Source: Frankia sp. AiPa1 (GTDB lineage: Bacteria > Actinomycetota > Actinomycetes > Frankiales > Frankiaceae). From it: a stretch of DNA of 64,000 nt. The stretch spans positions 1 to 64,000 of the forward strand of contig NZ_JALKFZ020000186.1 of the NCBI RefSeq assembly GCF_023243075.1, given 5' to 3'. Position 1 is the stretch's first letter; each line of letters opens with the position of its first letter. Below, piece after piece: positions 1-64,000 of the stretch. The notes under the pieces are model-generated. The model made no database searches. It saw only the letters and a program-made list of their open reading frames with translations, and was not told the origin of the DNA. Position numbers and translations under genes: made by a program.

Positions 1-1
1 G

Positions 2-493
2 GCACCGGTCGAGCCGGCCCGGCTCGCCGCGCTGCGCGACGACCTGGTCCGCCGCGTCCGCCAGCGGGTGCCGACGGCGGTGCTCAACGGCCCGCCGTTG
101 GACGTGCCAGCCGCGGGCCGCGCCGCCCGCGGGCCGGGCACCGCTGGCGGTGCGTCAACCTCCGCGGCGGGTGCCTTCCCGGACGGGCTGCGGCGGCTGC
201 CGGGTAACGCCCATCTGAGTTTCCCCGGATGTGAGGGAGACTCCCTGCTGATGCTGCTCGATGCCCGTGGGATCGAATGTTCCACCGGTTCGGCCTGCTC
301 GGCGGGAGTGGCTCGGCCCTCGCACGTGTTGTTGGCGATGGGAGCCGGGGAGCAGCAGGCCCGAGCGTCGCTGCGGTTCTCCCTGGGGCACACCTCGCGG
401 GCCACCGACGTCGACGCGCTCGTCGAGGCGATCGGCCCGGTGGTCGAGCGGGCCAGCCGGGCCGGTGCGCTCGCCGGAACGTCCGGGGGATGA
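2..493 (+). CDS. Cysteine desulfurase, C-terminal part (5' end outside window)
   Basis: Reads open from the window edge to TGA, so only about the last 163 residues are seen. It would be a PLP enzyme that removes sulfur from cysteine for iron-sulfur clusters or tRNA thiolation. The visible part contains the catalytic loop of NifS/IscS proteins: SxGSACSxG (STGSACSAG) with the reactive cysteine that carries the persulfide, followed by the usual RxSLRFSLG stretch and the closing helix. The thiouridylase gene mnmA follows directly and uses sulfur from this kind of enzyme, so the pair makes sense as a sulfur relay to tRNA. There is an alanine/glycine-rich insert before the loop. Family assignment is firm; which desulfurase subtype is not. 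Confidence 0.85.
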
Positions 494-554
494 GACCCGG
501 ACGATTGTCACGATGACACAGGACGGCGACAGCGGTGGAACGGCGGTGACAGTG

Positions 555-1613
555 ATGCGAGTTCTCGCGGCGATGTCCGGTGGGGTGGACTCCGCGGTGG
601 CGGCCGCGCGGGCGGTCGACGCGGGGCACGAGGTCACGGGTGTCCACCTGGCGCTGTCCCGGTCGCCCGCGTCCGATCGGGCCGGCGCCCGTGGCTGCTG
701 CACGCTGGAGGACGCCCGCGACGCGCGGCGGGCCGCGGACGTGCTTGGCATCCCGTTCTACGTCTGGGATCTCGCCGAGCGGTTCGAGGCGGACGTCATC
801 GACGAGTTCGTCGCCGCCTATGCGGCCGGTCGCACCCCGAACCCGTGCGTGCGCTGCAACGAGCGGATCAAGTTCGCCGCCGTGCTGGATCGCGCCCTCG
901 CCCTCGGCTTCGACGCGGTGGTAACCGGCCACCACGCCCGGCTCGACCCGGACGGCGCCCTGCGCCGCTCGGTCGACCCGGCCAAGGACCAGTCATACGT
1001 GCTCGGAACGTTGCGGCCGGCGCAGCTCGCCGCGTCCCGGTTCCCGCTCGGCGACTCGACCAAGGCGCAGGTCCGGTTGGAGGCCGCCGCCCGTGGGCTG
1101 GCCGTCGCGGACAAGCCGGACAGCCACGACATCTGCTTCATCGCCGACGGCGACACCGGCAACTGGCTGCGCGGGCGGCTCGGTTCACGGCCAGGTCCGA
1201 TCCGCGACGCCGACACCGGCGAGACCCTCGGCGAGCACGACGGGACGTTCGCGTTCACCGTCGGCCAGCGCCGCGGCCTGCGCCTGGGGCGGCCGGCGCC
1301 GGACGGCCGGCCCCGCTATGTCCTGGACATCTCCCCGGCCACCAGCACCGTCACGGTAGGCCCGGCCGAGGCACTCGACGTGCGTCGCCTCGTCGCGGAC
1401 CGCGCGGTCTGGCCGCACGAGGGCGTCGTCGTGTGCCAGGCCCAGGTGCGGGCGCACGGCGGCGTCGTGCCGGCCGAGGCGGAGGGCCGCGGCGACGACC
1501 TTGTCGTCACGCTGGGCTCGCCCGTGCGGGGGACCGCGCCCGGCCAGGCGGTCGTCCTCTACGACGGCGACCGGGTCCTCGGCGGCGGCCACATCCGCGC
1601 CACATCCGGCTGA
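555..1613 (+). CDS. mnmA: tRNA-specific 2-thiouridylase MnmA
   Basis: Predicted ATP-dependent enzyme that puts sulfur on U34 of tRNAs for Lys, Glu and Gln. About 352 residues, normal for the family. Seen: PP-loop SGGVDS near residue 8, the first catalytic cysteine in [18 protein letters not shown], and the second cysteine in SHDICFI. I start at ATG 555 because it places the PP-loop strand at the N-terminus as in the family; an in-frame ATG at 513 and a GTG at 552 are alternatives. It lies 60 bases after the cysteine desulfurase, the likely sulfur donor, and upstream of the MetE-like gene. tRNA-Gln and tRNA-Glu genes, two of its substrates, occur later in the window. Confidence 0.93.
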
Positions 1614-1821
1614 GCACTCGGATCCGACCGCCGGGCCGCGCCGGGCCGCGGTGTCGGCGGGCGGTCGGCCGGCGGACGCGTCGCGATGTCGGACGCGTCG
1701 GCCAGAATGGCGGCATGCGGATGCGGGATGTGCTGGGCGCGGGACACGCGGTGCTCATATGGCGGTCAGTCAGGCGGGTGCGATCCGGGTGGGCGGGATC
1801 CGGGCCGGCGGCGAGTGGCCG

Positions 1822-5242
<3,421 letters not shown>

Positions 5243-5262
5243 GCGTCGCACGGTCCGGCCGG

Positions 5263-5955
5263 TCAGGCGCGGTCGGCGAGGCGGGCCGCGATGCCGGCCA
5301 GGTGGGCAAGCCGCGCGACTTCCGAGGCGCGGAAGGCCGGGCCACCCGGGCGGCCCAGCAGGATCGCGAGCTGCGCGCAGCCCACCGGCGCCGCGGCCAG
5401 CGCCATGTCCACGGCCAGCCACCGGGCCGGGAAGCCGCCCTCGTCGGCCCCCACCGGTCGGGCCCGCACCAGCGGCAGCCAGGGCAGCGCCAGATGGACC
5501 CGCTCGGGTACCCCCAGGTCGCCTCCGCCCAGTGCGGGTGCACCGACCGATGCCTCCCGGATCCGCACGTCCTCGGCGTCAAGGTGCTCCAGCAGCACCG
5601 CCCAGTCCGCGTTGAACACCCCGGGCGCGAGGCGGGCCAGGGTCGCCGGGGCGGTCAGGGGCTGTTCGGCCAACGCGTCGGCGAGGTCGAGGTCGTTCAC
5701 CACCTCGCCGCCGTCCGCCAGGAACGGGCGCAGCGACTCCACCGCCACCCCCGGAACGGACAGAGCGGCGCTCAGCGCCCGGTCGGCCAGGCCACCCGGC
5801 GGCAGCACGACGAGCAGATCGTCCACCGCTCCCTCGGCGCTGCGCTCGACCACGGTGACGCTCTGGATGTCGATGCCGGCAGCGCCCAGCGCCGTCGCCA
5901 CGGCGCCGAGCGTGCCCGGCCGGTCCGGCAGCACCACCCGCATCAGATACGACAT
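5263..5955 (-). CDS. ACT-domain protein
   Basis: About 230 residues. The N-terminus (roughly residues 5-75) is an ACT fold: LMRVVLPDRPGTLGAVATAL followed by GIDIQSVTVV, a ligand-binding regulatory domain usually sensing amino acids. The C-terminal 120 residues are Ala/Leu-rich with VHLALPWLPLVRARP and end in a helix; they resemble a degenerate GAF-like half but I cannot assign them. No catalytic domain is visible, so a regulator or sensor is likely. Starts at 5943, 5955 and 5967 are all possible. It is convergent with ligA and divergent from the gatC operon. Confidence 0.7.
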   Translation of the reverse strand: MSYLMRVVLPDRPGTLGAVATALGAAGIDIQSVTVVERSAEGAVDDLLVVLPPGGLADRALSAALSVPGVAVESLRPFLADGGEVVNDLDLADALAEQPLTAPATLARLAPGVFNADWAVLLEHLDAEDVRIREASVGAPALGGGDLGVPERVHLALPWLPLVRARPVGADEGGFPARWLAVDMALAAAPVGCAQLAILLGRPGGPAFRASEVARLAHLAGIAARLADRA

Positions 5956-6392
5956 GTAGCTGAGCATGCACAAAGCGCATGTCGGCCGCATGGCCGACCG
6001 GTCACGCCGGCGTGACGCGCCACACCATGAAGTACCAGCTCGCGGGCCCGAACGGAACGGGAGTGGGCCGGGATCGGATTCGGGTGAAGCGCGCACGGAA
6101 TCTCGGAGAGGAACCACGGTGTTCCGTGGACTCGGCGCAATCATCGCAAGGGTGTCACCGATGGTGATGGACGCTCGCGTCGGCCCGGGGCGGCGATGTG
6201 GGTGGCGGGGAACCGCGTGGCGCCGGTGACGTCGCTCGGCCCGTACGATGACATCACGCCGACGCGGGCAGGGAACGCGGCCCCGGCCCTCGGAAACCAG
6301 GGCCGGGATGGGCCGCCGTCCTGTCCGCGGCGCGTGTCCGATCAGCCATGGGCCGCACCGGCCCACCGCCCACGAAGGGGCCGCACGCCATC
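5956..6392. other. Divergent intergenic region between ACT protein and gatC
   Basis: 437 bases without a convincing gene. It must hold promoters for the ACT-domain gene (leftward) and the gat operon (rightward). A TACGAT box at 6243-6248 is a possible -10 for gatC with an untranslated leader of about 140 bases. Nothing else recognised. Confidence 0.4.
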
Positions 6393-6689
6393 ATGGGGAT
6401 CACGCGGGACGAGGTGGCACATCTCGCCCGGCTGTCACGGATGTCGGTGACCGATGCCGAACTCGACGCACTCGCGCCGCAGCTCGAGGCGATCCTGTCG
6501 GCGGTGGCCCGGGTCGCCGAGGTCGCCGCGGCGGACATCCCGCCGACCAGCCACGCCGTGCCGCTGACCAACGTCTTCCGCCCGGACGTCGCCCGCCCGT
6601 CGCTGCCCGCCGCGGACGCCTTGGCCGGCGCCCCGGCCGCCGAGGACGGTCGCTTCCGGGTGCCCCGCATCCTTGATCCGGACGAGTGA
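6393..6689 (+). CDS. gatC: Asp/Glu-tRNA amidotransferase subunit C
   Basis: Small subunit (98 residues) of the GatCAB complex that converts Glu-tRNA(Gln), and often Asp-tRNA(Asn), to the amidated form. Seen: the family start [15 protein letters not shown], central DVPPTSH-like region ([19 protein letters not shown]) and the closing [11 protein letters not shown] 6393 follows GAAGGGG about 12 bases upstream. It opens an operon with gatA, a small membrane protein and gatB. The presence of GatCAB fits an organism that makes Gln-tRNA indirectly; a tRNA-Gln gene is at 30209. Confidence 0.95.
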
Positions 6690-6702
6690 GGTCACCGCCC
6701 GC

Positions 6703-8280
6703 ATGACCGACCATCCCACATCCCCCGTCCCCGCCCCGGCTCCCAGCGCGGTGGGCGGCGCCGCAGGCAGCCCGGGTGCCGCGGGTACCGCCGGCGGCGA
6801 CACGGTGCGCCTGAGCGCCGCGGCCACGGCGGCCGCGATCGCCGCCGGTGAGCTGTCCGCGGTCGAGGCGACCCAGGCAGCGCTCGAGCGGATCGCCAAG
6901 GTCGATGACACCATTCACGCGTTCCTGCACGTCGACGCCGAGGGCGCGCTGAGCGCGGCCCGCCGGGTCGACGAGCGCCGGGCCGCGGGCGAGACGTTGG
7001 GTCCGCTCGCCGGGGTGCCGCTCGCCCTCAAGGACGTCCTGGCCACGCGCGGCATGCCCACCACCTGCGGCAGCCGGATCCTGGAGGGCTGGCAAGCGCC
7101 CTACGACGCGACCGTCGTGAGCCGGCTGCGTGCCGCCGACGTGGTGCTGCTCGGCAAGGTGAACATGGACGAGTTCGCCATGGGCTCGTCCACGGAGAAC
7201 TCGGCCTATGGCCCGACCCGCAACCCATGGGACACCACCCGCATCCCCGGCGGTTCCAGCGGCGGCAGCGCGGCGGCGGTGGCCGCCTTCGAGGCGCCCC
7301 TCGCGATCGGTACCGATACCGGCGGTTCGATTCGCCAGCCGGCCGCCGTGTGTGGGCTGGTAGGTGTGAAACCGACCTACGGCGGGGTGAGCCGCTACGG
7401 GCTGGTGGCGTTCTCCAGCTCGCTGGACCAGGCCGGGCCGCTGGCCCGCACGGTCACCGACGCGGCGCTGCTGCACACGGCGATCGCCGGGCATGACCCG
7501 CTCGACTCGACCAGTGTCGACCTGCCGGTGCCGGCGGTGGTGGCCGCGGCCGCCCGCCGGGACGTGCGCGGGGTACGCGTCGGCGTGGTGCGGGAACTGT
7601 CCGGTGCGGGCTACGACCCGGGGGTACGGGCCGCCTTCGCCGCGGCAGTCGAGACCCTGACCGAACTCGGCGCCGAGATCGTCGAGGTCAGCTGCCCGCA
7701 CTTCACCTATGCCCTGCCCGCGTACTACCTGATCGCGCCGAGCGAGTGCTCGTCGAACCTCGCCCGCTTCGACGCGATGCGCTTCGGCCTGCGGGTCGGT
7801 GACGACGGCGAGGCCGGAGCCGAGGAGGTCATGAGCCGCACCCGCGAGGCCGGTTTCGGCCCTGAGGTCAAGCGCCGGATCATCCTCGGCACCTATGCGC
7901 TGTCGTCCGGCTACTACGACGCCTACTACGGGCAGGCGCAGAAGGTCCGCACGCTCATCAGCCGCGACTTCGCCGCCGCCTACGAGCAGGTGGACGTGCT
8001 GGTCTCGCCGACCACGCCGACGCCGGCGTTCCCGATCGGCGCGAAGGTCGACGATCCGGTGGCGATGTACCTGTCGGACCTCGCCACCATCCCGTCGAAC
8101 CTTGCCGGCGGCCCGGCGATGAGCCTGCCCGCGGGCCTCGCGGACGGCCTGCCCGTCGGCATCCAGATCATGGCCCCGACGTTCGCCGACGACCGGCTCT
8201 ACCTGGTCGGCGGCGCACTCGAGGAAGCCCTCGACGACCGGCGCGGCCACCCCCTGCTCGACGAGATCCCGGCGCTGTGA
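6703..8280 (+). CDS. gatA: Asp/Glu-tRNA amidotransferase subunit A
   Basis: Amidase subunit (525 residues) that hydrolyses glutamine and channels ammonia to GatB. The amidase signature is complete: catalytic Lys in LALKDV, then [30 protein letters not shown] and the catalytic serine in [13 protein letters not shown]. The start ATG 6703 lies 13 bases after gatC; the first 40 residues are Pro/Ala/Gly-rich and probably disordered. Followed 34 bases later by an unusual small membrane protein gene before gatB. Confidence 0.96.
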
Positions 8281-8314
8281 GCGGCGACGGGACGCCCGGC
8301 CGCGGGAGCGGGCG

Positions 8315-8578
8315 ATGGTGACGTTGCGCAGCGGGCGGCAGGACCGGCTGCTGGTCCTCGTGGTCTGGCTGCTCACCGCGGTGGTGCTGGGGCTGGGCAT
8401 CGCGACGGTCAACCCGATCCTGCTGCTGTGGGGCGTGATCGGCCTGCCGGCCGCGGGGTTCCTGACCTACGTCCATCTGCGTGACACCCGCGCGGGCCGC
8501 CCTGACCCGGCGAATCCGTCTGATCCGTCTGATCCGCCGAACCCTGATCCGCCGAACTCTGAGGAGAACGTCCGGTGA
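8315..8578 (+). CDS. Small two-helix membrane protein inside the gat operon
   Basis: 87 residues of unknown function. Two hydrophobic segments are clear, about residues 12-32 and 34-55, followed by a polar tail with a short repeat rich in Ser, Asp, Pro and Asn. No catalytic motif. It lies between gatA and gatB, and its TGA overlaps the GTG of gatB, so translation of gatB is probably coupled to it. The tail repeat comes from a tandem DNA repeat (GATCCGTCT/GATCCGCCG units around 8520-8558). It may be a membrane tether or just a hitch-hiking gene; no function is claimed. Confidence 0.75.
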
Positions 8579-10095
8579 GCACCGCGGCTCCCGCCAGCGC
8601 CCTGCCGTCCTACGACGACGCGATCGCCCGCTATGAACCGGTGATCGGCCTGGAGACGCACGTCGAGCTCGGCACGGTCTCGAAGATGTTCTGCGGCTGC
8701 GCGACGGCGTTCGGCGCCGAGCCGAACACCCAGGTCTGCCCAGTGTGCCTGGGCCTGCCGGGCTCGCTGCCGGTCGTCAACGAGGCGGCGGTGCGGTTCG
8801 CCGTGCTCATCGGCCTGGCGCTCCACTGCGAGATCGCGCCCTGGTGCCGGTTCGCGCGCAAGAACTACTTCTACCCGGACATGCCGAAGAACTACCAGAT
8901 CAGCCAGTATGACGAGCCGCTGTGCACGAACGGCTGGCTCGACGTCGAGGTCGAGGGCGAGATCCACCGGGTCGGCATCACCCGCGTCCACATGGAGGAG
9001 GACACCGGCAAGTCGCTGCACGTCGGTGGCGCCACCGGACGCATCCACGGCGCGACCCACTCGCTGGTCGACTACAACCGGGCCGGCATCCCGCTGGTCG
9101 AGATCGTCACCGAGCCGGACGTCCGCTCGCCGGAGGTCGCCCGCGCCTACGTTGACGAGCTGCGCGAACTGATCCGCGCCCTGGGCGTGTCCGACGTGCG
9201 GATGGAGCAGGGCTCGCTGCGCTGCGACGCGAACGCCTCGCTGCGCCTACGCCCGGCGCCCGGCGAGCCCGACGCGCCGTTCGGTACCCGCACCGAGACC
9301 AAGAACCTCAACTCGCTGCGTTCCGTCGAGCGCGCCGTCCGCTACGAGATCACCCGGCAGGCGGCGCTGCTCGACGACGGCGAGCGGATCATCCAGGAGA
9401 CCCGGCACTTCGACGAGGGAGCCGGGCGGACCTCGTCCGGTCGTTCGAAGGAGGAGGCCACCGACTACCGGTACTTCCCCGAGCCGGATCTCACGCCGTT
9501 GGAGCTGTCCGCCGAGTACGTCGATGAGCAGCGGGCAGCCCTGCCGGAGCTGCCGGCGGCCCGGCGGGCCCGCCTGATCGCCGAGCACGGCTACACCGCT
9601 CGTGACCTTGTCGACATGCGCAACGCGGGCGTGCTCGACCTGGTCGAGCAGACGGTGGCCGCCGGCGCCGCGAGCCCGGCGGCGGCGCGCAAGTGGTGGC
9701 TCAACGAACTGGCCCGCCGCGCCTCGGACACCGGCGCCGCCCCGGCCGATCTCGCGATCACCCCCGCCGACGTCGCCCGGATCACCGTCCTGGTCGCCGG
9801 TGGCGAGCTCACCGACGCCCTGGCCCGCAAGGTCATCGACGGCGTGCTCGCCGGTGAGGGCACCCCGGACGAGGTCGTCGCGGGCCGCGGCCTGGCCGTG
9901 GTCGCCGACGACGGGGCGCTCACCGCCGCCGTCGACGCCGCGATCGCCGGCGCCCCCGACATCGCCGAGAAGGTCCGCGGCGGCAAGCTGAACGCGGTGG
10001 GCCCCCTGGTCGGCGCGGTCATGAAAGCGATGAAGGGCCAGGCCGACGCGGCCACCGTCCGCGGCCTCCTCCTGGAGCGCCTCGGCACCTCCTGA
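8575..10095 (+). CDS. gatB: Asp/Glu-tRNA amidotransferase subunit B
   Basis: tRNA-binding kinase subunit (506 residues) of GatCAB; phosphorylates the misacylated amino acid before amidation. Seen: [10 protein letters not shown] near the start, the cysteine pairs CGC and [29 protein letters not shown], and IHLEEDxGK-type motif ([10 protein letters not shown]). The C-terminal YqeY-like tail domain that grips tRNA is present ([20 protein letters not shown] to the end). GTG 8575 overlaps the upstream stop. A GC-rich hairpin lies just after the stop. Confidence 0.96.
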
Positions 10096-10113
10096 CGGTT
10101 CCGGGAAGGGGGC

Positions 10114-10141
10114 CGCGACCCGGAGCGAAGCGCGGGTCGCG
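10114..10141. terminator. Hairpin between convergent gatB and LLM oxidoreductase genes
   Basis: Perfect 9-bp stem CGCGACCCG / CGGGTCGCG (10114-10122 with 10133-10141) and a 10-base loop, in the gap between two convergent genes. No T run, as is usual in high-GC actinobacteria. Confidence 0.6.
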
Positions 10142-10151
10142 CAGGCACGCA

Positions 10152-11114
10152 CTAGGTGAGATCGAGCAGCGCTGGGGCGAGTTCGCGCCAGGTGGATGTG
10201 GGCAGCCGCGTGGGGTCGGCGGTGAGGGCTTGGACGCAGACGTGGTCGGCGCCGGCGTCCAGATGCTCGCGGACGCGCTCACGGAGCACGTCGAGGTCCC
10301 CGTAGGCGACGATCGCGTCGATCAGGCGGCGGCTGGGAGCTTCGCCTGGCCCCGCGGGCAGGTCGTCGTCGCCGAAACCGAGCCGGCGCATGTTCGCCTT
10401 CTGGTGCGGTGCGAGCGAGGTGTACATGCCGACGTGCGCCGTGGCCACCTCGCGGCCCCGGCCCGGGTCGGTGTCCAGCACGACGGCCTGCTCGACGGCG
10501 AGGTAGGCGTCCGGCCCCATGATCTGACGTGCCCGGCTGGTGTGCTCGACGGAGACGAAGTACGGGTGCGCGCCCGCGGTACGCCGTGCGGCCAGCGCCA
10601 GCATCTTTGGGCCGAGGGCCGCGAGCAGCCGGGGGACGGCCGGCTCCGGCGCGAGGCTGTGGGCGGGGGCGGTGTCCATCGCGTCCAGGTAGGCCGTCAC
10701 CGTGGGCACCGCGCGACCCGTCGCGGGAAGCTGGAAACCGTCGATCTCGAGCGGCTGGTCGTGGACGCGGTGCCCGCCGAGACCGAGCAGGTACCGGCCC
10801 GGGAACGCCTCGCCGAGGGCGCGCGTGGCGCCGGCCATGGCGATCGGGTCGCGGTGCGTGATGTTCGCGATGCCCGCCGCGACGGTGAGGTGCCGGGTCG
10901 CGGATAGGAGGAGCCAGGCCTGGCTCACCGTGTCCCGGCCGAATCCCTCCCCGAACCACAGCGCCCCGTAGCCGAGGTCCTCGATCTCGGCTACGGCGTC
11001 GCGCACCGGTGCGGCCGGGTGCCCGTCGAAGTCCATCGTCCAGACACCGACGCGGCCGAGCCGAGACCGTAGCCGCGCTGTCGGGTCGTGTTTCGCCGCC
11101 GGGTCGTCTGTCAT
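10152..11114 (-). CDS. LLM-class (F420/flavin-dependent) oxidoreductase
   Basis: About 320 residues of the luciferase-like monooxygenase fold. Seen: RVGVWTMDF start, AVAEIEDLGYGALWFGEG, RHLTVAAGIANITHRDP, RYLLGLGGHR and a C-terminal DAGADHVCVQAL helix. In actinobacteria most of this subclass use F420 rather than FMN, and a cofC gene for F420 synthesis is in the window, but the cofactor here is inferred. Substrate unknown. ATG 11114 follows AGGGAGAAA at good spacing. Divergent from a TetR gene with two shared operators, so it is probably the regulator's target. Confidence 0.85.
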   Translation of the reverse strand: MTDDPAAKHDPTARLRSRLGRVGVWTMDFDGHPAAPVRDAVAEIEDLGYGALWFGEGFGRDTVSQAWLLLSATRHLTVAAGIANITHRDPIAMAGATRALGEAFPGRYLLGLGGHRVHDQPLEIDGFQLPATGRAVPTVTAYLDAMDTAPAHSLAPEPAVPRLLAALGPKMLALAARRTAGAHPYFVSVEHTSRARQIMGPDAYLAVEQAVVLDTDPGRGREVATAHVGMYTSLAPHQKANMRRLGFGDDDLPAGPGEAPSRRLIDAIVAYGDLDVLRERVREHLDAGADHVCVQALTADPTRLPTSTWRELAPALLDLT

Positions 11115-11153
11115 GCGTTTCTCCCTGGATCGCCGGGCTCGGAGACAGGTAAC

Positions 11154-11168
11154 CGGACAGGCTGTCCG
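11154..11168. promoter_or_regulatory. TetR-type operator, copy 1
   Basis: CGGACAGGCTGTCCG is an inverted repeat of 7 bases around a central G. An identical 15-mer occurs 37 bp downstream. It lies 40 bases before the oxidoreductase start, in the shared promoter region with the TetR gene. Confidence 0.75.
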
Positions 11169-11190
11169 ATTGCCGTTGACCCGGACCATA

Positions 11191-11205
11191 CGGACAGGCT
11201 GTCCG
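11191..11205. promoter_or_regulatory. TetR-type operator, copy 2
   Basis: Second identical copy of CGGACAGGCTGTCCG, centre-to-centre 37 bp from the first (about 3.5 helical turns). Flanks differ slightly, so the palindrome itself is what is conserved. Probably autoregulation of the TetR gene plus control of the oxidoreductase. Confidence 0.75.
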
Positions 11206-11337
11206 GTTGTCCATGTCGTACGGTGGGATCAGGGCGGCCGCGAGTCTCGCCGCGCGGCAGGGAGTCGGCGATCATGGTGTTCCGCGGAACCGTCAGGCAG
11301 CGGCCGGGCCCGCCCACCACGCGGGCGAGGTGGCCCG

Positions 11338-11943
11338 ATGACGCCGGTGGGTGAACCGCCCGCCGGGCGCCCGCTGCGCACCGACGCCCGGCGCAACCGG
11401 GAGCGCATCCTGGCCGCCGCTCGGGACGCGTTCGCGCAGCTCGGGCCGGACGTGTCCCTGATCGAGGTGGCCAGGCGGGCCGGCGTTGGGCAGGGGACGC
11501 TCTACCGACACTTCCCGACCCGGACGGATCTGCTGGGCGCCGTGCTCGCCGACCGCATCGACACGCTGTGCCGGCAGGGCGCGGAGCTCGCCGCGGCGGG
11601 TCCGCCGGGCGAGGCGCTCGCGGGCTGGCTGCGGCTGCTGCTCGTCCACGCCCGGGTCAACCAGGGTCTCGCCGGCAGCTTTCTGTCAGACATCACCCTT
11701 GGTGATCAGCGGTACCCGGCCGTGGACTGCCACGTCCCGATCGCGGGGACGGCCGCTCGGCTGCTCGCCGAGGCGCAACAGGCCGGCGCCGCACGGGCGG
11801 ACCTGAGCTCGGGCGACCTCATCCAGCTCGTCGTCGGCATTGCCCTGACCACCGCCCGCGCCGAGGACCCTGATCAGGCTGACCGTCTGCTCGCTCTGGC
11901 GCTCGACGCGGTCCGCGCCGGCGCTCCCGTCGACCGGCGCTGA
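11338..11943 (+). CDS. TetR-family transcriptional regulator
   Basis: About 201 residues. The N-terminal helix-turn-helix is typical: RNRERILAAARDAF, VSLIEVARRAGVGQGTLYRHFPTRTDLL (residues about 18-60). The ligand-binding C-terminal half resembles the SbtR-like group (LLLVHARVNQGLAGSF). Likely a repressor released by a small molecule; the ligand is unknown. Start ATG 11338 gives the usual short N-terminal arm. The intergenic region contains two identical palindromes likely to be its operators. Confidence 0.88.
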   Translation: MTPVGEPPAGRPLRTDARRNRERILAAARDAFAQLGPDVSLIEVARRAGVGQGTLYRHFPTRTDLLGAVLADRIDTLCRQGAELAAAGPPGEALAGWLRLLLVHARVNQGLAGSFLSDITLGDQRYPAVDCHVPIAGTAARLLAEAQQAGAARADLSSGDLIQLVVGIALTTARAEDPDQADRLLALALDAVRAGAPVDRR

Positions 11944-12298
11944 GCGGGCCCCGGGGTAGGTGCCGGGGCCGGATGATCCTGTGGATAGGCTGGAAAACAG
12001 TTGCCCCGGTGTGGCATGAGCCGGCGAAGACCACGATTTCCCGCGGTGTCCGACCCGCGTGTCGGGTTGCCGACGCGGTCCGGCGCGTCGGATGCGCGGT
12101 GCGGGGGGCCTTCGTAGGGTGAGCACCGGCCGCCTGTTCGCGTCCGCCGGATCACAGCGGTTTCAGGCGGTTCGTCGGTTTCGGGCGGGTCGTCGGTTTC
12201 GGGCAGTGCAGTCGGTTTCGGGCAGTGCAGGTGGTTCGGGCAGCAGTAGCCGCCGCAGGTGGGGGCGGTCGTCGTCAGCGAGGGGAGGGCGGGTCGTC
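11944..12298. other. Intergenic region before the PBP gene, with tandem repeats
   Basis: 355 bases. Holds a tandem array around 12164-12240 built from GTCGGTTTCGGGC(A/G)G-like units, partly doubled (GGGCAGTGCAGTCGGTTTC twice in variant form). The strong ribosome-binding site GAGGGGAGGG at about 12280 precedes GTG 12299. No gene recognised. Confidence 0.5.
12164..12240. repeat. Degenerate tandem repeat upstream of PBP gene
   Basis: Units of about 16-18 bases containing CGGTTTCGGGC recur four times in slightly changed form before the PBP gene. Same size class as other intergenic arrays in the window. Confidence 0.6.
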
Positions 12299-14017
12299 GT
12301 GCCTCTCACTCCGAGCGGGTTCGCCGCATCGACGTCCCGGCGTCGTGGCCGGGGCAGGCGGCGGGCAGTCATCGCCGCGGTGGTGGTGGTCGTGCTGGCC
12401 GCGGCGAGCGGGGTCGGCTACGTCCTGAAGAACCGGGCGGACGACCGGGCCGCGGACAAGAAGGTCCGCACCGCGGCGGGGGCGTACCTCGCAGCCTGGC
12501 GGACGATGACCACCACCGGCGGGACCGGCGCTGGCAGTGACCAGGCCGGCCGGGCGGCGGTGACCGCGGCGACGGTGGCGGGCAGCGCGAGTGTGCCGGC
12601 TCTGCTCGCCACGATGGCCGAGGTGCGGGACAAGCTGCTGGTCACGGGGGCGACCTTCACACCGGGGTCGATCAGCCGGCATGGGTCCGCGGCCACCGCG
12701 CCGTATGTCGCGAAGCTCGACCTGTCGGGCCTGCCCGGACCGCTGGAGTACGCGGGCGTGCTGAACCTGGTCTCCGCCGACCATGGCTGGAAGGTGCGCG
12801 CGGAGCTGCCGTCCGTCCACCCGGCGCTGCGGGCGGGGCTGCACCTGGACCGCACCACGTCCACCGGTCACCGTGGTGACCTGCTGACCGCGGCCGGCCA
12901 GCCGCTGCGTGAGTCCGGCGACCTGGCCAGCAACCTGGTGGGCCGGACCGATGCGCTGTCCGGCCTGGAACGGGTCTACGACAGCCAGCTGCGCGCTCGG
13001 GGCGGCGCGGTCGTGGTGCGCAACGCCCAGGACAAGGCGGTGCAGACCCTGCGCACCTATCCGATGACCGACGGACAGCCCGTGCGGACCACCCTGGACC
13101 TGCGGGTCCAGCAGGCGGCGGAGCAGGCACTGGCCACGGCGGCCCGCCCGACGGCGGCGATGGTCGCCATCGACACCCGCACCGGCGGCATCCTGGCGCT
13201 GGCGAACCACCCGCCGACCGGGGCGAGCCGGGCCGTGCGCGGCAAGTACCCGCCTGGGTCCACTTTCAAGATCGTGACGGCGACGGCGGCGCTGATGAGC
13301 GGGAAGGCCGCGAACACGCCGCTGGACTGCACCCAGTCCGTCACCGTCGACGGACGGACGTTCCAGAACGCCGAGGCCGAGCAGTTCGGCGCGATCCCAC
13401 TGCGTACCGCGTTCGCGAAGAGCTGCAACACCGCGTTCATCCGGCTGGAGGAGTCGCTGCCCGCGGGGGCGCTCGCGAAGGCCGCCGCGCTCTACGGCTT
13501 CGACGGCAGCTCGCCGCTGGACATCGCAAGCTTCGGTGGGACGTTCCCCACCCCGCGCGACGGTGCGGAGGCCGCGTCGGCGGCCATCGGCCAGGGCCGG
13601 ATCGAGGCCTCGCCGCTGCAGATGGCGAGCGTCGCCGCGGCCGTGGCCAGCGGAACCTGGCGCCAGCCGTTCGTCTCCGGGCAGCCGGCGCGCAGCAACG
13701 CCATCCCGACGAACGTGCTCGGGCCGCTGCGCGACTTCATGCGCGCCGTGGTCACCGAGGGCACGGCCGCGTCCGTCCCGATGCCCGGCGAGGTCTACGG
13801 CAAGACCGGGACCGCCGAGTACGCCGACGGCAATCCGCCGCCCACGCATGCCTGGTTCGTCGGCTACCGCGGTGACGTCGCCTTCGCGGTCGTGGTCGAG
13901 GACGGCGGCTTCGGCGCGGACACGGCCGCCCCGGTCGCCGCCCGTTTCCTCACCGCGCTCGACGGCGGCCAGGTTGCCGCCCCGGCCCCCGCGACGTCCG
14001 CCTCCACAGGGCGCTGA
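12299..14017 (+). CDS. Class B penicillin-binding protein with NTF2-like (MecA_N-type) domain
   Basis: Predicted D,D-transpeptidase that cross-links peptidoglycan outside the membrane. About 572 residues: basic N-terminus, one signal-anchor helix (about 22-42), an NTF2-like domain (about 55-165, AGAYLAAWRT ... GWKVRAELP), a dimerisation region and the transpeptidase domain. All three active-site motifs are present: STFK with the nucleophile near residue 321, SCN near 375 and KTGT near 502. GTG 12299 is supported by GAGGGGAGGG ten bases upstream. No transglycosylase domain. The NTF2 domain resembles that of MecA and some sporulation PBPs; role in vegetative growth, septation or sporulation cannot be told. 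Confidence 0.9.
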   Translation: MPLTPSGFAASTSRRRGRGRRRAVIAAVVVVVLAAASGVGYVLKNRADDRAADKKVRTAAGAYLAAWRTMTTTGGTGAGSDQAGRAAVTAATVAGSASVPALLATMAEVRDKLLVTGATFTPGSISRHGSAATAPYVAKLDLSGLPGPLEYAGVLNLVSADHGWKVRAELPSVHPALRAGLHLDRTTSTGHRGDLLTAAGQPLRESGDLASNLVGRTDALSGLERVYDSQLRARGGAVVVRNAQDKAVQTLRTYPMTDGQPVRTTLDLRVQQAAEQALATAARPTAAMVAIDTRTGGILALANHPPTGASRAVRGKYPPGSTFKIVTATAALMSGKAANTPLDCTQSVTVDGRTFQNAEAEQFGAIPLRTAFAKSCNTAFIRLEESLPAGALAKAAALYGFDGSSPLDIASFGGTFPTPRDGAEAASAAIGQGRIEASPLQMASVAAAVASGTWRQPFVSGQPARSNAIPTNVLGPLRDFMRAVVTEGTAASVPMPGEVYGKTGTAEYADGNPPPTHAWFVGYRGDVAFAVVVEDGGFGADTAAPVAARFLTALDGGQVAAPAPATSASTGR

Positions 14018-14095
14018 CCTGCGGTCCTCGGGATGGGCCCGACCGGGCGACGGGCCGGGCGGACAGGTGCCACGCGGGCCGGGGCGCGGCGTCGC

Positions 14096-14124
14096 TTGAC
14101 GTAGGGCGGGAACTCCGGCACCGT
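14096..14124 (+). promoter_or_regulatory. Promoter of ilvBNC leader
   Basis: TTGACG at 14096-14101, 17-base spacer, then CACCGT at 14119-14124 (A2 and T6 kept of TAnnnT). The first possible transcribed base falls on or next to GTG 14131, so the leader peptide would be made from a leaderless transcript. Predicted from sequence only. Confidence 0.5.
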
Positions 14125-14130
14125 GGATCC

Positions 14131-14169
14131 GTGCACATCCTGCTTCTTGTACGCCCAGAGCGCTCGTAG
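14131..14169 (+). CDS. ilvB leader peptide (12 residues)
   Basis: GTG followed by codons for His-Ile-Leu-Leu-Leu-Val-Arg-Pro-Glu-Arg-Ser and TAG. Five consecutive branched-chain residues (Ile, three Leu, Val) in a 12-residue frame directly in front of a terminator hairpin and the ilvB gene are the hallmark of transcription attenuation, known for ilvB operons of other actinobacteria. When charged Ile, Leu or Val tRNA is short, ribosomes would stall on these codons and the terminator would not form. Confidence 0.8.
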   Translation: MHILLLVRPERS

Positions 14170-14193
14170 TCGACGACCTCGACTCCGTGCGCC

Positions 14194-14226
14194 GCCCCTC
14201 AGTGCCCTAGGCACGAGGGGCTTTTT
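14194..14226 (+). terminator. Attenuator hairpin of the ilvBNC leader
   Basis: Stem GCCCCTC(a)GTGCC / GGCACGAGGGGC with a three-base CTA loop, followed by five T (14222-14226). It is the only intrinsic terminator with a clear T run that I found in the window, and it sits 25 bases after the leader peptide stop and about 100 bases before ilvB. Confidence 0.85.
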
Positions 14227-14329
14227 CGTGCCCGGCGGGGTTCGTACCCCATATTGCCGCCTCCGGACGCGAGATCCGTAGTCGCCGATTCGTTCTCGCC
14301 AGAGCCCAGGCCTCAAGGAAGACGCCCAG

Positions 14330-16117
14330 ATGACACGAGAGATCACCGGAGCCCAGTCGCTCGTCCACTCACTCGAGGCGGTCGGAGCCGAGGTGGTCTT
14401 CGGTATTCCGGGCGGCGCGATCCTGCCCGCCTACGACCCGCTGTTCGACTCGACGCGGGTGCGCCACATCCTCGTCCGCCACGAGCAGGGCGCCGGGCAC
14501 GCCGCCGAGGGGTACGCCCAGGCCACCGGACGGGTCGGGGTCTGCATGGCGACGTCCGGTCCGGGCGCGACGAACCTGGTCACCCCGATCGCCGACGCCT
14601 ACATGGACTCGGTGCCGATGGTCGCCATCACGGGGCAGGTCGCCAGCGCCGCCATCGGTACCGACGCCTTCCAGGAAGCGGACATCTGCGGCATCACGCT
14701 GCCGATCACCAAGCACAACTTCCTCGTCCAGTCGGCCGACGACATCCCCCGCACGATCGCCGAGGCGTTCCACCTGGCCGGTACCGGCCGGCCGGGCCCG
14801 GTGCTCGTCGACCTGCCCAAGGACATCCTGCAGTCGGTCACCCGGGTGCTGCCGCACGAGGTCTGGCCGCCGGTGCTGAACCTGCCCGGCTACCGTCCGG
14901 TGACCCGTCCGCACGCCAAGCAGGTGCGCGAGGCGGCCAAGCTGATCAGTGCCAGTCGCCGGCCGGTGCTCTACGTCGGCGGTGGTGTGCTCAAGGCCCG
15001 GGCGGCGGCGCAGCTGCGGACACTGGCCGAGATGACCGGCATCCCGGTCGTCACCACGCTGATGGCCCGCGGCGCGTTCCCCGACTCCCACCCGCAGCAC
15101 CTGGGCATGCCGGGGATGCACGGCTCGGTCGCCGCGGTCACGGCGCTGCAGAAGGCCGACCTGCTCATCACACTCGGCGCCCGCTTCGACGATCGGGTGA
15201 CCGGCCGGCTGGCGTCGTTCGCGCCGAAGGCCGCCATCATCCACGCCGACATCGATCCGGCGGAGATCGGCAAGAACCGCACCGCCGACGTGCCGATCGT
15301 CGGCGACTGCCGCGAAGTGATCAACGAGCTGATCTCGGCGCTGGTCGCCGAGCCGCGCCCGGACATCGAGGCCTGGTGGCGGGCTCTGGACGGCTGGCGG
15401 CGCAGGTACCCGCCGGGCTACGACACGCCGGCCGACGGCTCGCTCGCCCCGCAGCACGTCATCGAGCGCCTCGGCCAGATCTGCGGTCCGGAGACGATCT
15501 TCGCGGCGGGCGTCGGTCAGCACCAGATGTGGGCGGCCCAGTTCATCTCCTACGAGAACCCCTATACCTGGCTCAACTCCGGCGGCGCCGGGACGATGGG
15601 CTACGCCGTGCCAGCCGCGATGGGCGCCAAGGTCGGCCGTCCGGACGCCACCGTCTGGGCGATCGACGGCGACGGCTGTTTCCAGATGACCAACCAGGAG
15701 CTCGCCACCTGTGCGCTGGAGGGCATCCCGATCAAGGTGGCGATCATCAACAACGGCTCGCTCGGCATGGTTCGCCAGTGGCAGACCCTGTTCTACGATC
15801 AGCGGTACTCCAACACCGAGCTCGGCACGCACCCCGCGTCGCCGCGCACCGGGGTCAAGCGGGTGCCGGACTTCGTCCGCCTCGCCGAGGCGCTGGGCGG
15901 AGTGGGGCTGCGCTGCGAGTCCGCCGCCGAGGTCGACGAGACCATCGAGAAGGCCATGGCGATCGACGACGCCCCGGTCGTCGTCGACTTCGTCGTCCAT
16001 CCGGACGCGATGGTCTGGCCGATGGTCGCCGCCGGCGCGAGCAACGACGACATCCGGGTCGCGCGTGACCTCGCGCCCGACTTCGACTACTCCGGCGATG
16101 CCGAGGTGAACCTGTGA
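14330..16117 (+). CDS. ilvB: Acetolactate synthase large (catalytic) subunit
   Basis: 595 residues. TPP- and FAD-dependent enzyme that condenses pyruvate with pyruvate or 2-oxobutyrate, first common step of valine, leucine and isoleucine synthesis. Seen: [13 protein letters not shown], the TPP-activating glutamate in [13 protein letters not shown] (about residue 52), [18 protein letters not shown], and the TPP/Mg motif [14 protein letters not shown] ... INN (about 444-473). ATG 14330 has AAGGAAG nine bases upstream. The stop overlaps the GTG of ilvN. Controlled by the leader peptide and attenuator just upstream. Confidence 0.97.
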
Positions 16118-16641
16118 GGACCACCCACACGTTGTCCGTGCTGGTGGAGAACCGGCCGGGGGTGCTGGCCCGGGTCTCGGGCCTGTTCTCCCGGCGCGGG
16201 TTCAACATCGAGTCGCTGGCGGTCGGGCCGACCGAGCAGGCCGACGTCTCCCGGATGACGATCGTCGTCGCCGTCGACGACCTGCCGCTCGAGCAGGTGA
16301 CCAAGCAGCTCAACAAGCTGGTCAACGTGCTGAAGATCGTCGAGATGGACACGTCCGTCTCGGTGCAGCGGGAGCTGCTGCTGGTCAAGGTGCGGGCCGA
16401 TCTCGCCGTGCGCTCCCAGGTGCTGGAGACGGTCGCGCTGTTCCGGGCCAAGGTGGTCGACGTCGCCCAGGACGCGGTCACCATCGAGGCCACCGGCACC
16501 CGCGACAAGCTGGACGCGCTGATCCGGATGCTTGAGCCGTTCGGCATCCGGGAGCTGGTCCAGTCCGGCATGGTGGCTCTCGGCCGAGGCTCGCGTTCGA
16601 TCACCGATCGCAGCCTGCGCGCCGTCGAGCGGTCGGCCTGA
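16114..16641 (+). CDS. ilvN: Acetolactate synthase small (regulatory) subunit
   Basis: 175 residues. Binds and activates IlvB and confers feedback inhibition by valine. Seen: N-terminal ACT domain ([26 protein letters not shown]) and the C-terminal regulatory domain ([11 protein letters not shown] ... [14 protein letters not shown]). GTG start overlaps the ilvB stop by four bases, giving a stoichiometric, coupled pair. Confidence 0.97.
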
Positions 16642-16699
16642 CCTGCCGCTTTCCGCCAGAATGACCGCTTTTCCCACTACCAGAAGAGAGACCCCCACG

Positions 16700-17692
16700 A
16701 TGGTCGAGATCTACTACGACGACGACGCCTCGCTGGACGTGCTGGCCGACCGCAAGGTCGCCATCATCGGCTACGGCAGCCAGGGCCACGCGCACGCGCT
16801 GAACCTGCGCGACTCCGGCGTCGACGTGCGGGTCGGCCTGCCCGCCGAGAGTCGCAGCCGGCAGAAGGCGAGCGAGGCGGGCCTGCGGGTGCTCACTCCG
16901 GCCGAGGCCTCCGCCGAGGCCGACATCATCATGCTGCTCACCCCGGACACCACCCACCGCAAGATCTACGCCGAGTCGATCGCTCCGCACCTGTCCGAGG
17001 GCAAGGCGCTGGCATTCGGCCACGGCTTCAACATCCGCTACAACCTGATCGAGCCGCCGGCCGGCGTCGACGTGTTCATGGTCGCGCCCAAGGGCCCCGG
17101 CCACCTGGTCCGACGGGTGTTCGAGGAGGGCAAGGGCGTGCCCGTCCTCGTCGCCGTCGAGAACGACGCCTCCGGCAAGGCGCTGGCCGTCGCGCTCGCC
17201 TACGCCAAGGGCATCGGGGGCACCCGCGCCGGCGCGCTGCGCACGACCTTCACCGAGGAGACCGAGACCGACCTGTTCGGCGAGCAGGCCGTGCTCTGCG
17301 GCGGTGCCTCGGCGCTCGTCCAGGCCGGGTTCGAGACGCTCGTCGAGGCCGGTTACACCCCCGAGGTCGCGTACTTCGAGTGTCTGCACGAGCTCAAGCT
17401 CATCGTCGACCTGATGTACGAGGGCGGTATCTCCGAGATGCGTTACTCGATCTCCGACACCGCCGAGTACGGCGACGTCACCCGCGGGCCGCGGGTCGTC
17501 ACCCCCGCGGTGAAGGCCGAGATGCGCAAGATCCTCGAGGAGATCCAGGACGGCACCTTCGCCCGTGAGTGGGTCGCCGAGGACGACAACGGCCGGCAGA
17601 ACTTCACCAAACTGGTCGAGGAGGGCAAGCAGCACCCGATCGAGCAGGTCGGTGCCCGTCTGCGCCCACTGATGTCCTGGATCGCCAAGTAG
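16700..17692 (+). CDS. ilvC: Ketol-acid reductoisomerase
   Basis: 330 residues, class I short form. NADPH- and Mg-dependent isomerisation and reduction of acetolactate or acetohydroxybutyrate. Seen: dinucleotide motif [17 protein letters not shown] (about 24-40), VAPKGPGH, the Mg-binding [16 protein letters not shown] and the helix [19 protein letters not shown] 16700 lies 58 bases after ilvN, with AAGAGAGA upstream. It probably belongs to the ilvBN transcript. In many actinobacteria serA follows; here a septum-formation-like protein gene follows instead. Confidence 0.97.
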
Positions 17693-18058
17693 GACCGGTC
17701 GCCAGGTAACGCCCGTCGGGCTGTCGGGCTGGATCGTCAACGTCACGAAGAAGGTGGATGAACACGCCCGGCGCGTGCGGTGCCCGTCGTTAGGCTGGGT
17801 TTCGCACCGCCGGGCGGGCGGCCCGGCAGCAGGCGTTGCCGAGGGCAGTCCAGTGGCACGCCCGTGGGATCGCACCAGGTGGAGAAGATCACGGCGATCG
17901 ACGGGTTCGGGGCGGTGGAACGTCCGAGGGTCGCCGATGGCTCCTGGTGGCCGGTGCGACACGCTGACCGCACGCGGTGGCCGAGTGGTGGGGCCACCAG
18001 GGTGATCTTTATGCTGAACATGCGTGTCCAGCTCGCACGCGGGTTTACCGTGGCAGTC
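17693..18058. other. Intergenic region after ilvC
   Basis: 366 bases with no convincing gene. An AT-richer stretch at 18001-18025 before ATG 18059 could contain a promoter of the next gene. No strong terminator for ilvBNC is obvious. Confidence 0.35.
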
Positions 18059-18883
18059 ATGGCGTCGCGGCATCAGGACCCGTTCGAGGGTCTTCGCCTG
18101 AACGAGCGGTTTGTCCGGGGTGCCCGGTTCCTGGAGCCGTCCGCGGTCGAGCGCTGCCGTTCCGGGGGCCCCTTGGCCTCCGCCCGGTGCCAGGTCGTGC
18201 CCGCACCCCGCGGGCTGCCCGGGTTCTTCCACCGGCTCGTGTCCCCGCCCAGGCCGCCTGGGCGCTCCCGGCAGATCGCCCGGATGGTCACCTTCATGGC
18301 GATCATCGTTGGCATGATCACTATTACGGTCGTGGCGCTGCGCCAGACCGCCACCCGTAGCGGCCCCGGGATGGGCCTGGCGAGCCGTTCCACCACCGCT
18401 ACCGCCGCCTCCGCGGGCGGCATTCCCACTACGCGGTCGGCCGTCACCGGTGGGCGCAGCGAACCGCCCGCCGGCTATGCGGTGAGCCCGGCCCTGATGG
18501 CTTCGCTGAGCCCCGGCAACTGCCTGGCCTGGACCCCCCTGCCGGCCGGCGGCACCGATGTGCTGCGGCCGGTGGCCCCGGCGCGGGTCAGCTGCGATCG
18601 CCCACACATAGACGAGGTCACCCGCGTGGTGTCGGTGGGCAGACCGGGCGAGCGCTTCCCCGGCGCGTCGACCCTGGCCGCGCGGGCTCAGGAACGCTGC
18701 GAGGGCGCCCTGCGCGAGCTCACCGGTGCCATCGATGCGGCCCCGCATCTCACCGTCGGCGCGATCTACCCCTCGGAGCCGAGCTGGGGGGACGGCGTGC
18801 GCGTCGCCGCGTGTACCGCGCGACCCGACGATCTGCGGGCGCGAAGCGAACCGATCCGGATCGTCGGATCGATCGCCATCTGA
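18059..18883 (+). CDS. Membrane protein with septum-formation-like extracytoplasmic domain
   Basis: About 274 residues, function unknown. N-terminal cytoplasmic part contains the actinobacterial motif DPFEGLRLNERFVRGARFLEPSA; a single membrane helix follows at about residues 78-97 (IARMVTFMAIIVGMITITVVAL). The outer part has the pattern of the septum-formation family: GNCLAW ... VSCDRPHIDEVTRVV ... CEGAL ... AACTARPD, i.e. paired cysteines and a histidine-glutamate motif. Cysteines probably form disulphides outside the cell. ATG 18059 is chosen because the conserved motif starts right after it; ATG 18011 is an alternative. Sits between ilvC and leuA, but no link to amino acid synthesis is evident. 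Confidence 0.65.
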   Translation: MASRHQDPFEGLRLNERFVRGARFLEPSAVERCRSGGPLASARCQVVPAPRGLPGFFHRLVSPPRPPGRSRQIARMVTFMAIIVGMITITVVALRQTATRSGPGMGLASRSTTATAASAGGIPTTRSAVTGGRSEPPAGYAVSPALMASLSPGNCLAWTPLPAGGTDVLRPVAPARVSCDRPHIDEVTRVVSVGRPGERFPGASTLAARAQERCEGALRELTGAIDAAPHLTVGAIYPSEPSWGDGVRVAACTARPDDLRARSEPIRIVGSIAI

Positions 18884-18934
18884 GCTCGCTGCCCGCACTC
18901 GCCGGACGGGGTTCCCGTCCGCCCGACATCGGGT

Positions 18935-18940
18935 AGTGTC
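18935..18940 (+). promoter_or_regulatory. -10 box of leuA leader transcript
   Basis: TAGTGT, ending eight bases before the leader peptide ATG at 18949. With normal spacing the transcript would begin at or one or two bases before the ATG, i.e. leaderless. The -35 is poor. Confidence 0.5.
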
Positions 18941-18948
18941 TCAAGGCA

Positions 18949-18990
18949 ATGCGTGCGCTCCTTCTCCTTAGCCGCCGCGGCGGGGCCTGA
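18949..18990 (+). CDS. leuA leader peptide (13 residues, four leucines)
   Basis: ATG then Arg-Ala-Leu-Leu-Leu-Leu-Ser-Arg-Arg-Gly-Gly-Ala and TGA. Four leucine codons in a row (CTC CTT CTC CTT) in a 13-codon frame 75 bases upstream of leuA. Leucine-rich leaders before leuA are known or predicted in several actinobacteria. Ribosome stalling at these codons under leucine shortage would change folding of the RNA that contains the leuA ribosome-binding site. Confidence 0.78.
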   Translation: MRALLLLSRRGGA

Positions 18991-20850
<1,860 letters not shown>

Positions 20851-20912
20851 GCGCGGCGCTGTACCCGGCGCATCAGGAACACCGTGTGGCGGGGAGTCCG
20901 GCAACCTGACGG

Positions 20913-20948
20913 ACGGCTGACGGCTCCGAGTCTGGAACCGTCAGCCGT
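20913..20948. terminator. Perfect 11-bp hairpin between convergent leuA and DUF1059 genes
   Basis: ACGGCTGACGG at 20913-20923 pairs exactly with CCGTCAGCCGT at 20938-20948; 14-base loop. The 3' arm includes the stop codon of the DUF1059 gene, so it can end both transcripts. Confidence 0.65.
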
Positions 20949-21138
20949 GGCGCTCGGAACGCGGCCCGAAGTTGGTGGTCTCCCCGCGTACCTCATCCAG
21001 CAGCGCATCGGGTACGTCGACCATGCCGTGATCGACACGTGCGTGAGTGTCGACCGAACGCAGCAGGTCAGCCTCGTTCGAGGCCGCGATCCGGGTCTCG
21101 CACCCATGAATGATCGCGCCGCAGTAGAATTCCTTCAT
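20941..21138 (-). CDS. DUF1059 family small protein
   Basis: 65 residues. Matches the DUF1059 pattern: MKEFYCGAIIHGCETRI, then ADLLRSVDTHARVDHGM with two cysteines and two histidines that could hold a metal. Function unknown. An in-frame ATG at 21240, which overlaps the stop of the upstream EAL gene (ATGA), would add 34 residues; either way the frame is coupled to the EAL gene, so the two are likely co-expressed. The internal ATG 21138 gives the family's normal length but has no good ribosome-binding site. Confidence 0.65.
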   Translation of the reverse strand: MKEFYCGAIIHGCETRIAASNEADLLRSVDTHARVDHGMVDVPDALLDEVRGETTNFGPRSERHG

Positions 21139-21236
21139 GGCCGGACGGCGGAGACTGATCTCCGTCGGTCGAGAATGGCCGATACGCGCAGGGCTGGGCG
21201 CCATCAGGGCCTGCGCGGTCCAATAGCGGTTCCGTC

Positions 21237-22619
21237 TCATGTCGACAATTCCGCAAGACGCAGCATCAGACTCTCCATCCTCACCAGACCGAGCGGTCGG
21301 CCCATCTCGGTCACGATAATCACGGGATCGAATCGGCTGGCCCGCGAACGGGTCATCGCCCGCCGCGCCACCTCTGTCACCGGCTCCTCGGGCCGCGCGA
21401 ACAGCGTGGTCGGCATTCGGCGCAGTTCGCTTCCCCCACCGGACATGTGCAGTGCGACCGGGCGGCACCGGTTGGAGACGATGATGGTCGCCCGGAGGTT
21501 CTGCTGGTCATCGCCCTCCTCCGGCGTCGCCTCGCCGGGGCCCGAGGCTGAGCGCATCGGGCAGCTGGGGCAGTCCGCGGACATCGCGCACCGGCCCGAG
21601 TCCCCGATGCTCACGGTGACCTGTTCCATCAGGCTCTCGATGCTCGCCGCCCGGTTGGTGCGCTCGGACAGCTGCCGCAGCCGACGGGCGACCCCCGCGT
21701 CGAGCTGCTGCCACTGCGGCGCCGGGCGGCCCAGCAGGAAGCCCTGGCCGAGGGGAATGCCCAGCGCGACGAGCATCGCCAGCTCGTCGGTCCGCTCGAC
21801 CCCTTCGGCGATCACCCAGCCGTTGAGGCGGCTCGCGAAGCCGCCGACCAGCTCGGTCAGAGCAATCTTGACCTGGTCGTCGTCGATGTTGACAACGAGC
21901 GAACGATCCAGCTTGACGAAATCCGGGCGAACCCGGGCGATCTGGCGCAGGCCGGCGTAGCCGGACCCGACGTCGTCCATGGCTATGAACGCGCCGCGAT
22001 CGCGTAGCTCGCTGGTGATGGCAGCCAGCTCCACCGCGTCGTCGAGATCGTCCGTCTCGTTGAGTTCCAGCACGATCCGGCGTAGGTCGGCGCCCCGCCA
22101 GACCTGGGTGAGCTCCGGCTCGCCGAGGAGATGGGGCAGCACGTTGACCGCGAGGAAGCATCGGTCGGGCAGATGGTCGCGGGCGGCCAGCGCCGAGGCG
22201 AGCACCCTGGCCTCGAGCTCCGCCGCGAGCCCGCGCCGGACCGCCGCGGCGAACACGCGGTCCGGGGAGACGGCGGGATGGCTGTGGAAGCGGGCCAGCG
22301 CCTCGTAGCCGGCGATCACTCCCCGCTGGAGGTCCACCACCGGTTGGAAGAACAGTGTGGGTTCGGTGGGATCGCGCAGGATCCGGTCCAGGTCCGGCAG
22401 CTCCGCTTCGTAATCGGCCGCTTCGTAATCGGCCGGAACCTGGTACTCGACGGACATGTCGTAGCCGGCCGAGGTCTCGTAGGCGGCGGGCGCGCCAGTG
22501 GCGGCGGCAGACGGCGCAGCACAGCTACCGGATCTGTCGTGGGAAGCGTCGACGGTAGGCTCGTTGTCGGCACGGCTTCGGCCGGCGGCTCCGGACGGAG
22601 TCCGGGGTCGGGTAATCAT
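21237..22619 (-). CDS. EAL-domain c-di-GMP phosphodiesterase with C-terminal CBS-like domain
   Basis: About 460 residues, no membrane helix. The EAL domain (about 88-315) keeps the catalytic set: EAL at 106-108, N159, ELNE 185-188, DD 215-216, K236, E272 and GQG 291-293, so it should be able to cut c-di-GMP. Between the domains is a cysteine cluster C-x5-C-x2-C (344, 350, 353). The last 90 residues look like a CBS-type sensor (SRFDPVIIVTEMGRPLGLVRMESL). ATG 22619 is used because GAGGGGG lies ten bases upstream; the frame is also open back to a TTG at 22643. Possible redox- or metal-sensing signal protein. Confidence 0.85.
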   Translation of the reverse strand: MITRPRTPSGAAGRSRADNEPTVDASHDRSGSCAAPSAAATGAPAAYETSAGYDMSVEYQVPADYEAADYEAELPDLDRILRDPTEPTLFFQPVVDLQRGVIAGYEALARFHSHPAVSPDRVFAAAVRRGLAAELEARVLASALAARDHLPDRCFLAVNVLPHLLGEPELTQVWRGADLRRIVLELNETDDLDDAVELAAITSELRDRGAFIAMDDVGSGYAGLRQIARVRPDFVKLDRSLVVNIDDDQVKIALTELVGGFASRLNGWVIAEGVERTDELAMLVALGIPLGQGFLLGRPAPQWQQLDAGVARRLRQLSERTNRAASIESLMEQVTVSIGDSGRCAMSADCPSCPMRSASGPGEATPEEGDDQQNLRATIIVSNRCRPVALHMSGGGSELRRMPTTLFARPEEPVTEVARRAMTRSRASRFDPVIIVTEMGRPLGLVRMESLMLRLAELST

Positions 22620-22659
22620 GCGCCGTGCACCCCCTCGCTTCAAGCACGTCGCACTGTCC

Positions 22660-22680
22660 TGGTAAGTGAGGTTCTTACCA
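22660..22680. promoter_or_regulatory. Dyad TGGTAAG-N7-CTTACCA upstream of EAL gene
   Basis: Perfect 7-base inverted repeat, 41 to 61 bases before the EAL gene start. The position fits an operator; the binding protein is unknown. It could also form a small RNA hairpin. Confidence 0.45.
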
Positions 22681-23117
22681 CCTGCTCAGTGCGGGCGGCA
22701 TGAGTACCGTCCGGAGTTGTGGATCCCGCGCTCTTTTGAGGTACTGGCGGGTATCGCCTTGATTAGTGATCGCGGCATTTCTTGCGTCGGGTCGAGGGGG
22801 TGCTGCATGGTATACGGCTCGGCCGCTGCGCACATCTGATCTGCCGCCGAATCCGGGGATGGCACCAGAATCTTCGCCGTCGGCCTGTGTGGGGTGGCCG
22901 GATGGGCGTTGACGGGTATTTATCAATCTGCCGACAACGGCGTTGGCTGGCGTCGTTGTGTCGATGGATTCCGATTACGCCACGTAATCTGTTGGATGGC
23001 AATGGTGTTCGGTCGGGTGGCGCTGTTTCGGCGGCATGAGCGGGGCTGGTGTCCTGACCAGGGAGCCGGGTGTCCGCGGCGGGTCGGGGCGCGACGCGTC
23101 GAGTCCCCGCGGCCGGC

Positions 23118-23123
23118 TACAGT
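23118..23123 (+). promoter_or_regulatory. -10 box of leuB (leaderless)
   Basis: TACAGT, six bases before ATG 23130. With usual spacing the transcript starts at the A of ATG; no Shine-Dalgarno sequence is present. Confidence 0.55.
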
Positions 23124-23129
23124 CGGCGT

Positions 23130-24170
23130 ATGAGGCTTGCGGTCATCGGCGGCGACGGAATCGGCCCCGAGGTGGTTGCCGAGGGGCTACGCGTGCTGCG
23201 GGCCGTGCATCCCAAGGTTGAGACGACCGAGTACGACCTGGGCGCCACGCGCTGGCACCGTACCGGCGAGACCCTGCCGGACTCCATCCTGGCCGAGCTG
23301 CGCGGTCACGACGCGATCCTGCTCGGCGCGGTCGGTGACCCCGGCGTGCCGAGCGGCGTGCTCGAGCGGGGCCTGCTGCTGCGGCTGCGGTTCGAGCTTG
23401 ATCACCATGTCAACCTGCGACCGGTGCGGCTCTACCCCGGGGTACGATCCCCGCTCGCTGGCGACCCGGTCATCGACATGATCGTGGTGCGGGAGGGGAC
23501 CGAGGGGCCGTACGCCGGAGCAGGCGGCGTCCTGCGCCGCGGGACGCCGCACGAGGTCGCCACCGAGGAGAGCCTCAACACCCGGTTCGGGGTCGAGCGG
23601 GTGGTCCGCGACGCCTTCCGCCGTGCCGCGCGCCGTGAGCGTCGACACCTCACTCTCGTCCACAAGAACAACGTGCTGACCAGGGCGGGTGACCTCTGGT
23701 CGCGCACGGTCGCCGAGGTCGGCGCCGAGTTTCCCGACGTGCAGGTCGACTACCAGCATGTGGATGCCGCGTCGATGTTCTTCGTGACGGATCCCGGGCG
23801 CTTCGACGTGGTGGTCACCGACAACATGTTCGGCGACATCATCACCGACATCGGCGCAGCGATCACCGGGGGGATCGGCCTGGCCGCGAGCGGCAACCTT
23901 GATCCTTCGGGTGCTCATCCCAGCATGTTCGAGCCGGTGCACGGCAGCGCGCCCGACATCGCCGGCAAGCAACTGGCCGACCCCACGGCGACGGTCGCCT
24001 CGGTGGCCATGCTGCTCGACCACCTCGGCCACACCGAGGAGGCGCGCAGGGTCGAGGCCGCCGTGGCGGCGTCGCTCGCCGAGCGCGCCCGTGACGGCGC
24101 GGCCACGGCGTCGTCGTCGGTGTCTACCCGCGAGCGTGGCGAGGACCTCGCGGCCCGCGTCAGCGCCTGA
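23130..24170 (+). CDS. leuB: 3-isopropylmalate dehydrogenase
   Basis: 346 residues. NAD-dependent oxidative decarboxylation of 3-isopropylmalate to 2-oxoisocaproate. Seen: [13 protein letters not shown] at the start, [10 protein letters not shown], the catalytic Lys in [20 protein letters not shown], the metal site [16 protein letters not shown] and [15 protein letters not shown]. Start fixed by the family N-terminus and by the leaderless-type -10. It is not next to leuC/leuD (13 kb away) and has its own promoter. Confidence 0.96.
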
Positions 24171-24287
24171 CCCGGGACGGGACCGCCCGGGCGGGCTGGG
24201 CCGTTTCCCGTCACGACACCGCGTGGTTATTCTCGAGCGGGAGCCGTAGATCCGGTGGACGGCAGCCGACGAGGCCGCACCACGGCG

Positions 24288-24566
24288 ATGATCGGCATAA
24301 TCGTCACCCTGGTTTGTCAGTTCACGCCGTTGTTCGTTTCGCCTTTCTGTTCGATGAGTTGCCTCGTTCGTTTCGCCGTCTTGTTCGGTTCGCTGATTTG
24401 TTCGGTTCGCGATACATCCTGGCCGGGAGTCCGCTGTGCCCATCACCCCCACGTCGAAGATCTGGATGAGTGGCGAGTTCGTCGACTGGGACGACGCCCG
24501 CATACACGTGCTCAACCCGACCTTGCACTACGGGTGGGGTGTCTTCGAGGGCATCCGCTGTTATGA
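24288..24566 (+). other. Hydrophobic upstream reading frame overlapping the ilvE start
   Basis: ATG 24288 opens a frame beginning Met-Ile-Gly-Ile-Ile-Val-Thr-Leu-Val that stays hydrophobic (LFVSPF, VLFGSLIC) and runs past the ilvE start in another frame to 24566. The DNA is T-rich, with GTTCGTTTCGCC twice (24332 and 24366) and TTGTTCGGTTCGC twice (24381 and 24398). Third-position GC is low for this genome, so it is not an ordinary gene. A branched-chain-sensing leader frame is possible; a simple T-rich leader is the alternative. Confidence 0.3.
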
Positions 24567-25362
24567 GACTGCGGACGGTCCCGCCGTCTTCCGGCTGAGT
24601 GACCACATCGCGCGCCTCTACCGCAGCGCGAAGATCTATGTGATGGAGCCGCGGTTCACCCAGGAGAACGTGGTGGCCGCGACGAAGCAGACGATCGCCG
24701 TCAATGACATCTCCTCCTGCTACATCCGCCCGCTGATCTATCTCGGCTACGGCGAGATGGGCCTCAACCCGCTGCCGTCTCCGGTCGAGGTGATGATCGC
24801 GGTCTGGCCGTGGGGCGCCTACCTCGGCGACGACGCGGAGGCCAACGGTGTGCGGGCGGTGATCTCCTCCTGGAAGCGCAACGACCCCAACATCACTCCA
24901 CCGGCGGCCAAGGCCTCCGGGCAGTATCTGAACTCCTCGCTCGCGAAGGTCGCGGCGGTCAAGGCCGGCTATGACGAGGCCATCCTGACCAGCCCGAACG
25001 GCCACATCGCCGACGGTACGGGGGAGAACGTCTTCATCGTCTCCGGCCGGAAGGTCATCACCCCGCTGCTGACCGACGGCCCGCTCGGCGGCATCACCCG
25101 GGCCTCGATCATGCAGATCGCCGCGGACCAGGGGTACGAGGTGGTCGAGCAGCACGTGGTGCGCACCGATCTCTACCTGGCCGACGAGGCGTTCTTCACC
25201 GGGACGGCGGCGGAGATCGTGCCGATCGTGTCCGTCGACGACCGGCAGATCGGCGCGGGCAAGCCCGGCCCGATCACCCGGGAGCTGCTGGAGGTCTTCC
25301 ACCAGGCGACCCGGGGCGAGTTGGAGCGTTACCGGTCCTGGAACGAGCTCGTCGGCGGCTGA
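24436..25362 (+). CDS. ilvE: Branched-chain amino acid aminotransferase
   Basis: 308 residues, fold-type IV PLP enzyme that makes or breaks Leu, Ile and Val with glutamate/2-oxoglutarate. Seen: IWMSGEFVDWDDARIHVLNPTLHYG start, GVFEGIRCYE, the PLP lysine in PAAKASGQY, and the cofactor signature DGTGENVFIVSG followed by GITR. GTG 24436 with GGGAG seven bases upstream gives the standard length. The strand before it carries a T-rich leader with a hydrophobic overlapping frame. Confidence 0.95.
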   Translation: MPITPTSKIWMSGEFVDWDDARIHVLNPTLHYGWGVFEGIRCYETADGPAVFRLSDHIARLYRSAKIYVMEPRFTQENVVAATKQTIAVNDISSCYIRPLIYLGYGEMGLNPLPSPVEVMIAVWPWGAYLGDDAEANGVRAVISSWKRNDPNITPPAAKASGQYLNSSLAKVAAVKAGYDEAILTSPNGHIADGTGENVFIVSGRKVITPLLTDGPLGGITRASIMQIAADQGYEVVEQHVVRTDLYLADEAFFTGTAAEIVPIVSVDDRQIGAGKPGPITRELLEVFHQATRGELERYRSWNELVGG

Positions 25363-25557
25363 TCCCACCGGACGTCGGCCTGGCGGCCTTCGGACGGCCG
25401 TTGGCGGCGCCAGACGCGGACGAAATGGAGTGGTCGATGTCACGTCTCGGCCACGCCGATTTTCGTGTCGGTCTGGTAAAGGTGCCGGCCGAGGCCTACC
25501 GTCGCAGAGAAGGGCGTTCACGAACGCACAAGCGCCGGGAGAGCGTCGGGAGGCGAC

Positions 25558-25944
25558 GTGCAGGTGTCGGAAGGGATGAGCTCCCTTGTTCTCATGATCG
25601 GTCCTGGTCACACCCTGCGACAGGCGGCCCGGCTGATGGCTGCCCGCCGGGTGGGTGCCGCGGTCGTTCACGATGCGGACAGCCAGGGTTACGGGATTCT
25701 CACCGAGCGGGACGTGTTGCGTTCCGTCGCGGCCGGGCAGGATCCCGACGTCGAGATCGCGACGAACCACCTCACCCGTGACGTCGTCTTCGCGGATCCG
25801 CGGTGGTCTCTTGACGAGGCGGCGGCCGCGATGCTGCGGGGAGAGTTTCGTCACCTGATAGTCACCTCAGGCGGTGAGGTCTCCGGAATTCTGAGCATGC
25901 GTGACGTCGTGCGTTGCTGGAGTCGCGTCCACGTGACGGCGTGA
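25558..25944 (+). CDS. Two-CBS-domain protein
   Basis: 128 residues made of a tandem CBS pair (Bateman module): first CBS about 12-60 (TLRQAARLMAARRVGAAVVHD ... GILTERDVLRSV), second about 70-124 (SLDEAAAAMLRGEFRHLIVTSGGEVSGILSMRDVVR). Such modules bind adenine nucleotides or S-adenosyl compounds; no output domain is attached, so it probably acts on a partner. GTG 25558 follows GGGAGG at six bases. Ends 109 bases before the Crp-family gene. Confidence 0.85.
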   Translation: MQVSEGMSSLVLMIGPGHTLRQAARLMAARRVGAAVVHDADSQGYGILTERDVLRSVAAGQDPDVEIATNHLTRDVVFADPRWSLDEAAAAMLRGEFRHLIVTSGGEVSGILSMRDVVRCWSRVHVTA

Positions 25945-26041
25945 GTGCGTGGTGAGCTGGTCCGGGGATGTTTCCGGCGGGCCGATCACGGGGGTTCGCC
26001 CCTTGTCGACGGCTGCGGCACATGAGAGGGGGCGGCAACGC

Positions 26042-26047
26042 TACGGT
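26042..26047 (+). promoter_or_regulatory. -10 box of Crp-family gene (leaderless)
   Basis: TACGGT, six bases before ATG 26054, in the same geometry as several other genes in the window. Confidence 0.55.
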
Positions 26048-26053
26048 CACCGC

Positions 26054-26731
26054 ATGCACGACAACGAGGCGGTCGCCCTTCTTCGCGCGACCACGCTGTT
26101 GAAGGAGCTGGACGAAGAGGATCTGCTGCGCCTGGCCGCCCGGGCGGTCACGCGGCGGTTCCGGCGGGGGCAGGTGATCTTCACCGAGGGTGAGCCGGCG
26201 GACACCCTGCTCGTGGTGGCCAGCGGCCGGCTGAAGATTCTCACCAAGGCGGACGACGGGCGCGACCACGTGCTGAACATCGCGGGTCCGCAGGAGACGC
26301 TCGGCGAGATCAACATCGTCGAGGCGGGTACCCGCTCCGCCAGCGTCGAGGCGCTGGAGCCCAGCACCGCCCTGGTGCTCGACCGGACGGCGGTGTGGGA
26401 GCTCGTCCACGAGCGCCCCGCGGTCGCCGAGCAGCTCATCCGGGCCCTGGTCGCCCATGTGCGGCGGCTGACGGGAGCCAACGCCGACCTGGTGTTCCTC
26501 GATCTGCCTCGCCGGGTGGCGAAGCTGCTGCTGTTGCGGATGAGGGAGGCGGGCCGTCCGGTCATCGAGCTCGGGCTCACCCAGACCGAGATCGCCTCGC
26601 TTCTCGGTGGCTCGCGGCAGTCGGTCAATCAGGCGCTGCGGGAGTTCGAACGGCGTTCCTGGATCCTCTCCGAGGGGCAGACGATCACGATTCTCCAGGT
26701 CGACCGGCTGCGTCGTTTCGCCGGCGACTGA
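26054..26731 (+). CDS. Crp/Fnr-family transcriptional regulator
   Basis: 225 residues. Cyclic-nucleotide-binding domain (about 12-125: FRRGQVIFTEGEPADTLLVVASGRLKI ... LGEINIVEAGTRSASVEAL) and a C-terminal winged helix (about 150-215: LPRRVAKLLLLRM ... LTQTEIASLLGGSRQSVNQALREFERR). The phosphate-binding arginine motif of Crp (RxA/S) appears as TRSASVEA. No cysteine cluster, so not a Fnr-type oxygen sensor. Similar to actinobacterial Crp proteins that bind cAMP, but the ligand is inferred. ATG 26054 lies six bases after TACGGT. Confidence 0.9.
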   Translation: MHDNEAVALLRATTLLKELDEEDLLRLAARAVTRRFRRGQVIFTEGEPADTLLVVASGRLKILTKADDGRDHVLNIAGPQETLGEINIVEAGTRSASVEALEPSTALVLDRTAVWELVHERPAVAEQLIRALVAHVRRLTGANADLVFLDLPRRVAKLLLLRMREAGRPVIELGLTQTEIASLLGGSRQSVNQALREFERRSWILSEGQTITILQVDRLRRFAGD

Positions 26732-26808
26732 GCCACCCCGGCCGCCAGGGCCTGTGGTTGGCATCGTGCCCGCTACCCGGTGTCCGGTCTATCGTCCACG
26801 TCACACTG

Positions 26809-26838
26809 TTCACATGTCGAGTCTGTTACACGTAGGCT
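26809..26838 (+). promoter_or_regulatory. Likely promoter of cimA
   Basis: TTCACA at 26809-26814, 18-base spacer, TAGGCT at 26833-26838. This would give an untranslated leader of about 190 bases before cimA. I found no leader peptide rich in branched-chain residues in it. Confidence 0.4.
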
Positions 26839-27036
26839 TGGTCGTCGGCGGCGAACCCGTCTCCGTCGCGCGTTCCGGTCGCTGACCCATGGGGCCGGGC
26901 GCGTGGCGGCCCAGGTCTCCGCACCTGCCGGACGCCCTCGCCGGAGCACGTCGTCCGCGCGCGGCCGGTGGGAGAGCGGAGCGGTCGCGGTGGACTCGGT
27001 CCCGCGGCCATCCGATCCACCGGAGAGGCGCCCGGC

Positions 27037-28644
27037 GTGCGGCCATACGATCCCGATTCCCTGCACATCTACGACACGACGTTGCGGGATGGCACCCAGC
27101 AGGAGGGCCTGTCCCTGTCCGTCGGGGACAAGCTGGCGATCGCCCGCCACCTTGACGATCTCGGCGTCGGCTTCATCGAGGGTGGCTGGCCCGGCTCCAA
27201 TCCGAAGGACGCGGAGTTCTTCGACCGGGCGCGTACGGAGCTGAACCTGACGACGGCCCGCCTCGCCGCATTCGGCGCGACGCGGCGCGCCGGCCGGGCC
27301 GCCGCGGACGATCCACAGGTCGCCGCGCTGCGTGACGCCGGGACGTCCGTCGTCTGCCTGGTGGCCAAATCCGACCTGCGTCATGTCGAGCGGGCACTGC
27401 GCACCGACGCCGCCGAGAACCTGGCGATGATCCGGGACACCGTCGCCCATCTGCGCGCCGAGGGCAAGCGGGTCTTCCTCGACGCCGAGCACTTCTTCGA
27501 CGGCTACCGGGCCCACCCGGACTACGCGCTGGCGGTCGTGCGGACCGCGGCGCAGGCGGGTGCCGAGGTCGTCGTGCTGTGCGACACCAACGGCGGCATG
27601 CTGCCCGGCCGTATCTCCGAGGTGGTGGGGCGCGTGCTCGAGGCCACCGGGGCCCGCCTGGGCATCCACTGCCATGACGACACCGACTGCGCGGTGGCGA
27701 ACAGCCTGGTCGCCGTCGAGGCTGGCGTCACCCACGTCCAGGGCACGGCCAACGGCTACGGCGAGCGGTGCGGAAACGCGAACCTGTTCAGCATCATCGC
27801 CGGTCTGGAGACCAAACTGGAACGGGCCGTGCTGCCTCCCGGGCGGCTGCGCGAGCTGGTCCGGGTCGCCCACGCCATCGACGAGGTGACGAACTCCGCG
27901 CCCGACCCGCACCGCCCGTACGTCGGGACGAGCGCGTTCGCGCACAAGGCCGGCCTGCACGCGAGTGCCGTCAAGATCGACCCCGACATGTACCAGCACA
28001 TCGACCCGGCCATGGTCGGCAACGACATGCGCATGCTGGTCTCGGAACTCGCCGGCCGGGCGACCCTCGAGCTCAAGGGCCGGGAGCTCGGCCTCGATCT
28101 CTCGAACGAGCGGGACGCGCTCGGTCGCGTCCTTGAGCTGATCAAGCAACGGGAGGCGGCCGGATTCGCCTACGAGGGCGCCGAGGCATCGTTCGAGCTG
28201 CTGCTGCGCGACGAGGTGACCGGCCGAGTGCGCTACTACACGCTGGAGTCCTGGCGGGTGATCGTCGAGCGGCGTCCGGACGGCGAGGTGGTCAGCGAGG
28301 CCACCGTGAAGCTCACCTCACACGGCGCCCGCCACGTCGCCACCGCCGAGGGCAACGGCCCCGTCAACGCGCTCGACCGGGCGTTGCGTGACGCGCTGGA
28401 GAAGTCCTATCCGGGCCTGGCCGACCTGGAACTCGTCGACTTCAAGGTGCGCATCCTCGACGGTCGGCAGGGATCCGGCGCGGTCACCCGGGTGCTCGTG
28501 GGCACCGGCGACGGACGCTCCCGGTGGGACACCATCGGAGTGGACGAGAACATCATCGCCGCGTCCTGGTCCGCCCTGGTGGACGCGGTCAACTATGGCC
28601 TGCGCCGCCAGGGCGAGCGTCCTGACCCGGCGGCCGTTTCCTGA
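27037..28644 (+). CDS. cimA: (R)-citramalate synthase
   Basis: 535 residues. Condenses acetyl-CoA and pyruvate to citramalate, giving threonine-independent 2-oxobutyrate for isoleucine. Distinguished from LeuA by LHIYDTTLRDGTQQEG and FIEGGWPGSNPKDAEFF, both typical of CimA. Metal-binding HCHDDTDCAVANS and GYGERCGNANL are present, as is a LeuA-type C-terminal dimer domain (about 405-525). GTG 27037 follows GGAGAGG by eight bases. LeuC/LeuD and LeuB-type enzymes, also in the window, can carry citramalate onward. Confidence 0.94.
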   Translation: MRPYDPDSLHIYDTTLRDGTQQEGLSLSVGDKLAIARHLDDLGVGFIEGGWPGSNPKDAEFFDRARTELNLTTARLAAFGATRRAGRAAADDPQVAALRDAGTSVVCLVAKSDLRHVERALRTDAAENLAMIRDTVAHLRAEGKRVFLDAEHFFDGYRAHPDYALAVVRTAAQAGAEVVVLCDTNGGMLPGRISEVVGRVLEATGARLGIHCHDDTDCAVANSLVAVEAGVTHVQGTANGYGERCGNANLFSIIAGLETKLERAVLPPGRLRELVRVAHAIDEVTNSAPDPHRPYVGTSAFAHKAGLHASAVKIDPDMYQHIDPAMVGNDMRMLVSELAGRATLELKGRELGLDLSNERDALGRVLELIKQREAAGFAYEGAEASFELLLRDEVTGRVRYYTLESWRVIVERRPDGEVVSEATVKLTSHGARHVATAEGNGPVNALDRALRDALEKSYPGLADLELVDFKVRILDGRQGSGAVTRVLVGTGDGRSRWDTIGVDENIIAASWSALVDAVNYGLRRQGERPDPAAVS

Positions 28645-28674
28645 ACCTTGCCGTTGTGCGGCTCGGTGCGGACT

Positions 28675-28753
28675 CGCCCACCCGGCGCACGGACCGCACA
28701 GGGGGTGCGGCTCGCCGTGACCGCCGGTGTGGGGAGTCGGCGCCGGGTGGGCG
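28675..28753. terminator. 14-bp inverted repeat between convergent cimA and HiPIP-like gene
   Basis: CGCCCACCCGGCGC at 28675-28688 and its exact complement GCGCCGGGTGGGCG at 28740-28753, enclosing 51 bases with further partial repeats (GTGCGGCTCG twice). The right arm ends one base before the stop codon of the small minus-strand gene. Confidence 0.5.
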
Positions 28754-29017
28754 TCAGCCCTCCTCGATCTCCTCCCACCACTGGCACCACCACTCGCCAC
28801 CCACCAGGATGCGCAGCTTGGGATGCCAGCAGTAGGAGATGGAGTCGTCGGTGTTCAGGTAGTACAGGCAGTTGTCGCACCGCTCGGCGCCGTTCGGCTT
28901 CGCGCGCAGGATCGCGTCCTCGGCCAGGTGGCCGAGTTTGACGCTGAGCTCCTCGTCGACATCCTTCGGCTCGGGTGCCCCGACGTCGTACACCGGTGTC
29001 GTGTCGAGTTCGCTCAC
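28754..29017 (-). CDS. Small HiPIP-like four-cysteine protein
   Basis: 87 residues, no signal peptide. The C-terminal half has C-x2-C-x12-C-x14-C: CDNCLYYLN ... YCWHPK ... EWWCQWW. The last part resembles the high-potential iron-sulfur protein signature (C, then about 8-10 residues, aliphatic residue, three residues, G, aromatic, C, two residues, aromatic) except that the Gly is Trp. HiPIPs carry a [4Fe-4S] cluster for electron transfer; a structural zinc ribbon is the other reading. The N-terminal half is acidic with PVYDVGAPEPKDVDEEL. GTG 29017 is supported by GAAAGGGGA. Function unknown. Confidence 0.65.
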   Translation of the reverse strand: MSELDTTPVYDVGAPEPKDVDEELSVKLGHLAEDAILRAKPNGAERCDNCLYYLNTDDSISYCWHPKLRILVGGEWWCQWWEEIEEG

Positions 29018-29284
29018 GATTCCCCTTTCCCATCCCGCCGCCCCGTGACCCGCCGCCACGGGGTCGTCCGCACCCGGCCCGGCGCCTCGCGCCGTTCGAA
29101 GCCGGCGGAAGGGCCCTTGTGAAGGCTCGTCGGGGTGGCCCGCCGCTGCTCGATGCCACCTGCTACCGGGAGTGCTTCCGGTCATCCTGCCTTATTTTCG
29201 GGGCGTATCCCTCGTCTGGCGAATCCGATCACGCCGCTCGGCCGCGGGGCCGCCCGGTGTGCAGGCACCTGGCCGGGCGACGGA

Positions 29285-29290
29285 TACGGT
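29285..29290 (+). promoter_or_regulatory. -10 box of FAH-family gene (leaderless)
   Basis: TACGGT, six bases before GTG 29297. Confidence 0.55.
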
Positions 29291-29296
29291 CGGGGT

Positions 29297-30076
29297 GTGC
29301 GTATCGCGAGGTTCACCGATGGTTCCGAGCCCGGCTTCGGCGTGGTGGAGGGCTCGATCGAGGATGGTACGGCCGTCGTCGCGGGCATTGCGCCGCATCC
29401 GTTCGGCCCGTTCTCGTTCACCGGCGTGCGACGCCCCCTGGCCGACGTCCGGCTCCTTGCCCCGGTGCTGCCCAGCAAGGTTCTCTGCGTCGGCAAGAAC
29501 TATGCCGACCATGTCCGGGAGATGGGCGGGGCCGAGGCCCCGGCCCGGCCGATTCTGTTTCTCAAGCCGTCGACCAGCGTCGCCGGACCAGGCGATCCGG
29601 TCATGCTGCCCCCAGGCAGTGACCGGGTGGACTTCGAGGGGGAGCTGGCCGTCGTCATCGGCCGGCTGTGTCGCGACGTGCCACCCGAACGGGCCAGCGA
29701 GGTCGTGCTCGGCTACACCTGCGCCAACGACGTCACCGCCCGTGACCAGCAGTCGGCCGACGGGCAGTGGACCCGGGCAAAGGGGCATGACACGTTCTGT
29801 CCGCTCGGCCCCTGGATCGAGACCGACCTCGACCCCGCCGACCTGGCACTGCGCACCACGCTCGACGGTGAGCAGCGGCAGAGTTCGCGCACGAGGCTGT
29901 TGCTGCGTGATGTGCCGGCGCTGGTGGCGTACATGTCGGCGGCGATGACGCTACTGCCCGGGGACGTCCTGCTGACCGGAACCCCGGCCGGGGTCGGGCC
30001 GATGCGGCCGGGCCAGCAGGTCGCGGTGACCATCGAGGGTATCGGAACTCTCACCAATCCGGTCACGGCGCGCTGA
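29297..30076 (+). CDS. Fumarylacetoacetate hydrolase (FAH) family protein
   Basis: 259 residues. Seen: PSKVLCVGKNYADHVREMG, the metal-binding DFEGELAVVIG with two acidic ligands, CANDVTARDQQ, RAKGHDTFCPLGPWI and LLTGTPAGVGPM. These are the features of the 2-hydroxyhepta-2,4-diene-1,7-dioate isomerase/acylpyruvase branch, which hydrolyses or isomerises oxo-acids with Mg or Mn. The exact substrate is not predictable. GTG 29297 fits the family N-terminus (VRIARFTDG) and the -10 spacing. In many actinobacteria gltX follows this gene before the tRNA pair; it is absent here. Confidence 0.88.
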   Translation: MRIARFTDGSEPGFGVVEGSIEDGTAVVAGIAPHPFGPFSFTGVRRPLADVRLLAPVLPSKVLCVGKNYADHVREMGGAEAPARPILFLKPSTSVAGPGDPVMLPPGSDRVDFEGELAVVIGRLCRDVPPERASEVVLGYTCANDVTARDQQSADGQWTRAKGHDTFCPLGPWIETDLDPADLALRTTLDGEQRQSSRTRLLLRDVPALVAYMSAAMTLLPGDVLLTGTPAGVGPMRPGQQVAVTIEGIGTLTNPVTAR

Positions 30077-30081
30077 CGGGC

Positions 30082-30118
30082 GCTCGCCCGGCCGAGGCTC
30101 CGATCCGGCCGGGCGAGC
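30082..30118. terminator. 12-bp perfect hairpin after the FAH gene
   Basis: GCTCGCCCGGCC at 30082-30093 pairs exactly with GGCCGGGCGAGC at 30107-30118 around a 13-base loop. No T run. Confidence 0.65.
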
Positions 30119-30208
30119 ACCGTTCACCGGCCGCGGTGAAAACGGTCGGCCCCCGTGCTCCGGTGACCGCCGTCGATGGGGTACAGTAGGCAACGCCGAA
30201 CAGGCCCT

Positions 30209-30280
30209 TGGGGTATGGGGTAATTGGCAGCCCGGCGGATTCTGGTTCCGCTAGTCTAGGTTCGAGTCCTGGTACCCCAG
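30209..30280 (+). tRNA. tRNA-Gln (anticodon CTG)
   Basis: 72-base cloverleaf. Acceptor TGGGGTA pairs with TACCCCA; D arm contains GGTAATTGGCAG; anticodon stem GCGGA/TCCGC encloses TTCTGGT with CTG; T arm has GGTTCGAGTCC. CCA is not encoded. An imperfect hairpin (GAGCGGCTC ... GAGCCGTTC) follows at about 30287-30310. Confidence 0.95.
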
Positions 30281-30310
30281 CTGTACGAGCGGCTCTCGTT
30301 GGAGCCGTTC

Positions 30311-30326
30311 GCCGGACTAGTCCGGC
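30311..30326. repeat. 16-bp perfect palindrome between the tRNA genes
   Basis: GCCGGACTAGTCCGGC is its own complement. It lies after the tRNA-Gln gene and may be part of its terminator or a protein site. Confidence 0.6.
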
Positions 30327-30328
30327 AT

Positions 30329-30362
30329 CCTGTACACTCAGGAACCCTGTACACTCAGGAAC
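30329..30362. repeat. 17-bp exact tandem duplication between tRNA-Gln and tRNA-Glu
   Basis: CCTGTACACTCAGGAAC occurs twice head to tail (30329-30345 and 30346-30362). TGTACA and the CCTG...CAGG ends give each unit a partial dyad: CCTG TACACT CAGG. Confidence 0.85.
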
Positions 30363-30401
30363 ATAGTTTCACCGCAGGTTTGTACGTAGATTTTCAGTCT
30401 T

Positions 30402-30474
30402 GGCCCCGTCGTCTAGCGGCCCAGGACGCCGCCCTCTCAAGGCGGTAGCGCCGGTTCGAATCCGGTCGGGGCTA
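30402..30474 (+). tRNA. tRNA-Glu (anticodon CTC)
   Basis: 73-base cloverleaf. Acceptor GGCCCCG pairs with CGGGGCT (one G-U pair), discriminator A; D arm GTCTAGCGGCCCAGGAC; anticodon loop CCTCTCA with CTC; T arm CCGGTTCGAATCCGG. CCA not encoded. Substrate tRNA for MnmA and, with tRNA-Gln, for GatCAB-type charging. Confidence 0.95.
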
Positions 30475-30624
30475 CAGCGGGCTTGTATCTTCTTTTCCCA
30501 GAAGACCAGAGGTATGCCCGTGTTCTCGATGCCACGATGGCCCGCGGAGTGCGCTCCACGGGCCATCGTCGTCTCTGCGTCCGGCCCAGCCGCTGGTCCC
30601 AGCGGCCTCATACCGGGCGAAGGC

Positions 30625-30981
30625 CTACCGGACGACCGTCAGCCGGGGCATGAACGCCGGGTGGCGCGCCATCGTGCATTCCCGGCAACCGCAGGTGCTC
30701 GGGCCACCCCAGCCGTGCACCTCGGGTTCCCCGTGGGTCTCGGACTGCCCGCGCACCTCGGACTGCGCACGCACCTTGGATCGCGCGGCCTCGACCACCG
30801 TGAGCGGCAGGGCAGCCGGGACCAGGCGCAGCTGTGGACGCGCGGAGGCGGCCAGGGCGGTGGGCCGGGTCTCGCCGCTGGCACCGGCGGCCGGCGAGCC
30901 CGGGTGGGCCGCGTGTGGCGCAACGAGGGTGGTCGCGGTCGAGGCTGTCAGGGCCACTGGGGGCACGGTGTCCTCCTCCAT
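30625..30981 (-). CDS. Hypothetical Ala/Thr-rich protein with C-terminal CxC-x2-C
   Basis: 118 residues, not recognised. The middle is a low-complexity Ala/Val/Thr/Pro stretch with an in-frame VRGQSETHGEPEVHG segment derived from a degenerate DNA repeat. The end reads STCGCRECTMARHPAF, a cysteine cluster plus His that is more specific than chance and may bind metal. No good ribosome-binding site at ATG 30981; an ATG is also possible 11 codons upstream. It may be a real small actinobacterial gene, but evidence is modest. Confidence 0.4.
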   Translation of the reverse strand: MEEDTVPPVALTASTATTLVAPHAAHPGSPAAGASGETRPTALAASARPQLRLVPAALPLTVVEAARSKVRAQSEVRGQSETHGEPEVHGWGGPSTCGCRECTMARHPAFMPRLTVVR

Positions 30982-31167
30982 GGGCGGCCGTCCTGGGGCC
31001 ACCTCGCGGACCACAGACTGTCCGGGGGACCATCATTCGCGCCATCCTCCGTTGAGCCCGGTCCGAGGTGGTGCGGAAGGCCTAGTCAAACCTGGGCACT
31101 GTCGTCATGTGACACCACCCTTGACAACCATGGTGCTCCCGGGCTCGAACGGTAGAAACTTGCGCGG

Positions 31168-32805
31168 ATGTCCACCGTCAGTCCCTCGACCCCTGAACGG
31201 GCCCGCCGTCGGCACGGCAGCGCTCGTGGAGGACGCGGTGCCCGGCGCGGTGGCCGCCCCGCCTCGACGCGGGCCACGGTTTCCGCGCTGTCGATGCCAC
31301 TCGAGGGTGGCGGACAGGACGGGCCGAGGCCGGTGCGCCGGCTGGCCGCGCTGCTCCCGCAGAGCCGTGGGCTGCCGATCGAGGACTGGACCGCCCGGCA
31401 CACCCTCATGTGCCTGGTGCTCGCGATGCACCTACCGATCCTCGCCGGTTACGCCGTCGTCCGGGAGCTGAGCCCCGCGCACGGCCTGCTGGCCGCCACC
31501 CCCGCGGGTCTGTTGTTCGCCGCGGCGGTCGTGCCGGGCCGGCGTCGCGTGCGGGCGCTGGCCGCGAGCCTGGGCCTGTTGTGCTGCTCGGTCGTCCTGG
31601 TGCACATCTCCGACGGCCTGATGCCCATGTACTTCCACTTCTTCGTCGTGGTCGCCCTGATCGCGCTCTACGAGGAGTGGACGGTCTACCTGCTGGCGAT
31701 CGCGTTCGTGTTCGTCGCGAACCTGACGATGGGGGACATCGTCACCCGACGTTCGCCGACGCTGGACAACGCGTGGCTGCTGGCCGGTCTGCACGCGGGC
31801 TTCATCTTCGCGCTCGCCTGTGCGCAGATGGTCTTCTGGCACTACAACGAGCAGTCCCGCCGCCGCGTCGAGGACTACCGCCAGCAGTTGCACGAGGGGC
31901 AGCAGTCCCTGATGGCTCGGCTGGAGGAGACCGACCGGATCCGCAGTGACCTCCTGGCCACCGTCTCGCACGAGTTCCGCACCCCGCTGACCGGGATCCG
32001 CGGCAACCTGCTCACCATCAAGCGGCATCGCGACCGGCTCACCGACGCCCGGCTCGACGATCTGCTCGACACCGCGGTGCGCAACTCCGACCGGCTCTCC
32101 CGGCTGCTGGAGAATATGCTGACGGCCGCCACGGCCACCGGCACAGACGAGACGACGATCGCCGACCTGCCAGACGTCGTCCGCCATGTTCTCGATGGCC
32201 TGCCGTACACGAGCTCCCCGAGCAGTGTCACGGTCGACGTGCCGGCCGAGCTGCCCGTCCGGATGGCCCGGCAGGCCCTCATCCAGGTCGTGGCGAACCT
32301 CGTCGACAACGCGCTCGTGCACTCCTGGCCGGGAGCCCCGGTGCGGCTCATCGCCGGCCGGGTCGGCGACGAGGTCGTGCTGCGCGTGCGCAACCCCGGC
32401 CCGGACCTGGATCCCGACACGATCCGCCAGCTGTTCGAGCCATTCACTCAGCGCGATGGTTCCGCGACGCGTGCGATCGACGGCGCTGGCATGGGTCTTT
32501 ACGTCGTGCGCCGCCTGGTCGAGGTGCACGGGGGGCGCCTGCGGATGTCCTCCGACAACGGCGAGATCATCGTCGAGGTGAACCTGTGGGCGGCGACGGC
32601 GCCCGCCCTGTCCGCCACCCTGCCGGTGACCGAGGCGGAGCCGGAGCTTCCAGTACCCATGCCGCTGCCGCGCAGCCTGCGCGTCGAGGATGCTGGTTCA
32701 CCACGCCCGCTGGGTCCGCTGGGCCGCCCGCCCGGCGGCGGTCGCCCGGAGCTTCGTGCGTTGCCGCAGGAGATCCGGTCGCTGCCGATGGATCAGCTCG
32801 GCTGA
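31168..32805 (+). CDS. Membrane-bound sensor histidine kinase (orphan)
   Basis: 545 residues. Cytoplasmic N-terminus, then about five to six hydrophobic segments (about residues 75-225: LMCLVLAMHLPILAGYAVV ... HFFVVVALIALYEEWTVYLLAIAFVFVANL ... AGFIFALACAQMVFW), a short coiled coil, HisKA with the phospho-acceptor in ATVSHEFRTPLTGI (His about 268), and an HATPase with N box (NLVDNALVHS), and GMGLYVVRRLVEVHGG. Signal unknown. No response regulator gene is near, so its partner is elsewhere. The last 60 residues are Pro-rich. ATG 31168 has no clear ribosome-binding site. Confidence 0.88.
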   Translation: MSTVSPSTPERARRRHGSARGGRGARRGGRPASTRATVSALSMPLEGGGQDGPRPVRRLAALLPQSRGLPIEDWTARHTLMCLVLAMHLPILAGYAVVRELSPAHGLLAATPAGLLFAAAVVPGRRRVRALAASLGLLCCSVVLVHISDGLMPMYFHFFVVVALIALYEEWTVYLLAIAFVFVANLTMGDIVTRRSPTLDNAWLLAGLHAGFIFALACAQMVFWHYNEQSRRRVEDYRQQLHEGQQSLMARLEETDRIRSDLLATVSHEFRTPLTGIRGNLLTIKRHRDRLTDARLDDLLDTAVRNSDRLSRLLENMLTAATATGTDETTIADLPDVVRHVLDGLPYTSSPSSVTVDVPAELPVRMARQALIQVVANLVDNALVHSWPGAPVRLIAGRVGDEVVLRVRNPGPDLDPDTIRQLFEPFTQRDGSATRAIDGAGMGLYVVRRLVEVHGGRLRMSSDNGEIIVEVNLWAATAPALSATLPVTEAEPELPVPMPLPRSLRVEDAGSPRPLGPLGRPPGGGRPELRALPQEIRSLPMDQLG

Positions 32806-32813
32806 GCCCACCT

Positions 32814-32872
32814 GGACCTGGCCCCCTGGATCTGCCCACCTGGACCTGCCCACCTGGACCTGGTCCAGGGGA
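32814..32872. repeat. CCCACCTGGACCTG direct repeats
   Basis: Three near-identical copies of CCCACCTGGACCTG separated by related CCCCCTGGATCTG, followed by GTCCAGGGGACC. Intergenic array of the same class as others in the window. Confidence 0.65.
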
Positions 32873-32981
32873 CCTGGCTACCCCCGCCACAGATGGTGAG
32901 CCTGGTGAAGATGGTGCCACCGGTTGCCCGAGATCACGATCCGTGATGGCAATCTCGAAGTGGCGGGCCGCAAAGATCCAA

Positions 32982-33033
32982 ACAGGTCGCCGTGGGGGCT
33001 GCCGTGCCCGATATGCCCCCCACGGCGACCTGT
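32982..33033. terminator. 17-bp perfect inverted repeat, likely bidirectional terminator
   Basis: ACAGGTCGCCGTGGGGG (32982-32998) and its exact complement CCCCCACGGCGACCTGT (33017-33033) with an 18-base loop, between two convergent genes. Confidence 0.6.
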
Positions 33034-33204
33034 GTAACGGGATCTTGCCTGGCGGCCTGCCACAGGGCGTGACCAACGGTCCTGGCCGGGCGACCGCCGG
33101 CTGGGACCAGCGCCGGCCGGGCTGATCGTTCCTGCTGGGAGGACCGGCGCCAGCTGCGAGGACGGCGCCAGTTGGTGGGGAGAACGGCCGAGTGGTGGGT
33201 CCGG

Positions 33205-35331
33205 CTACTTGGTGGCGGCGCCGGTCGGCTTGGTGGTGGTCGGCTTGGCCGTCTGCGTCGGAGCATTGCAGGTCAGGCTGAGCGTCACCGTGGTGGAGCC
33301 GCTCGGCACCCGCCCGGTCGGCGAGTAGGCCTGCACCTGACTGGTGTAGCCCGTCGGGCAGGAGCCGTTGATCCAGTAGAAGCCCTTGGCGTTCAGCGCG
33401 GACTTCGCGGCCGCCTCGGTCATGCCCTTGACGTTCGGGACGACCTTGCAGTCGTTGCCCTGGATCTGCAGCGAGATCTGGGTGGTCTTCGCGGTCCGCA
33501 CGCCCTTGGGCGTCTGGCTTACGACGGCATCCACGGCACCGGTGTCAAAGCAGTCGTACTTCTTGGACACGCTCTGGAACCCGGCCGCGCCCAGGGTGTT
33601 GACCGCGGCGTTGACCGACATGCCCTCGGTGTTGGGCACCACCGCCGTCCCATCATCGGTCGGCGACGGCGAGGGGCTGCTGCCGGCGGTCGCCCGGGCC
33701 GACGGCGTCGCCGAGGCGGCGGAGCCCGGGGCGGAGCTGCCGGCGGGCGCGGACACGGCGCGCGTGCCAGGACTCCCGTGGACACCGCCCACGGTCGCGC
33801 CAGGAATGGCGACGATTCCCGGAGCTCCCGAGCCCAGCGGCTCGGTCGTGCCAGTGCCGCTCGGGTCGAGGGATGTCTCGGAGGTGCTGCTCGCGTTCAG
33901 CGAGCTGGTCGCGTCGCCGCCGGAGGCGAGTGCCCAGCCGCCGGCCCCGGCGACCAGGGCGACGACGAGCCCGGCGCCGGCCGCGATGCGGGTACGGCGA
34001 CGGCGGTCGGGGCGGGGGCCGCCCGGTCCACCACCGGAGGGAGCCGGCTGCTGGTCGGGGGCAACCGCGCTCATGACCGTGTTGGTGTCGGCGGCCGGAC
34101 CGCCGGACCGGGTCGGTACCCGGACCGCGGGGCTGAGGCCGGTCGGAGCGTCCGCGTTGTCCCAGCCGGAACGCGCACCGGTCCGCGCCGCGGCGCCGCC
34201 GCCGCCGGCACCGGTTGCCCCGGCGATCCGCGTGCGCTGGGCGTCCGACTCCCATCCGGCGCCGCCGACCCGGGGCGGCGCGGCGGGCAGGCTGCCGGCG
34301 ATCTGGGTGTGCTCCAGATCGTTCCACTCCTGCCGGAGGCCACCGGCCCCACCTGCACCGACGGCCGCGACGGCCGGGCGCGGGGACCGTTGTGTCCCGG
34401 CACGCTCGCCGCCCCGGTGGGCCTGGATCCGGGTCGCGGCCGTGGCGTCCCGATCGACCCGAGCCGTGGCCGGGCCGATCGGCATGCCGACGGCGAGGGC
34501 CGAGGCCCCGGCGCCGCGCAGGCAGGCGGCGAGAGCATCCTCGAGCTCGTCGGCAGCCTCCGCGGCGCTGGCCGGCCGCTGCCGCGGCGACTTGGCCAGC
34601 ATGCGCTCGAGGGTGTCCCACAGGGGTGCCGGAACACCGTGAATCCGCATCGGCTCGTCCTCGCGGTGTGCCCGCAGCAGCTCGACGGGGTTCGGCGAGT
34701 CGAACGGCGGTGATCCGGCGAGGACCTCGTAGAGCACGATCCCGGCGGCGTAGACGTCGGCGGCGGCGGTGGGGGGTGCGCCGGCGGCGAGTTCCGGCGC
34801 CATGTAGAGCGGGGTGCCGATCGGGCCGGTGACCTGCGGATCCGACGATCCGATCATCCGGGCGATGCCGAAATCGGTGAGCCGCGCGACCGGGTGGTCC
34901 GGATCGGCCATGTCAATCAGGATGTTCTCGGGCTTGACGTCCCGGTGCACGATGCCGGCAGCGTGCACCCGGTCAAGGGCGCCCAGCGTGCCGAGCGTGA
35001 GACCGACCGCCTCGCGGGCCGGCCGTGGGCCGAACTCCCGCAGGTAGGCACGCAGATCGGGGCCCTCGACGAGTTCCATCACGATGGCCAGGTTGCCCGG
35101 CTCGTTGACCAGGTCAAGCACGGCGACCAGGCCGGGATCGTCCAGTTCGGCGAGCAGGTCCCACTCGCGCAGGAAACGCTCGACGATCGCCGGGTCGTCG
35201 GCGAGCTCCCGGCGCAGCACCTTGATGGCGACTGAGGCGCCGTCGGAGACCCGTGCGCCTCGCCAGACCTGGCCGGTCGTGCCCTGCCCCAAAACTTCGT
35301 GCAGCACGTACCGCGAACCGAGTTTGCGCAC
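33205..35331 (-). CDS. PASTA-domain Ser/Thr protein kinase
   Basis: 708 residues. Kinase domain about 8-270 with GQGTTGQV loop, K37, HRD 129-131 (HRDVKPENIL), DFG 153-155 and APE 178-180, all intact. A long Ala/Gly/Pro-rich linker follows, one membrane helix at about 449-469, then an outer part with two PASTA repeats (about 563-624 and 628-693) that each contain a cysteine pair. PASTA kinases sense peptidoglycan fragments or lipid II and tune cell-wall growth. Not in the usual pknA/pknB-pbpA cluster, so a secondary PASTA kinase. GTG 35331 has GGGAGGGG upstream. Confidence 0.92.
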   Translation of the reverse strand: MRKLGSRYVLHEVLGQGTTGQVWRGARVSDGASVAIKVLRRELADDPAIVERFLREWDLLAELDDPGLVAVLDLVNEPGNLAIVMELVEGPDLRAYLREFGPRPAREAVGLTLGTLGALDRVHAAGIVHRDVKPENILIDMADPDHPVARLTDFGIARMIGSSDPQVTGPIGTPLYMAPELAAGAPPTAAADVYAAGIVLYEVLAGSPPFDSPNPVELLRAHREDEPMRIHGVPAPLWDTLERMLAKSPRQRPASAAEAADELEDALAACLRGAGASALAVGMPIGPATARVDRDATAATRIQAHRGGERAGTQRSPRPAVAAVGAGGAGGLRQEWNDLEHTQIAGSLPAAPPRVGGAGWESDAQRTRIAGATGAGGGGAAARTGARSGWDNADAPTGLSPAVRVPTRSGGPAADTNTVMSAVAPDQQPAPSGGGPGGPRPDRRRRTRIAAGAGLVVALVAGAGGWALASGGDATSSLNASSTSETSLDPSGTGTTEPLGSGAPGIVAIPGATVGGVHGSPGTRAVSAPAGSSAPGSAASATPSARATAGSSPSPSPTDDGTAVVPNTEGMSVNAAVNTLGAAGFQSVSKKYDCFDTGAVDAVVSQTPKGVRTAKTTQISLQIQGNDCKVVPNVKGMTEAAAKSALNAKGFYWINGSCPTGYTSQVQAYSPTGRVPSGSTTVTLSLTCNAPTQTAKPTTTKPTGAATK

Positions 35332-35639
35332 CGCCCTGCCCCTCCCTGGCGCCGCCTGTGGCGGTCATACCGTTCGACGGCGCCGCCCGCGGGCGTTGGC
35401 CGCCCGTCCTTGCGGAACCCGGAGAACCCCTGGACCGGGTGCACCCGACATCGGCGGTCCTTCGCGCGTTCTCGCGGGACCGCCACATACTCACCGGATG
35501 ACAATGGCCAACTTGGGCCATCCGATCCCCTGCTCCGATCATCCGATCCGGACGACTCGAACAGGCTACGACGTTGATGGTCGTCAGACATCGGCGGGGC
35601 TGTCATCCGGCCAGCGGGCGGCTCGGAAGGCGTAGCCCG

Positions 35640-35662
35640 GGGCCCCAATCGTTGTGGGGCCC
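35640..35662 (-). terminator. Hairpin downstream of the IclR gene
   Basis: GGGCCCC (35640-35646) and GGGGCCC (35656-35662) with a 9-base loop AATCGTTGT. About 230 bases beyond the IclR stop. Confidence 0.4.
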
Positions 35663-35829
35663 GAATGGGGGATTCCAAATAACCGGCCGTGCCATAGATG
35701 TCGAGATCACCAGCGGAATCGAGGAAAATGCTGCTGTGATCGCGTTGTGGTCGCGCAGCGCAATCCTGGGTGGTGTTCGTCCGGATGTGCCTGCCGGGTG
35801 ATTTCCGGTGTTCGACAGTTGAGCGTTGC

Positions 35830-35863
35830 GGTGGTTGGCAGTTGACGGTGGTTGGCAGTTGAC
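35830..35863. repeat. 17-bp tandem repeat GGTGGTTGGCAGTTGAC
   Basis: Two exact head-to-tail copies (35830-35846, 35847-35863) with the first five bases of a third. Confidence 0.85.
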
Positions 35864-35893
35864 GGTGGCCGCGGGCTGACATCGTGGGATTGC

Positions 35894-36607
35894 TCAGTCG
35901 GCCGGTGCCGATGTCGACAGCCGTGCCGCTGCGGCGACCACGGCTGCGCCGTGGCGCCGACCAGGTGACCGGGTGAGCCGCTCCTGTGGCCCGGACAACG
36001 AGATGGCAGCGATCACCGCGCCGTCCGCCCCGCGGACGGGCGCGGACACCGAGGCGAGTCCGGTCTCCCGCTCGCCCACACTCTGTGCCCAGCCCCGTTC
36101 CCGCACCTGGGCGAGGGTCGCGGCGTCGAAGGGAGCGGCCTCGAGCAGTTCCGGCTCGGGCTCGTCGGAGTAGGCGAGCAGGACCTGCGCGCCGGACCCC
36201 GCCGTCATCGGGAGTGCCGCGCCGACCGGGACCGTGTCGCGCAGCCCGCTGGCCCGCTCGGAGGCGGCCACGCACAGCCGCAGAGCGCCGCGGCGCACGT
36301 AGAGCTGCGTGCTCTCCCCGGTGGCGCGGCGCAGTTCGGTGAGCACGCCGTCGGCCCGATCGACCAGGTCCCATGGCAGCGGGGTCGCGATGCCGGCGGC
36401 TGCCAGCCGTGGTCCGGCGACGAAGCGACCGGCCGAGTCCCGCCCGACCAGGCCGTGTACCTCCAGGGCGCTGGCCAGGCGATGGGCGGTCGCGCGGGTG
36501 AGTTCGGTGCGGGTGACCAGCTCGGTGAGGCTGACCGGGCCCTCCTCGACGGCGGTCAGGATCAGGGCTGCCTTGTCAAGGACGCCGACTCCGCTAAGCT
36601 GTTTCAT
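35894..36607 (-). CDS. IclR-family regulator of leuCD (NdgR/LtbR-like)
   Basis: 237 residues. Winged helix about 8-62 (GVLDKAALILTAVEEGPVSLTELVTRTELTRATAHRLASALEVHGLV) and an IclR effector domain (LRRATGESTQLYVRRGALRLCVAAS ... LASVSAPVRGADGAVIAAISLSGP). Divergent from leuC-leuD, the same arrangement as the known leucine-responsive IclR regulators NdgR of Streptomyces and LtbR of Corynebacterium, so a role in leucine control is likely. ATG 36607 lies six bases after a CAGTAT box. The frame is open upstream to 36643. Confidence 0.88.
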   Translation of the reverse strand: MKQLSGVGVLDKAALILTAVEEGPVSLTELVTRTELTRATAHRLASALEVHGLVGRDSAGRFVAGPRLAAAGIATPLPWDLVDRADGVLTELRRATGESTQLYVRRGALRLCVAASERASGLRDTVPVGAALPMTAGSGAQVLLAYSDEPEPELLEAAPFDAATLAQVRERGWAQSVGERETGLASVSAPVRGADGAVIAAISLSGPQERLTRSPGRRHGAAVVAAAARLSTSAPAD

Positions 36608-36613
36608 GGGTTG

Positions 36614-36619
36614 ATACTG
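36614..36619 (-). promoter_or_regulatory. -10 box of IclR gene (leaderless)
   Basis: On the minus strand CAGTAT, six bases before ATG 36607. Confidence 0.45.
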
Positions 36620-36637
36620 CCATTCCACATCCTGAGA

Positions 36638-36679
36638 TATCAAGATCCTGAATTATCGAGATCCGGGACATCGGGATCC
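36638..36679. promoter_or_regulatory. Three tandem operator-like repeats between IclR and leuC
   Basis: TATCAAGATCC (36638), TATCGAGATCC (36654) and CATCGGGATCC (36669) spaced 16 and 15 bases apart, in a locally AT-richer region covering the IclR upstream side, about 110 to 150 bases before leuC. Good candidate for the IclR-protein site; untested. Confidence 0.5.
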
Positions 36680-36786
36680 CTGGATCCCTGGGTTCGGCGG
36701 CAGAGGTCGACAGCGGGAGCGGACGGCACTGGATGACGAGCGGCGTGCGGAGACGAACGCCGGAAACCGAAAGGAGTGAGCCGATC

Positions 36787-38184
36787 ATGGGGCGCACACT
36801 CGCGGAGAAGGTCTGGGACGCCCATGTGGTGCGTCGGGCCGAGGGCGAGCCGGATCTGCTGTACATCGACCTGCACCTGGTGCACGAGGTCACCTCGCCG
36901 CAGGCGTTCGAGGCCCTGCGGCTGGCCGGGCGGCCGGTCCGCCGGCCCGACCTGACGCTCGCCACGGAGGACCACAACGTCCCGACGTCGGACACGCTCC
37001 TGCCGATCGCGGATCCGGTATCGGCCGCGCAGGTCGAGGCACTGCGCAAGAACTGCGCTGAGTTCGACATCCGCCTGTTCCCGATGAACGACCCCGGCCA
37101 GGGAATCGTGCACGTGGTCGGGCCGCAGCTCGGCCTGTCCCAGCCCGGGATGACGATCGTCTGCGGGGACAGCCACACCTCGACGCACGGCGCGTTCGGC
37201 GCGCTCGCCTTCGGGATTGGCACCAGCCAGGTCGAGCATGTGCTCGCGACCCAGACACTGCCGCAACGACGCCCGAAGACGATGGCTGTCACCGTCGAGG
37301 GTGACCTGCCGCCGGGCGTCACCGCGAAGGACCTGATCCTGGCGATCATCGCCCGGATCGGCACGGGCGGCGGCGCCGGGCACGTCATCGAGTACCGGGG
37401 AGCGGCGGTCCGCGGCCTGTCCATGGAGGGCCGGATGACCGTGTGCAACATGTCGATCGAGGCCGGTGCCCGGGCCGGCATGGTCGCCCCGGACGAGACG
37501 ACCTTCGCCTATCTCGCCGGGCGTGAGCGGGTCGCCACCGGCGCCGCCTGGGACGAGGCGGTCGCCTACTGGCGCACGCTGGCCTCCGACCCGGACGCCG
37601 AGTTCGACCGGGAGGTCGTGATCGACGCCGCGAGCCTCACCCCGTATGTCACCTGGGGGACCAACCCGGGCCAGGCCGCCCCACTGGGCTCGCGGGTGCC
37701 CTCCCCGCAGGACTACGACAGCCCCGCGGTCAGCGCCTCGGTGGAGCGGGCGCTGTCCTACATGGGCCTCACGGCCGGGACCCCGCTCTCGGAGGTCGCC
37801 GTCGACACCGTGTTCATCGGATCGTGCACCAACGGCCGCCTCAGCGATCTGCGGGCTGCGGCCGAGGTGCTGCGTGGGCGCCGGGTCGCGCAGGGTGTGC
37901 GGGTGCTGGTCGTGCCGGGGTCCATGCGGGTCAAGGCCGAGGCGGAGGCCGAGGGGCTGGACGAGGTGTTCGAGGAGGCGGGTGCGCAGTGGCGCAGTGC
38001 CGGCTGCTCGATGTGTCTCGGGATGAACCCGGACACGCTGCGGCCGGGGGAGCGTAGCGCCTCGACGTCGAACCGGAACTTCGAGGGCCGGCAGGGCCCG
38101 GGCGGGCGGACCCACCTGGTGTCGCCCGCCGTGGCCGCCGCGACCGCCGTCACTGGACGGCTCACCGCCCCGGCCGACCTGTAG
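36787..38184 (+). CDS. leuC: 3-isopropylmalate dehydratase large subunit
   Basis: 465 residues. Aconitase-like enzyme with a [4Fe-4S] cluster that moves the hydroxyl of isopropylmalate; also able to act on citramalate. Seen: [59 protein letters not shown], and cluster cysteines in [12 protein letters not shown] and [15 protein letters not shown] 36787 follows AAAGGAG; an upstream ATG at 36733 is less likely. Divergent from the IclR regulator and 93 bases before leuD. Confidence 0.97.
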
Positions 38185-38217
38185 GCCCACAGCCGGCCCG
38201 TCCCGCGCCGGCCCGTC

Positions 38218-38262
38218 CGCCGTCCCACCCCAGCCGTCCCACCCCCAGCCGTCCCACCGCAG
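38218..38262. repeat. GCCGTCCCACCC direct repeats between leuC and leuD
   Basis: Three near copies of (A/C)GCCGTCCCACC with spacing of about 15 bases immediately before the leuD ribosome-binding site. Confidence 0.6.
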
Positions 38263-38277
38263 AGAGGAGCGTTTTCC

Positions 38278-38865
38278 ATGGAGGCGTTCACGACCCACAC
38301 CGGTCGGGCCGTGCCGCTGCGCCGCAGCGACGTGGACACCGACCAGATCATCCCCAGCGACTGGCTCAAGCGCATCGAGCGCACCGGTTTCGGCGCCGGT
38401 CTGTTCTCCGCGTGGCGCGCCGACGAGGCCTTCGTCCTGAACAACCCGGTCTACTCGGGGGCGACCATCCTGCTCGCCGGGCCCGACTTCGGCACCGGCT
38501 CCTCTCGCGAGCACGCCGTGTGGGCGCTGCAGGACTATGGCTTCCGCGCGGTCATCTCCGCGCGGTTCGCTGACATCTTCCGCGGCAACGCGCTGGGCAA
38601 CGGCCTGCTGCCCGTCCAGCTTCCGGCGCCGACGGTGGAGGCGCTGCAGACGGCGGTGGAGGGTGACCCGAACGTCGAGATCACGGTGGACCTGGTCGCC
38701 CGCGAAGTGCGCGGGGCGGGGGTCACGGCGTCGTTCGAGCTTGACGACTTCACCCGTTGGCGGCTCATGGAAGGCCTCGACGACGTCGGGCTGACGCTGC
38801 GGCACGCCGAGCGGATCGCCGTGTTCGAGGGGACGAGGCCGGCCTGGTCGCCGACCGCCAGCTGA
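38278..38865 (+). CDS. leuD: 3-isopropylmalate dehydratase small subunit
   Basis: 195 residues, swivel-domain partner of LeuC. Seen: [71 protein letters not shown] 38278 with AGAGAGGAGCG upstream. The 93-base gap after leuC holds a GCCGTCCCACCC(C/A) direct repeat (about 38218-38262). Confidence 0.97.
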
Positions 38866-39318
38866 CCGGGTGCCCCACCCCGAGCGTGTCCCCGACCCCC
38901 CATCGCCATCGGTGTAGCGCAAATCACATTGGTGGTGATGGGGGGTCGTAGGCGTGCTCTTGGGTTGTCCTACGGTGTCGGGGATGCGCTCGACGATCAT
39001 CGCCCGAGGCGTTTGGATGGCTACGTAGCAGAGTTGACCCGGTCGGGTCGAGGGCGGCTGGCGACCAAACAGTGACATTGAGCCCAAAAAATCCGGCAGC
39101 AGTCGTTACTGAACGTGATGAATCTACCGGATGATCGATGTCGGTCGCACAGCACGCATCCCGCCGCCCACTGGCGCGAACCCGATGACGTGCGGGTTTG
39201 TGTGACGCGACACGGTCGCGGGAATTGCCCTCGACAGTGGAGATGCCTACGGTGCAGCGCAGTGTGATGCCCGATCTGCTCCCCACCCCGCGCCCTGCGG
39301 GGGCGTCCGGAGGTTGTC
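38866..39318. other. Intergenic region between leuD and the HU gene
   Basis: 453 bases. Begins with the leuD hairpin; the middle (39060-39140) is AT-richer, with a run of six A, and probably contains the HU promoter, giving a long leader. No gene recognised. Confidence 0.5.
38894..38947 (+). terminator. 14-bp hairpin downstream of leuD
   Basis: GACCCCCCATCGCC (38894-38907) pairs with GGTGATGGGGGGTC (38934-38947), one G-U pair, 26-base loop, 29 bases after the leuD stop. Confidence 0.55.
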
Positions 39319-39603
39319 GTGAACAAGTCCCAGTTGGTTGACCGCATCGCCCAGCAGATCGAGGGCGGACGGTCGAATGCCACCAAGGCGGTCGACGCCG
39401 TGTTCGATGCGATTCAGGAGGCTGTCGCGAGCGGCGAGAAGGTGACGATCACCGGTTTCGGTGTGTTCGAGCGGGTGGAGCGCGCGGCCCGTACCGGCCG
39501 CAACCCGGCGACGGGTGAACCGGTCCACGTCGCCGCCTCCGTCGTGCCGAAGTTCCGCCCGGGCTCGGAGTTCAAGTCGAGCGTCTCGGCGAGCACCGAC
39601 TGA
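39319..39603 (+). CDS. hup: HU-family DNA-binding protein
   Basis: 94 residues, the short histone-like protein without a lysine-rich tail. Seen: MNKSQLVDRIAQQIEGGRS, VDAVFDAIQEAVASGEKVTITGFGVFE, and the DNA-intercalating arm ARTGRNPATGEPVHVAAS. GTG 39319 with GGAGG six bases upstream. Position after leuCD is common in actinobacteria. Convergent with ppk; a hairpin covers its stop codon. Confidence 0.96.
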   Translation: MNKSQLVDRIAQQIEGGRSNATKAVDAVFDAIQEAVASGEKVTITGFGVFERVERAARTGRNPATGEPVHVAASVVPKFRPGSEFKSSVSASTD

Positions 39604-39626
39604 CCGGCGGTGCGGGCGCCGGTCAG
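39600..39626. terminator. Hairpin over the HU stop codon, shared with convergent ppk
   Basis: CTGACCGGC (39600-39608) and GCCGGTCAG (39618-39626), 9-base loop. Between HU and ppk stops, so probably works in both directions. Confidence 0.6.
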
Positions 39627-39633
39627 TCGCCGG

Positions 39634-41895
39634 TCACCGGTGCCCGCGCCGGATGGCCTCTGCCATGAGGTCGTGCTGGTAGTCGGAGAGCCGTACGTCG
39701 TCCGCCCGGCTCGTGCGCCGCTCCCATCGGCCGTCGGACTGCAGGTCCCAGGCCGACACGGCGTCGGAGAAGGCGTGGTCCAGCAGCCCGCGCAGGCTGT
39801 CCCGATCGGCCTGCTGGCCCACCCGGACCAGCGCCTCGATCCGCCGGTCCAGGTTGCGGTGCATCATGTCGGCGCTGCCGATCCAGAACTCGTCCGATGA
39901 CGCGAACTCGAGCACGCGGCTGTGCTCGAGGAACCGGCCGAGGATCGACCGGACGTGCACGGTCTCCGAGAGCCCGGGTACGCCCGGCCGCAGGGCACAG
40001 ATGCCACGGACCAGGCAGTGGATCGGCACGCCCGCCTGGGAGGCGTGGTAGAGAGCATCGATCACCAGCTCGTCGACCAGACTGTTGGCCTTGAGCCTGA
40101 TGCCGCACGGACGGCCCTCGGCGGCCGCCCGTGCCTCGGCGCCGATCCGGGCCAGGATGCCGTCGCGCATGTGCTGCGGGGCGACGAGCAGCGAGCGGTA
40201 TTCGGTCTGGCGGCTGTAGCCGGTCAGGACGTTGAACAGGTCGGTGAGGTCGGCGCCCACCCCGGGGTCGGCGGTCAGCAGGCCCAGGTCCTCGTACAGG
40301 CGGCCGGTCTTGGGGTTGTAGTTGCCGGTGCCGACGTGGCAGTACCGGCGCAGGCCGCCGCGCTCCTGTCGGACGACCAGGCAGGTCTTGCAGTGGGTCT
40401 TCAGCCCGATCAGGCCGTAGACCACATGGCAGCCCGCCCGCTCCAGCTCCCGCGCCCAGCGGATGTTCGCGCGCTCGTCGAACCGGGCCTTGATCTCGAC
40501 GAGCACCACGACCTGCTTGCCCGCCTCTGCCGCGGCGACCAGCGCGTCGACGATGGGCGAGTCGCCCGACGTGCGGTAGAGCGTCTGCTTGATGGCAAGT
40601 ACCTGCGGATCGGCGGCGGCCTGCTCGATGAACCGCTGCACCGACGTGGTGAACGAGTCGTACGGGTGGTGGACGAGGACGTCGCCCTCCCGCAGTACGG
40701 AGAAGAAGTCGGGCGCCTCACCGTCCCCGGTGGACAGCCGGGGATGGGTGATCGGCACCCGCGGCGGGTCGCGCAGTTCCGGCCGGTCGAGGTCGTAGAG
40801 CGCCCACAGAGCGGACAGGTCGAGCATGCCCGAGACCCGGTGCACCTCCCGTTCGGTGACCTCGAGCTCGCGCATGAGCAGCGTGAGGAGATCCGCGTCG
40901 ATGTCGTTGTCGACCTCGAGCCGGACCGCCGGGCCGAAGCGGCGCCGGGCCAGCTCCCGCTCGAGCGCCTGCAGCAGATCCTCCGCCTCGTCCTCCTCGA
41001 CCTCGAGGTCGGCGTTGCGGGTGACCCGGAACAGGTGCGAGTTGATCACTTCCATGCCGGGGAAGAGCTGGTCGAGGTGGGCGGCGATGACCTCCTCGAG
41101 GGGCACGAAGCAGGCCTGCCGCGTGGTCTGGCCGGAGGCGGTCTGGCCGGAGGCGGTCTGGCCGGAGGCGGTGTCGCCGTCGCGAACGCCCGCGCCCGAC
41201 CCGCCCTGCGCCTCGGGTCCCTCGGCCGCGTCCACTGCGACCAGCCGCGGCACGTTCTGCGGCACCTTCACCCGGGCGAAATGGTCGGTCTCCCCGCCTG
41301 GCTCCCGGACCTGCACGGCCAGGTTCAACGAGAGCCCGCTGATGTAGGGGAACGGATGCGCCGGGTCGACGGCGAGCGGCGTCAGGACCGGGAAGATCTG
41401 CTCGTGGAAGTAGTCGTGCAGCCGCTCGCGCTGCGCCTCGCCGAGCTGGGACCAGAACTGGATGCTGATCCCGGCGTGGGCGAGCGAGGGCACCACCTCG
41501 TCGGTGAAGCAGCGGGAGTGCCTGCGCGCGAGTTCCGCGGTGGTGCGGCTGATCAGGGCGAGCTGCTCGCGGGCGCTGAGCCCGTCGGCGCTGCGTACGG
41601 CGAGCCCGGTGGCCTCGCGGCGCATCAGCCCGGCGACCCGCACCATGTAGAACTCGTCCAGGTTGCTCGCGAAGATCGCCAGGAACTTCGCCCGTTCCAG
41701 CAATGGGGTGGCGACGTCCTCGGCGAGCGCGAGCACCCGGGCGTTGAAGTCCAGCCAGGATGTCTCGCGGTTGATGAACCGGTCCGTGGGCAGGTCGGAG
41801 GGCGCGGGCGGGCGGGGTGCCTCCAACGGTTCGAGCAGGCCGCTGCGGGCCTTGCGCTGAGGCTGCTCGGATCGGGTCGCCACCAGCTCGCTCAT
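39634..41895 (-). CDS. ppk: Polyphosphate kinase 1
   Basis: About 753 residues. Makes polyphosphate from ATP at the membrane. Seen: [34 protein letters not shown], the PLD-like catalytic regions with active histidines in [16 protein letters not shown]-type segment ([26 protein letters not shown]) and [30 protein letters not shown], and [19 protein letters not shown] 41895. A poorly conserved insert near residue 250 contains three copies of TASGQ from a 15-bp tandem repeat. Alone on its strand; divergent from the transglutaminase-like gene. Confidence 0.96.
41125..41169. repeat. 15-bp in-frame tandem repeat in ppk
   Basis: GGTCTGGCCGGAGGC three times head to tail at 41125, 41140 and 41155; read on the minus strand it gives the TASGQ triplication. 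Unit length keeps the frame. Confidence 0.9.
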
Positions 41896-42458
41896 AAGAC
41901 TAGATGGTGCCAGCCTGAGGCGAACTCGGCACGGCAGCCGGACGGCCCGGAAATCCCGCCTTCTCCGTGGCTCCCATGTTGCCTTCCAAACCGCATCATG
42001 TCCGCGACAGCGGTGTGCGCGTCCGGTTGCGCCCTGGCGCCCCGCGGCGGGTGCGCGGGGGAGAGTTAACGGTGTGGAAACACTCGAGGGTGACCATCGG
42101 CAGTGTGACGGAAACATCGGTCGCCGCAGGGGTTGCCCTGGGGTCCCGCGGCCGCTCTACTCCCGCCGACCTGACCGTCCGGTGTGTGTCTGAATTCACC
42201 TTGCCTGGGCGATCTTCTCGACGTGACGGGCTCGGTGTGTCCGGGCCCGCCGTGGTTCGTCCAGGAGGGGCGGGCCGGGATCAGGTGGTTTCCAGGTGAC
42301 CGGCTCCGGACCAAACTCCGGACTGGCGCATTTCACCGCAAATGTGGCTAAATTTTGTTCTTTGCGATGAGTGTGATGAGCAGGTCAAGGATGGCGGGAC
42401 TCGCGTGGGCCGGGCCGGGGGCCTCCGGTTCCGGGCCCGGACGGATCGGCCGGTCGGG
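41896..42458. other. Divergent intergenic region between ppk and transglutaminase-like gene
   Basis: 563 bases. The stretch 42325-42385 is markedly AT-rich for this genome (AAATGTGGCTAAATTTTG) and is the likely promoter area of the rightward gene. I looked for phosphate-box direct repeats near ppk and found none convincing. No gene recognised. Confidence 0.45.
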
Positions 42459-43406
42459 ATGAGCTCCGAACTGGTCGCACCCACGGGGGACGTCGACCTT
42501 GCCGCCCTTCCCGTCGGCGCGCGGGTCCGCTACGAGGTCAGCCAGCACTTCCGCTACACCTACGACGGCGAGGCCACCGACCTGGTGCACCGCTTGGTCG
42601 TCATGCCGCCACCTCGGCACGGCGACCAGACCGTGCGCGCGACCACCCTCGTCGTCTCGGCGCGGTCGGCCGAGACGACCTGGCAGCGCGGCCCGGATGG
42701 TCTGCGTGCCGCCACGATCCGGCTCGCCCATGTGCCGTCCGCGCTCGACTTCGACGTCGAGATCGTCGTCGACCGGGTCAGCGGCGGCCAGCGGCCCTGG
42801 CTACGTGCCACCGCCCTCGGCGGCCGGCGCCTGCTCGACCCCACCGTGCTGACCGCCCCGGACGCCGCCCTGGTTGCCGCCGCCCGGGCCCTGGAGACCG
42901 GCGACCCGGCGCTGACGGCCCGCCGGTTCTGCTCCTGGGTGCACCGCCGGATCCGCTACGTCCCCGGCAGCACCGAGGTGACGACGACCGCGGCCCAGGC
43001 GCTGGCCGGTGGGGCCGGAGTGTGCCAGGACCAGGCCCACGTGATGCTCGCCCTGTGCCGGGCGGCCGGTCTGCCGGCCCGCTACGTCTCCGGCCATCTC
43101 GTGGGCGACGGGCCGTCTCACGCCTGGGTCGAGGTGATCCAGGCCGGGGCGGCGGTTGGCCGGTCGCGTACCCCGGGTGCCGTCGCCATCGCGTACGACC
43201 CATGCCACGACCGGCTGGCCGACCTGCGCTACGTCACCGTCGCCGTCGGGCGGGACTACGCCGACGTCGCACCGACCTCCGGGTGCTACACGGGCCCGGG
43301 GCAGGGGTCGTTGCGCACCAGCCAACAGGTCAGGGTGATCGACGTCGGGCTGCCCGCGCGGCGCCAACCGGATCCGGACACTCGGATGATCCAAACGTCC
43401 GGGTAG
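42459..43406 (+). CDS. Transglutaminase-like cysteine protease family protein
   Basis: About 315 residues. N-terminal beta domain (VGARVRYEVSQHFRYTYDGEA, typical of Transglut_N) followed by a transglutaminase core with a plausible catalytic triad: Cys about 189 in AGVCQDQAHVMLAL, His about 221 in SHAWVEV and Asp about 247 in IAYDPCHD. Such proteins are protease-, peptide- or amide-modifying enzymes; they often sit with an alpha-E domain protein and a circularly permuted ATP-grasp protein, but neither is here. ATG 42459 is chosen because the sequence before it is promoter-like. Confidence 0.82.
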   Translation: MSSELVAPTGDVDLAALPVGARVRYEVSQHFRYTYDGEATDLVHRLVVMPPPRHGDQTVRATTLVVSARSAETTWQRGPDGLRAATIRLAHVPSALDFDVEIVVDRVSGGQRPWLRATALGGRRLLDPTVLTAPDAALVAAARALETGDPALTARRFCSWVHRRIRYVPGSTEVTTTAAQALAGGAGVCQDQAHVMLALCRAAGLPARYVSGHLVGDGPSHAWVEVIQAGAAVGRSRTPGAVAIAYDPCHDRLADLRYVTVAVGRDYADVAPTSGCYTGPGQGSLRTSQQVRVIDVGLPARRQPDPDTRMIQTSG

Positions 43407-43620
43407 TCCGTGCGTCCGGGCCGAGCCTGAGCGCCCGGGTAGACCGCGCGGCACGCGAAGCATTCGGCCACTCTTTGTGATAGAGCGATCACGGGCTAGG
43501 TTGTCACGGGGCGCTCCAACTCCGTGACACCATTTCGCGATCTGATCGGCCGATTCGCGCATGCCCGCGGATCCTTCTGTCCACGGCGGCCGACGCATGG
43601 GGGAGAAGGGCGGGCGGGTG

Positions 43621-45630
43621 ATGCTCGTCGACGCCATCACCGTCGCGGCCGGACTGGGCGCGACGCTCTGCTGTGGCTGGGCCGGCTACCGGCGCGGCCG
43701 GCCACAGGGGCGCTGGTTGCTGTGGCTCTCGCTCGCCCTGTCGTGCTGGATGCTTGGCCAGGCGGCGTGGCTGGCGTGCCGGTGGGGTCAGGCGCCGGCC
43801 AGCCGGCAGCCGATCGTGCAGGTCGGCTACCTCGCCGATGCGGGTCATCTCGCGATGCCGGTGCTGGCGCTGGCCGCGTTGGCCACGGTGCCGGCGCGAC
43901 GCACGGGCGGGCGCCGGGCGCTGCCGCGGCGTGCGGAGGCAACCCGCGCCGCCGCGCCGACCACCCGGGCCGAACGACCCCGCGGACGCGTGGGCGCACG
44001 TCGAGCCCGTTGCGATCCCGGTACCTGGGTGCCGCTCGCCGTGGCCCACCTGGCCGTCGCGGTGGTCGTGGCGCTGCTGCTGAGCCGGGTGTGGGCCGGC
44101 CGGACGCCCGATCCGGTCGAGCTTGTCACCGAGGTGGTGCTGGTCGGCGCGGTCGCCGCCCGCCAGATGCTCACCGCACGCACCAACGAGCAGCTGATGA
44201 CGGTGCTCGGCGAGGCCGAGAAGGAGGTACGGCACTGGATCTCCCACGATCCGCTCACCGAGCTCGCCGGCCGGGAGCTGTTCCGAAGGCGGCTGGCCGC
44301 CGCGCTCGCCGCCAGCCGCGGAGATGGTCGGGACGTCGCCGTCGTCTACTGCGATCTTGATGATTTCCGCACGATCAACGACAGCCTCGGGCACGCTGCC
44401 GGCGACCACCTGCTGCGGGCCGTCGGCCAGCGGCTGCGGCACTGCGTGCGCACCGCGGACACGGTCGCCCGGCTGGGCGCCGACGAGTTCGCCGTCCTGC
44501 TGGACGGAGGACGGGACACACCCGAGCAGGTCGCGGAGCGCATCCTCGCCGCCCTGCGCCAACCGGTGGCGGTCGGTGGCCACCACTGGCCGGTACATGC
44601 GAGTGTGGGCCTGGTTGTCGCCGGACGGACCCAGGAGACGACCGAGGTTCTGCTGCGGCGGGCCGGTACGGCATTGCACACGGCGAAACAGACCGGCAAG
44701 AACCGCCTGGTGGTCTACCGGCCGGGCCTGGGCATGGCGCCGGGGGCGCAGCTCGCCGAGGGCACCCACCTCGCCGACGCCCTGGCAACGGCCCTGTGCC
44801 GGGGCGGCTGGTCGGCCGGCTTTGCCGTCCACTACCAGCCGATTGTGCGGCTGAGTGACCGTCGGCCGGTGGCTCTCGAGGCGCTCGCCCGCTGGACCGC
44901 GCCCGGTCGGGGGCCGGTGCCGCCTGGAACCTTCGTCACCGCGGCCGAGAACAGCGGCATCGTCGGCACCCTCGATGACATGATCATGGGCCTTGCCTGC
45001 ACGGAGGTCGCTCTGGCGTTCCCCGACTCCGAGCTTCGGCTGCACGTCAACGTGTCGGCGAGCCGGGTGGCCAACATGACGCTGCTGGACAGTGTCGCCC
45101 GAGCGCTGGCCTCGAGTCGGTTCGATCCCAGCCGGCTGGTCGTCGAGATCACCGAGACCAGCCGCCTGACGGATCTGCGCGGCGCGCGCGAGGTGCTGGA
45201 CGAGGTGCGTGCGCTGGGCGTCGCCGTCGCCCTCGACGACGTGGGCGCCGGCCACAGCACTCTGGCGGCTCTGCACCTGCTGCCGGTCGATGTCGTCAAG
45301 CTGGACCGGACGTTGGTGGAACCGCCTCGGGATGGCGGGCGGGTCGCGGCGATGCGTCGGTCGATGATCGCCCTCGCGCATGCGCTCGGGGCCGTCGTCG
45401 TCGCGGAGGGCATCGAGCGCGAGACGCAGATCGCCGAGCTGACCGAACTCGGCTGCGAGCTGGGTCAGGGATACCTGTTCGCCCGGCCCGCCCCGCTGCT
45501 GCCCGCGCTGTTCCCGCGCGGCGAACCGCCAAGGGAGAGGGCCGGCGGTGCCGGTCGGTACGTCGGCGACAATGATCTTTCCCAGGGTCGGGGGCTGCGG
45601 CGCTGGGCCGCTCCGCCCGCGGCACACTGA
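43621..45630 (+). CDS. Membrane GGDEF-EAL protein, likely c-di-GMP phosphodiesterase
   Basis: About 669 residues. N-terminal part has about five hydrophobic segments (about 3-22, 32-54, 70-90, 140-160, 170-190) with a basic linker. GGDEF domain about 205-360: DLDDFRTINDSLGHAAGD is normal but the signature is GADEF (286-290), a variant that often goes with weak or no cyclase activity. EAL domain about 395-640 has the full set: EAL 420-422, NVSASR, EITE, ALDDVGAG, KLDR, AEGIE and GQGYLFARP, so phosphodiesterase activity is expected. ATG 43621 is preferred because GGAGAAGGG lies upstream; 43561 and 43597 are in frame. Confidence 0.88.
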   Translation: MLVDAITVAAGLGATLCCGWAGYRRGRPQGRWLLWLSLALSCWMLGQAAWLACRWGQAPASRQPIVQVGYLADAGHLAMPVLALAALATVPARRTGGRRALPRRAEATRAAAPTTRAERPRGRVGARRARCDPGTWVPLAVAHLAVAVVVALLLSRVWAGRTPDPVELVTEVVLVGAVAARQMLTARTNEQLMTVLGEAEKEVRHWISHDPLTELAGRELFRRRLAAALAASRGDGRDVAVVYCDLDDFRTINDSLGHAAGDHLLRAVGQRLRHCVRTADTVARLGADEFAVLLDGGRDTPEQVAERILAALRQPVAVGGHHWPVHASVGLVVAGRTQETTEVLLRRAGTALHTAKQTGKNRLVVYRPGLGMAPGAQLAEGTHLADALATALCRGGWSAGFAVHYQPIVRLSDRRPVALEALARWTAPGRGPVPPGTFVTAAENSGIVGTLDDMIMGLACTEVALAFPDSELRLHVNVSASRVANMTLLDSVARALASSRFDPSRLVVEITETSRLTDLRGAREVLDEVRALGVAVALDDVGAGHSTLAALHLLPVDVVKLDRTLVEPPRDGGRVAAMRRSMIALAHALGAVVVAEGIERETQIAELTELGCELGQGYLFARPAPLLPALFPRGEPPRERAGGAGRYVGDNDLSQGRGLRRWAAPPAAH

Positions 45631-45643
45631 CCGTCCCCCGCCG

Positions 45644-46408
45644 TCACGACGAGGTTCGGCCGCTCCCGGGCGGCGGCGTCGGGACGGCGGCCGCCGACGG
45701 GTCCGCGGCGCGTCCGCCCGCGGCCCAGGCCCGGGGCTTGCCCGTGGGTCGCAGCGCGGCGGCGGTGTGCGCGCCGACCCCGAGGCGCAGCGCCTGGTCA
45801 AGGTCCGCGGTCGTGTCCACGTCGCGGCGCAGCCCGGGTACCGCGGCGCCCAGGGAACCGGTGAGATCGACCGCTCCCGAGCGGCGATGCGCCGCGTGGC
45901 TGTGTGCTCCGAACAGCGGCGCCAGGGGAACACCCGGCATCGTGGTGAGCAGAACCGTCCCGCTTCCGGCCGCGTCAGCCAGCACGGCACGGGCCGGCGG
46001 ACCGGCGGCCACCAGCGCCCGGCGCAGTTCGGCGGGCCGCAACGCGGGCAGATCGGCGGACATCGCCGCCAGCGGACGGGCTGGCCAGCGCAGGCGGGCG
46101 TACGTTTCGCCGTGGCGCAGAGCCGGGTTGAGACCCGCGCCGGGACGGTCAGGCAGGACGAGAAGCCGGGGGTCCGCCGGGCCGGCCCGCGACCGGGTGA
46201 GTGCCTCGGACACCGCCCGGTCGCTGCAGACCACCACGACCGCACCCACAAGTTCGGGTGTGTTGGCAAGCACAGCCGTAACCGTGTCGAGGGCCATCGC
46301 GAGGGCGAGACTGCTGCGATCCGGTCGCTGCAGGCGGGATTTCGCCCTGGCCAGGTTCTTCAACGGCACCAGAACCGTCCAGGGCGTCTCGCCTCGGGGG
46401 AACGACAC
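45644..46408 (-). CDS. cofC: 2-phospho-L-lactate guanylyltransferase CofC
   Basis: About 254 residues. GTP-dependent step in coenzyme F420 synthesis (in actinobacteria the substrate may be phosphoenolpyruvate, enzyme also called FbiD). Seen: WTVLVPLKNLARAKSRL nucleotide-binding start, VVVVCSDRAVSEAL, LNPALRHGETYARL, AAMSADLPALRPAEL and GSGTVLLTT with DVDTTADLDQAL near the end. The last 40 residues are Pro/Ala-rich and probably disordered. GTG 46408 gives the family start and lies seven bases after TAGGGT. Supports the idea that the LLM oxidoreductase in the window uses F420. Confidence 0.9.
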   Translation of the reverse strand: MSFPRGETPWTVLVPLKNLARAKSRLQRPDRSSLALAMALDTVTAVLANTPELVGAVVVVCSDRAVSEALTRSRAGPADPRLLVLPDRPGAGLNPALRHGETYARLRWPARPLAAMSADLPALRPAELRRALVAAGPPARAVLADAAGSGTVLLTTMPGVPLAPLFGAHSHAAHRRSGAVDLTGSLGAAVPGLRRDVDTTADLDQALRLGVGAHTAAALRPTGKPRAWAAGGRAADPSAAAVPTPPPGSGRTSS

Positions 46409-46415
46409 GAGGGCG

Positions 46416-46421
46416 ACCCTA
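46416..46421 (-). promoter_or_regulatory. -10 box of cofC (leaderless)
   Basis: TAGGGT on the minus strand, seven bases before GTG 46408. Confidence 0.5.
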
Positions 46422-46893
46422 GGCCATGGCGACCCCTGGGCCTTGACGACCCCAGGGCCTTGACGACCCCAGGGCCTTGACAACCCAGGGCCGTGACGAC
46501 CCAGGGCCGTGACCCCCCGTTCGGCTGCGCCGCCCGGCGGGACACGACCGTGGCAGTCGTGGGCCGGTCGAGCGCTGTCCGTCGGGCGCCGTCCGACCGG
46601 GGTCGGCCGGTCGGGCCGATGTCTCGCACGATGGTGGCACACACGATGGTGGCGGGGCTGCGTCTACGGTCGATCCAGGACGTCGCCGTGGTTCGCCGTC
46701 CCGCGGCGCCGGGCGGTCCGAATGATCACCGCTGGCCGTCGACCACGCAGATTCCGTCGGAGGAGCAGTCATCGCCGAACCCATCAACGCCGCCGGGCCG
46801 GTCGGCGTCGCAGCGGGCAGTTCCGAGGGTGCCGGTCGCCGCGCTACGACCGGGCGCGCTACGACCGGGGGGGAGCACCTCAGGCGCGCCGCG
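46422..46893. other. Intergenic region between cofC and gpsA
   Basis: About 470 bases. Contains the tandem repeat near cofC. From 46726 the gpsA frame is already open without ATG, GTG or TTG; a strong GGAGGAG at 46759-46765 points to ATC 46771. See gpsA. Confidence 0.5.
46439..46518. repeat. 16-17 bp tandem repeat, five units, upstream of cofC
   Basis: GGCC(T/G)TGAC(G/A)ACCC(C)AG at 46439, 46456, 46473, 46489 and a shortened unit at 46505. It begins just upstream of the cofC -10 box, in the region shared with gpsA. Confidence 0.85.
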
Positions 46894-47889
46894 GTGCTGA
46901 CCGCCGGATCCTGGGGGACCGTCTTTGCCAAGGTGCTGGCCGACGCCGGCGCCCGGGTGGATCTCGTCGCTCGTGACCACGAGCTCGTCCGGACCATCAA
47001 CGAGCAGCACGTGAACCCGCGTTACCTGCCCGCGGTCCCCTTGCCGGATCTGGTCCGGGCGTGCACCGACCCGGCGGCGGCGCTGGCCTCTGCCCGGCTC
47101 GTGGTGCTGGCCGTGCCGGCCCAGGCGCTGCGGCCGGCGCTGGCCCGCTGGGCACCGCTGGCCGCGCCCGACGCGATCTACGTCAGCCTGATGAAGGGCG
47201 TCGAGGCGCAGAGCACGCTGCGGATGAGCCAGGTGATCGCAGAGGTCGCCCAGGTGCCGGCGGAGCGGGTCGCCGTGGTGAGCGGGCCGAACCTGGCCCA
47301 CGAGATCGCCGCCGAGCATCCGGCGGCGACCGTGGTGGCCAGTGTGTCCGCACGGACCGCCCAGCTGGTCCAGGCCGCCTGCTGGACTCCCTACTTCCGG
47401 CCGTACACCAGCGGCGACGTGGTCGGGTGTGAGCTGGGCGGCGCGGTGAAGAACGTGATCGCGCTGGCGGCCGGCATGCTCGGGGGGATGGGATTCGGGA
47501 CGAACAGCGAGGCATCGCTGATCACCCGCGGGTTGGCGGAGACCCTGCGGCTCGGCACCGCGCTCGGCGCGCAGCCGTTGACGTTCGCGGGCCTGGCCGG
47601 GCTCGGCGACCTGGTGGCGACCTGTGGGTCCGCGCTGTCCCGCAATCGGACCTTCGGTGAGAAGCTCGGCCGGGGGATGACCCTCGACCAGGTCGAGGCG
47701 GAGCAGCGTCAGGTGGCCGAAGGAGTCCGCTCGTGCCGGCCGCTGCTGGCACTGGCGGGCGGGCTCGGCGTCGCCATGCCCATCACTCGGCAGGTGGAAC
47801 GAGTCCTCTACGAGGGGCTTCCCCCGCTGGAGGCGGTCAAGGAGCTGATGAGCCGCGAACCGGGCCCCGAGTACCGCGCGCGGACCTGA
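46894..47889 (+). CDS. gpsA: Glycerol-3-phosphate dehydrogenase (NAD(P)+)
   Basis: Makes sn-glycerol-3-phosphate for phospholipids. Seen: AGSWGTVFAKVL, SLMKGVEAQSTLRMSQVI, VVSGPNLAHEIA, the catalytic lysine in LGGAVKNVIALAAGM, LAGLGDLVATCGSALSRNR and VAEGVRS. Two oddities. The dinucleotide motif reads T-A-G-S-W-G where the family has G-A-G-S-W-G. And GTG 46894, the first usual start codon, cuts off the first strand and has no close ribosome-binding site; the frame is open upstream to a TGA at 46723-46725 and the best ribosome-binding site (GGAGGAG) sits five bases before ATC 46771, which would add 41 residues. Convergent with murA. Confidence 0.88.
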   Translation: MLTAGSWGTVFAKVLADAGARVDLVARDHELVRTINEQHVNPRYLPAVPLPDLVRACTDPAAALASARLVVLAVPAQALRPALARWAPLAAPDAIYVSLMKGVEAQSTLRMSQVIAEVAQVPAERVAVVSGPNLAHEIAAEHPAATVVASVSARTAQLVQAACWTPYFRPYTSGDVVGCELGGAVKNVIALAAGMLGGMGFGTNSEASLITRGLAETLRLGTALGAQPLTFAGLAGLGDLVATCGSALSRNRTFGEKLGRGMTLDQVEAEQRQVAEGVRSCRPLLALAGGLGVAMPITRQVERVLYEGLPPLEAVKELMSREPGPEYRART

Positions 47890-47919
47890 GCGCGGCGGGC
47901 GGCCAGGGCCCGCTCCGGC

Positions 47920-49326
47920 TCAGCGCTCCGCCGCCACCGGTTCGATCTCCACCAGGGCGCCGATCGAGCGCAGCTTGCCGACCGGGTCCTCGTAACCACG
48001 CTCCAGGAATCGCGTGCCACGGATGACGCTGGTCCCCTCCGCGATCAGCGCGGCGAGTACGTAGGCGAAGCCGGCGCGCAGGTCGGGGATGGTCAGGTCG
48101 ATGCCGGTCAACGGGGTCGGCCCGCTGACGACCGCCGAGTGCTCGAAGTCGCGGGCGGCGAACCGGCAGGACTTGCCGCCCAGGCACAGGGTGGACAGGG
48201 CGATGTCCGCGCCCATCTCGGCGAGCTGGCGGGTGTACCCGAACCGGTCCTCGTAGATCGTCTCGTGGATGACCGAGGCGCCGCGGGCCTGGGTGAGCAG
48301 GACGACCAGCGGCTGCTGCCAGTCGGTCATGAAGCCGGGGTGCACGTCGGTCTGCACATGGGTGGCGGACAGCGGGGTCGTGGACAGCGGACGGGACCGG
48401 AAGAAGGTCATCCCGTGCGCGGTGACCTCGAACTCGCCGCCAAGCCGGCGCAGGTGGTTCAGGAAGGTCATCAGGTGTTCCTGCCGGGCGCCGACCACCT
48501 CGACCCGTCCGTCCGTGGCGACGGCGGCGGCGGCGAACGAGGCGACCTCGATGCGATCGTGGATCGGCGCGTGGGTGGCGCCCCGCAGGTGTTCGACGCC
48601 CTGCACCACGATCGTCCGGTCGGCCTCGACGTCGACCAGCGCGCCCATCTGCTGCAGGAACAGGATGAGATCCACGACCTCCGGCTCCACCGCCGCGTTC
48701 GAGATGACCGTGGTGCCCTGGGCGCGGACCGCGGCGAGCAGCAGGTTCTCGGTGGCGCCGACGCTCGGGAAGGGCAACGCGACATGGGTGCCCCGCAGGC
48801 CCAGGGTCTTGACCTGGACCGAGCGGACCTGCTCGACGATCTCCGCGCCCATCGCCCGTAGGCCGGCAAGATGGAAGTCCACCGGCCGCTTGCCGATCCG
48901 GCACCCGCCGGGCAGCGGGATCGTCGCCTCGCCGACCCGGTGCAGCAGCGGTCCCATCATCAGGATCGGGATTCGGTTCACCCCGGAGTAGGCCTCGGAC
49001 AGCGAGGCGTCCACGATCCGCTCGGTGGTCAGCCGCACGGTGTGCTCGTCGAGCCATTCGACCTGGGTGCCGAGCTCGGCCAGCATGCCGAGGACGACGT
49101 CGACCTCGGCGATGCGGGGTACCCGGGTCAGGGTGCACGGCTCCGGTGTGAGCAGGGCGGCGACCATCAGCTTGGTGACCGAGTTCTTGGCGCCGGACGC
49201 CTCCACCGAGCCGCGCAGCGGCACGCCGCCGCTGATGCGGTACCACCGGTGGTCGGTGCTTCCCGGGGTGCCGCGTCCCGGCGTGCTGCTCCCCGGCGTG
49301 GTCGCTGCGGTGCTGGAAGCCCCCAC
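47920..49326 (-). CDS. murA: UDP-N-acetylglucosamine 1-carboxyvinyltransferase
   Basis: 468 residues, about 45 more than usual because of a Ser/Thr/Pro-rich N-terminus. First committed step of peptidoglycan synthesis. Seen: SGAKNSVTKLMVAALLT with the substrate lysine, MGPLLHRVGEATIPLPGGCRIGKRPVDFHLAGLRAMGA with the fosfomycin-target cysteine in the loop, SVGATENLLLAAV, DVHPGFMTDWQQP and ETIYEDRFGY. GTG 49326 has GGGAGGT seven bases upstream. Its presence beside gpsA and near ddl makes a small envelope-synthesis neighbourhood. Confidence 0.94.
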   Translation of the reverse strand: MGASSTAATTPGSSTPGRGTPGSTDHRWYRISGGVPLRGSVEASGAKNSVTKLMVAALLTPEPCTLTRVPRIAEVDVVLGMLAELGTQVEWLDEHTVRLTTERIVDASLSEAYSGVNRIPILMMGPLLHRVGEATIPLPGGCRIGKRPVDFHLAGLRAMGAEIVEQVRSVQVKTLGLRGTHVALPFPSVGATENLLLAAVRAQGTTVISNAAVEPEVVDLILFLQQMGALVDVEADRTIVVQGVEHLRGATHAPIHDRIEVASFAAAAVATDGRVEVVGARQEHLMTFLNHLRRLGGEFEVTAHGMTFFRSRPLSTTPLSATHVQTDVHPGFMTDWQQPLVVLLTQARGASVIHETIYEDRFGYTRQLAEMGADIALSTLCLGGKSCRFAARDFEHSAVVSGPTPLTGIDLTIPDLRAGFAYVLAALIAEGTSVIRGTRFLERGYEDPVGKLRSIGALVEIEPVAAER

Positions 49327-49437
49327 GGGCTACCTCCCATGGCGAGGGTGCGGATGCGTCAGGTCACATGTGGCGGGGCGATTGAATCAGACGTCGTACC
49401 TGTGGACGGGAGCGGCCGGCACCCCGGATCAACCCGG

Positions 49438-50265
49438 CTACCTGCGGTGACGATAGCCGTGATCCACCGGCCCGATGCCCGCGCCGAGCGGAAAGCCGGC
49501 CGCGAGCGCGCCACTGACATAGTCCTTGGCGGCCCGGGCCGCCTCGACCGGCGAGTCGCCGTACGCGAGGCGCGACGCCAAGGCCGAGGCGAGGGTACAG
49601 CCGGTGCCATGGGTATGACGACGGTCATATCGGGGGCCGCGTAGCTCGATCTCCTGCGTGCCGTCGGTCAGCAGGTCGACCGCCTCGCCGGTCAGATGTC
49701 CGCCCTTGACGAGCACCCACTGCGGGCCCAGGGCGAGCATGGCCTTCGCGGCGCGCGGCAGATCGGTGGTGTCCGCGACGGTGACGCCGGTGAGCAGCCG
49801 CACCTCGTCCACGTTCGGCGTGACGATCGTGGCCCTGGGCAGTAGCTCGTGGCGCACGACGTCGAGGGCGTCCGGGGCCAGCAGCGGATCCCCGTGCTTG
49901 GACACGCCCACCGGGTCGACGACCACGGGGGCGTCCACCCGGTCCAGTTCGTCGGCCACCAGGGCGACGAGCGCCGCGGACGACAGCATGCCGGTCTTGA
50001 CCGCGTCGACCCCGATGTCGTCGACCACCGCCCGGATCTGCCCGCGCACCGCGTCGGCCGGCAGGTCCCACACGCCGTGGACACCGAGCGAGTTCTGGGC
50101 GGTCACGGCCACGATCGCGCTCATGCCGTGCACGCCGAACGAGAGCATGGTCTTCAGGTCGGCCTGGATCCCGGCTCCGCCACCGGAGTCCGATCCGGCG
50201 ATGGTCAGTACGCGCGGTGGTGGTGCCGCGGCGGCGCGGTCGCTGCCGGCGGCCGAGGGCCTCAC
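49438..50265 (-). CDS. thiD: Hydroxymethylpyrimidine/phosphomethylpyrimidine kinase
   Basis: 275 residues, ribokinase-like fold, phosphorylates HMP and HMP-P in thiamine synthesis. Seen: [21 protein letters not shown] at the start, [35 protein letters not shown] and the anion hole and base [18 protein letters not shown] 50265 with GAGG five bases upstream. No thiamine (TPP) riboswitch seen in front. It ends 111 bases before the murA start. Confidence 0.95.
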
Positions 50266-50527
50266 CGCATCCTCGCGATCATCAGGTCTCCCTCTGATCT
50301 TTACTGTCCGTGGTGGTGGTTGCCATCACAATTGGGTACGGGAAGGTGCCGGCGGGCCACACGATGGGGAGCCGGACGAGCGTCGCGCGGATGTTGAGGC
50401 GCGCCCGTCGGTCGAGTCGATGAAATTCCTCGGTCGCGGAACCTCTCATCCGGCCCGTTTGCCTGTTACCTTCTGTCGGCCCGTAGTTCTGCAGGGCGGG
50501 CTGTTGACGTCCGACGAGGGAGCGTCT

Positions 50528-50761
50528 GTGGTCCACGCGTACATCCTTATCCAGACCGAGGTTGGCAAGTCCGCGTCGGTTGCCAAGGAGATCGAGCAGA
50601 TCCCCGGGGTCACCCAGGCGGAGGACGTGACCGGTCCGTACGACGTCATCGTGCGGGCCGAGGCTCCCACAGTGGATGATCTTGGGAAGATGGTCATGTC
50701 CAGGGTGCAGTCCGTCGACGGGATCACCCGGACACTGACGTGCCCGGTTGTCCACTTCTGA
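50528..50761 (+). CDS. Stand-alone Lrp/AsnC-type ligand-binding domain protein
   Basis: 77 residues equal to the RAM/ACT-like effector domain of Lrp/AsnC regulators without the DNA-binding part: HAYILIQTEVGKSASVAKEIEQIPGVTQAEDVTGPYDVIVRAEAPTVDDL. Such SraA/RAM proteins bind amino acids and form rings. Whether it modifies a full Lrp protein is unknown. GTG 50528 follows GAGGGAG by six bases. The next gene may overlap its 3' end. Confidence 0.88.
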   Translation: MVHAYILIQTEVGKSASVAKEIEQIPGVTQAEDVTGPYDVIVRAEAPTVDDLGKMVMSRVQSVDGITRTLTCPVVHF

Positions 50762-51288
50762 CCGCCGCGTCGCGCCGTCCGTCGGGGTCGCGGGTCGGGG
50801 GCGCGGCGCCCCGGGCGGGTGTCATGGCCACCGCTGCGGCCGCTGCGGCCGCACTGCTCGTGGCGGCCTGCGGTGGTCCCGGCCCGGTGCGGCTGACGAA
50901 CGTGCCGGCGCCGGTGCCCGCGCTGCGTGCGACCTGCGCCTCGCTCGTGCGGGCGTTGCCGACGTCGCTGGGCGAGCACCTCGGCCGTCGGGAGCTCGAT
51001 CCGGCCCAGCCGACCGCGGCAGCCTACGGCCACGGCCCGGTCGTGATCACCTGTGGCGTGTCGGGGTTACCGGCGAGCTACCGGCCCGACGCCACGCTCT
51101 CGGTGGTCGATGACGTCGGCTGGTTCGCCGAGCGGATCGGCTCCGGACTGCGGTTCTCCACCCCGACCCGGTCCCCCCATGTGGTGCTGACCCTGCCCGC
51201 GGCCACGGTGGCGGACACCCAGCCCTTTGATGTGCTGGTCTCGGTCGCCCCCGCCGTGCGCGCACACAGCAGATCCACGACCGCCTGA
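50740..51288 (+). CDS. DUF3515 lipoprotein
   Basis: About 182 residues from GTG 50740. Signal peptide with an Ala run and a lipobox LVAAC, so a lipid-anchored outer-surface protein after cleavage. The mature part has the DUF3515 pattern: CASLVRALPTSLG, ITCGVSGLPASYRPDATL, VDDVGWFAER. Two cysteines may form a disulphide. Function unknown; the gene is next to ddl in many actinobacteria. ATG 50824 is an alternative start but leaves a signal peptide without a basic N-region. Convergent with ddl. Confidence 0.75.
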   Translation: MPGCPLLTAASRRPSGSRVGGAAPRAGVMATAAAAAAALLVAACGGPGPVRLTNVPAPVPALRATCASLVRALPTSLGEHLGRRELDPAQPTAAAYGHGPVVITCGVSGLPASYRPDATLSVVDDVGWFAERIGSGLRFSTPTRSPHVVLTLPAATVADTQPFDVLVSVAPAVRAHSRSTTA

Positions 51289-51468
51289 GCCGACGAGCGA
51301 CTGTGCGCACCGGCCGGACGACCGGGGCTGCGGGCGGGCGGGGCTGCGGGCGGGGCCGGCCGAGCGAGGGCGGTCTGGGCGGCCTGCGCCCGGGCCGGTG
51401 CCGCGGCTGGGCTGCGTCCGGACCGGCCTCGCGCCGGGCCTCGGTCTGACCCCGACGGGTCCGAGGGG

Positions 51469-52605
51469 TCAGCGCAGACCCGCACCGTCACGCAATGCCA
51501 GCCGGATCAGACGATCGACCAGCGCCGAGAAATCGAGACCGCTGGCGGCCCACATGCGGGGGAACATCGATGTCGGGGTGAATCCGGGCATGGTGTTGAC
51601 CTCGTTGACCACCACCTGCTCGTCGGGGGTGAGGAACACGTCGACGCGGGCGAGCCCGGCGCAGTCGAGCGCGGTGAAGGCTCGGACCGCCACACTCCGG
51701 ATCCGGTCGAGGGCCTGCGGCGAGAGCACGGCGGGAACGTCGAACCTCGTGCGGGTGGACACGTACTTCGCGTCGAAGTCGTAGAAACCCGCCGCGGAGT
51801 CCACGGTGATCTCGGCGGGCAGGCTCGCCTGTGCGCCAGGTCCGTCCAGGCGGCCGAGCACGCCGCACTCGATCTCCCGGCCGACGATGCCCGCCTCGAC
51901 GAGCACCTTGGGATCATGGGTGCGGGCCGCCTTGACGGCGGTTTCAAGATCATTCCACGCGTCGACCCGGCTGATCCCGATGCTCGAGCCACCCCGGGCC
52001 GGCTTGACGAACACAGGCAGTCCCAGGCGTCGCTGGTCAGCCTCGGACAGACTCTCGCCGGTGCGCAGCACCGCGTACGGCCCGATCGGCAGGCCAGCGG
52101 CGGCAAGCTGCGCCTTCATGTGCTCTTTGTCCATCGCCGCGGCGCTGGCGAACACCCCCGAGCCGACATAGGGAACGCCGGCCATCTCGAACAGGCCCTG
52201 GACGGTCCCGTCTTCCCCGAACGGGCCATGCAGGATGGGGAAGACCACATCGATGTCGGCCGGCGGGGCAGCGGCCGGCGGGGCATCGGCGGGTGAACCC
52301 GGCGGGAGGTCCGCGGAGTCGCGCAGGATGAGCCGGCGAGCGGTTGGGTCCGCGGCGAAGACGATCTGCCGGCCGGCGGCCGCACGGACGGTGGGCAGTT
52401 GGTCGCTGCTGGCACGGAGGACCTCGGCGTCGGCCGGAAGCAGGATCCAACGGCCGTCCGGGTCGATGCCGATCGGCACCACGTCGTAGACGGCATGGTC
52501 GAGCGCGCGCAGCACCCCGCCGGCCGACACACACGAGATCGCGTGCTCGGTACTGCGACCGCCGAACAGAAGGGCGAGGCGGATCCGGCCCGGGGTTCCT
52601 GGCAT
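51469..52605 (-). CDS. ddl: D-alanine-D-alanine ligase
   Basis: 378 residues, ATP-grasp enzyme that makes the D-Ala-D-Ala end of peptidoglycan precursors. Seen: LALLFGGRSTEHAISCVSA, VFPILHGPFGEDGTVQGLFEMAGVPYVGSG, FVKPARGGSSIGISRV, ECGVLG, ARVDVFL and VVNEVNTMPGFTPTSMFP. The omega-loop residues YDFDAKY (FYDFDAKYVS) point to D-Ala rather than D-lactate ligase. ATG 52605 is six bases after TAGGGT, a leaderless arrangement. Confidence 0.96.
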   Translation of the reverse strand: MPGTPGRIRLALLFGGRSTEHAISCVSAGGVLRALDHAVYDVVPIGIDPDGRWILLPADAEVLRASSDQLPTVRAAAGRQIVFAADPTARRLILRDSADLPPGSPADAPPAAAPPADIDVVFPILHGPFGEDGTVQGLFEMAGVPYVGSGVFASAAAMDKEHMKAQLAAAGLPIGPYAVLRTGESLSEADQRRLGLPVFVKPARGGSSIGISRVDAWNDLETAVKAARTHDPKVLVEAGIVGREIECGVLGRLDGPGAQASLPAEITVDSAAGFYDFDAKYVSTRTRFDVPAVLSPQALDRIRSVAVRAFTALDCAGLARVDVFLTPDEQVVVNEVNTMPGFTPTSMFPRMWAASGLDFSALVDRLIRLALRDGAGLR

Positions 52606-52611
52606 GCCGGG

Positions 52612-52617
52612 ACCCTA
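52612..52617 (-). promoter_or_regulatory. -10 box of ddl (leaderless)
   Basis: TAGGGT on the minus strand, spacer CCCGGC, then ATG 52605. Confidence 0.5.
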
Positions 52618-52771
52618 ACGGATCCATGCCGCTGCCTGGGCAGTGCCCGCGAAACGGCCGGCGCTCGCTGCGGCGTTCCGACCGGAGGGCAGCGCCCGGC
52701 GACCCCGGCGCGGCGAAGGAACGGCGGCGGCGTGGGTCACCCGGCTGCGTTGGCTTTCGGGCTGCGGCGGC

Positions 52772-52960
52772 TCAGCCGCGGGTGACCTTGCCCGCCTTGA
52801 TGCAGGAGGTGCAGACGTTCATGCGCCGACGGGTGCCGCCGACGATGCCCCGGACGGTCTGGATGTTCGGGTTCCAGCGCCGACGAGTGCGTCGATGGGA
52901 ATGGGAGACCGACATGCCGAAGCCCGGTCCCTTGCCGCAGACGTCGCACACCGAAGACAC
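52772..52960 (-). CDS. rpmB: 50S ribosomal protein L28
   Basis: 62 residues. Zinc-type (C+) L28: CDVCGKGP near the start and [10 protein letters not shown] at the end form two C-x2-C pairs, with [16 protein letters not shown] between. GTG 52960 with GGAG about ten bases upstream. Immediately upstream is a 15-bp tandem repeat. Confidence 0.95.
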
Positions 52961-52981
52961 GAGAAACACTCCGTTGAAATA

Positions 52982-53017
52982 GTCGCAGTCGAAACAGTCG
53001 CAGTCGAAACAGTCGAA
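52982..53017. repeat. 15-bp tandem repeat upstream of rpmB
   Basis: AGTCGCAGTCGAAAC at 52982 and 52997 with a partial third copy (AGTCGAAGC). Lies 20 bases before the rpmB start, inside its likely leader. Confidence 0.8.
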
Positions 53018-53214
53018 GCCCCGGTGCGATCCCCGGGACATCAGGCGGTCGGAACCGCGATCGTACCCATCCCGCGGGCCTTACGGCATGATCGGGAGAA
53101 CGCGCACAGCGGAAACCGCCTTGAGCCTACCCCAGCCGATGTGCTCCCGGGCGCGCGGCCGGGAGCGTGCACGCGCCGAGCTGTCGGTCTCGCGAGACTG
53201 TCGGTCCCGCAGTG

Positions 53215-53220
53215 CAGTAT
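53215..53220 (+). promoter_or_regulatory. -10 box of recG (leaderless)
   Basis: CAGTAT, seven bases before GTG 53228; same box and spacing class as the IclR gene. Confidence 0.45.
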
Positions 53221-53227
53221 TGATGTC

Positions 53228-55480
53228 GTGGTCGACCTTGACACGCCTCTGCGGACACTGCTGGGCGCCCGTGCCGCCACCCTGCTCGCGGACGGCCTGG
53301 AGCTGCGGTCGGTGGGCGGCCTGCTGGACCATCTCCCGCGCCGCTACCACGAGCGCGGTGAGCTCACCGACCTGGCCGACCTGGTCGTGGGCGAGACGGC
53401 CACGGTCCAGGCGCGGGTGGAGAAGGTCGAGCGCAGGCCGATGCGGTCCGGGCGCCGTTCGATGCTGCGGGTCACCGTGACCGATGGGCGAGCGCTGCTC
53501 GCGCTGACGTTCTTCAACCAGACCTGGCGCGAGCGTGATCTCCGTCCCGGCGTGACGGCGCTGTTCGCGGGCAAGGTCGAGGAGTTCCGCGGCCGGATCC
53601 AGCTGACCAATCCCGAGGTGCATCTGCTCGAGGCCGAAGGCGGCGAGGGCGAGGCGGATGGCGAGTCCGGCAACGGGGGCGCCGACGGCGGCAGTGCCAG
53701 CGACGGCTTCGCGAGTGCGCTGGTTCCGATCTACCCGGCCGCCGCGAAGGTGCCGAGCTGGACGGTGGCCAGATGTGTCCGCCTCGCGCTGGACTCGCTC
53801 GAGCCTGTCGCCGACCCGCTGCCAGATGATCTTCGGCGACGCCGCCGGCTTCCCTCGCTGGCCGACGCCTACCGGCTCGTGCACCAGCCGGCGAGCCGCG
53901 CGGACGTCACGGCTGGTCGTACGCGTCTGAGCTGGGACGAGGCGTTGGTCCTGCAGGTCGCACTCGCCCGGCGCCGACGGGAGGTCGAGGCGCTGGCGAC
54001 GGTCGCCCGGACCGGCTGCCCGGACGGCCTGCTGGCGGCCTTCGACGCCGGCCTGCCCTTCGCCCTGACCGCCGGGCAGAGCGAGGTCGGCGCGGCCATC
54101 GCCGCGGACCTGGCCCGCCCGGTGCCCATGCACCGCCTCCTGCAAGGGGAGGTCGGCTCGGGCAAGACGGTCGTCGCGCTGCGGGCGATGCTGGCGGTCG
54201 TCGACTCGGGCGGTCAGGCGGTGCTGCTGGCACCGACCGAGACGCTGGCCGCCCAGCACGAGCGCAGCCTGCGCGAGATGCTCGGCGATCTGGCCCGCGG
54301 CGGCGAGCTCGGCGGTCCCGAGCGGGCCACCCGGGTGATTCTGGTCACCGGCTCACTGGGAGCGCGCGCGCGCCGGGAGGCTCTCGGCGCGATCGCCGAC
54401 GGGTCGGCCGGCCTGGTCGTCGGCACCCACGCCCTGCTGCAGGAGGACGTGCGGTTCGCCGATCTCGGTCTCGTCATCGTGGACGAGCAGCATCGCTTCG
54501 GTGTCGAACAGCGCGATGCCCTGCGGGCGCGTGGCCGGCGGCCGCCCCATCTGCTTGTCATGACCGCGACTCCGATCCCGCGGACGGTCGCGATGACGGT
54601 CTTCGGTGATCTCGAGGTCTCCGAGCTCACCGAGCTGCCCCGCGGCCGGTCGCCGGTGGCGACCTTCGTGGTGCCGGCCGCGGTGCGTTCCTGGGCCGAC
54701 CGGATGTGGGGCCGGATCCGGGACGAGGTGGCCGCGGGACGCCAGGCCTACGTGGTGTGTGCCCGCATCGGCGGCGCCGGGCCCGATGACGGTGCGGGCT
54801 CCGAGGACGCTGCCGCCGCGGGCACGGACGTCGGCGCGGCCGACGAGCCCGAGAACCCGGCGATGCGGCCGACTGCGACGGTGACCGAGGTGCTCCCGCG
54901 GCTCGTCGAGGGTGAGCTCGCCGGCCTGCGGGTGGAATGCCTGCACGGCCGCCTGGCGTCCGCCGAGCGGGAGTCGGTGATGAACCGATTCGCCGCGGGT
55001 GAGGTGGACGTCCTGGTGGCGACCACGGTCATCGAGGTGGGGGTGAACGTCCCGAACGCGACCGTGATGGTGGTGCTCGACGCCGACCGGTTCGGCGTCT
55101 CCCAGCTGCACCAGCTGCGCGGGCGCGTCGGCCGGGGCACCGCCACCGGCTGGTGCCTGCTGTACACGGCGGCCGAGCAGGACACCCCGGCCTGGCAGCG
55201 GTTGAGCGCGGTCGCCGCGACCACGGACGGGGCAGAGCTGGCCCGCCTCGACCTCGCGCAACGCCGGGAGGGGGACGTGCTGGGCGCCGCGCAGTCCGGT
55301 GGCCGCCGCTCCCTGCGGCTGCTCGCCCTGCTCCGGGACGAGAAACTGATCCGGGAAGCCCGGGCCGAGGCATTCAGTCTGGTCGACGAGGATCCCGCCC
55401 TGGAGCGCCACCCGGCACTGCGGCGGCTGCTCGAGGCCGTGCTCGACGAGGAGAGCGCGGCATTCCTGGAGAAAGGATGA
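53228..55480 (+). CDS. recG: ATP-dependent DNA helicase RecG
   Basis: About 750 residues. Remodels stalled replication forks and branched DNA. Seen: wedge domain with GLLDHLPRRYHERGE, Walker A GEVGSGKT (about 307-314), DEQH box (about 419-422), TATPIPRT, the C-terminal helicase motifs LHGRLASAERESVM, TTVIEVGVNVPNAT and the RVGRGTATGWC end with QxxGRxGR-type motif (HQLRGRVGRG). Two acidic low-complexity inserts, EGGEGEADGESGN (about 138-160) and a second one about 518-545, enlarge it. Starts a run of genes ending with rpmF. Confidence 0.96.
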   Translation: MVDLDTPLRTLLGARAATLLADGLELRSVGGLLDHLPRRYHERGELTDLADLVVGETATVQARVEKVERRPMRSGRRSMLRVTVTDGRALLALTFFNQTWRERDLRPGVTALFAGKVEEFRGRIQLTNPEVHLLEAEGGEGEADGESGNGGADGGSASDGFASALVPIYPAAAKVPSWTVARCVRLALDSLEPVADPLPDDLRRRRRLPSLADAYRLVHQPASRADVTAGRTRLSWDEALVLQVALARRRREVEALATVARTGCPDGLLAAFDAGLPFALTAGQSEVGAAIAADLARPVPMHRLLQGEVGSGKTVVALRAMLAVVDSGGQAVLLAPTETLAAQHERSLREMLGDLARGGELGGPERATRVILVTGSLGARARREALGAIADGSAGLVVGTHALLQEDVRFADLGLVIVDEQHRFGVEQRDALRARGRRPPHLLVMTATPIPRTVAMTVFGDLEVSELTELPRGRSPVATFVVPAAVRSWADRMWGRIRDEVAAGRQAYVVCARIGGAGPDDGAGSEDAAAAGTDVGAADEPENPAMRPTATVTEVLPRLVEGELAGLRVECLHGRLASAERESVMNRFAAGEVDVLVATTVIEVGVNVPNATVMVVLDADRFGVSQLHQLRGRVGRGTATGWCLLYTAAEQDTPAWQRLSAVAATTDGAELARLDLAQRREGDVLGAAQSGGRRSLRLLALLRDEKLIREARAEAFSLVDEDPALERHPALRRLLEAVLDEESAAFLEKG

Positions 55481-55490
55481 TGGCGGCCCG

Positions 55491-56048
55491 ATGACCCGCA
55501 TCATCGGCGGCATCGCCCGCGGCAGGCCACTCCTCGTGCCCCCGGGCGCATCAACCCGCCCGACGTCGGATCGTGCCCGTGAGGGGCTGTTCAACACGCT
55601 CGCCACGTTTATCGATCTGGCTGGTGCGCGCGTTGCCGACCTTTATGCGGGTTCGGGCGCGGTCGGTCTCGAGGGACTGTCCCGGGGCGCGTCCCATGCG
55701 TTGCTCGTCGATCGGGATGCCGGGGCGGTCCGCACCCTGCGCCGGAACGTCGAGACTTTGGGACTGCTCGGTGCGCAGATCTGTCAAGCCCCGGTGTCAC
55801 GTGTGGTGCAGAACACTCCTGGGAAGCCTTACGAGGTGATATTTCTCGACCCGCCTTATGCGATGGGCGATCCTGAGCTTGAGCAGGTGCTGCTCCGGCT
55901 ACGGGACGATGCCTGGCTGGCAGCGGACGGTGTCTGCGTCGTCGAACGATCGCACCGCTCGCCTCCGGTTGCCTGGCCGGAGGGGCTGAACGCGTTGCGC
56001 GACCGGAGGTACGGAGAGGGTGTTCTCTGGTACGGTAGCCGATCATGA
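55491..56048 (+). CDS. rsmD: 16S rRNA (guanine-966-N2) methyltransferase RsmD
   Basis: 185 residues. SAM-dependent: motif I DLYAGSGAVGLEGLSRGA, catalytic DPPY near residue 122, and the family start TRIIGGIARGRPLLVP with RPTSDRAREGLFN. Normal length. Starts 10 bases after recG; its last codons contain the -10 box of coaD and its stop overlaps the coaD ATG. Confidence 0.95.
   Translation: MTRIIGGIARGRPLLVPPGASTRPTSDRAREGLFNTLATFIDLAGARVADLYAGSGAVGLEGLSRGASHALLVDRDAGAVRTLRRNVETLGLLGAQICQAPVSRVVQNTPGKPYEVIFLDPPYAMGDPELEQVLLRLRDDAWLAADGVCVVERSHRSPPVAWPEGLNALRDRRYGEGVLWYGSRS
56031..56036 (+). promoter_or_regulatory. -10 box of coaD inside the rsmD 3' end (leaderless)
   Basis: TACGGT encodes part of the last codons of rsmD and ends eight bases before ATG 56045. 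It would allow coaD to be made independently of recG-rsmD. Confidence 0.4.
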
Positions 56049-56527
56049 GAAGGGCAGTCTGTCCCGGTTCATTTGATCCGATCACCAACGGCCATCTTGA
56101 CATCGTCCTGCGGGCGAGCCGGCTCTTCGACGAGGTGGTCGTCGCCGTACACATCAACAAGAACAAGGCTGCATTGTTCACGGTGGATGAACGGATCGAG
56201 CTCATTCGTGCGGCCCTGCGCGACCATCCGTCGCCGCCGGACAATGTGATCGTGGATTCATCGCAGGGACTTGTCGTCGACTTCTGCCGTTCCCGGGGCA
56301 TTCAGTCGATTGTGAAGGGCCTCCGTGCCGTCAGTGACTTCGACTACGAACTCCAGATGGCGCAGATGAACAACTCCCTTGCCGGGGTCGAGACACTCTT
56401 CATGAGCACGAATCCGCAATATGCATTTCTGTCGTCGAGCCTGGTGAAGGAGGTCGCTCGCTACGGCGGTGACGTCTCGGGTCTGGTGCCGAACGTCGTG
56501 CTCAAACAGCTGCGGGACCGGGCATAG
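56045..56527 (+). CDS. coaD: Phosphopantetheine adenylyltransferase
   Basis: 160 residues, hexameric enzyme making dephospho-CoA. Seen: CPGSFDPITNGHLDIV with the TxGH-type nucleotide site, LVVDFCRSRGIQSIVKGLRAVSDFDYELQMAQMN, and FLSSSLVKEVARYGGDVSGLVP (ISSSxVRE motif). Lower third-position GC than its neighbours. ATG overlaps the rsmD stop. Confidence 0.97.
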   Translation: MRRAVCPGSFDPITNGHLDIVLRASRLFDEVVVAVHINKNKAALFTVDERIELIRAALRDHPSPPDNVIVDSSQGLVVDFCRSRGIQSIVKGLRAVSDFDYELQMAQMNNSLAGVETLFMSTNPQYAFLSSSLVKEVARYGGDVSGLVPNVVLKQLRDRA

Positions 56528-56679
56528 AAGATCGCCCCGCCGAACGCGGCGGGAGCTGGGAATGCGGTTGGCGCGGGCGGGCAGGTGAGCGCCCGCCCGG
56601 GCCTGCCCGTGCCACCCCGGTTGCCGGCCGGCGCGATCGGATAGGCTAGGACGGTCGTCGTCGGGCTGCGCGCTGCGAC

Positions 56680-56721
56680 CCAGCGACCTCACAAGCCAGC
56701 GACCTCACAACCCAGCAACCC
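56680..56721. repeat. 16-bp tandem repeat between coaD and DUF177
   Basis: CCAGCGACCTCACAA(G/C) at 56680 and 56696, followed by a partial third copy CCAGCAACCC. The 246-base gap contains no other recognisable feature. Confidence 0.8.
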
Positions 56722-56773
56722 CTGCTAACCACGCCGAACCCACTTTGGTGGGCCTCCCGAGCCGGACCTAGAC

Positions 56774-57403
56774 GTGAACGCGACTGCCGCCATGAGTGGA
56801 TCCCATCCTCGCCGCCGGACTCCTCGGGGTCCGCTCGTTCTCGATACCCGGGATCTGGGCAGGCGGCCAGGCGTCATGCGGCGATTGCGGGCGCGAGTGG
56901 ATCTTCCGGCGGGCCTGGGAACCGAGATGGTGTGGATCCCCGCCGGGGCGCCTGCCGAGCTGGACCTGCGGCTCGAGTCGGTGATCGAGGGAGTGCTGGT
57001 CAGCGGGACGGTGAACGCGCCACTGCAGGGAGAATGCGCGCGTTGCCTCGAGCCGCTGTCCGACACCGCGGCGGTCGAGCTCCGCGAGTTGTTCTACTAC
57101 GCTGATCGAGCTACCGACGTGGGCGACGACGAGGACGCACGGGTCCTCGTCGATGATCATGCGGACATCGAGCCCGTCGTGCGCGACGCACTCGTGCTCA
57201 CCCTGCCGCTGTCCCCGCTCTGCCGGCCGGACTGCGCGGGCCTGTGTGTCGACTGCGGCGCCCGCCTCGACGAGGTGGGGGACCACACGCACGAGCGTGC
57301 GGACCCGCGGTGGGCCGCGCTGTCCACGCTGGTCGACGAGGAACCGTCTGGTCGTGACCCTGCGGGGCGCGGCCGTGGACAGTTCCCCGGCAGCGACGTT
57401 TGA
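56774..57403 (+). CDS. DUF177 (YceD-like) protein
   Basis: 209 residues. Matches the YceD/DUF177 family found upstream of rpmF in most bacteria: [64 protein letters not shown] with a four-cysteine zinc-like cluster. In other bacteria YceD affects 23S rRNA accumulation or plastid ribosome assembly; role here inferred from context. GTG 56774 or ATG 56792 are both possible. Followed after 64 bases by rpmF. Confidence 0.9.
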
Positions 57404-57467
57404 CCCTGACGGGCTCGCCATCCCGGCGAGATCGTCATATCTGGTGAAGTACGAAGGAGAGGGCACA

Positions 57468-57638
57468 GTGGCCGTCCCGAAGCGGCGCACGTCGCGCAGC
57501 AACACCCGTTCCCGTCGTTCGCAGTGGAAGGCCAAGGTGCCGACGCTGGCGAAGTGCTCCCGCGGGCACGTCATCCGTCCGCACACGGTCTGCACCACCT
57601 GCGGTCGGTACAACGATCGTCAGGTGTTGGACGTCTGA
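57468..57638 (+). CDS. rpmF: 50S ribosomal protein L32
   Basis: 56 residues. Seen: [21 protein letters not shown] and two zinc-binding pairs, CSRGH ... CTTCGRY (first pair reduced to C-x3-H). GTG 57468 with AAGGAGAG eight bases upstream. Placed between DUF177 and the plsX-like gene, the usual order. Confidence 0.96.
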
Positions 57639-57643
57639 CCGAT

Positions 57644-58864
57644 GTGACCCGCATCGCCCTTGATCTGGCGGGCGAGGGGTGGTCGGTCGCCGACCTCCTC
57701 GAGGCCCTGCCGATCGTCCTGGATTCCGATCCCCGCCTGGTGCTGATCCTGGTCACCGGCATGGCCGGAGTGCGGGACGAGCTGACCCGGTCTGGGATCG
57801 CCCTCGGCGCCCGGGTCCAGGTGCGCGCCGCTGCCCAGATCGTGCCGTCAGGACTCGAGGCCGTGCGCGTCGTGCGCGGGCGGCGGGACTGTGGCGTCCG
57901 GGTCGCGACCCGGTTGGTGCGCGATGGCGCTGCCGACGCCATGGTCTCGATCGCCCCGGTCGAGGCGGTCGTGGCCGCGGCCCAGTTCACGTACGGGACC
58001 CTTCCCGGGGCGACGAGGGCGGTACTGGCGGCGCATCTCGGTGGGCTCGGCGTCGGGGGGTTTCCCCGGTACGCCGTGTCCGCGCGGAACAATGTGTCCG
58101 CGCGGAACGATGTGCCAGCGCGGAACGACGTGCCAGCGCCGAACAACGGTGTCGTTCTCTGCGACGCGGGGGCGGCAGTCATGGCGACACCTGACGAGCT
58201 GGTGCAGGCCGCGCTGCTCGCCGCTGCCTACGCCGAGCTGCGGGGGGTCACCGGGCGACCGCGGGTGGCGCTGCTGTCCGCCGGGCCGGCGCTGGTGGAG
58301 GCGTCCCGTGCGGGCGTGGGCGAGATCCTGCGTGCGATCGGGATGGACGACGTCGGATCGTGGACGGCGGACCGAGTGCTGGCCGCGGCCGGCCTGACCG
58401 GTCGAGCGCCGGCGGATCCGGCCGGACAGGGCCTGGCGCGGGGCACACCGATCGGTGGGCAGAGCCACCAAGGCGTGGATGTCGTCCTCACCGAGGGCCG
58501 CACCGGTGCTGTACTGCTGGCGGCCGTCCAGGCAATGGCGTCCGAGGGTTCCTGGGCCGCCCCGAAGGCCGCTGGTGGCGGTGGCGGGCCGGTGGCCGCC
58601 GAGTCGGAGGGCGGCCTGGATCCGGAGTGGGGATCGTTGGTGGATCGAGACGTGTTGGGAGGGACGATCGTGCTGGGGGTCGACGGGGTTGCGGCCCACG
58701 CAGGTCGCCCTGGAGGAGGATCCGTGGACGCGGCTGGCAGCGCACTGACGACGGCGGTGAGCACCGCCACTCTCGCGGTGCGCGGTGACCTGGTCGACCG
58801 GAGCCGGGCCGCGATGGCAGCACTGGTCTCGCGGCGTCGCACGCTTGCCGGGATGCCCGGATGA
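57644..58864 (+). CDS. Degenerate PlsX (phosphate acyltransferase) homologue
   Basis: 406 residues. By position (rpmF - here - rnc) and by local similarity (RIALD start; [59 protein letters not shown]) it is a PlsX homologue, which in other bacteria makes acyl-phosphate for phospholipid synthesis. But the PlsX signatures are gone: MGGDxAP has become LAGEGWS, SAGNTGA has become IAPVEAV, and the NVEGRD-type segment is not recognisable. An insert made of four six-residue units (V-S/P-A-R-N-N/D) from an 18-bp tandem repeat and a Gly-rich loop have been added. Activity is doubtful; a structural or regulatory remnant is possible. ATGA overlap with rnc. Confidence 0.7.
58076..58147. repeat. 18-bp in-frame tandem repeat in the plsX-like gene
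   Basis: Four units of GTG(TCC/CCA)GCGC(G/C)GAAC(A/G)A(T/C) at 58076, 58094, 58112 and 58130. Copy-to-copy changes are mostly at wobble or paired positions, so the array is not brand new. Confidence 0.9.
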
Positions 58865-59862
58865 CCCGCCATCTGCCGCCCACGCCGCCTCGCGAGGATC
58901 TGATCGAGGTGCTGGACGCGGCGATCGACCCCGAGCTGCTGGACCGGGCGCTCACGCATCGGTCCTATGCCTACGAAAAGGGTGGCCTGCCGACCAACGA
59001 GCGGCTGGAGTTCCTGGGCGACGCGGTGCTCGGCCTTGTCGTCACCGCCGCCCTGTTCATCCGGCATCCTGATCTGCCCGAGGGGCAGCTGGCCAAGCAG
59101 CGCGCCTCGGTGGTGAACATGCGGGCCCTCGCTGACGTCGCCCGCACACTCGGTCCTACCGGGCTCGGGCCCTATCTGCTGCTCGGCCGGGGCGAGGAAA
59201 CCACAGGTGGTCGGGACAAGGCGAGCATCCTCGCGGACACCCTTGAGGCAATCATCGGGGCTGTCTATCTGTCCGGGGGGCTGGACGTCGCCTCCCGGTT
59301 CGTCCATCGGCTGTTCGATCCGCTGCTGGATGAGGCCGCGGGCAGGGGCGCCGGCCTTGACTGGAAGACCTCTCTGCAGGAACAGACCGCACTGCTGTCG
59401 CTCGGCCCGCCGGACTACGCGGTCGAGGAGGACGGTCCCGATCATGCGAAGCGGTTTACCGCGTATGCCAGGATCGCGGGGGAGTCGCTGGGCGTGGGCG
59501 AGGGCGGCAGCAAGAAGGAAGCGGAGCAACGGGCTGCGGCGGCTGCCTTTGCCGTCCTCGAAAGCAGGACCGCGCAGGCGTCCTCGGCCGGCGACGTTTC
59601 GACGCCGGACCAGGGCGCTGCGTCCGCCGACGGTGTCGTTCCGGACGGCGCGGCCGCTGTCGGGATCACCCAGCGCGGGGTCGATCGGCATCAGCTGGCA
59701 CCGGGCGGTGCGGCTCAGGACGACCCCGGCCTCGCCCGGAACGGGGCGTTCGGCGCGCGGCCAGGTCCGGATAGGGCCGCGACCAACGGCGACGGATCCG
59801 CCAGCCATCATGGTCCTGATTCCAGCCGTGCCTCCGGTGCCGGTGATCCGTCTCGCAGCTGA
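58861..59862 (+). CDS. rnc: Ribonuclease III with C-terminal extension
   Basis: 333 residues; a typical RNase III is about 230-275. Cuts double-stranded RNA in rRNA and mRNA processing. Seen: THRSYAYE, catalytic [15 protein letters not shown] (about 47-61), [15 protein letters not shown] with the second acidic pair, and a dsRNA-binding domain (about 162-235, [10 protein letters not shown] ... [16 protein letters not shown]). The last about 98 residues are Ala/Gly/Asp/Ser-rich, without predicted structure. ATG overlaps the upstream stop. Confidence 0.95.
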
Positions 59863-59954
59863 GCCGGCCCGGGGGCGCCGCGGTACCCGGTTCGGCGGGG
59901 TGCGTCCTGATGGGGTGTGCGAGGGCGGCCCTCGCCTGGCCACGCGGGGTGGAC

Positions 59955-60974
59955 ATGCCTGAGCTGCCCGAGGTGGAGGTCGTCCGGCGCGGACTGGAAC
60001 GTGGAGTCGTCGGCAGGACCATCTCCACAGTGCGGGTGGACCACCCCCGGGCGGTTCGCCGGCACAGCGGGGGCGCTGCGGACTTCCAGGCCAGGCTGGT
60101 GGGGCGGCAGGTCCTTGCCGCCCGTCGACGGGGCAAGTTCCTCTGGCTGTCGTTGGGCGCGCCGACGCTGTCCGCGGCCGGGTCGGTGCGCGAGCCGAGA
60201 TCGTCGATTACGGGCCAGAGTGGTGACCTTGTTGGTGCCGTTGGTGCCGTTGGTGCCGTTGGTGCCGTTGGTGCCGTTGGTGCCGTTGGTGACCTGGCCG
60301 ATGTCACGGCCGGGTGTGAGGTCGCCGGCGATGCGTTGCTCGCGCATCTGGGCATGAGTGGCCAGTTGCTGGTCGTCCCGTCGGAGAGCCCGGACCAGGC
60401 ACATCTACGGATTCGCTTCACCTTCACCGACGGCGGTCGGGAGCTGCGGTTCATCGACCAACGGACCTTTGGTGGGCTCGCGGTGGCCGCGGGTGGGGCG
60501 AGGCTGCCGGATCAGATCGCCCACATCGCCCCTGATCTCCTCGATCCCGGCTTCGAGGCCGAGTCGGTCGTGCGCCGGCTGCGTGCCAGACGCACCGGCC
60601 TGAAGCGGGCTCTGCTGGACCAGACGCTGGTGAGCGGCATCGGGAACATCTACGCAGACGAGGCGCTGTGGGCGGCCCGGCTGCACTATGCCCGCCCGAC
60701 CGAGACGATGACCAGGGCGCAGACCCACCGCCTGCTGCAGGCCGCCACAACGGTGATGTCGGCCGCTCTGGACGCGGGCGGCACCTCCTTCGACCGGCTG
60801 TATGTCTCGACCGAGGGCGTTAGCGGCCTGTTCGAGCGATCACTGCAGGTGTACGGCCGGGCCGGCAGCCCGTGTTCGCGCTGCGGGGACATCATCCGGC
60901 GGGATGCCTTCATGAACCGCTCCAGCTTCACCTGCCCGACCTGCCAGCCGTCGCCCCGCCGGGCCAGGTGGTAG
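59955..60974 (+). CDS. mutM: Formamidopyrimidine-DNA glycosylase
   Basis: 339 residues, about 50 more than usual. Removes 8-oxoguanine and other oxidised bases. Seen: catalytic start [14 protein letters not shown] (Pro2, Glu3), Lys about 61 in [27 protein letters not shown] with the helix-two-turn-helix, and a C-terminal zinc finger [24 protein letters not shown]. An insert after the lysine contains seven Val-Gly-Ala/Asp units from a 9-bp tandem repeat. The family start fixes ATG 59955. Confidence 0.96.
60231..60291. repeat. 9-bp in-frame tandem repeat in mutM
   Basis: GTTGGTGCC repeated six times without change (60231-60284), then GTTGGTG of a seventh unit. Perfect identity suggests recent expansion and likely length variation between strains, always in frame. 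Confidence 0.95.
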
Positions 60975-61003
60975 AGTTCGACCATACGTTCGAATCCCTT
61001 GCT

Positions 61004-61040
61004 GGGAGGCTCTCGCTGGGGAGGCTCTCGCTGGGGAGAG
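61004..61040. repeat. 15-bp tandem repeat upstream of DUF2786 gene
   Basis: GCTGGG(G)AGGCTCTC-type units repeated at about 61003, 61017 and 61032 (the last diverging to GGGGAGAGCC). In the 248-base gap after mutM; nothing else recognised there. Confidence 0.75.
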
Positions 61041-61222
61041 CCGCCCTGCGGGGACGCTCGGACGTGGTCCACGCGGCAGCGGTGAGAGCCCGCTCGGCGC
61101 GTGGGCGTACATCCTCGCCTTCGTCCGGGGACGGTGCCGGGGGTCCACCTCTGCACAGTGAGGCATCGCCCAGGGTTCGGGCCGCAGGTGCGGTGGCCCG
61201 GCCCAAGAGTGATGGAGACGCC

Positions 61223-61984
61223 ATGAATCCGGACGCGCTGCTCGGTCGGGTGCGCAAGCTGCTGGCGATGGCCGAGGCCGAGGGGCTCCCCGAGGTGGCA
61301 CGGGAGTCCTATAACGTCAAGGCGGCGGAGCTCATCGCCCAGTACGGCATCGATCGGGCACTTGTCGAGGAGGCGGAGCCCCAGCGTGCGAGCGCGGCTG
61401 ATCTGGTGGTGGTCGTCGAGCCGCCGTTCGCCCGAGACAAGATCACGCTGTTGGCCAGTGTCGCGGCGCCGATGGGCTGTCGGCTCGTGCATCGCACGGC
61501 TCGCCGTCCCACGAGGATCGAGCATTCCGCGCATCTGTTCGGGATGGCCGCGGACATCCAGCGCGTGCAGTTGTTGTTCACGTCGCTGCTGGTGCAGCAG
61601 GCCTACGGGCTGGCGGCGTCGCGCCCGCCGGAGCAGGAGGATCCCCGCGCGTTCCGCCGTTCGTGGATGGCCGGTTTCGCACTGGCGGTCGCACGTCGGC
61701 TGGCCATGGCGGAACGGGTGGCCCGTGAGCGGGCGCAGGCGAGGCGGCAGGCGGATCGCGCGGCTGCGGCAAGTGCGCCCTCGGTGGCGGTCGTCCTGGC
61801 TGATCGGAGCCGCCGGGTGGATCAGTATCTCGCCTCGGTCTATCCCCGGCTGCGTACGCCGCGGGCTCGCCAGCTGTCTGGCAGCGGGGGCGGTGCGGGG
61901 TATCGGGCCGGTGAGCGAGCCGATCTCGGGTGCGGCGATCGGGTGACGGGCCGGGTCACACCTGCGATCGGCTCGCGGACGTAG
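61223..61984 (+). CDS. DUF2786 family protein
   Basis: 253 residues. N-terminus LLGRVRKLLAMAEAEGLPEVARESYNVKAAELIAQYGID is the DUF2786 motif. The middle (VVVVEPPFARDKITLLASVAAPMGCRLVHR ... FTSLLVQQAYGLA) matches the domain often fused to it. A helical Arg/Ala-rich segment (about 150-190) and a basic tail follow. Such proteins are common in actinobacteria and phages; function unknown. ATG 61223 with GGAG six bases upstream. Confidence 0.8.
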   Translation: MNPDALLGRVRKLLAMAEAEGLPEVARESYNVKAAELIAQYGIDRALVEEAEPQRASAADLVVVVEPPFARDKITLLASVAAPMGCRLVHRTARRPTRIEHSAHLFGMAADIQRVQLLFTSLLVQQAYGLAASRPPEQEDPRAFRRSWMAGFALAVARRLAMAERVARERAQARRQADRAAAASAPSVAVVLADRSRRVDQYLASVYPRLRTPRARQLSGSGGGAGYRAGERADLGCGDRVTGRVTPAIGSRT

Positions 61985-62002
61985 TTGTCGAAAGGAGGCT
62001 GA

Positions 62003-62278
62003 TCAGGCCTTGCCACCGGGCAGGTTGGGCACTGCGGTCTGGGTCGGGCCGGCCGTTCGCGGCGGGGCATAGCCCGGCCCGATGACCTTCTCCTGATTAT
62101 CGGCCGGCGCCGGAGTGACGTGACGGTCGCCGTTCACGCTCGGGGTAGGTGCGGGGATGGCGCCGCCGTCCTGGCTGAAGTTCTGCCCACAGCCGCTGAG
62201 CGTGAGCGCGGCTGCCGCAGCCAGTGTCAGCAGGGCGGCTGTGATGGACCTGCGATGTGCGCGTGACTGCGCGCACAT
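62003..62278 (-). CDS. Small secreted lipoprotein
   Basis: 91 residues from ATG 62278. Basic N-terminus (RAHRR), hydrophobic stretch ITAALLTLAAAAALTL and lipobox LSGC, so lipidated and anchored outside the membrane. Mature part of about 60 residues is Pro/Thr/Gly/Asn-rich with no domain. A GTG at 62344 in the same frame would add 22 residues but gives an unusual signal peptide. Divergent from acyP. Function unknown. Confidence 0.65.
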   Translation of the reverse strand: MCAQSRAHRRSITAALLTLAAAAALTLSGCGQNFSQDGGAIPAPTPSVNGDRHVTPAPADNQEKVIGPGYAPPRTAGPTQTAVPNLPGGKA

Positions 62279-62368
62279 CCGATCCGCAGGTCGCCGCGGC
62301 GCACTCGGCCGACCTGCCGTGTCTGGGAAAGATGAGGTGTCCACGATGGCCAGTACCCTACCTCTCTG

Positions 62369-62680
62369 ATGACTGAGGTACGCCCGAAGGCGACGGGGGA
62401 TGGCCCGCCCGTGATCCGCTTCACCGCCCGGGTATCTGGCCGTGTGCAGGGGGTCGGCTTTCGCGACTATGTGCGCACTCGCGCCAGGCGCCTGGGTTTG
62501 GCCGGCTGCGCAACGAATATGCCCAACGGTGCGGTTGATGTGATTATCGAAGGCGCCGAGCCTGCATGTCGGGATCTCGCCCGCCTGCTGCTGACCGGTC
62601 ATACTCCTGGTCGGACTCATCGGGTCGAACTCCTGTGGCGAAGAGCACAGGGTGATCTGGTCGACTTTCGGCGTCGGTGA
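62369..62680 (+). CDS. acyP: Acylphosphatase
   Basis: 103 residues. Hydrolyses acyl phosphates. Seen: ARVSGRVQGVGFRDYVRTRARRLGLAGCATNMPNGAVDVIIEG, containing the phosphate-binding Arg and catalytic Asn of the family. Normal size with a 14-residue extra N-terminus. Possible -10 TACCCT at 62354-62359. The position between mutM and smc is common in actinobacteria. Confidence 0.94.
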   Translation: MTEVRPKATGDGPPVIRFTARVSGRVQGVGFRDYVRTRARRLGLAGCATNMPNGAVDVIIEGAEPACRDLARLLLTGHTPGRTHRVELLWRRAQGDLVDFRRR

Positions 62681-62893
62681 CAGGTTGTGGACGCTGGGCT
62701 CGGCTTCGTGTCGGCTGGATGACCGCCGGGATTTGCGTGTTCACTGGATCAGTTGAGCGACTGTGTGGCATGCTCTTGACTTTCGGCCGGACGACGTGCG
62801 ACTCTAGAACCATTGTTGGGGGCGCACTGTGATCTGTTTGGATCTTGTGTTGTCCGACGCCCACTAGGTCACTCATCGTGGAGGACCATCACT

Positions 62894-63091
62894 ATGGCGA
62901 AGGCCCTTTTCGGCCACGTCGGATCCGGCAACGACCTGCGACTCACCTATGAGGTGCGGCGACTTCGTGCCCGGGTTGCGGAGCTTGAGGCGGAACTGAC
63001 TCGAGTACGCGACGTCAACGAGGCTCTGGTCGGTGGTGTCGACGTACCGGAGGATGTCCGGGCGCTTGACGCGGAGCCGGCCTACAGCTGA
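62894..63091 (+). CDS. Small coiled-coil protein upstream of smc
   Basis: 65 residues. MAKALFGHVG followed by a heptad-rich helix (LRLTYEVRRLRARVAELEAELTRVRDVNEAL, about 17-46) and an acidic tail. Similar short proteins are found before smc in many actinobacteria; function unknown. ATG 62894 with GGAGG ten bases upstream. Confidence 0.8.
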   Translation: MAKALFGHVGSGNDLRLTYEVRRLRARVAELEAELTRVRDVNEALVGGVDVPEDVRALDAEPAYS

Positions 63092-63502
63092 GCGGCGGGG
63101 GTTGGTCGGACGGGGTCCGACGCCTCTTCCGGGGTTCGGCGTAACGCCGTATCCGGCTTTTTCGGTTTATGATTTGCCGTATTTTTCTTGCCGCGTGTAT
63201 CCGTCCGTATTCTTGGCGTGATATGCGTTGAAGGCGCGGCGAGATTCATGATCTTGAGTGGCGGGTTCGCCCGCCGCTGCTCGTGCGCCCATGTACGACC
63301 AGGCCGCGCGAGACGGTACCCCTCTCCTGCGTGCATGAGGGTGAGTTTGTCGGCCTGGGGATTCTTGGCGGAGTGTGGCGTTCCGGCCGCACTCCGCTGC
63401 TCGTTAGGATGAGCAGGTCCTGCTCGGCTGCTCGGCGCGTTCTGTGGTCAGGGCGTTCTGTGTCGGACCGACGCGCCCTTCTCACCCCTGCTCCGGAGAC
63501 CG
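63092..63502. other. Intergenic region before smc
   Basis: 411 bases. AT-rich patches at 63155-63225 (CTTTTTCGG, TATTTTTC) suggest a promoter with a long leader, or a terminator after the coiled-coil gene. No gene recognised. Confidence 0.45.
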
Positions 63503-64000
63503 GTGCATCTCAAGAGCCTTACCCTACGGGGCTTCAAGTCCTTCGCCAGCTCCACGGCGCTGCGCCTGGAGCCGGGGATCACCTGCGTGGTCGGGCCGAA
63601 CGGCTCCGGTAAGAGCAATGTGGTCGACGCGATTGCCTGGGTGCTCGGGGAACAGGGTGCCAAGGCCCTGCGCGGCGGCGCCATGTCGGACGTCATCTTC
63701 GCGGGTACGCCCGGCCGCCCGGCCCTGGGTCGTGCCGAGGTTCTGTTGACGATCGACAATACCGACGGTGCCCTGCCGATCGAGTACACCGAGGTTACCG
63801 TCGGCCGCCTGCTGTTTCGCAGCGGCGAGAGCGAGTACACGATCAATGGCACGGCCTGCCGGCTGCTCGATATTCAGGAGCTGATGAGCGACTCCGGCAT
63901 CGGCCGCGAGCTGCATGTGATCGTCGGACAGGGCCAGCTCGACGCGGTCCTGCACGCGAGGCCGGAGGATCGCCGCGCCTTCATCGAGGAGGCCGCCGGC
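63503..64000 (+). CDS. smc: Chromosome segregation protein SMC, N-terminal part (3' end outside window)
   Basis: First 166 residues of the SMC ATPase that compacts and segregates the chromosome. Seen: [17 protein letters not shown], Walker [33 protein letters not shown], and the end of the head lobe with [28 protein letters not shown] 63503 follows GGAG by four bases. The frame is open to the window edge. Confidence 0.96.

Follow-up and report, generated by a model that had tools for sequence, protein, structure and literature searches.

Attenuation through leaders rich in branched-chain amino acid (BCAA) codons has been described in several actinobacteria. In Streptomyces lividans, ilvBHC is preceded by IlvL, a leaderless peptide (MRTRILVLGKRVG) containing isoleucine, leucine and valine codons, together with hairpins and a U-rich stretch ahead of ilvB (PMC8079986). 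The ilvBNC attenuator, or ilvB-II motif, of Corynebacterium glutamicum has a near-leaderless uORF, a terminator before ilvB and an antiterminator hairpin bordering that terminator (PMC11857589; PMC10272879). Its transcription start site (TSS) lies one nucleotide from the leader start, a trinucleotide at the boundary belongs to antiterminator and terminator alike, a Val-to-Ala change in the leader abolishes the valine response, and mutations in the terminator lift expression 7-8 fold (PMC11857589). In Mycobacterium tuberculosis, ilvB1 is induced by BCAA depletion, and its ilvB1NC attenuator combines a Rho-independent terminator with a BCAA uORF (LVVI) that was tested by codon replacement, the change of LVVI to AAAA abolishing induction (PMC13236596). 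Earlier comparative work on Corynebacterium, Mycobacterium and Streptomyces likewise predicted BCAA leaders and terminators before actinobacterial ilvB genes and makes no mention of Frankia or of leaderless starts (Seliverstov et al., 2005; PMC1262725). As relayed in that paper, changes to the candidate codons of the Streptomyces coelicolor ilvB leader were without effect (PMC1262725), a result that counts against a simple attenuator reading.

Here, we analyse the leader of ilvBNC in Frankia sp. AiPa1, using a stretch of 64,000 nucleotides that we refer to as the window. The operon lies on the forward strand and comprises ilvB, the acetolactate synthase large subunit (14330-16117, starting with ATG at 14330; NCBIfam NF005860, 1099 bits), ilvN, the small subunit (16114-16641; NF008864, 227 bits), and ilvC, ketol-acid reductoisomerase (16694-17692; NF004017, 557 bits). 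Judging from its sequence and conservation, the leader at 14131-14226 very probably acts as a ribosome-mediated transcription attenuator of these genes. It belongs to the known actinobacterial IlvL-type kind, and the precedent for BCAA-leader attenuation invoked in a preliminary description of the locus exists in the organisms above, with the leaderless start itself already reported for S. lividans (PMC8079986). The parts worth following are the abutting geometry of its two hairpins and a set of sister leaders whose codons match the genes that they precede.

Promoter, start codon and sensor codons

The promoter of the window leader consists of a -35 hexamer, TTGACG (14096-14101, forward strand), and a -10 hexamer, CACCGT (14119-14124, forward strand; of the form NANNNT), which are separated by 17 nt, with 6 nt between CACCGT and the GTG at 14131. 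CACCGT is a weak sigma-70 match, and a promoter scanner at default settings did not report this -10. In the 64 kb of the window, both strands taken together, the combination of TTGAC, NANNNT and a start codon occurs three times and is associated with a short ORF only at the ilvB leader. We scanned the window together with 28 further ilvB loci of its family and one of its class, 30 in all, with the gap from the -10 to the start codon allowed to range over 4-9 nt. Each locus gave exactly one solution, always with 6 or 7 nt and always with a BCAA uORF. TTGAC was kept in every locus, and the arrangement TTGAC-17/18-NANNNT-6/7-[AG]TG, the BCAA uORF and the two hairpins described below were present in 30/30. 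The same layout, at 6-8 nt, was found in 54 of 79 further actinobacterial ilvB loci, two of which also score at 4 or 9 nt through a second solution; 18 of the 25 loci that lack it have record titles that place them in the Micrococcales. The distance from the -10 to the TSS averages 6.3 nt in S. lividans and is 5-7 nt in 88.7% of cases (PMC8079986), so the spacing seen here fits a leaderless start, as an agreement and not as proof. We infer that transcription starts at GTG 14131 or within one base of the start codon.

This GTG opens ilvL (14131-14169, forward strand), a uORF reading GTG CAC ATC CTG CTT CTT GTA CGC CCA GAG CGC TCG TAG, with its stop at 14167-14169. The encoded peptide, MHILLLVRPERS, is the 12-residue product noted in the preliminary description, and its Ile-Leu-Leu-Leu-Val run corresponds to the sensor codons ATC CTG CTT CTT GTA (14137-14151, forward strand), which occupy codons 3-7, directly after fMet-His. 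Such a run is rare by chance: the window has 403 short ORFs (8-20 aa, starting with ATG or GTG), and 4 of them have at least four BCAAs within five residues. The BCAA core and the TAG stop are kept in 29/29 family loci, and the core takes the form [IL]LVRxER[AV] in most of the 30 loci; IlvL of S. lividans differs in its flanking residues and stop. Family uORFs are 12, 17 or 22 codons long with frame and TAG retained, which indicates that insertions preserved the reading frame, and the spacing from stop to terminator is free to vary (30-50 nt across family loci). Mycobacterial leaders that we examined have uORFs longer than that of the window.

The choice of codons is also distinctive. Within the genes of the window, ATT makes up 1% of Ile codons, CTT 1.6% of Leu codons and GTA 1.4% of Val codons, placing all three among the rarest, and in the leaders of the family GTA accounts for 31 of 41 Val codons, CTT for 31 of 67 Leu codons and ATT for 18 of 28 Ile codons. 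The window shares with C. glutamicum the CUU and GUA codons that have been named conserved control codons in Corynebacterium (PMC11857589). Rare sensor codons of this kind would suit a device that reads tRNA charging.

Hairpin P1 and the intrinsic terminator

The RNA from 14131 to 14228 folds as two adjacent hairpins (z = -4.54; none of 200 shuffles was equal). The downstream one is, by sequence and fold, an intrinsic terminator (14194-14226, forward strand), in which a GC-rich stem at 14194-14221, starting 24 nt past the uORF stop, is followed by TTTTT at 14222-14226. Its pairs are kept in 98% of cells across 25 aligned sequences. The preliminary description had recognised this strong hairpin and its five T between the stop and ilvB, and had called it the only clear T-run terminator in 64 kb. 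This holds, given that just one of the four runs of at least five T on both window strands, that at 14222-14226, lies directly behind a strong GC stem; a terminator consensus scanner found only weak, chance-level sites elsewhere in the window. The 5' arm of the stem carries a single bulged A at 14201 (GCCCCTC-A-GTGCC), which all family members keep although the stem is otherwise paired almost throughout. The T run is immediately followed by CGTGCC (14227-14232), a sequence that is conserved in the family and beyond (as CGTGCC, AGTGCC or GTTGCC) and could pair with GGCACG of the terminator 3' arm.

The upstream hairpin, P1 (14160-14192, forward strand), was missed in the preliminary description. 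It spans the last uORF codons and the stop, ends one nucleotide before the terminator and is, in our proposal, the antiterminator. In the 25 aligned sequences, the basal helix of P1 and the terminator together form standard pairs in 97.3% of cells, compared with 95.7% when shuffled and 32-61% when slid, and cells changed on both sides number 8 compared with 2.5 in shuffles, a value that none of 500 shuffles reached. Most of this covariation belongs to P1, because the terminator hardly varies within the family. Alignment with relatives, as suggested when the locus was first described, finds conservation of the peptide, of the spacing from promoter to start codon and of both hairpins, the last with compensatory changes. 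The refuting condition named in that description, a lack of conservation of peptide or hairpin in relatives, thus does not hold, and its interpretation is supported.

In a wider set of 82 leaders, P1 contains 12.7 bp on average (7.3 in shuffles). In 81 of them its start lies 3-13 nt downstream of the base that opens the last sensor codon. Its end lies 0-2 nt before the terminator, also in 81 of the 82, an adjacency that is partly a folding bias, since shuffles reach 64%. The extent to which P1 draws on the terminator differs between groups. In the window, P1 uses no terminator bases and the hairpins abut with a 1-nt spacer, unlike the overlapping 'fast' attenuator of C. glutamicum with its common boundary nucleotides. 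Elsewhere in the genus of the window, the number of terminator bases used is zero in leaders L003-L005 and L008-L014, one in L006 and L007 and two in L019. In Streptomyces, P1 is longer (53-68 nt, compared with 33 in the window) and can take two terminator bases, and in most of the mycobacterial leaders examined it can take 3-5.

Ribosome position and competing explanations

Under the attenuation mechanism that we favour, transcription from GTG 14131, or from within a base of it, would let a ribosome initiate on leaderless RNA. With charged Ile-, Leu- and Val-tRNA in ample supply, the ribosome would reach TAG 14167 and cover the 5' arm of P1, whereupon the terminator at 14194-14226 would form and transcription would stop. 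During BCAA shortage, the ribosome would wait on ATC-CTG-CTT-CTT-GTA, and as long as it waits at one of the first four sensor codons P1 would be free to form directly against the terminator, allowing polymerase to read on into ilvBNC. We propose that a duplex positioned right at the terminator base may keep that base from closing in the exit channel.

The geometry of the leaders is consistent with such a dependence on ribosome position. If the ribosome is taken to cover the RNA up to 12 nt beyond the first A-site nucleotide, P1 is left free by a ribosome at the first sensor codon in 77 of the 82 leaders, by one at the last sensor codon in 2 and by one at the stop in 1; in the window, a ribosome at the stop occludes 20 nt of P1 (standard footprint). 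The upstream edge of P1 therefore roughly coincides with the downstream edge of a ribosome paused on the first sensor codon, and P1 abuts the terminator. Since complete formation of P1 would require a ribosome waiting among the early sensor codons, P1 is the natural candidate for the antiterminator, and we consider P1, abutting the terminator, to be the most likely competing structure. This agrees with the mutational results in C. glutamicum (PMC11857589) and M. tuberculosis (PMC13236596) described above. P1 is thus present, covaries and has the geometry expected of a ribosome-dependent element, yet thermodynamic folding indicates that it and the terminator can coexist in the window.

For C. 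glutamicum, mutational data back a proposed antiterminator that extends into the terminator base and shares a few nucleotides with it, so that the two hairpins exchange bases (PMC11857589), and our folds show that P1 can take 2-5 terminator-stem bases in Mycobacterium and Streptomyces and, within the family, in most of the other genera. For the window we regard a base-exchange switch of this type as unlikely, however, because P1 uses no terminator bases here and in nearly all of the genus, with a gain of 0-0.8 kcal/mol. P1 might instead be only a pause or anti-antiterminator hairpin, with another pairing serving as the true antiterminator in a trp-like manner. A role of this kind belongs to the 1:2 hairpin in the trp system. 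One of the three C. glutamicum hairpins is likewise an anti-antiterminator (PMC11857589). This explanation appears improbable for the window, as it has to contend with an avoidance of the pairing that it needs: with the ribosome at the first sensor codon, the classical antiterminator, in which the terminator 5' arm pairs with upstream RNA, falls below expectation (0.11 compared with 0.44 in shuffles). The competing structure that the preliminary description had hoped to find by folding is most likely P1, and not a partner of the terminator 5' arm. The sensor-codon stretch resembles that arm (UUCUYGUAC compared with CCCUCGUGC), and its pairing with either terminator arm or with P1 shows no clear excess among synonymous versions, which also speaks against P1 as a mere pause or anti-antiterminator hairpin. 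We further rejected a pairing of the sensor stretch with the terminator 3' arm, which synonymous versions favour only slightly (mean percentile 0.44) and which would have the wrong regulatory sign.

Two other explanations would dispense with a regulatory uORF altogether. A penicillin-binding-protein gene in the same direction ends at 14017, about 175 nt upstream, and the hairpin could be its plain 3'-end terminator with the uORF incidental; a conserved promoter and uORF lie between that gene and the hairpin, however, and the element accompanies ilvB in 33/35 family genomes as well as in distant actinobacteria, leaving this idea with very little to recommend it. A ligand-binding riboswitch is scarcely credible either. 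ppGpp riboswitches do occur before some ilvB genes (PMC10272879), but a search of 13950-14400 against Rfam gave neither a riboswitch nor a T-box and nothing else credible even at E = 5 (one unrelated chance match), and in the window as a whole only tRNAs pass the gathering threshold. Moreover, the loops are free to vary and conservation tracks the codons and the frame, as expected of the translated leader that we favour.

Distribution and sister leaders

A covariance model, R1, built on the 25 aligned sequences (24 from the family of the window and one class-level) was tested on 35 family genomes. In 33 of them it gave a single strong match, located at ilvB; the two genomes without one also lack a close ilvB match. 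Within the class, R1 matches 92 of 148 genomes at E <= 0.001, not all of them at ilvB, and among distant actinobacteria it finds 23 of 23 ilvB leaders outside the training set, from Streptomyces to Mycobacterium, at E < 0.01.

Weak second matches of R1 are similarly built leaders that precede ilvA and leuS. Those before ilvA have leaderless uORFs, occur in 28 of 30 family loci, among them that of this genome, and mostly end in MAIT, MVIT, MGIT or MIIN followed by the stop. The ilvA leader of this genome (L200; G000:C110:141909-141994, minus strand) has the uORF MTVQQMAIT, followed by P1 and a terminator, and a leuS leader in a second genome (L126; G003:C1:5485060-5485137) has MRFSLLLTWPR, likewise with P1 and a terminator, and is comparable to LeuL2 of S. 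lividans, where a leuS leader is known (PMC8079986). A second covariance model, built on the ilvA leaders, found cimA and leuA leaders in other families (L210-L228, at about position 1500). Several actinobacterial families other than that of the window have, in front of citramalate synthase (cimA), uORFs such as MTLHLIIT that carry Ile-Ile codons, and one has a Leu-codon version, MTNLLLT, in front of leuA (L213). All 16 matches of the ilvA-based model that we examined singly have a -10-like NANNNT 6-8 nt before the start codon. Downstream proteins were checked against NCBIfam for one cimA, one leuA, one ilvA and one leuS and otherwise recognised by sequence signature; for the ilvA (divergent) and leuS (partial) pieces the best match was the right one, yet below the curated cut-off. 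Viral contigs scanned with IlvA yielded nothing of use, and our literature search, itself incomplete, found no published ilvA or cimA attenuator of the leaderless-uORF and P1 kind.

The window also holds a second near-leaderless leader ORF, MRALLLLSRRGGA followed by a stop (18949-18990), which begins 9 nt after TAGTGT, upstream of leuA (about 19066). All 12 loci that we examined conserve its motif, M[RCH]ALLLLSRRG[GE]A, and like the published LEU element it has no T-run terminator.

On the basis of these leaders we tentatively suggest a modular actinobacterial attenuator in which a leaderless uORF places its sensor codons just before P1, P1 lies directly against the terminator, and the codons are swapped according to the gene (Ile, Leu and Val for ilvB; Ile for ilvA and cimA; Leu for leuA and leuS). 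As part of the same tentative suggestion, P1 in the genus of the window may block termination without shared bases, by crowding the terminator base in the polymerase exit channel. The geometric rule, with the P1 start at the edge of the waiting ribosome and P1 abutting the terminator, is directly testable. The ilvA and cimA leaders are predicted to sense isoleucine, such that one RNA design would jointly govern ilvBNC and the entry steps of isoleucine synthesis. Finally, the distribution of these elements indicates that leaderless BCAA attenuation is the rule and not an oddity in this family, and that it is common in the class.
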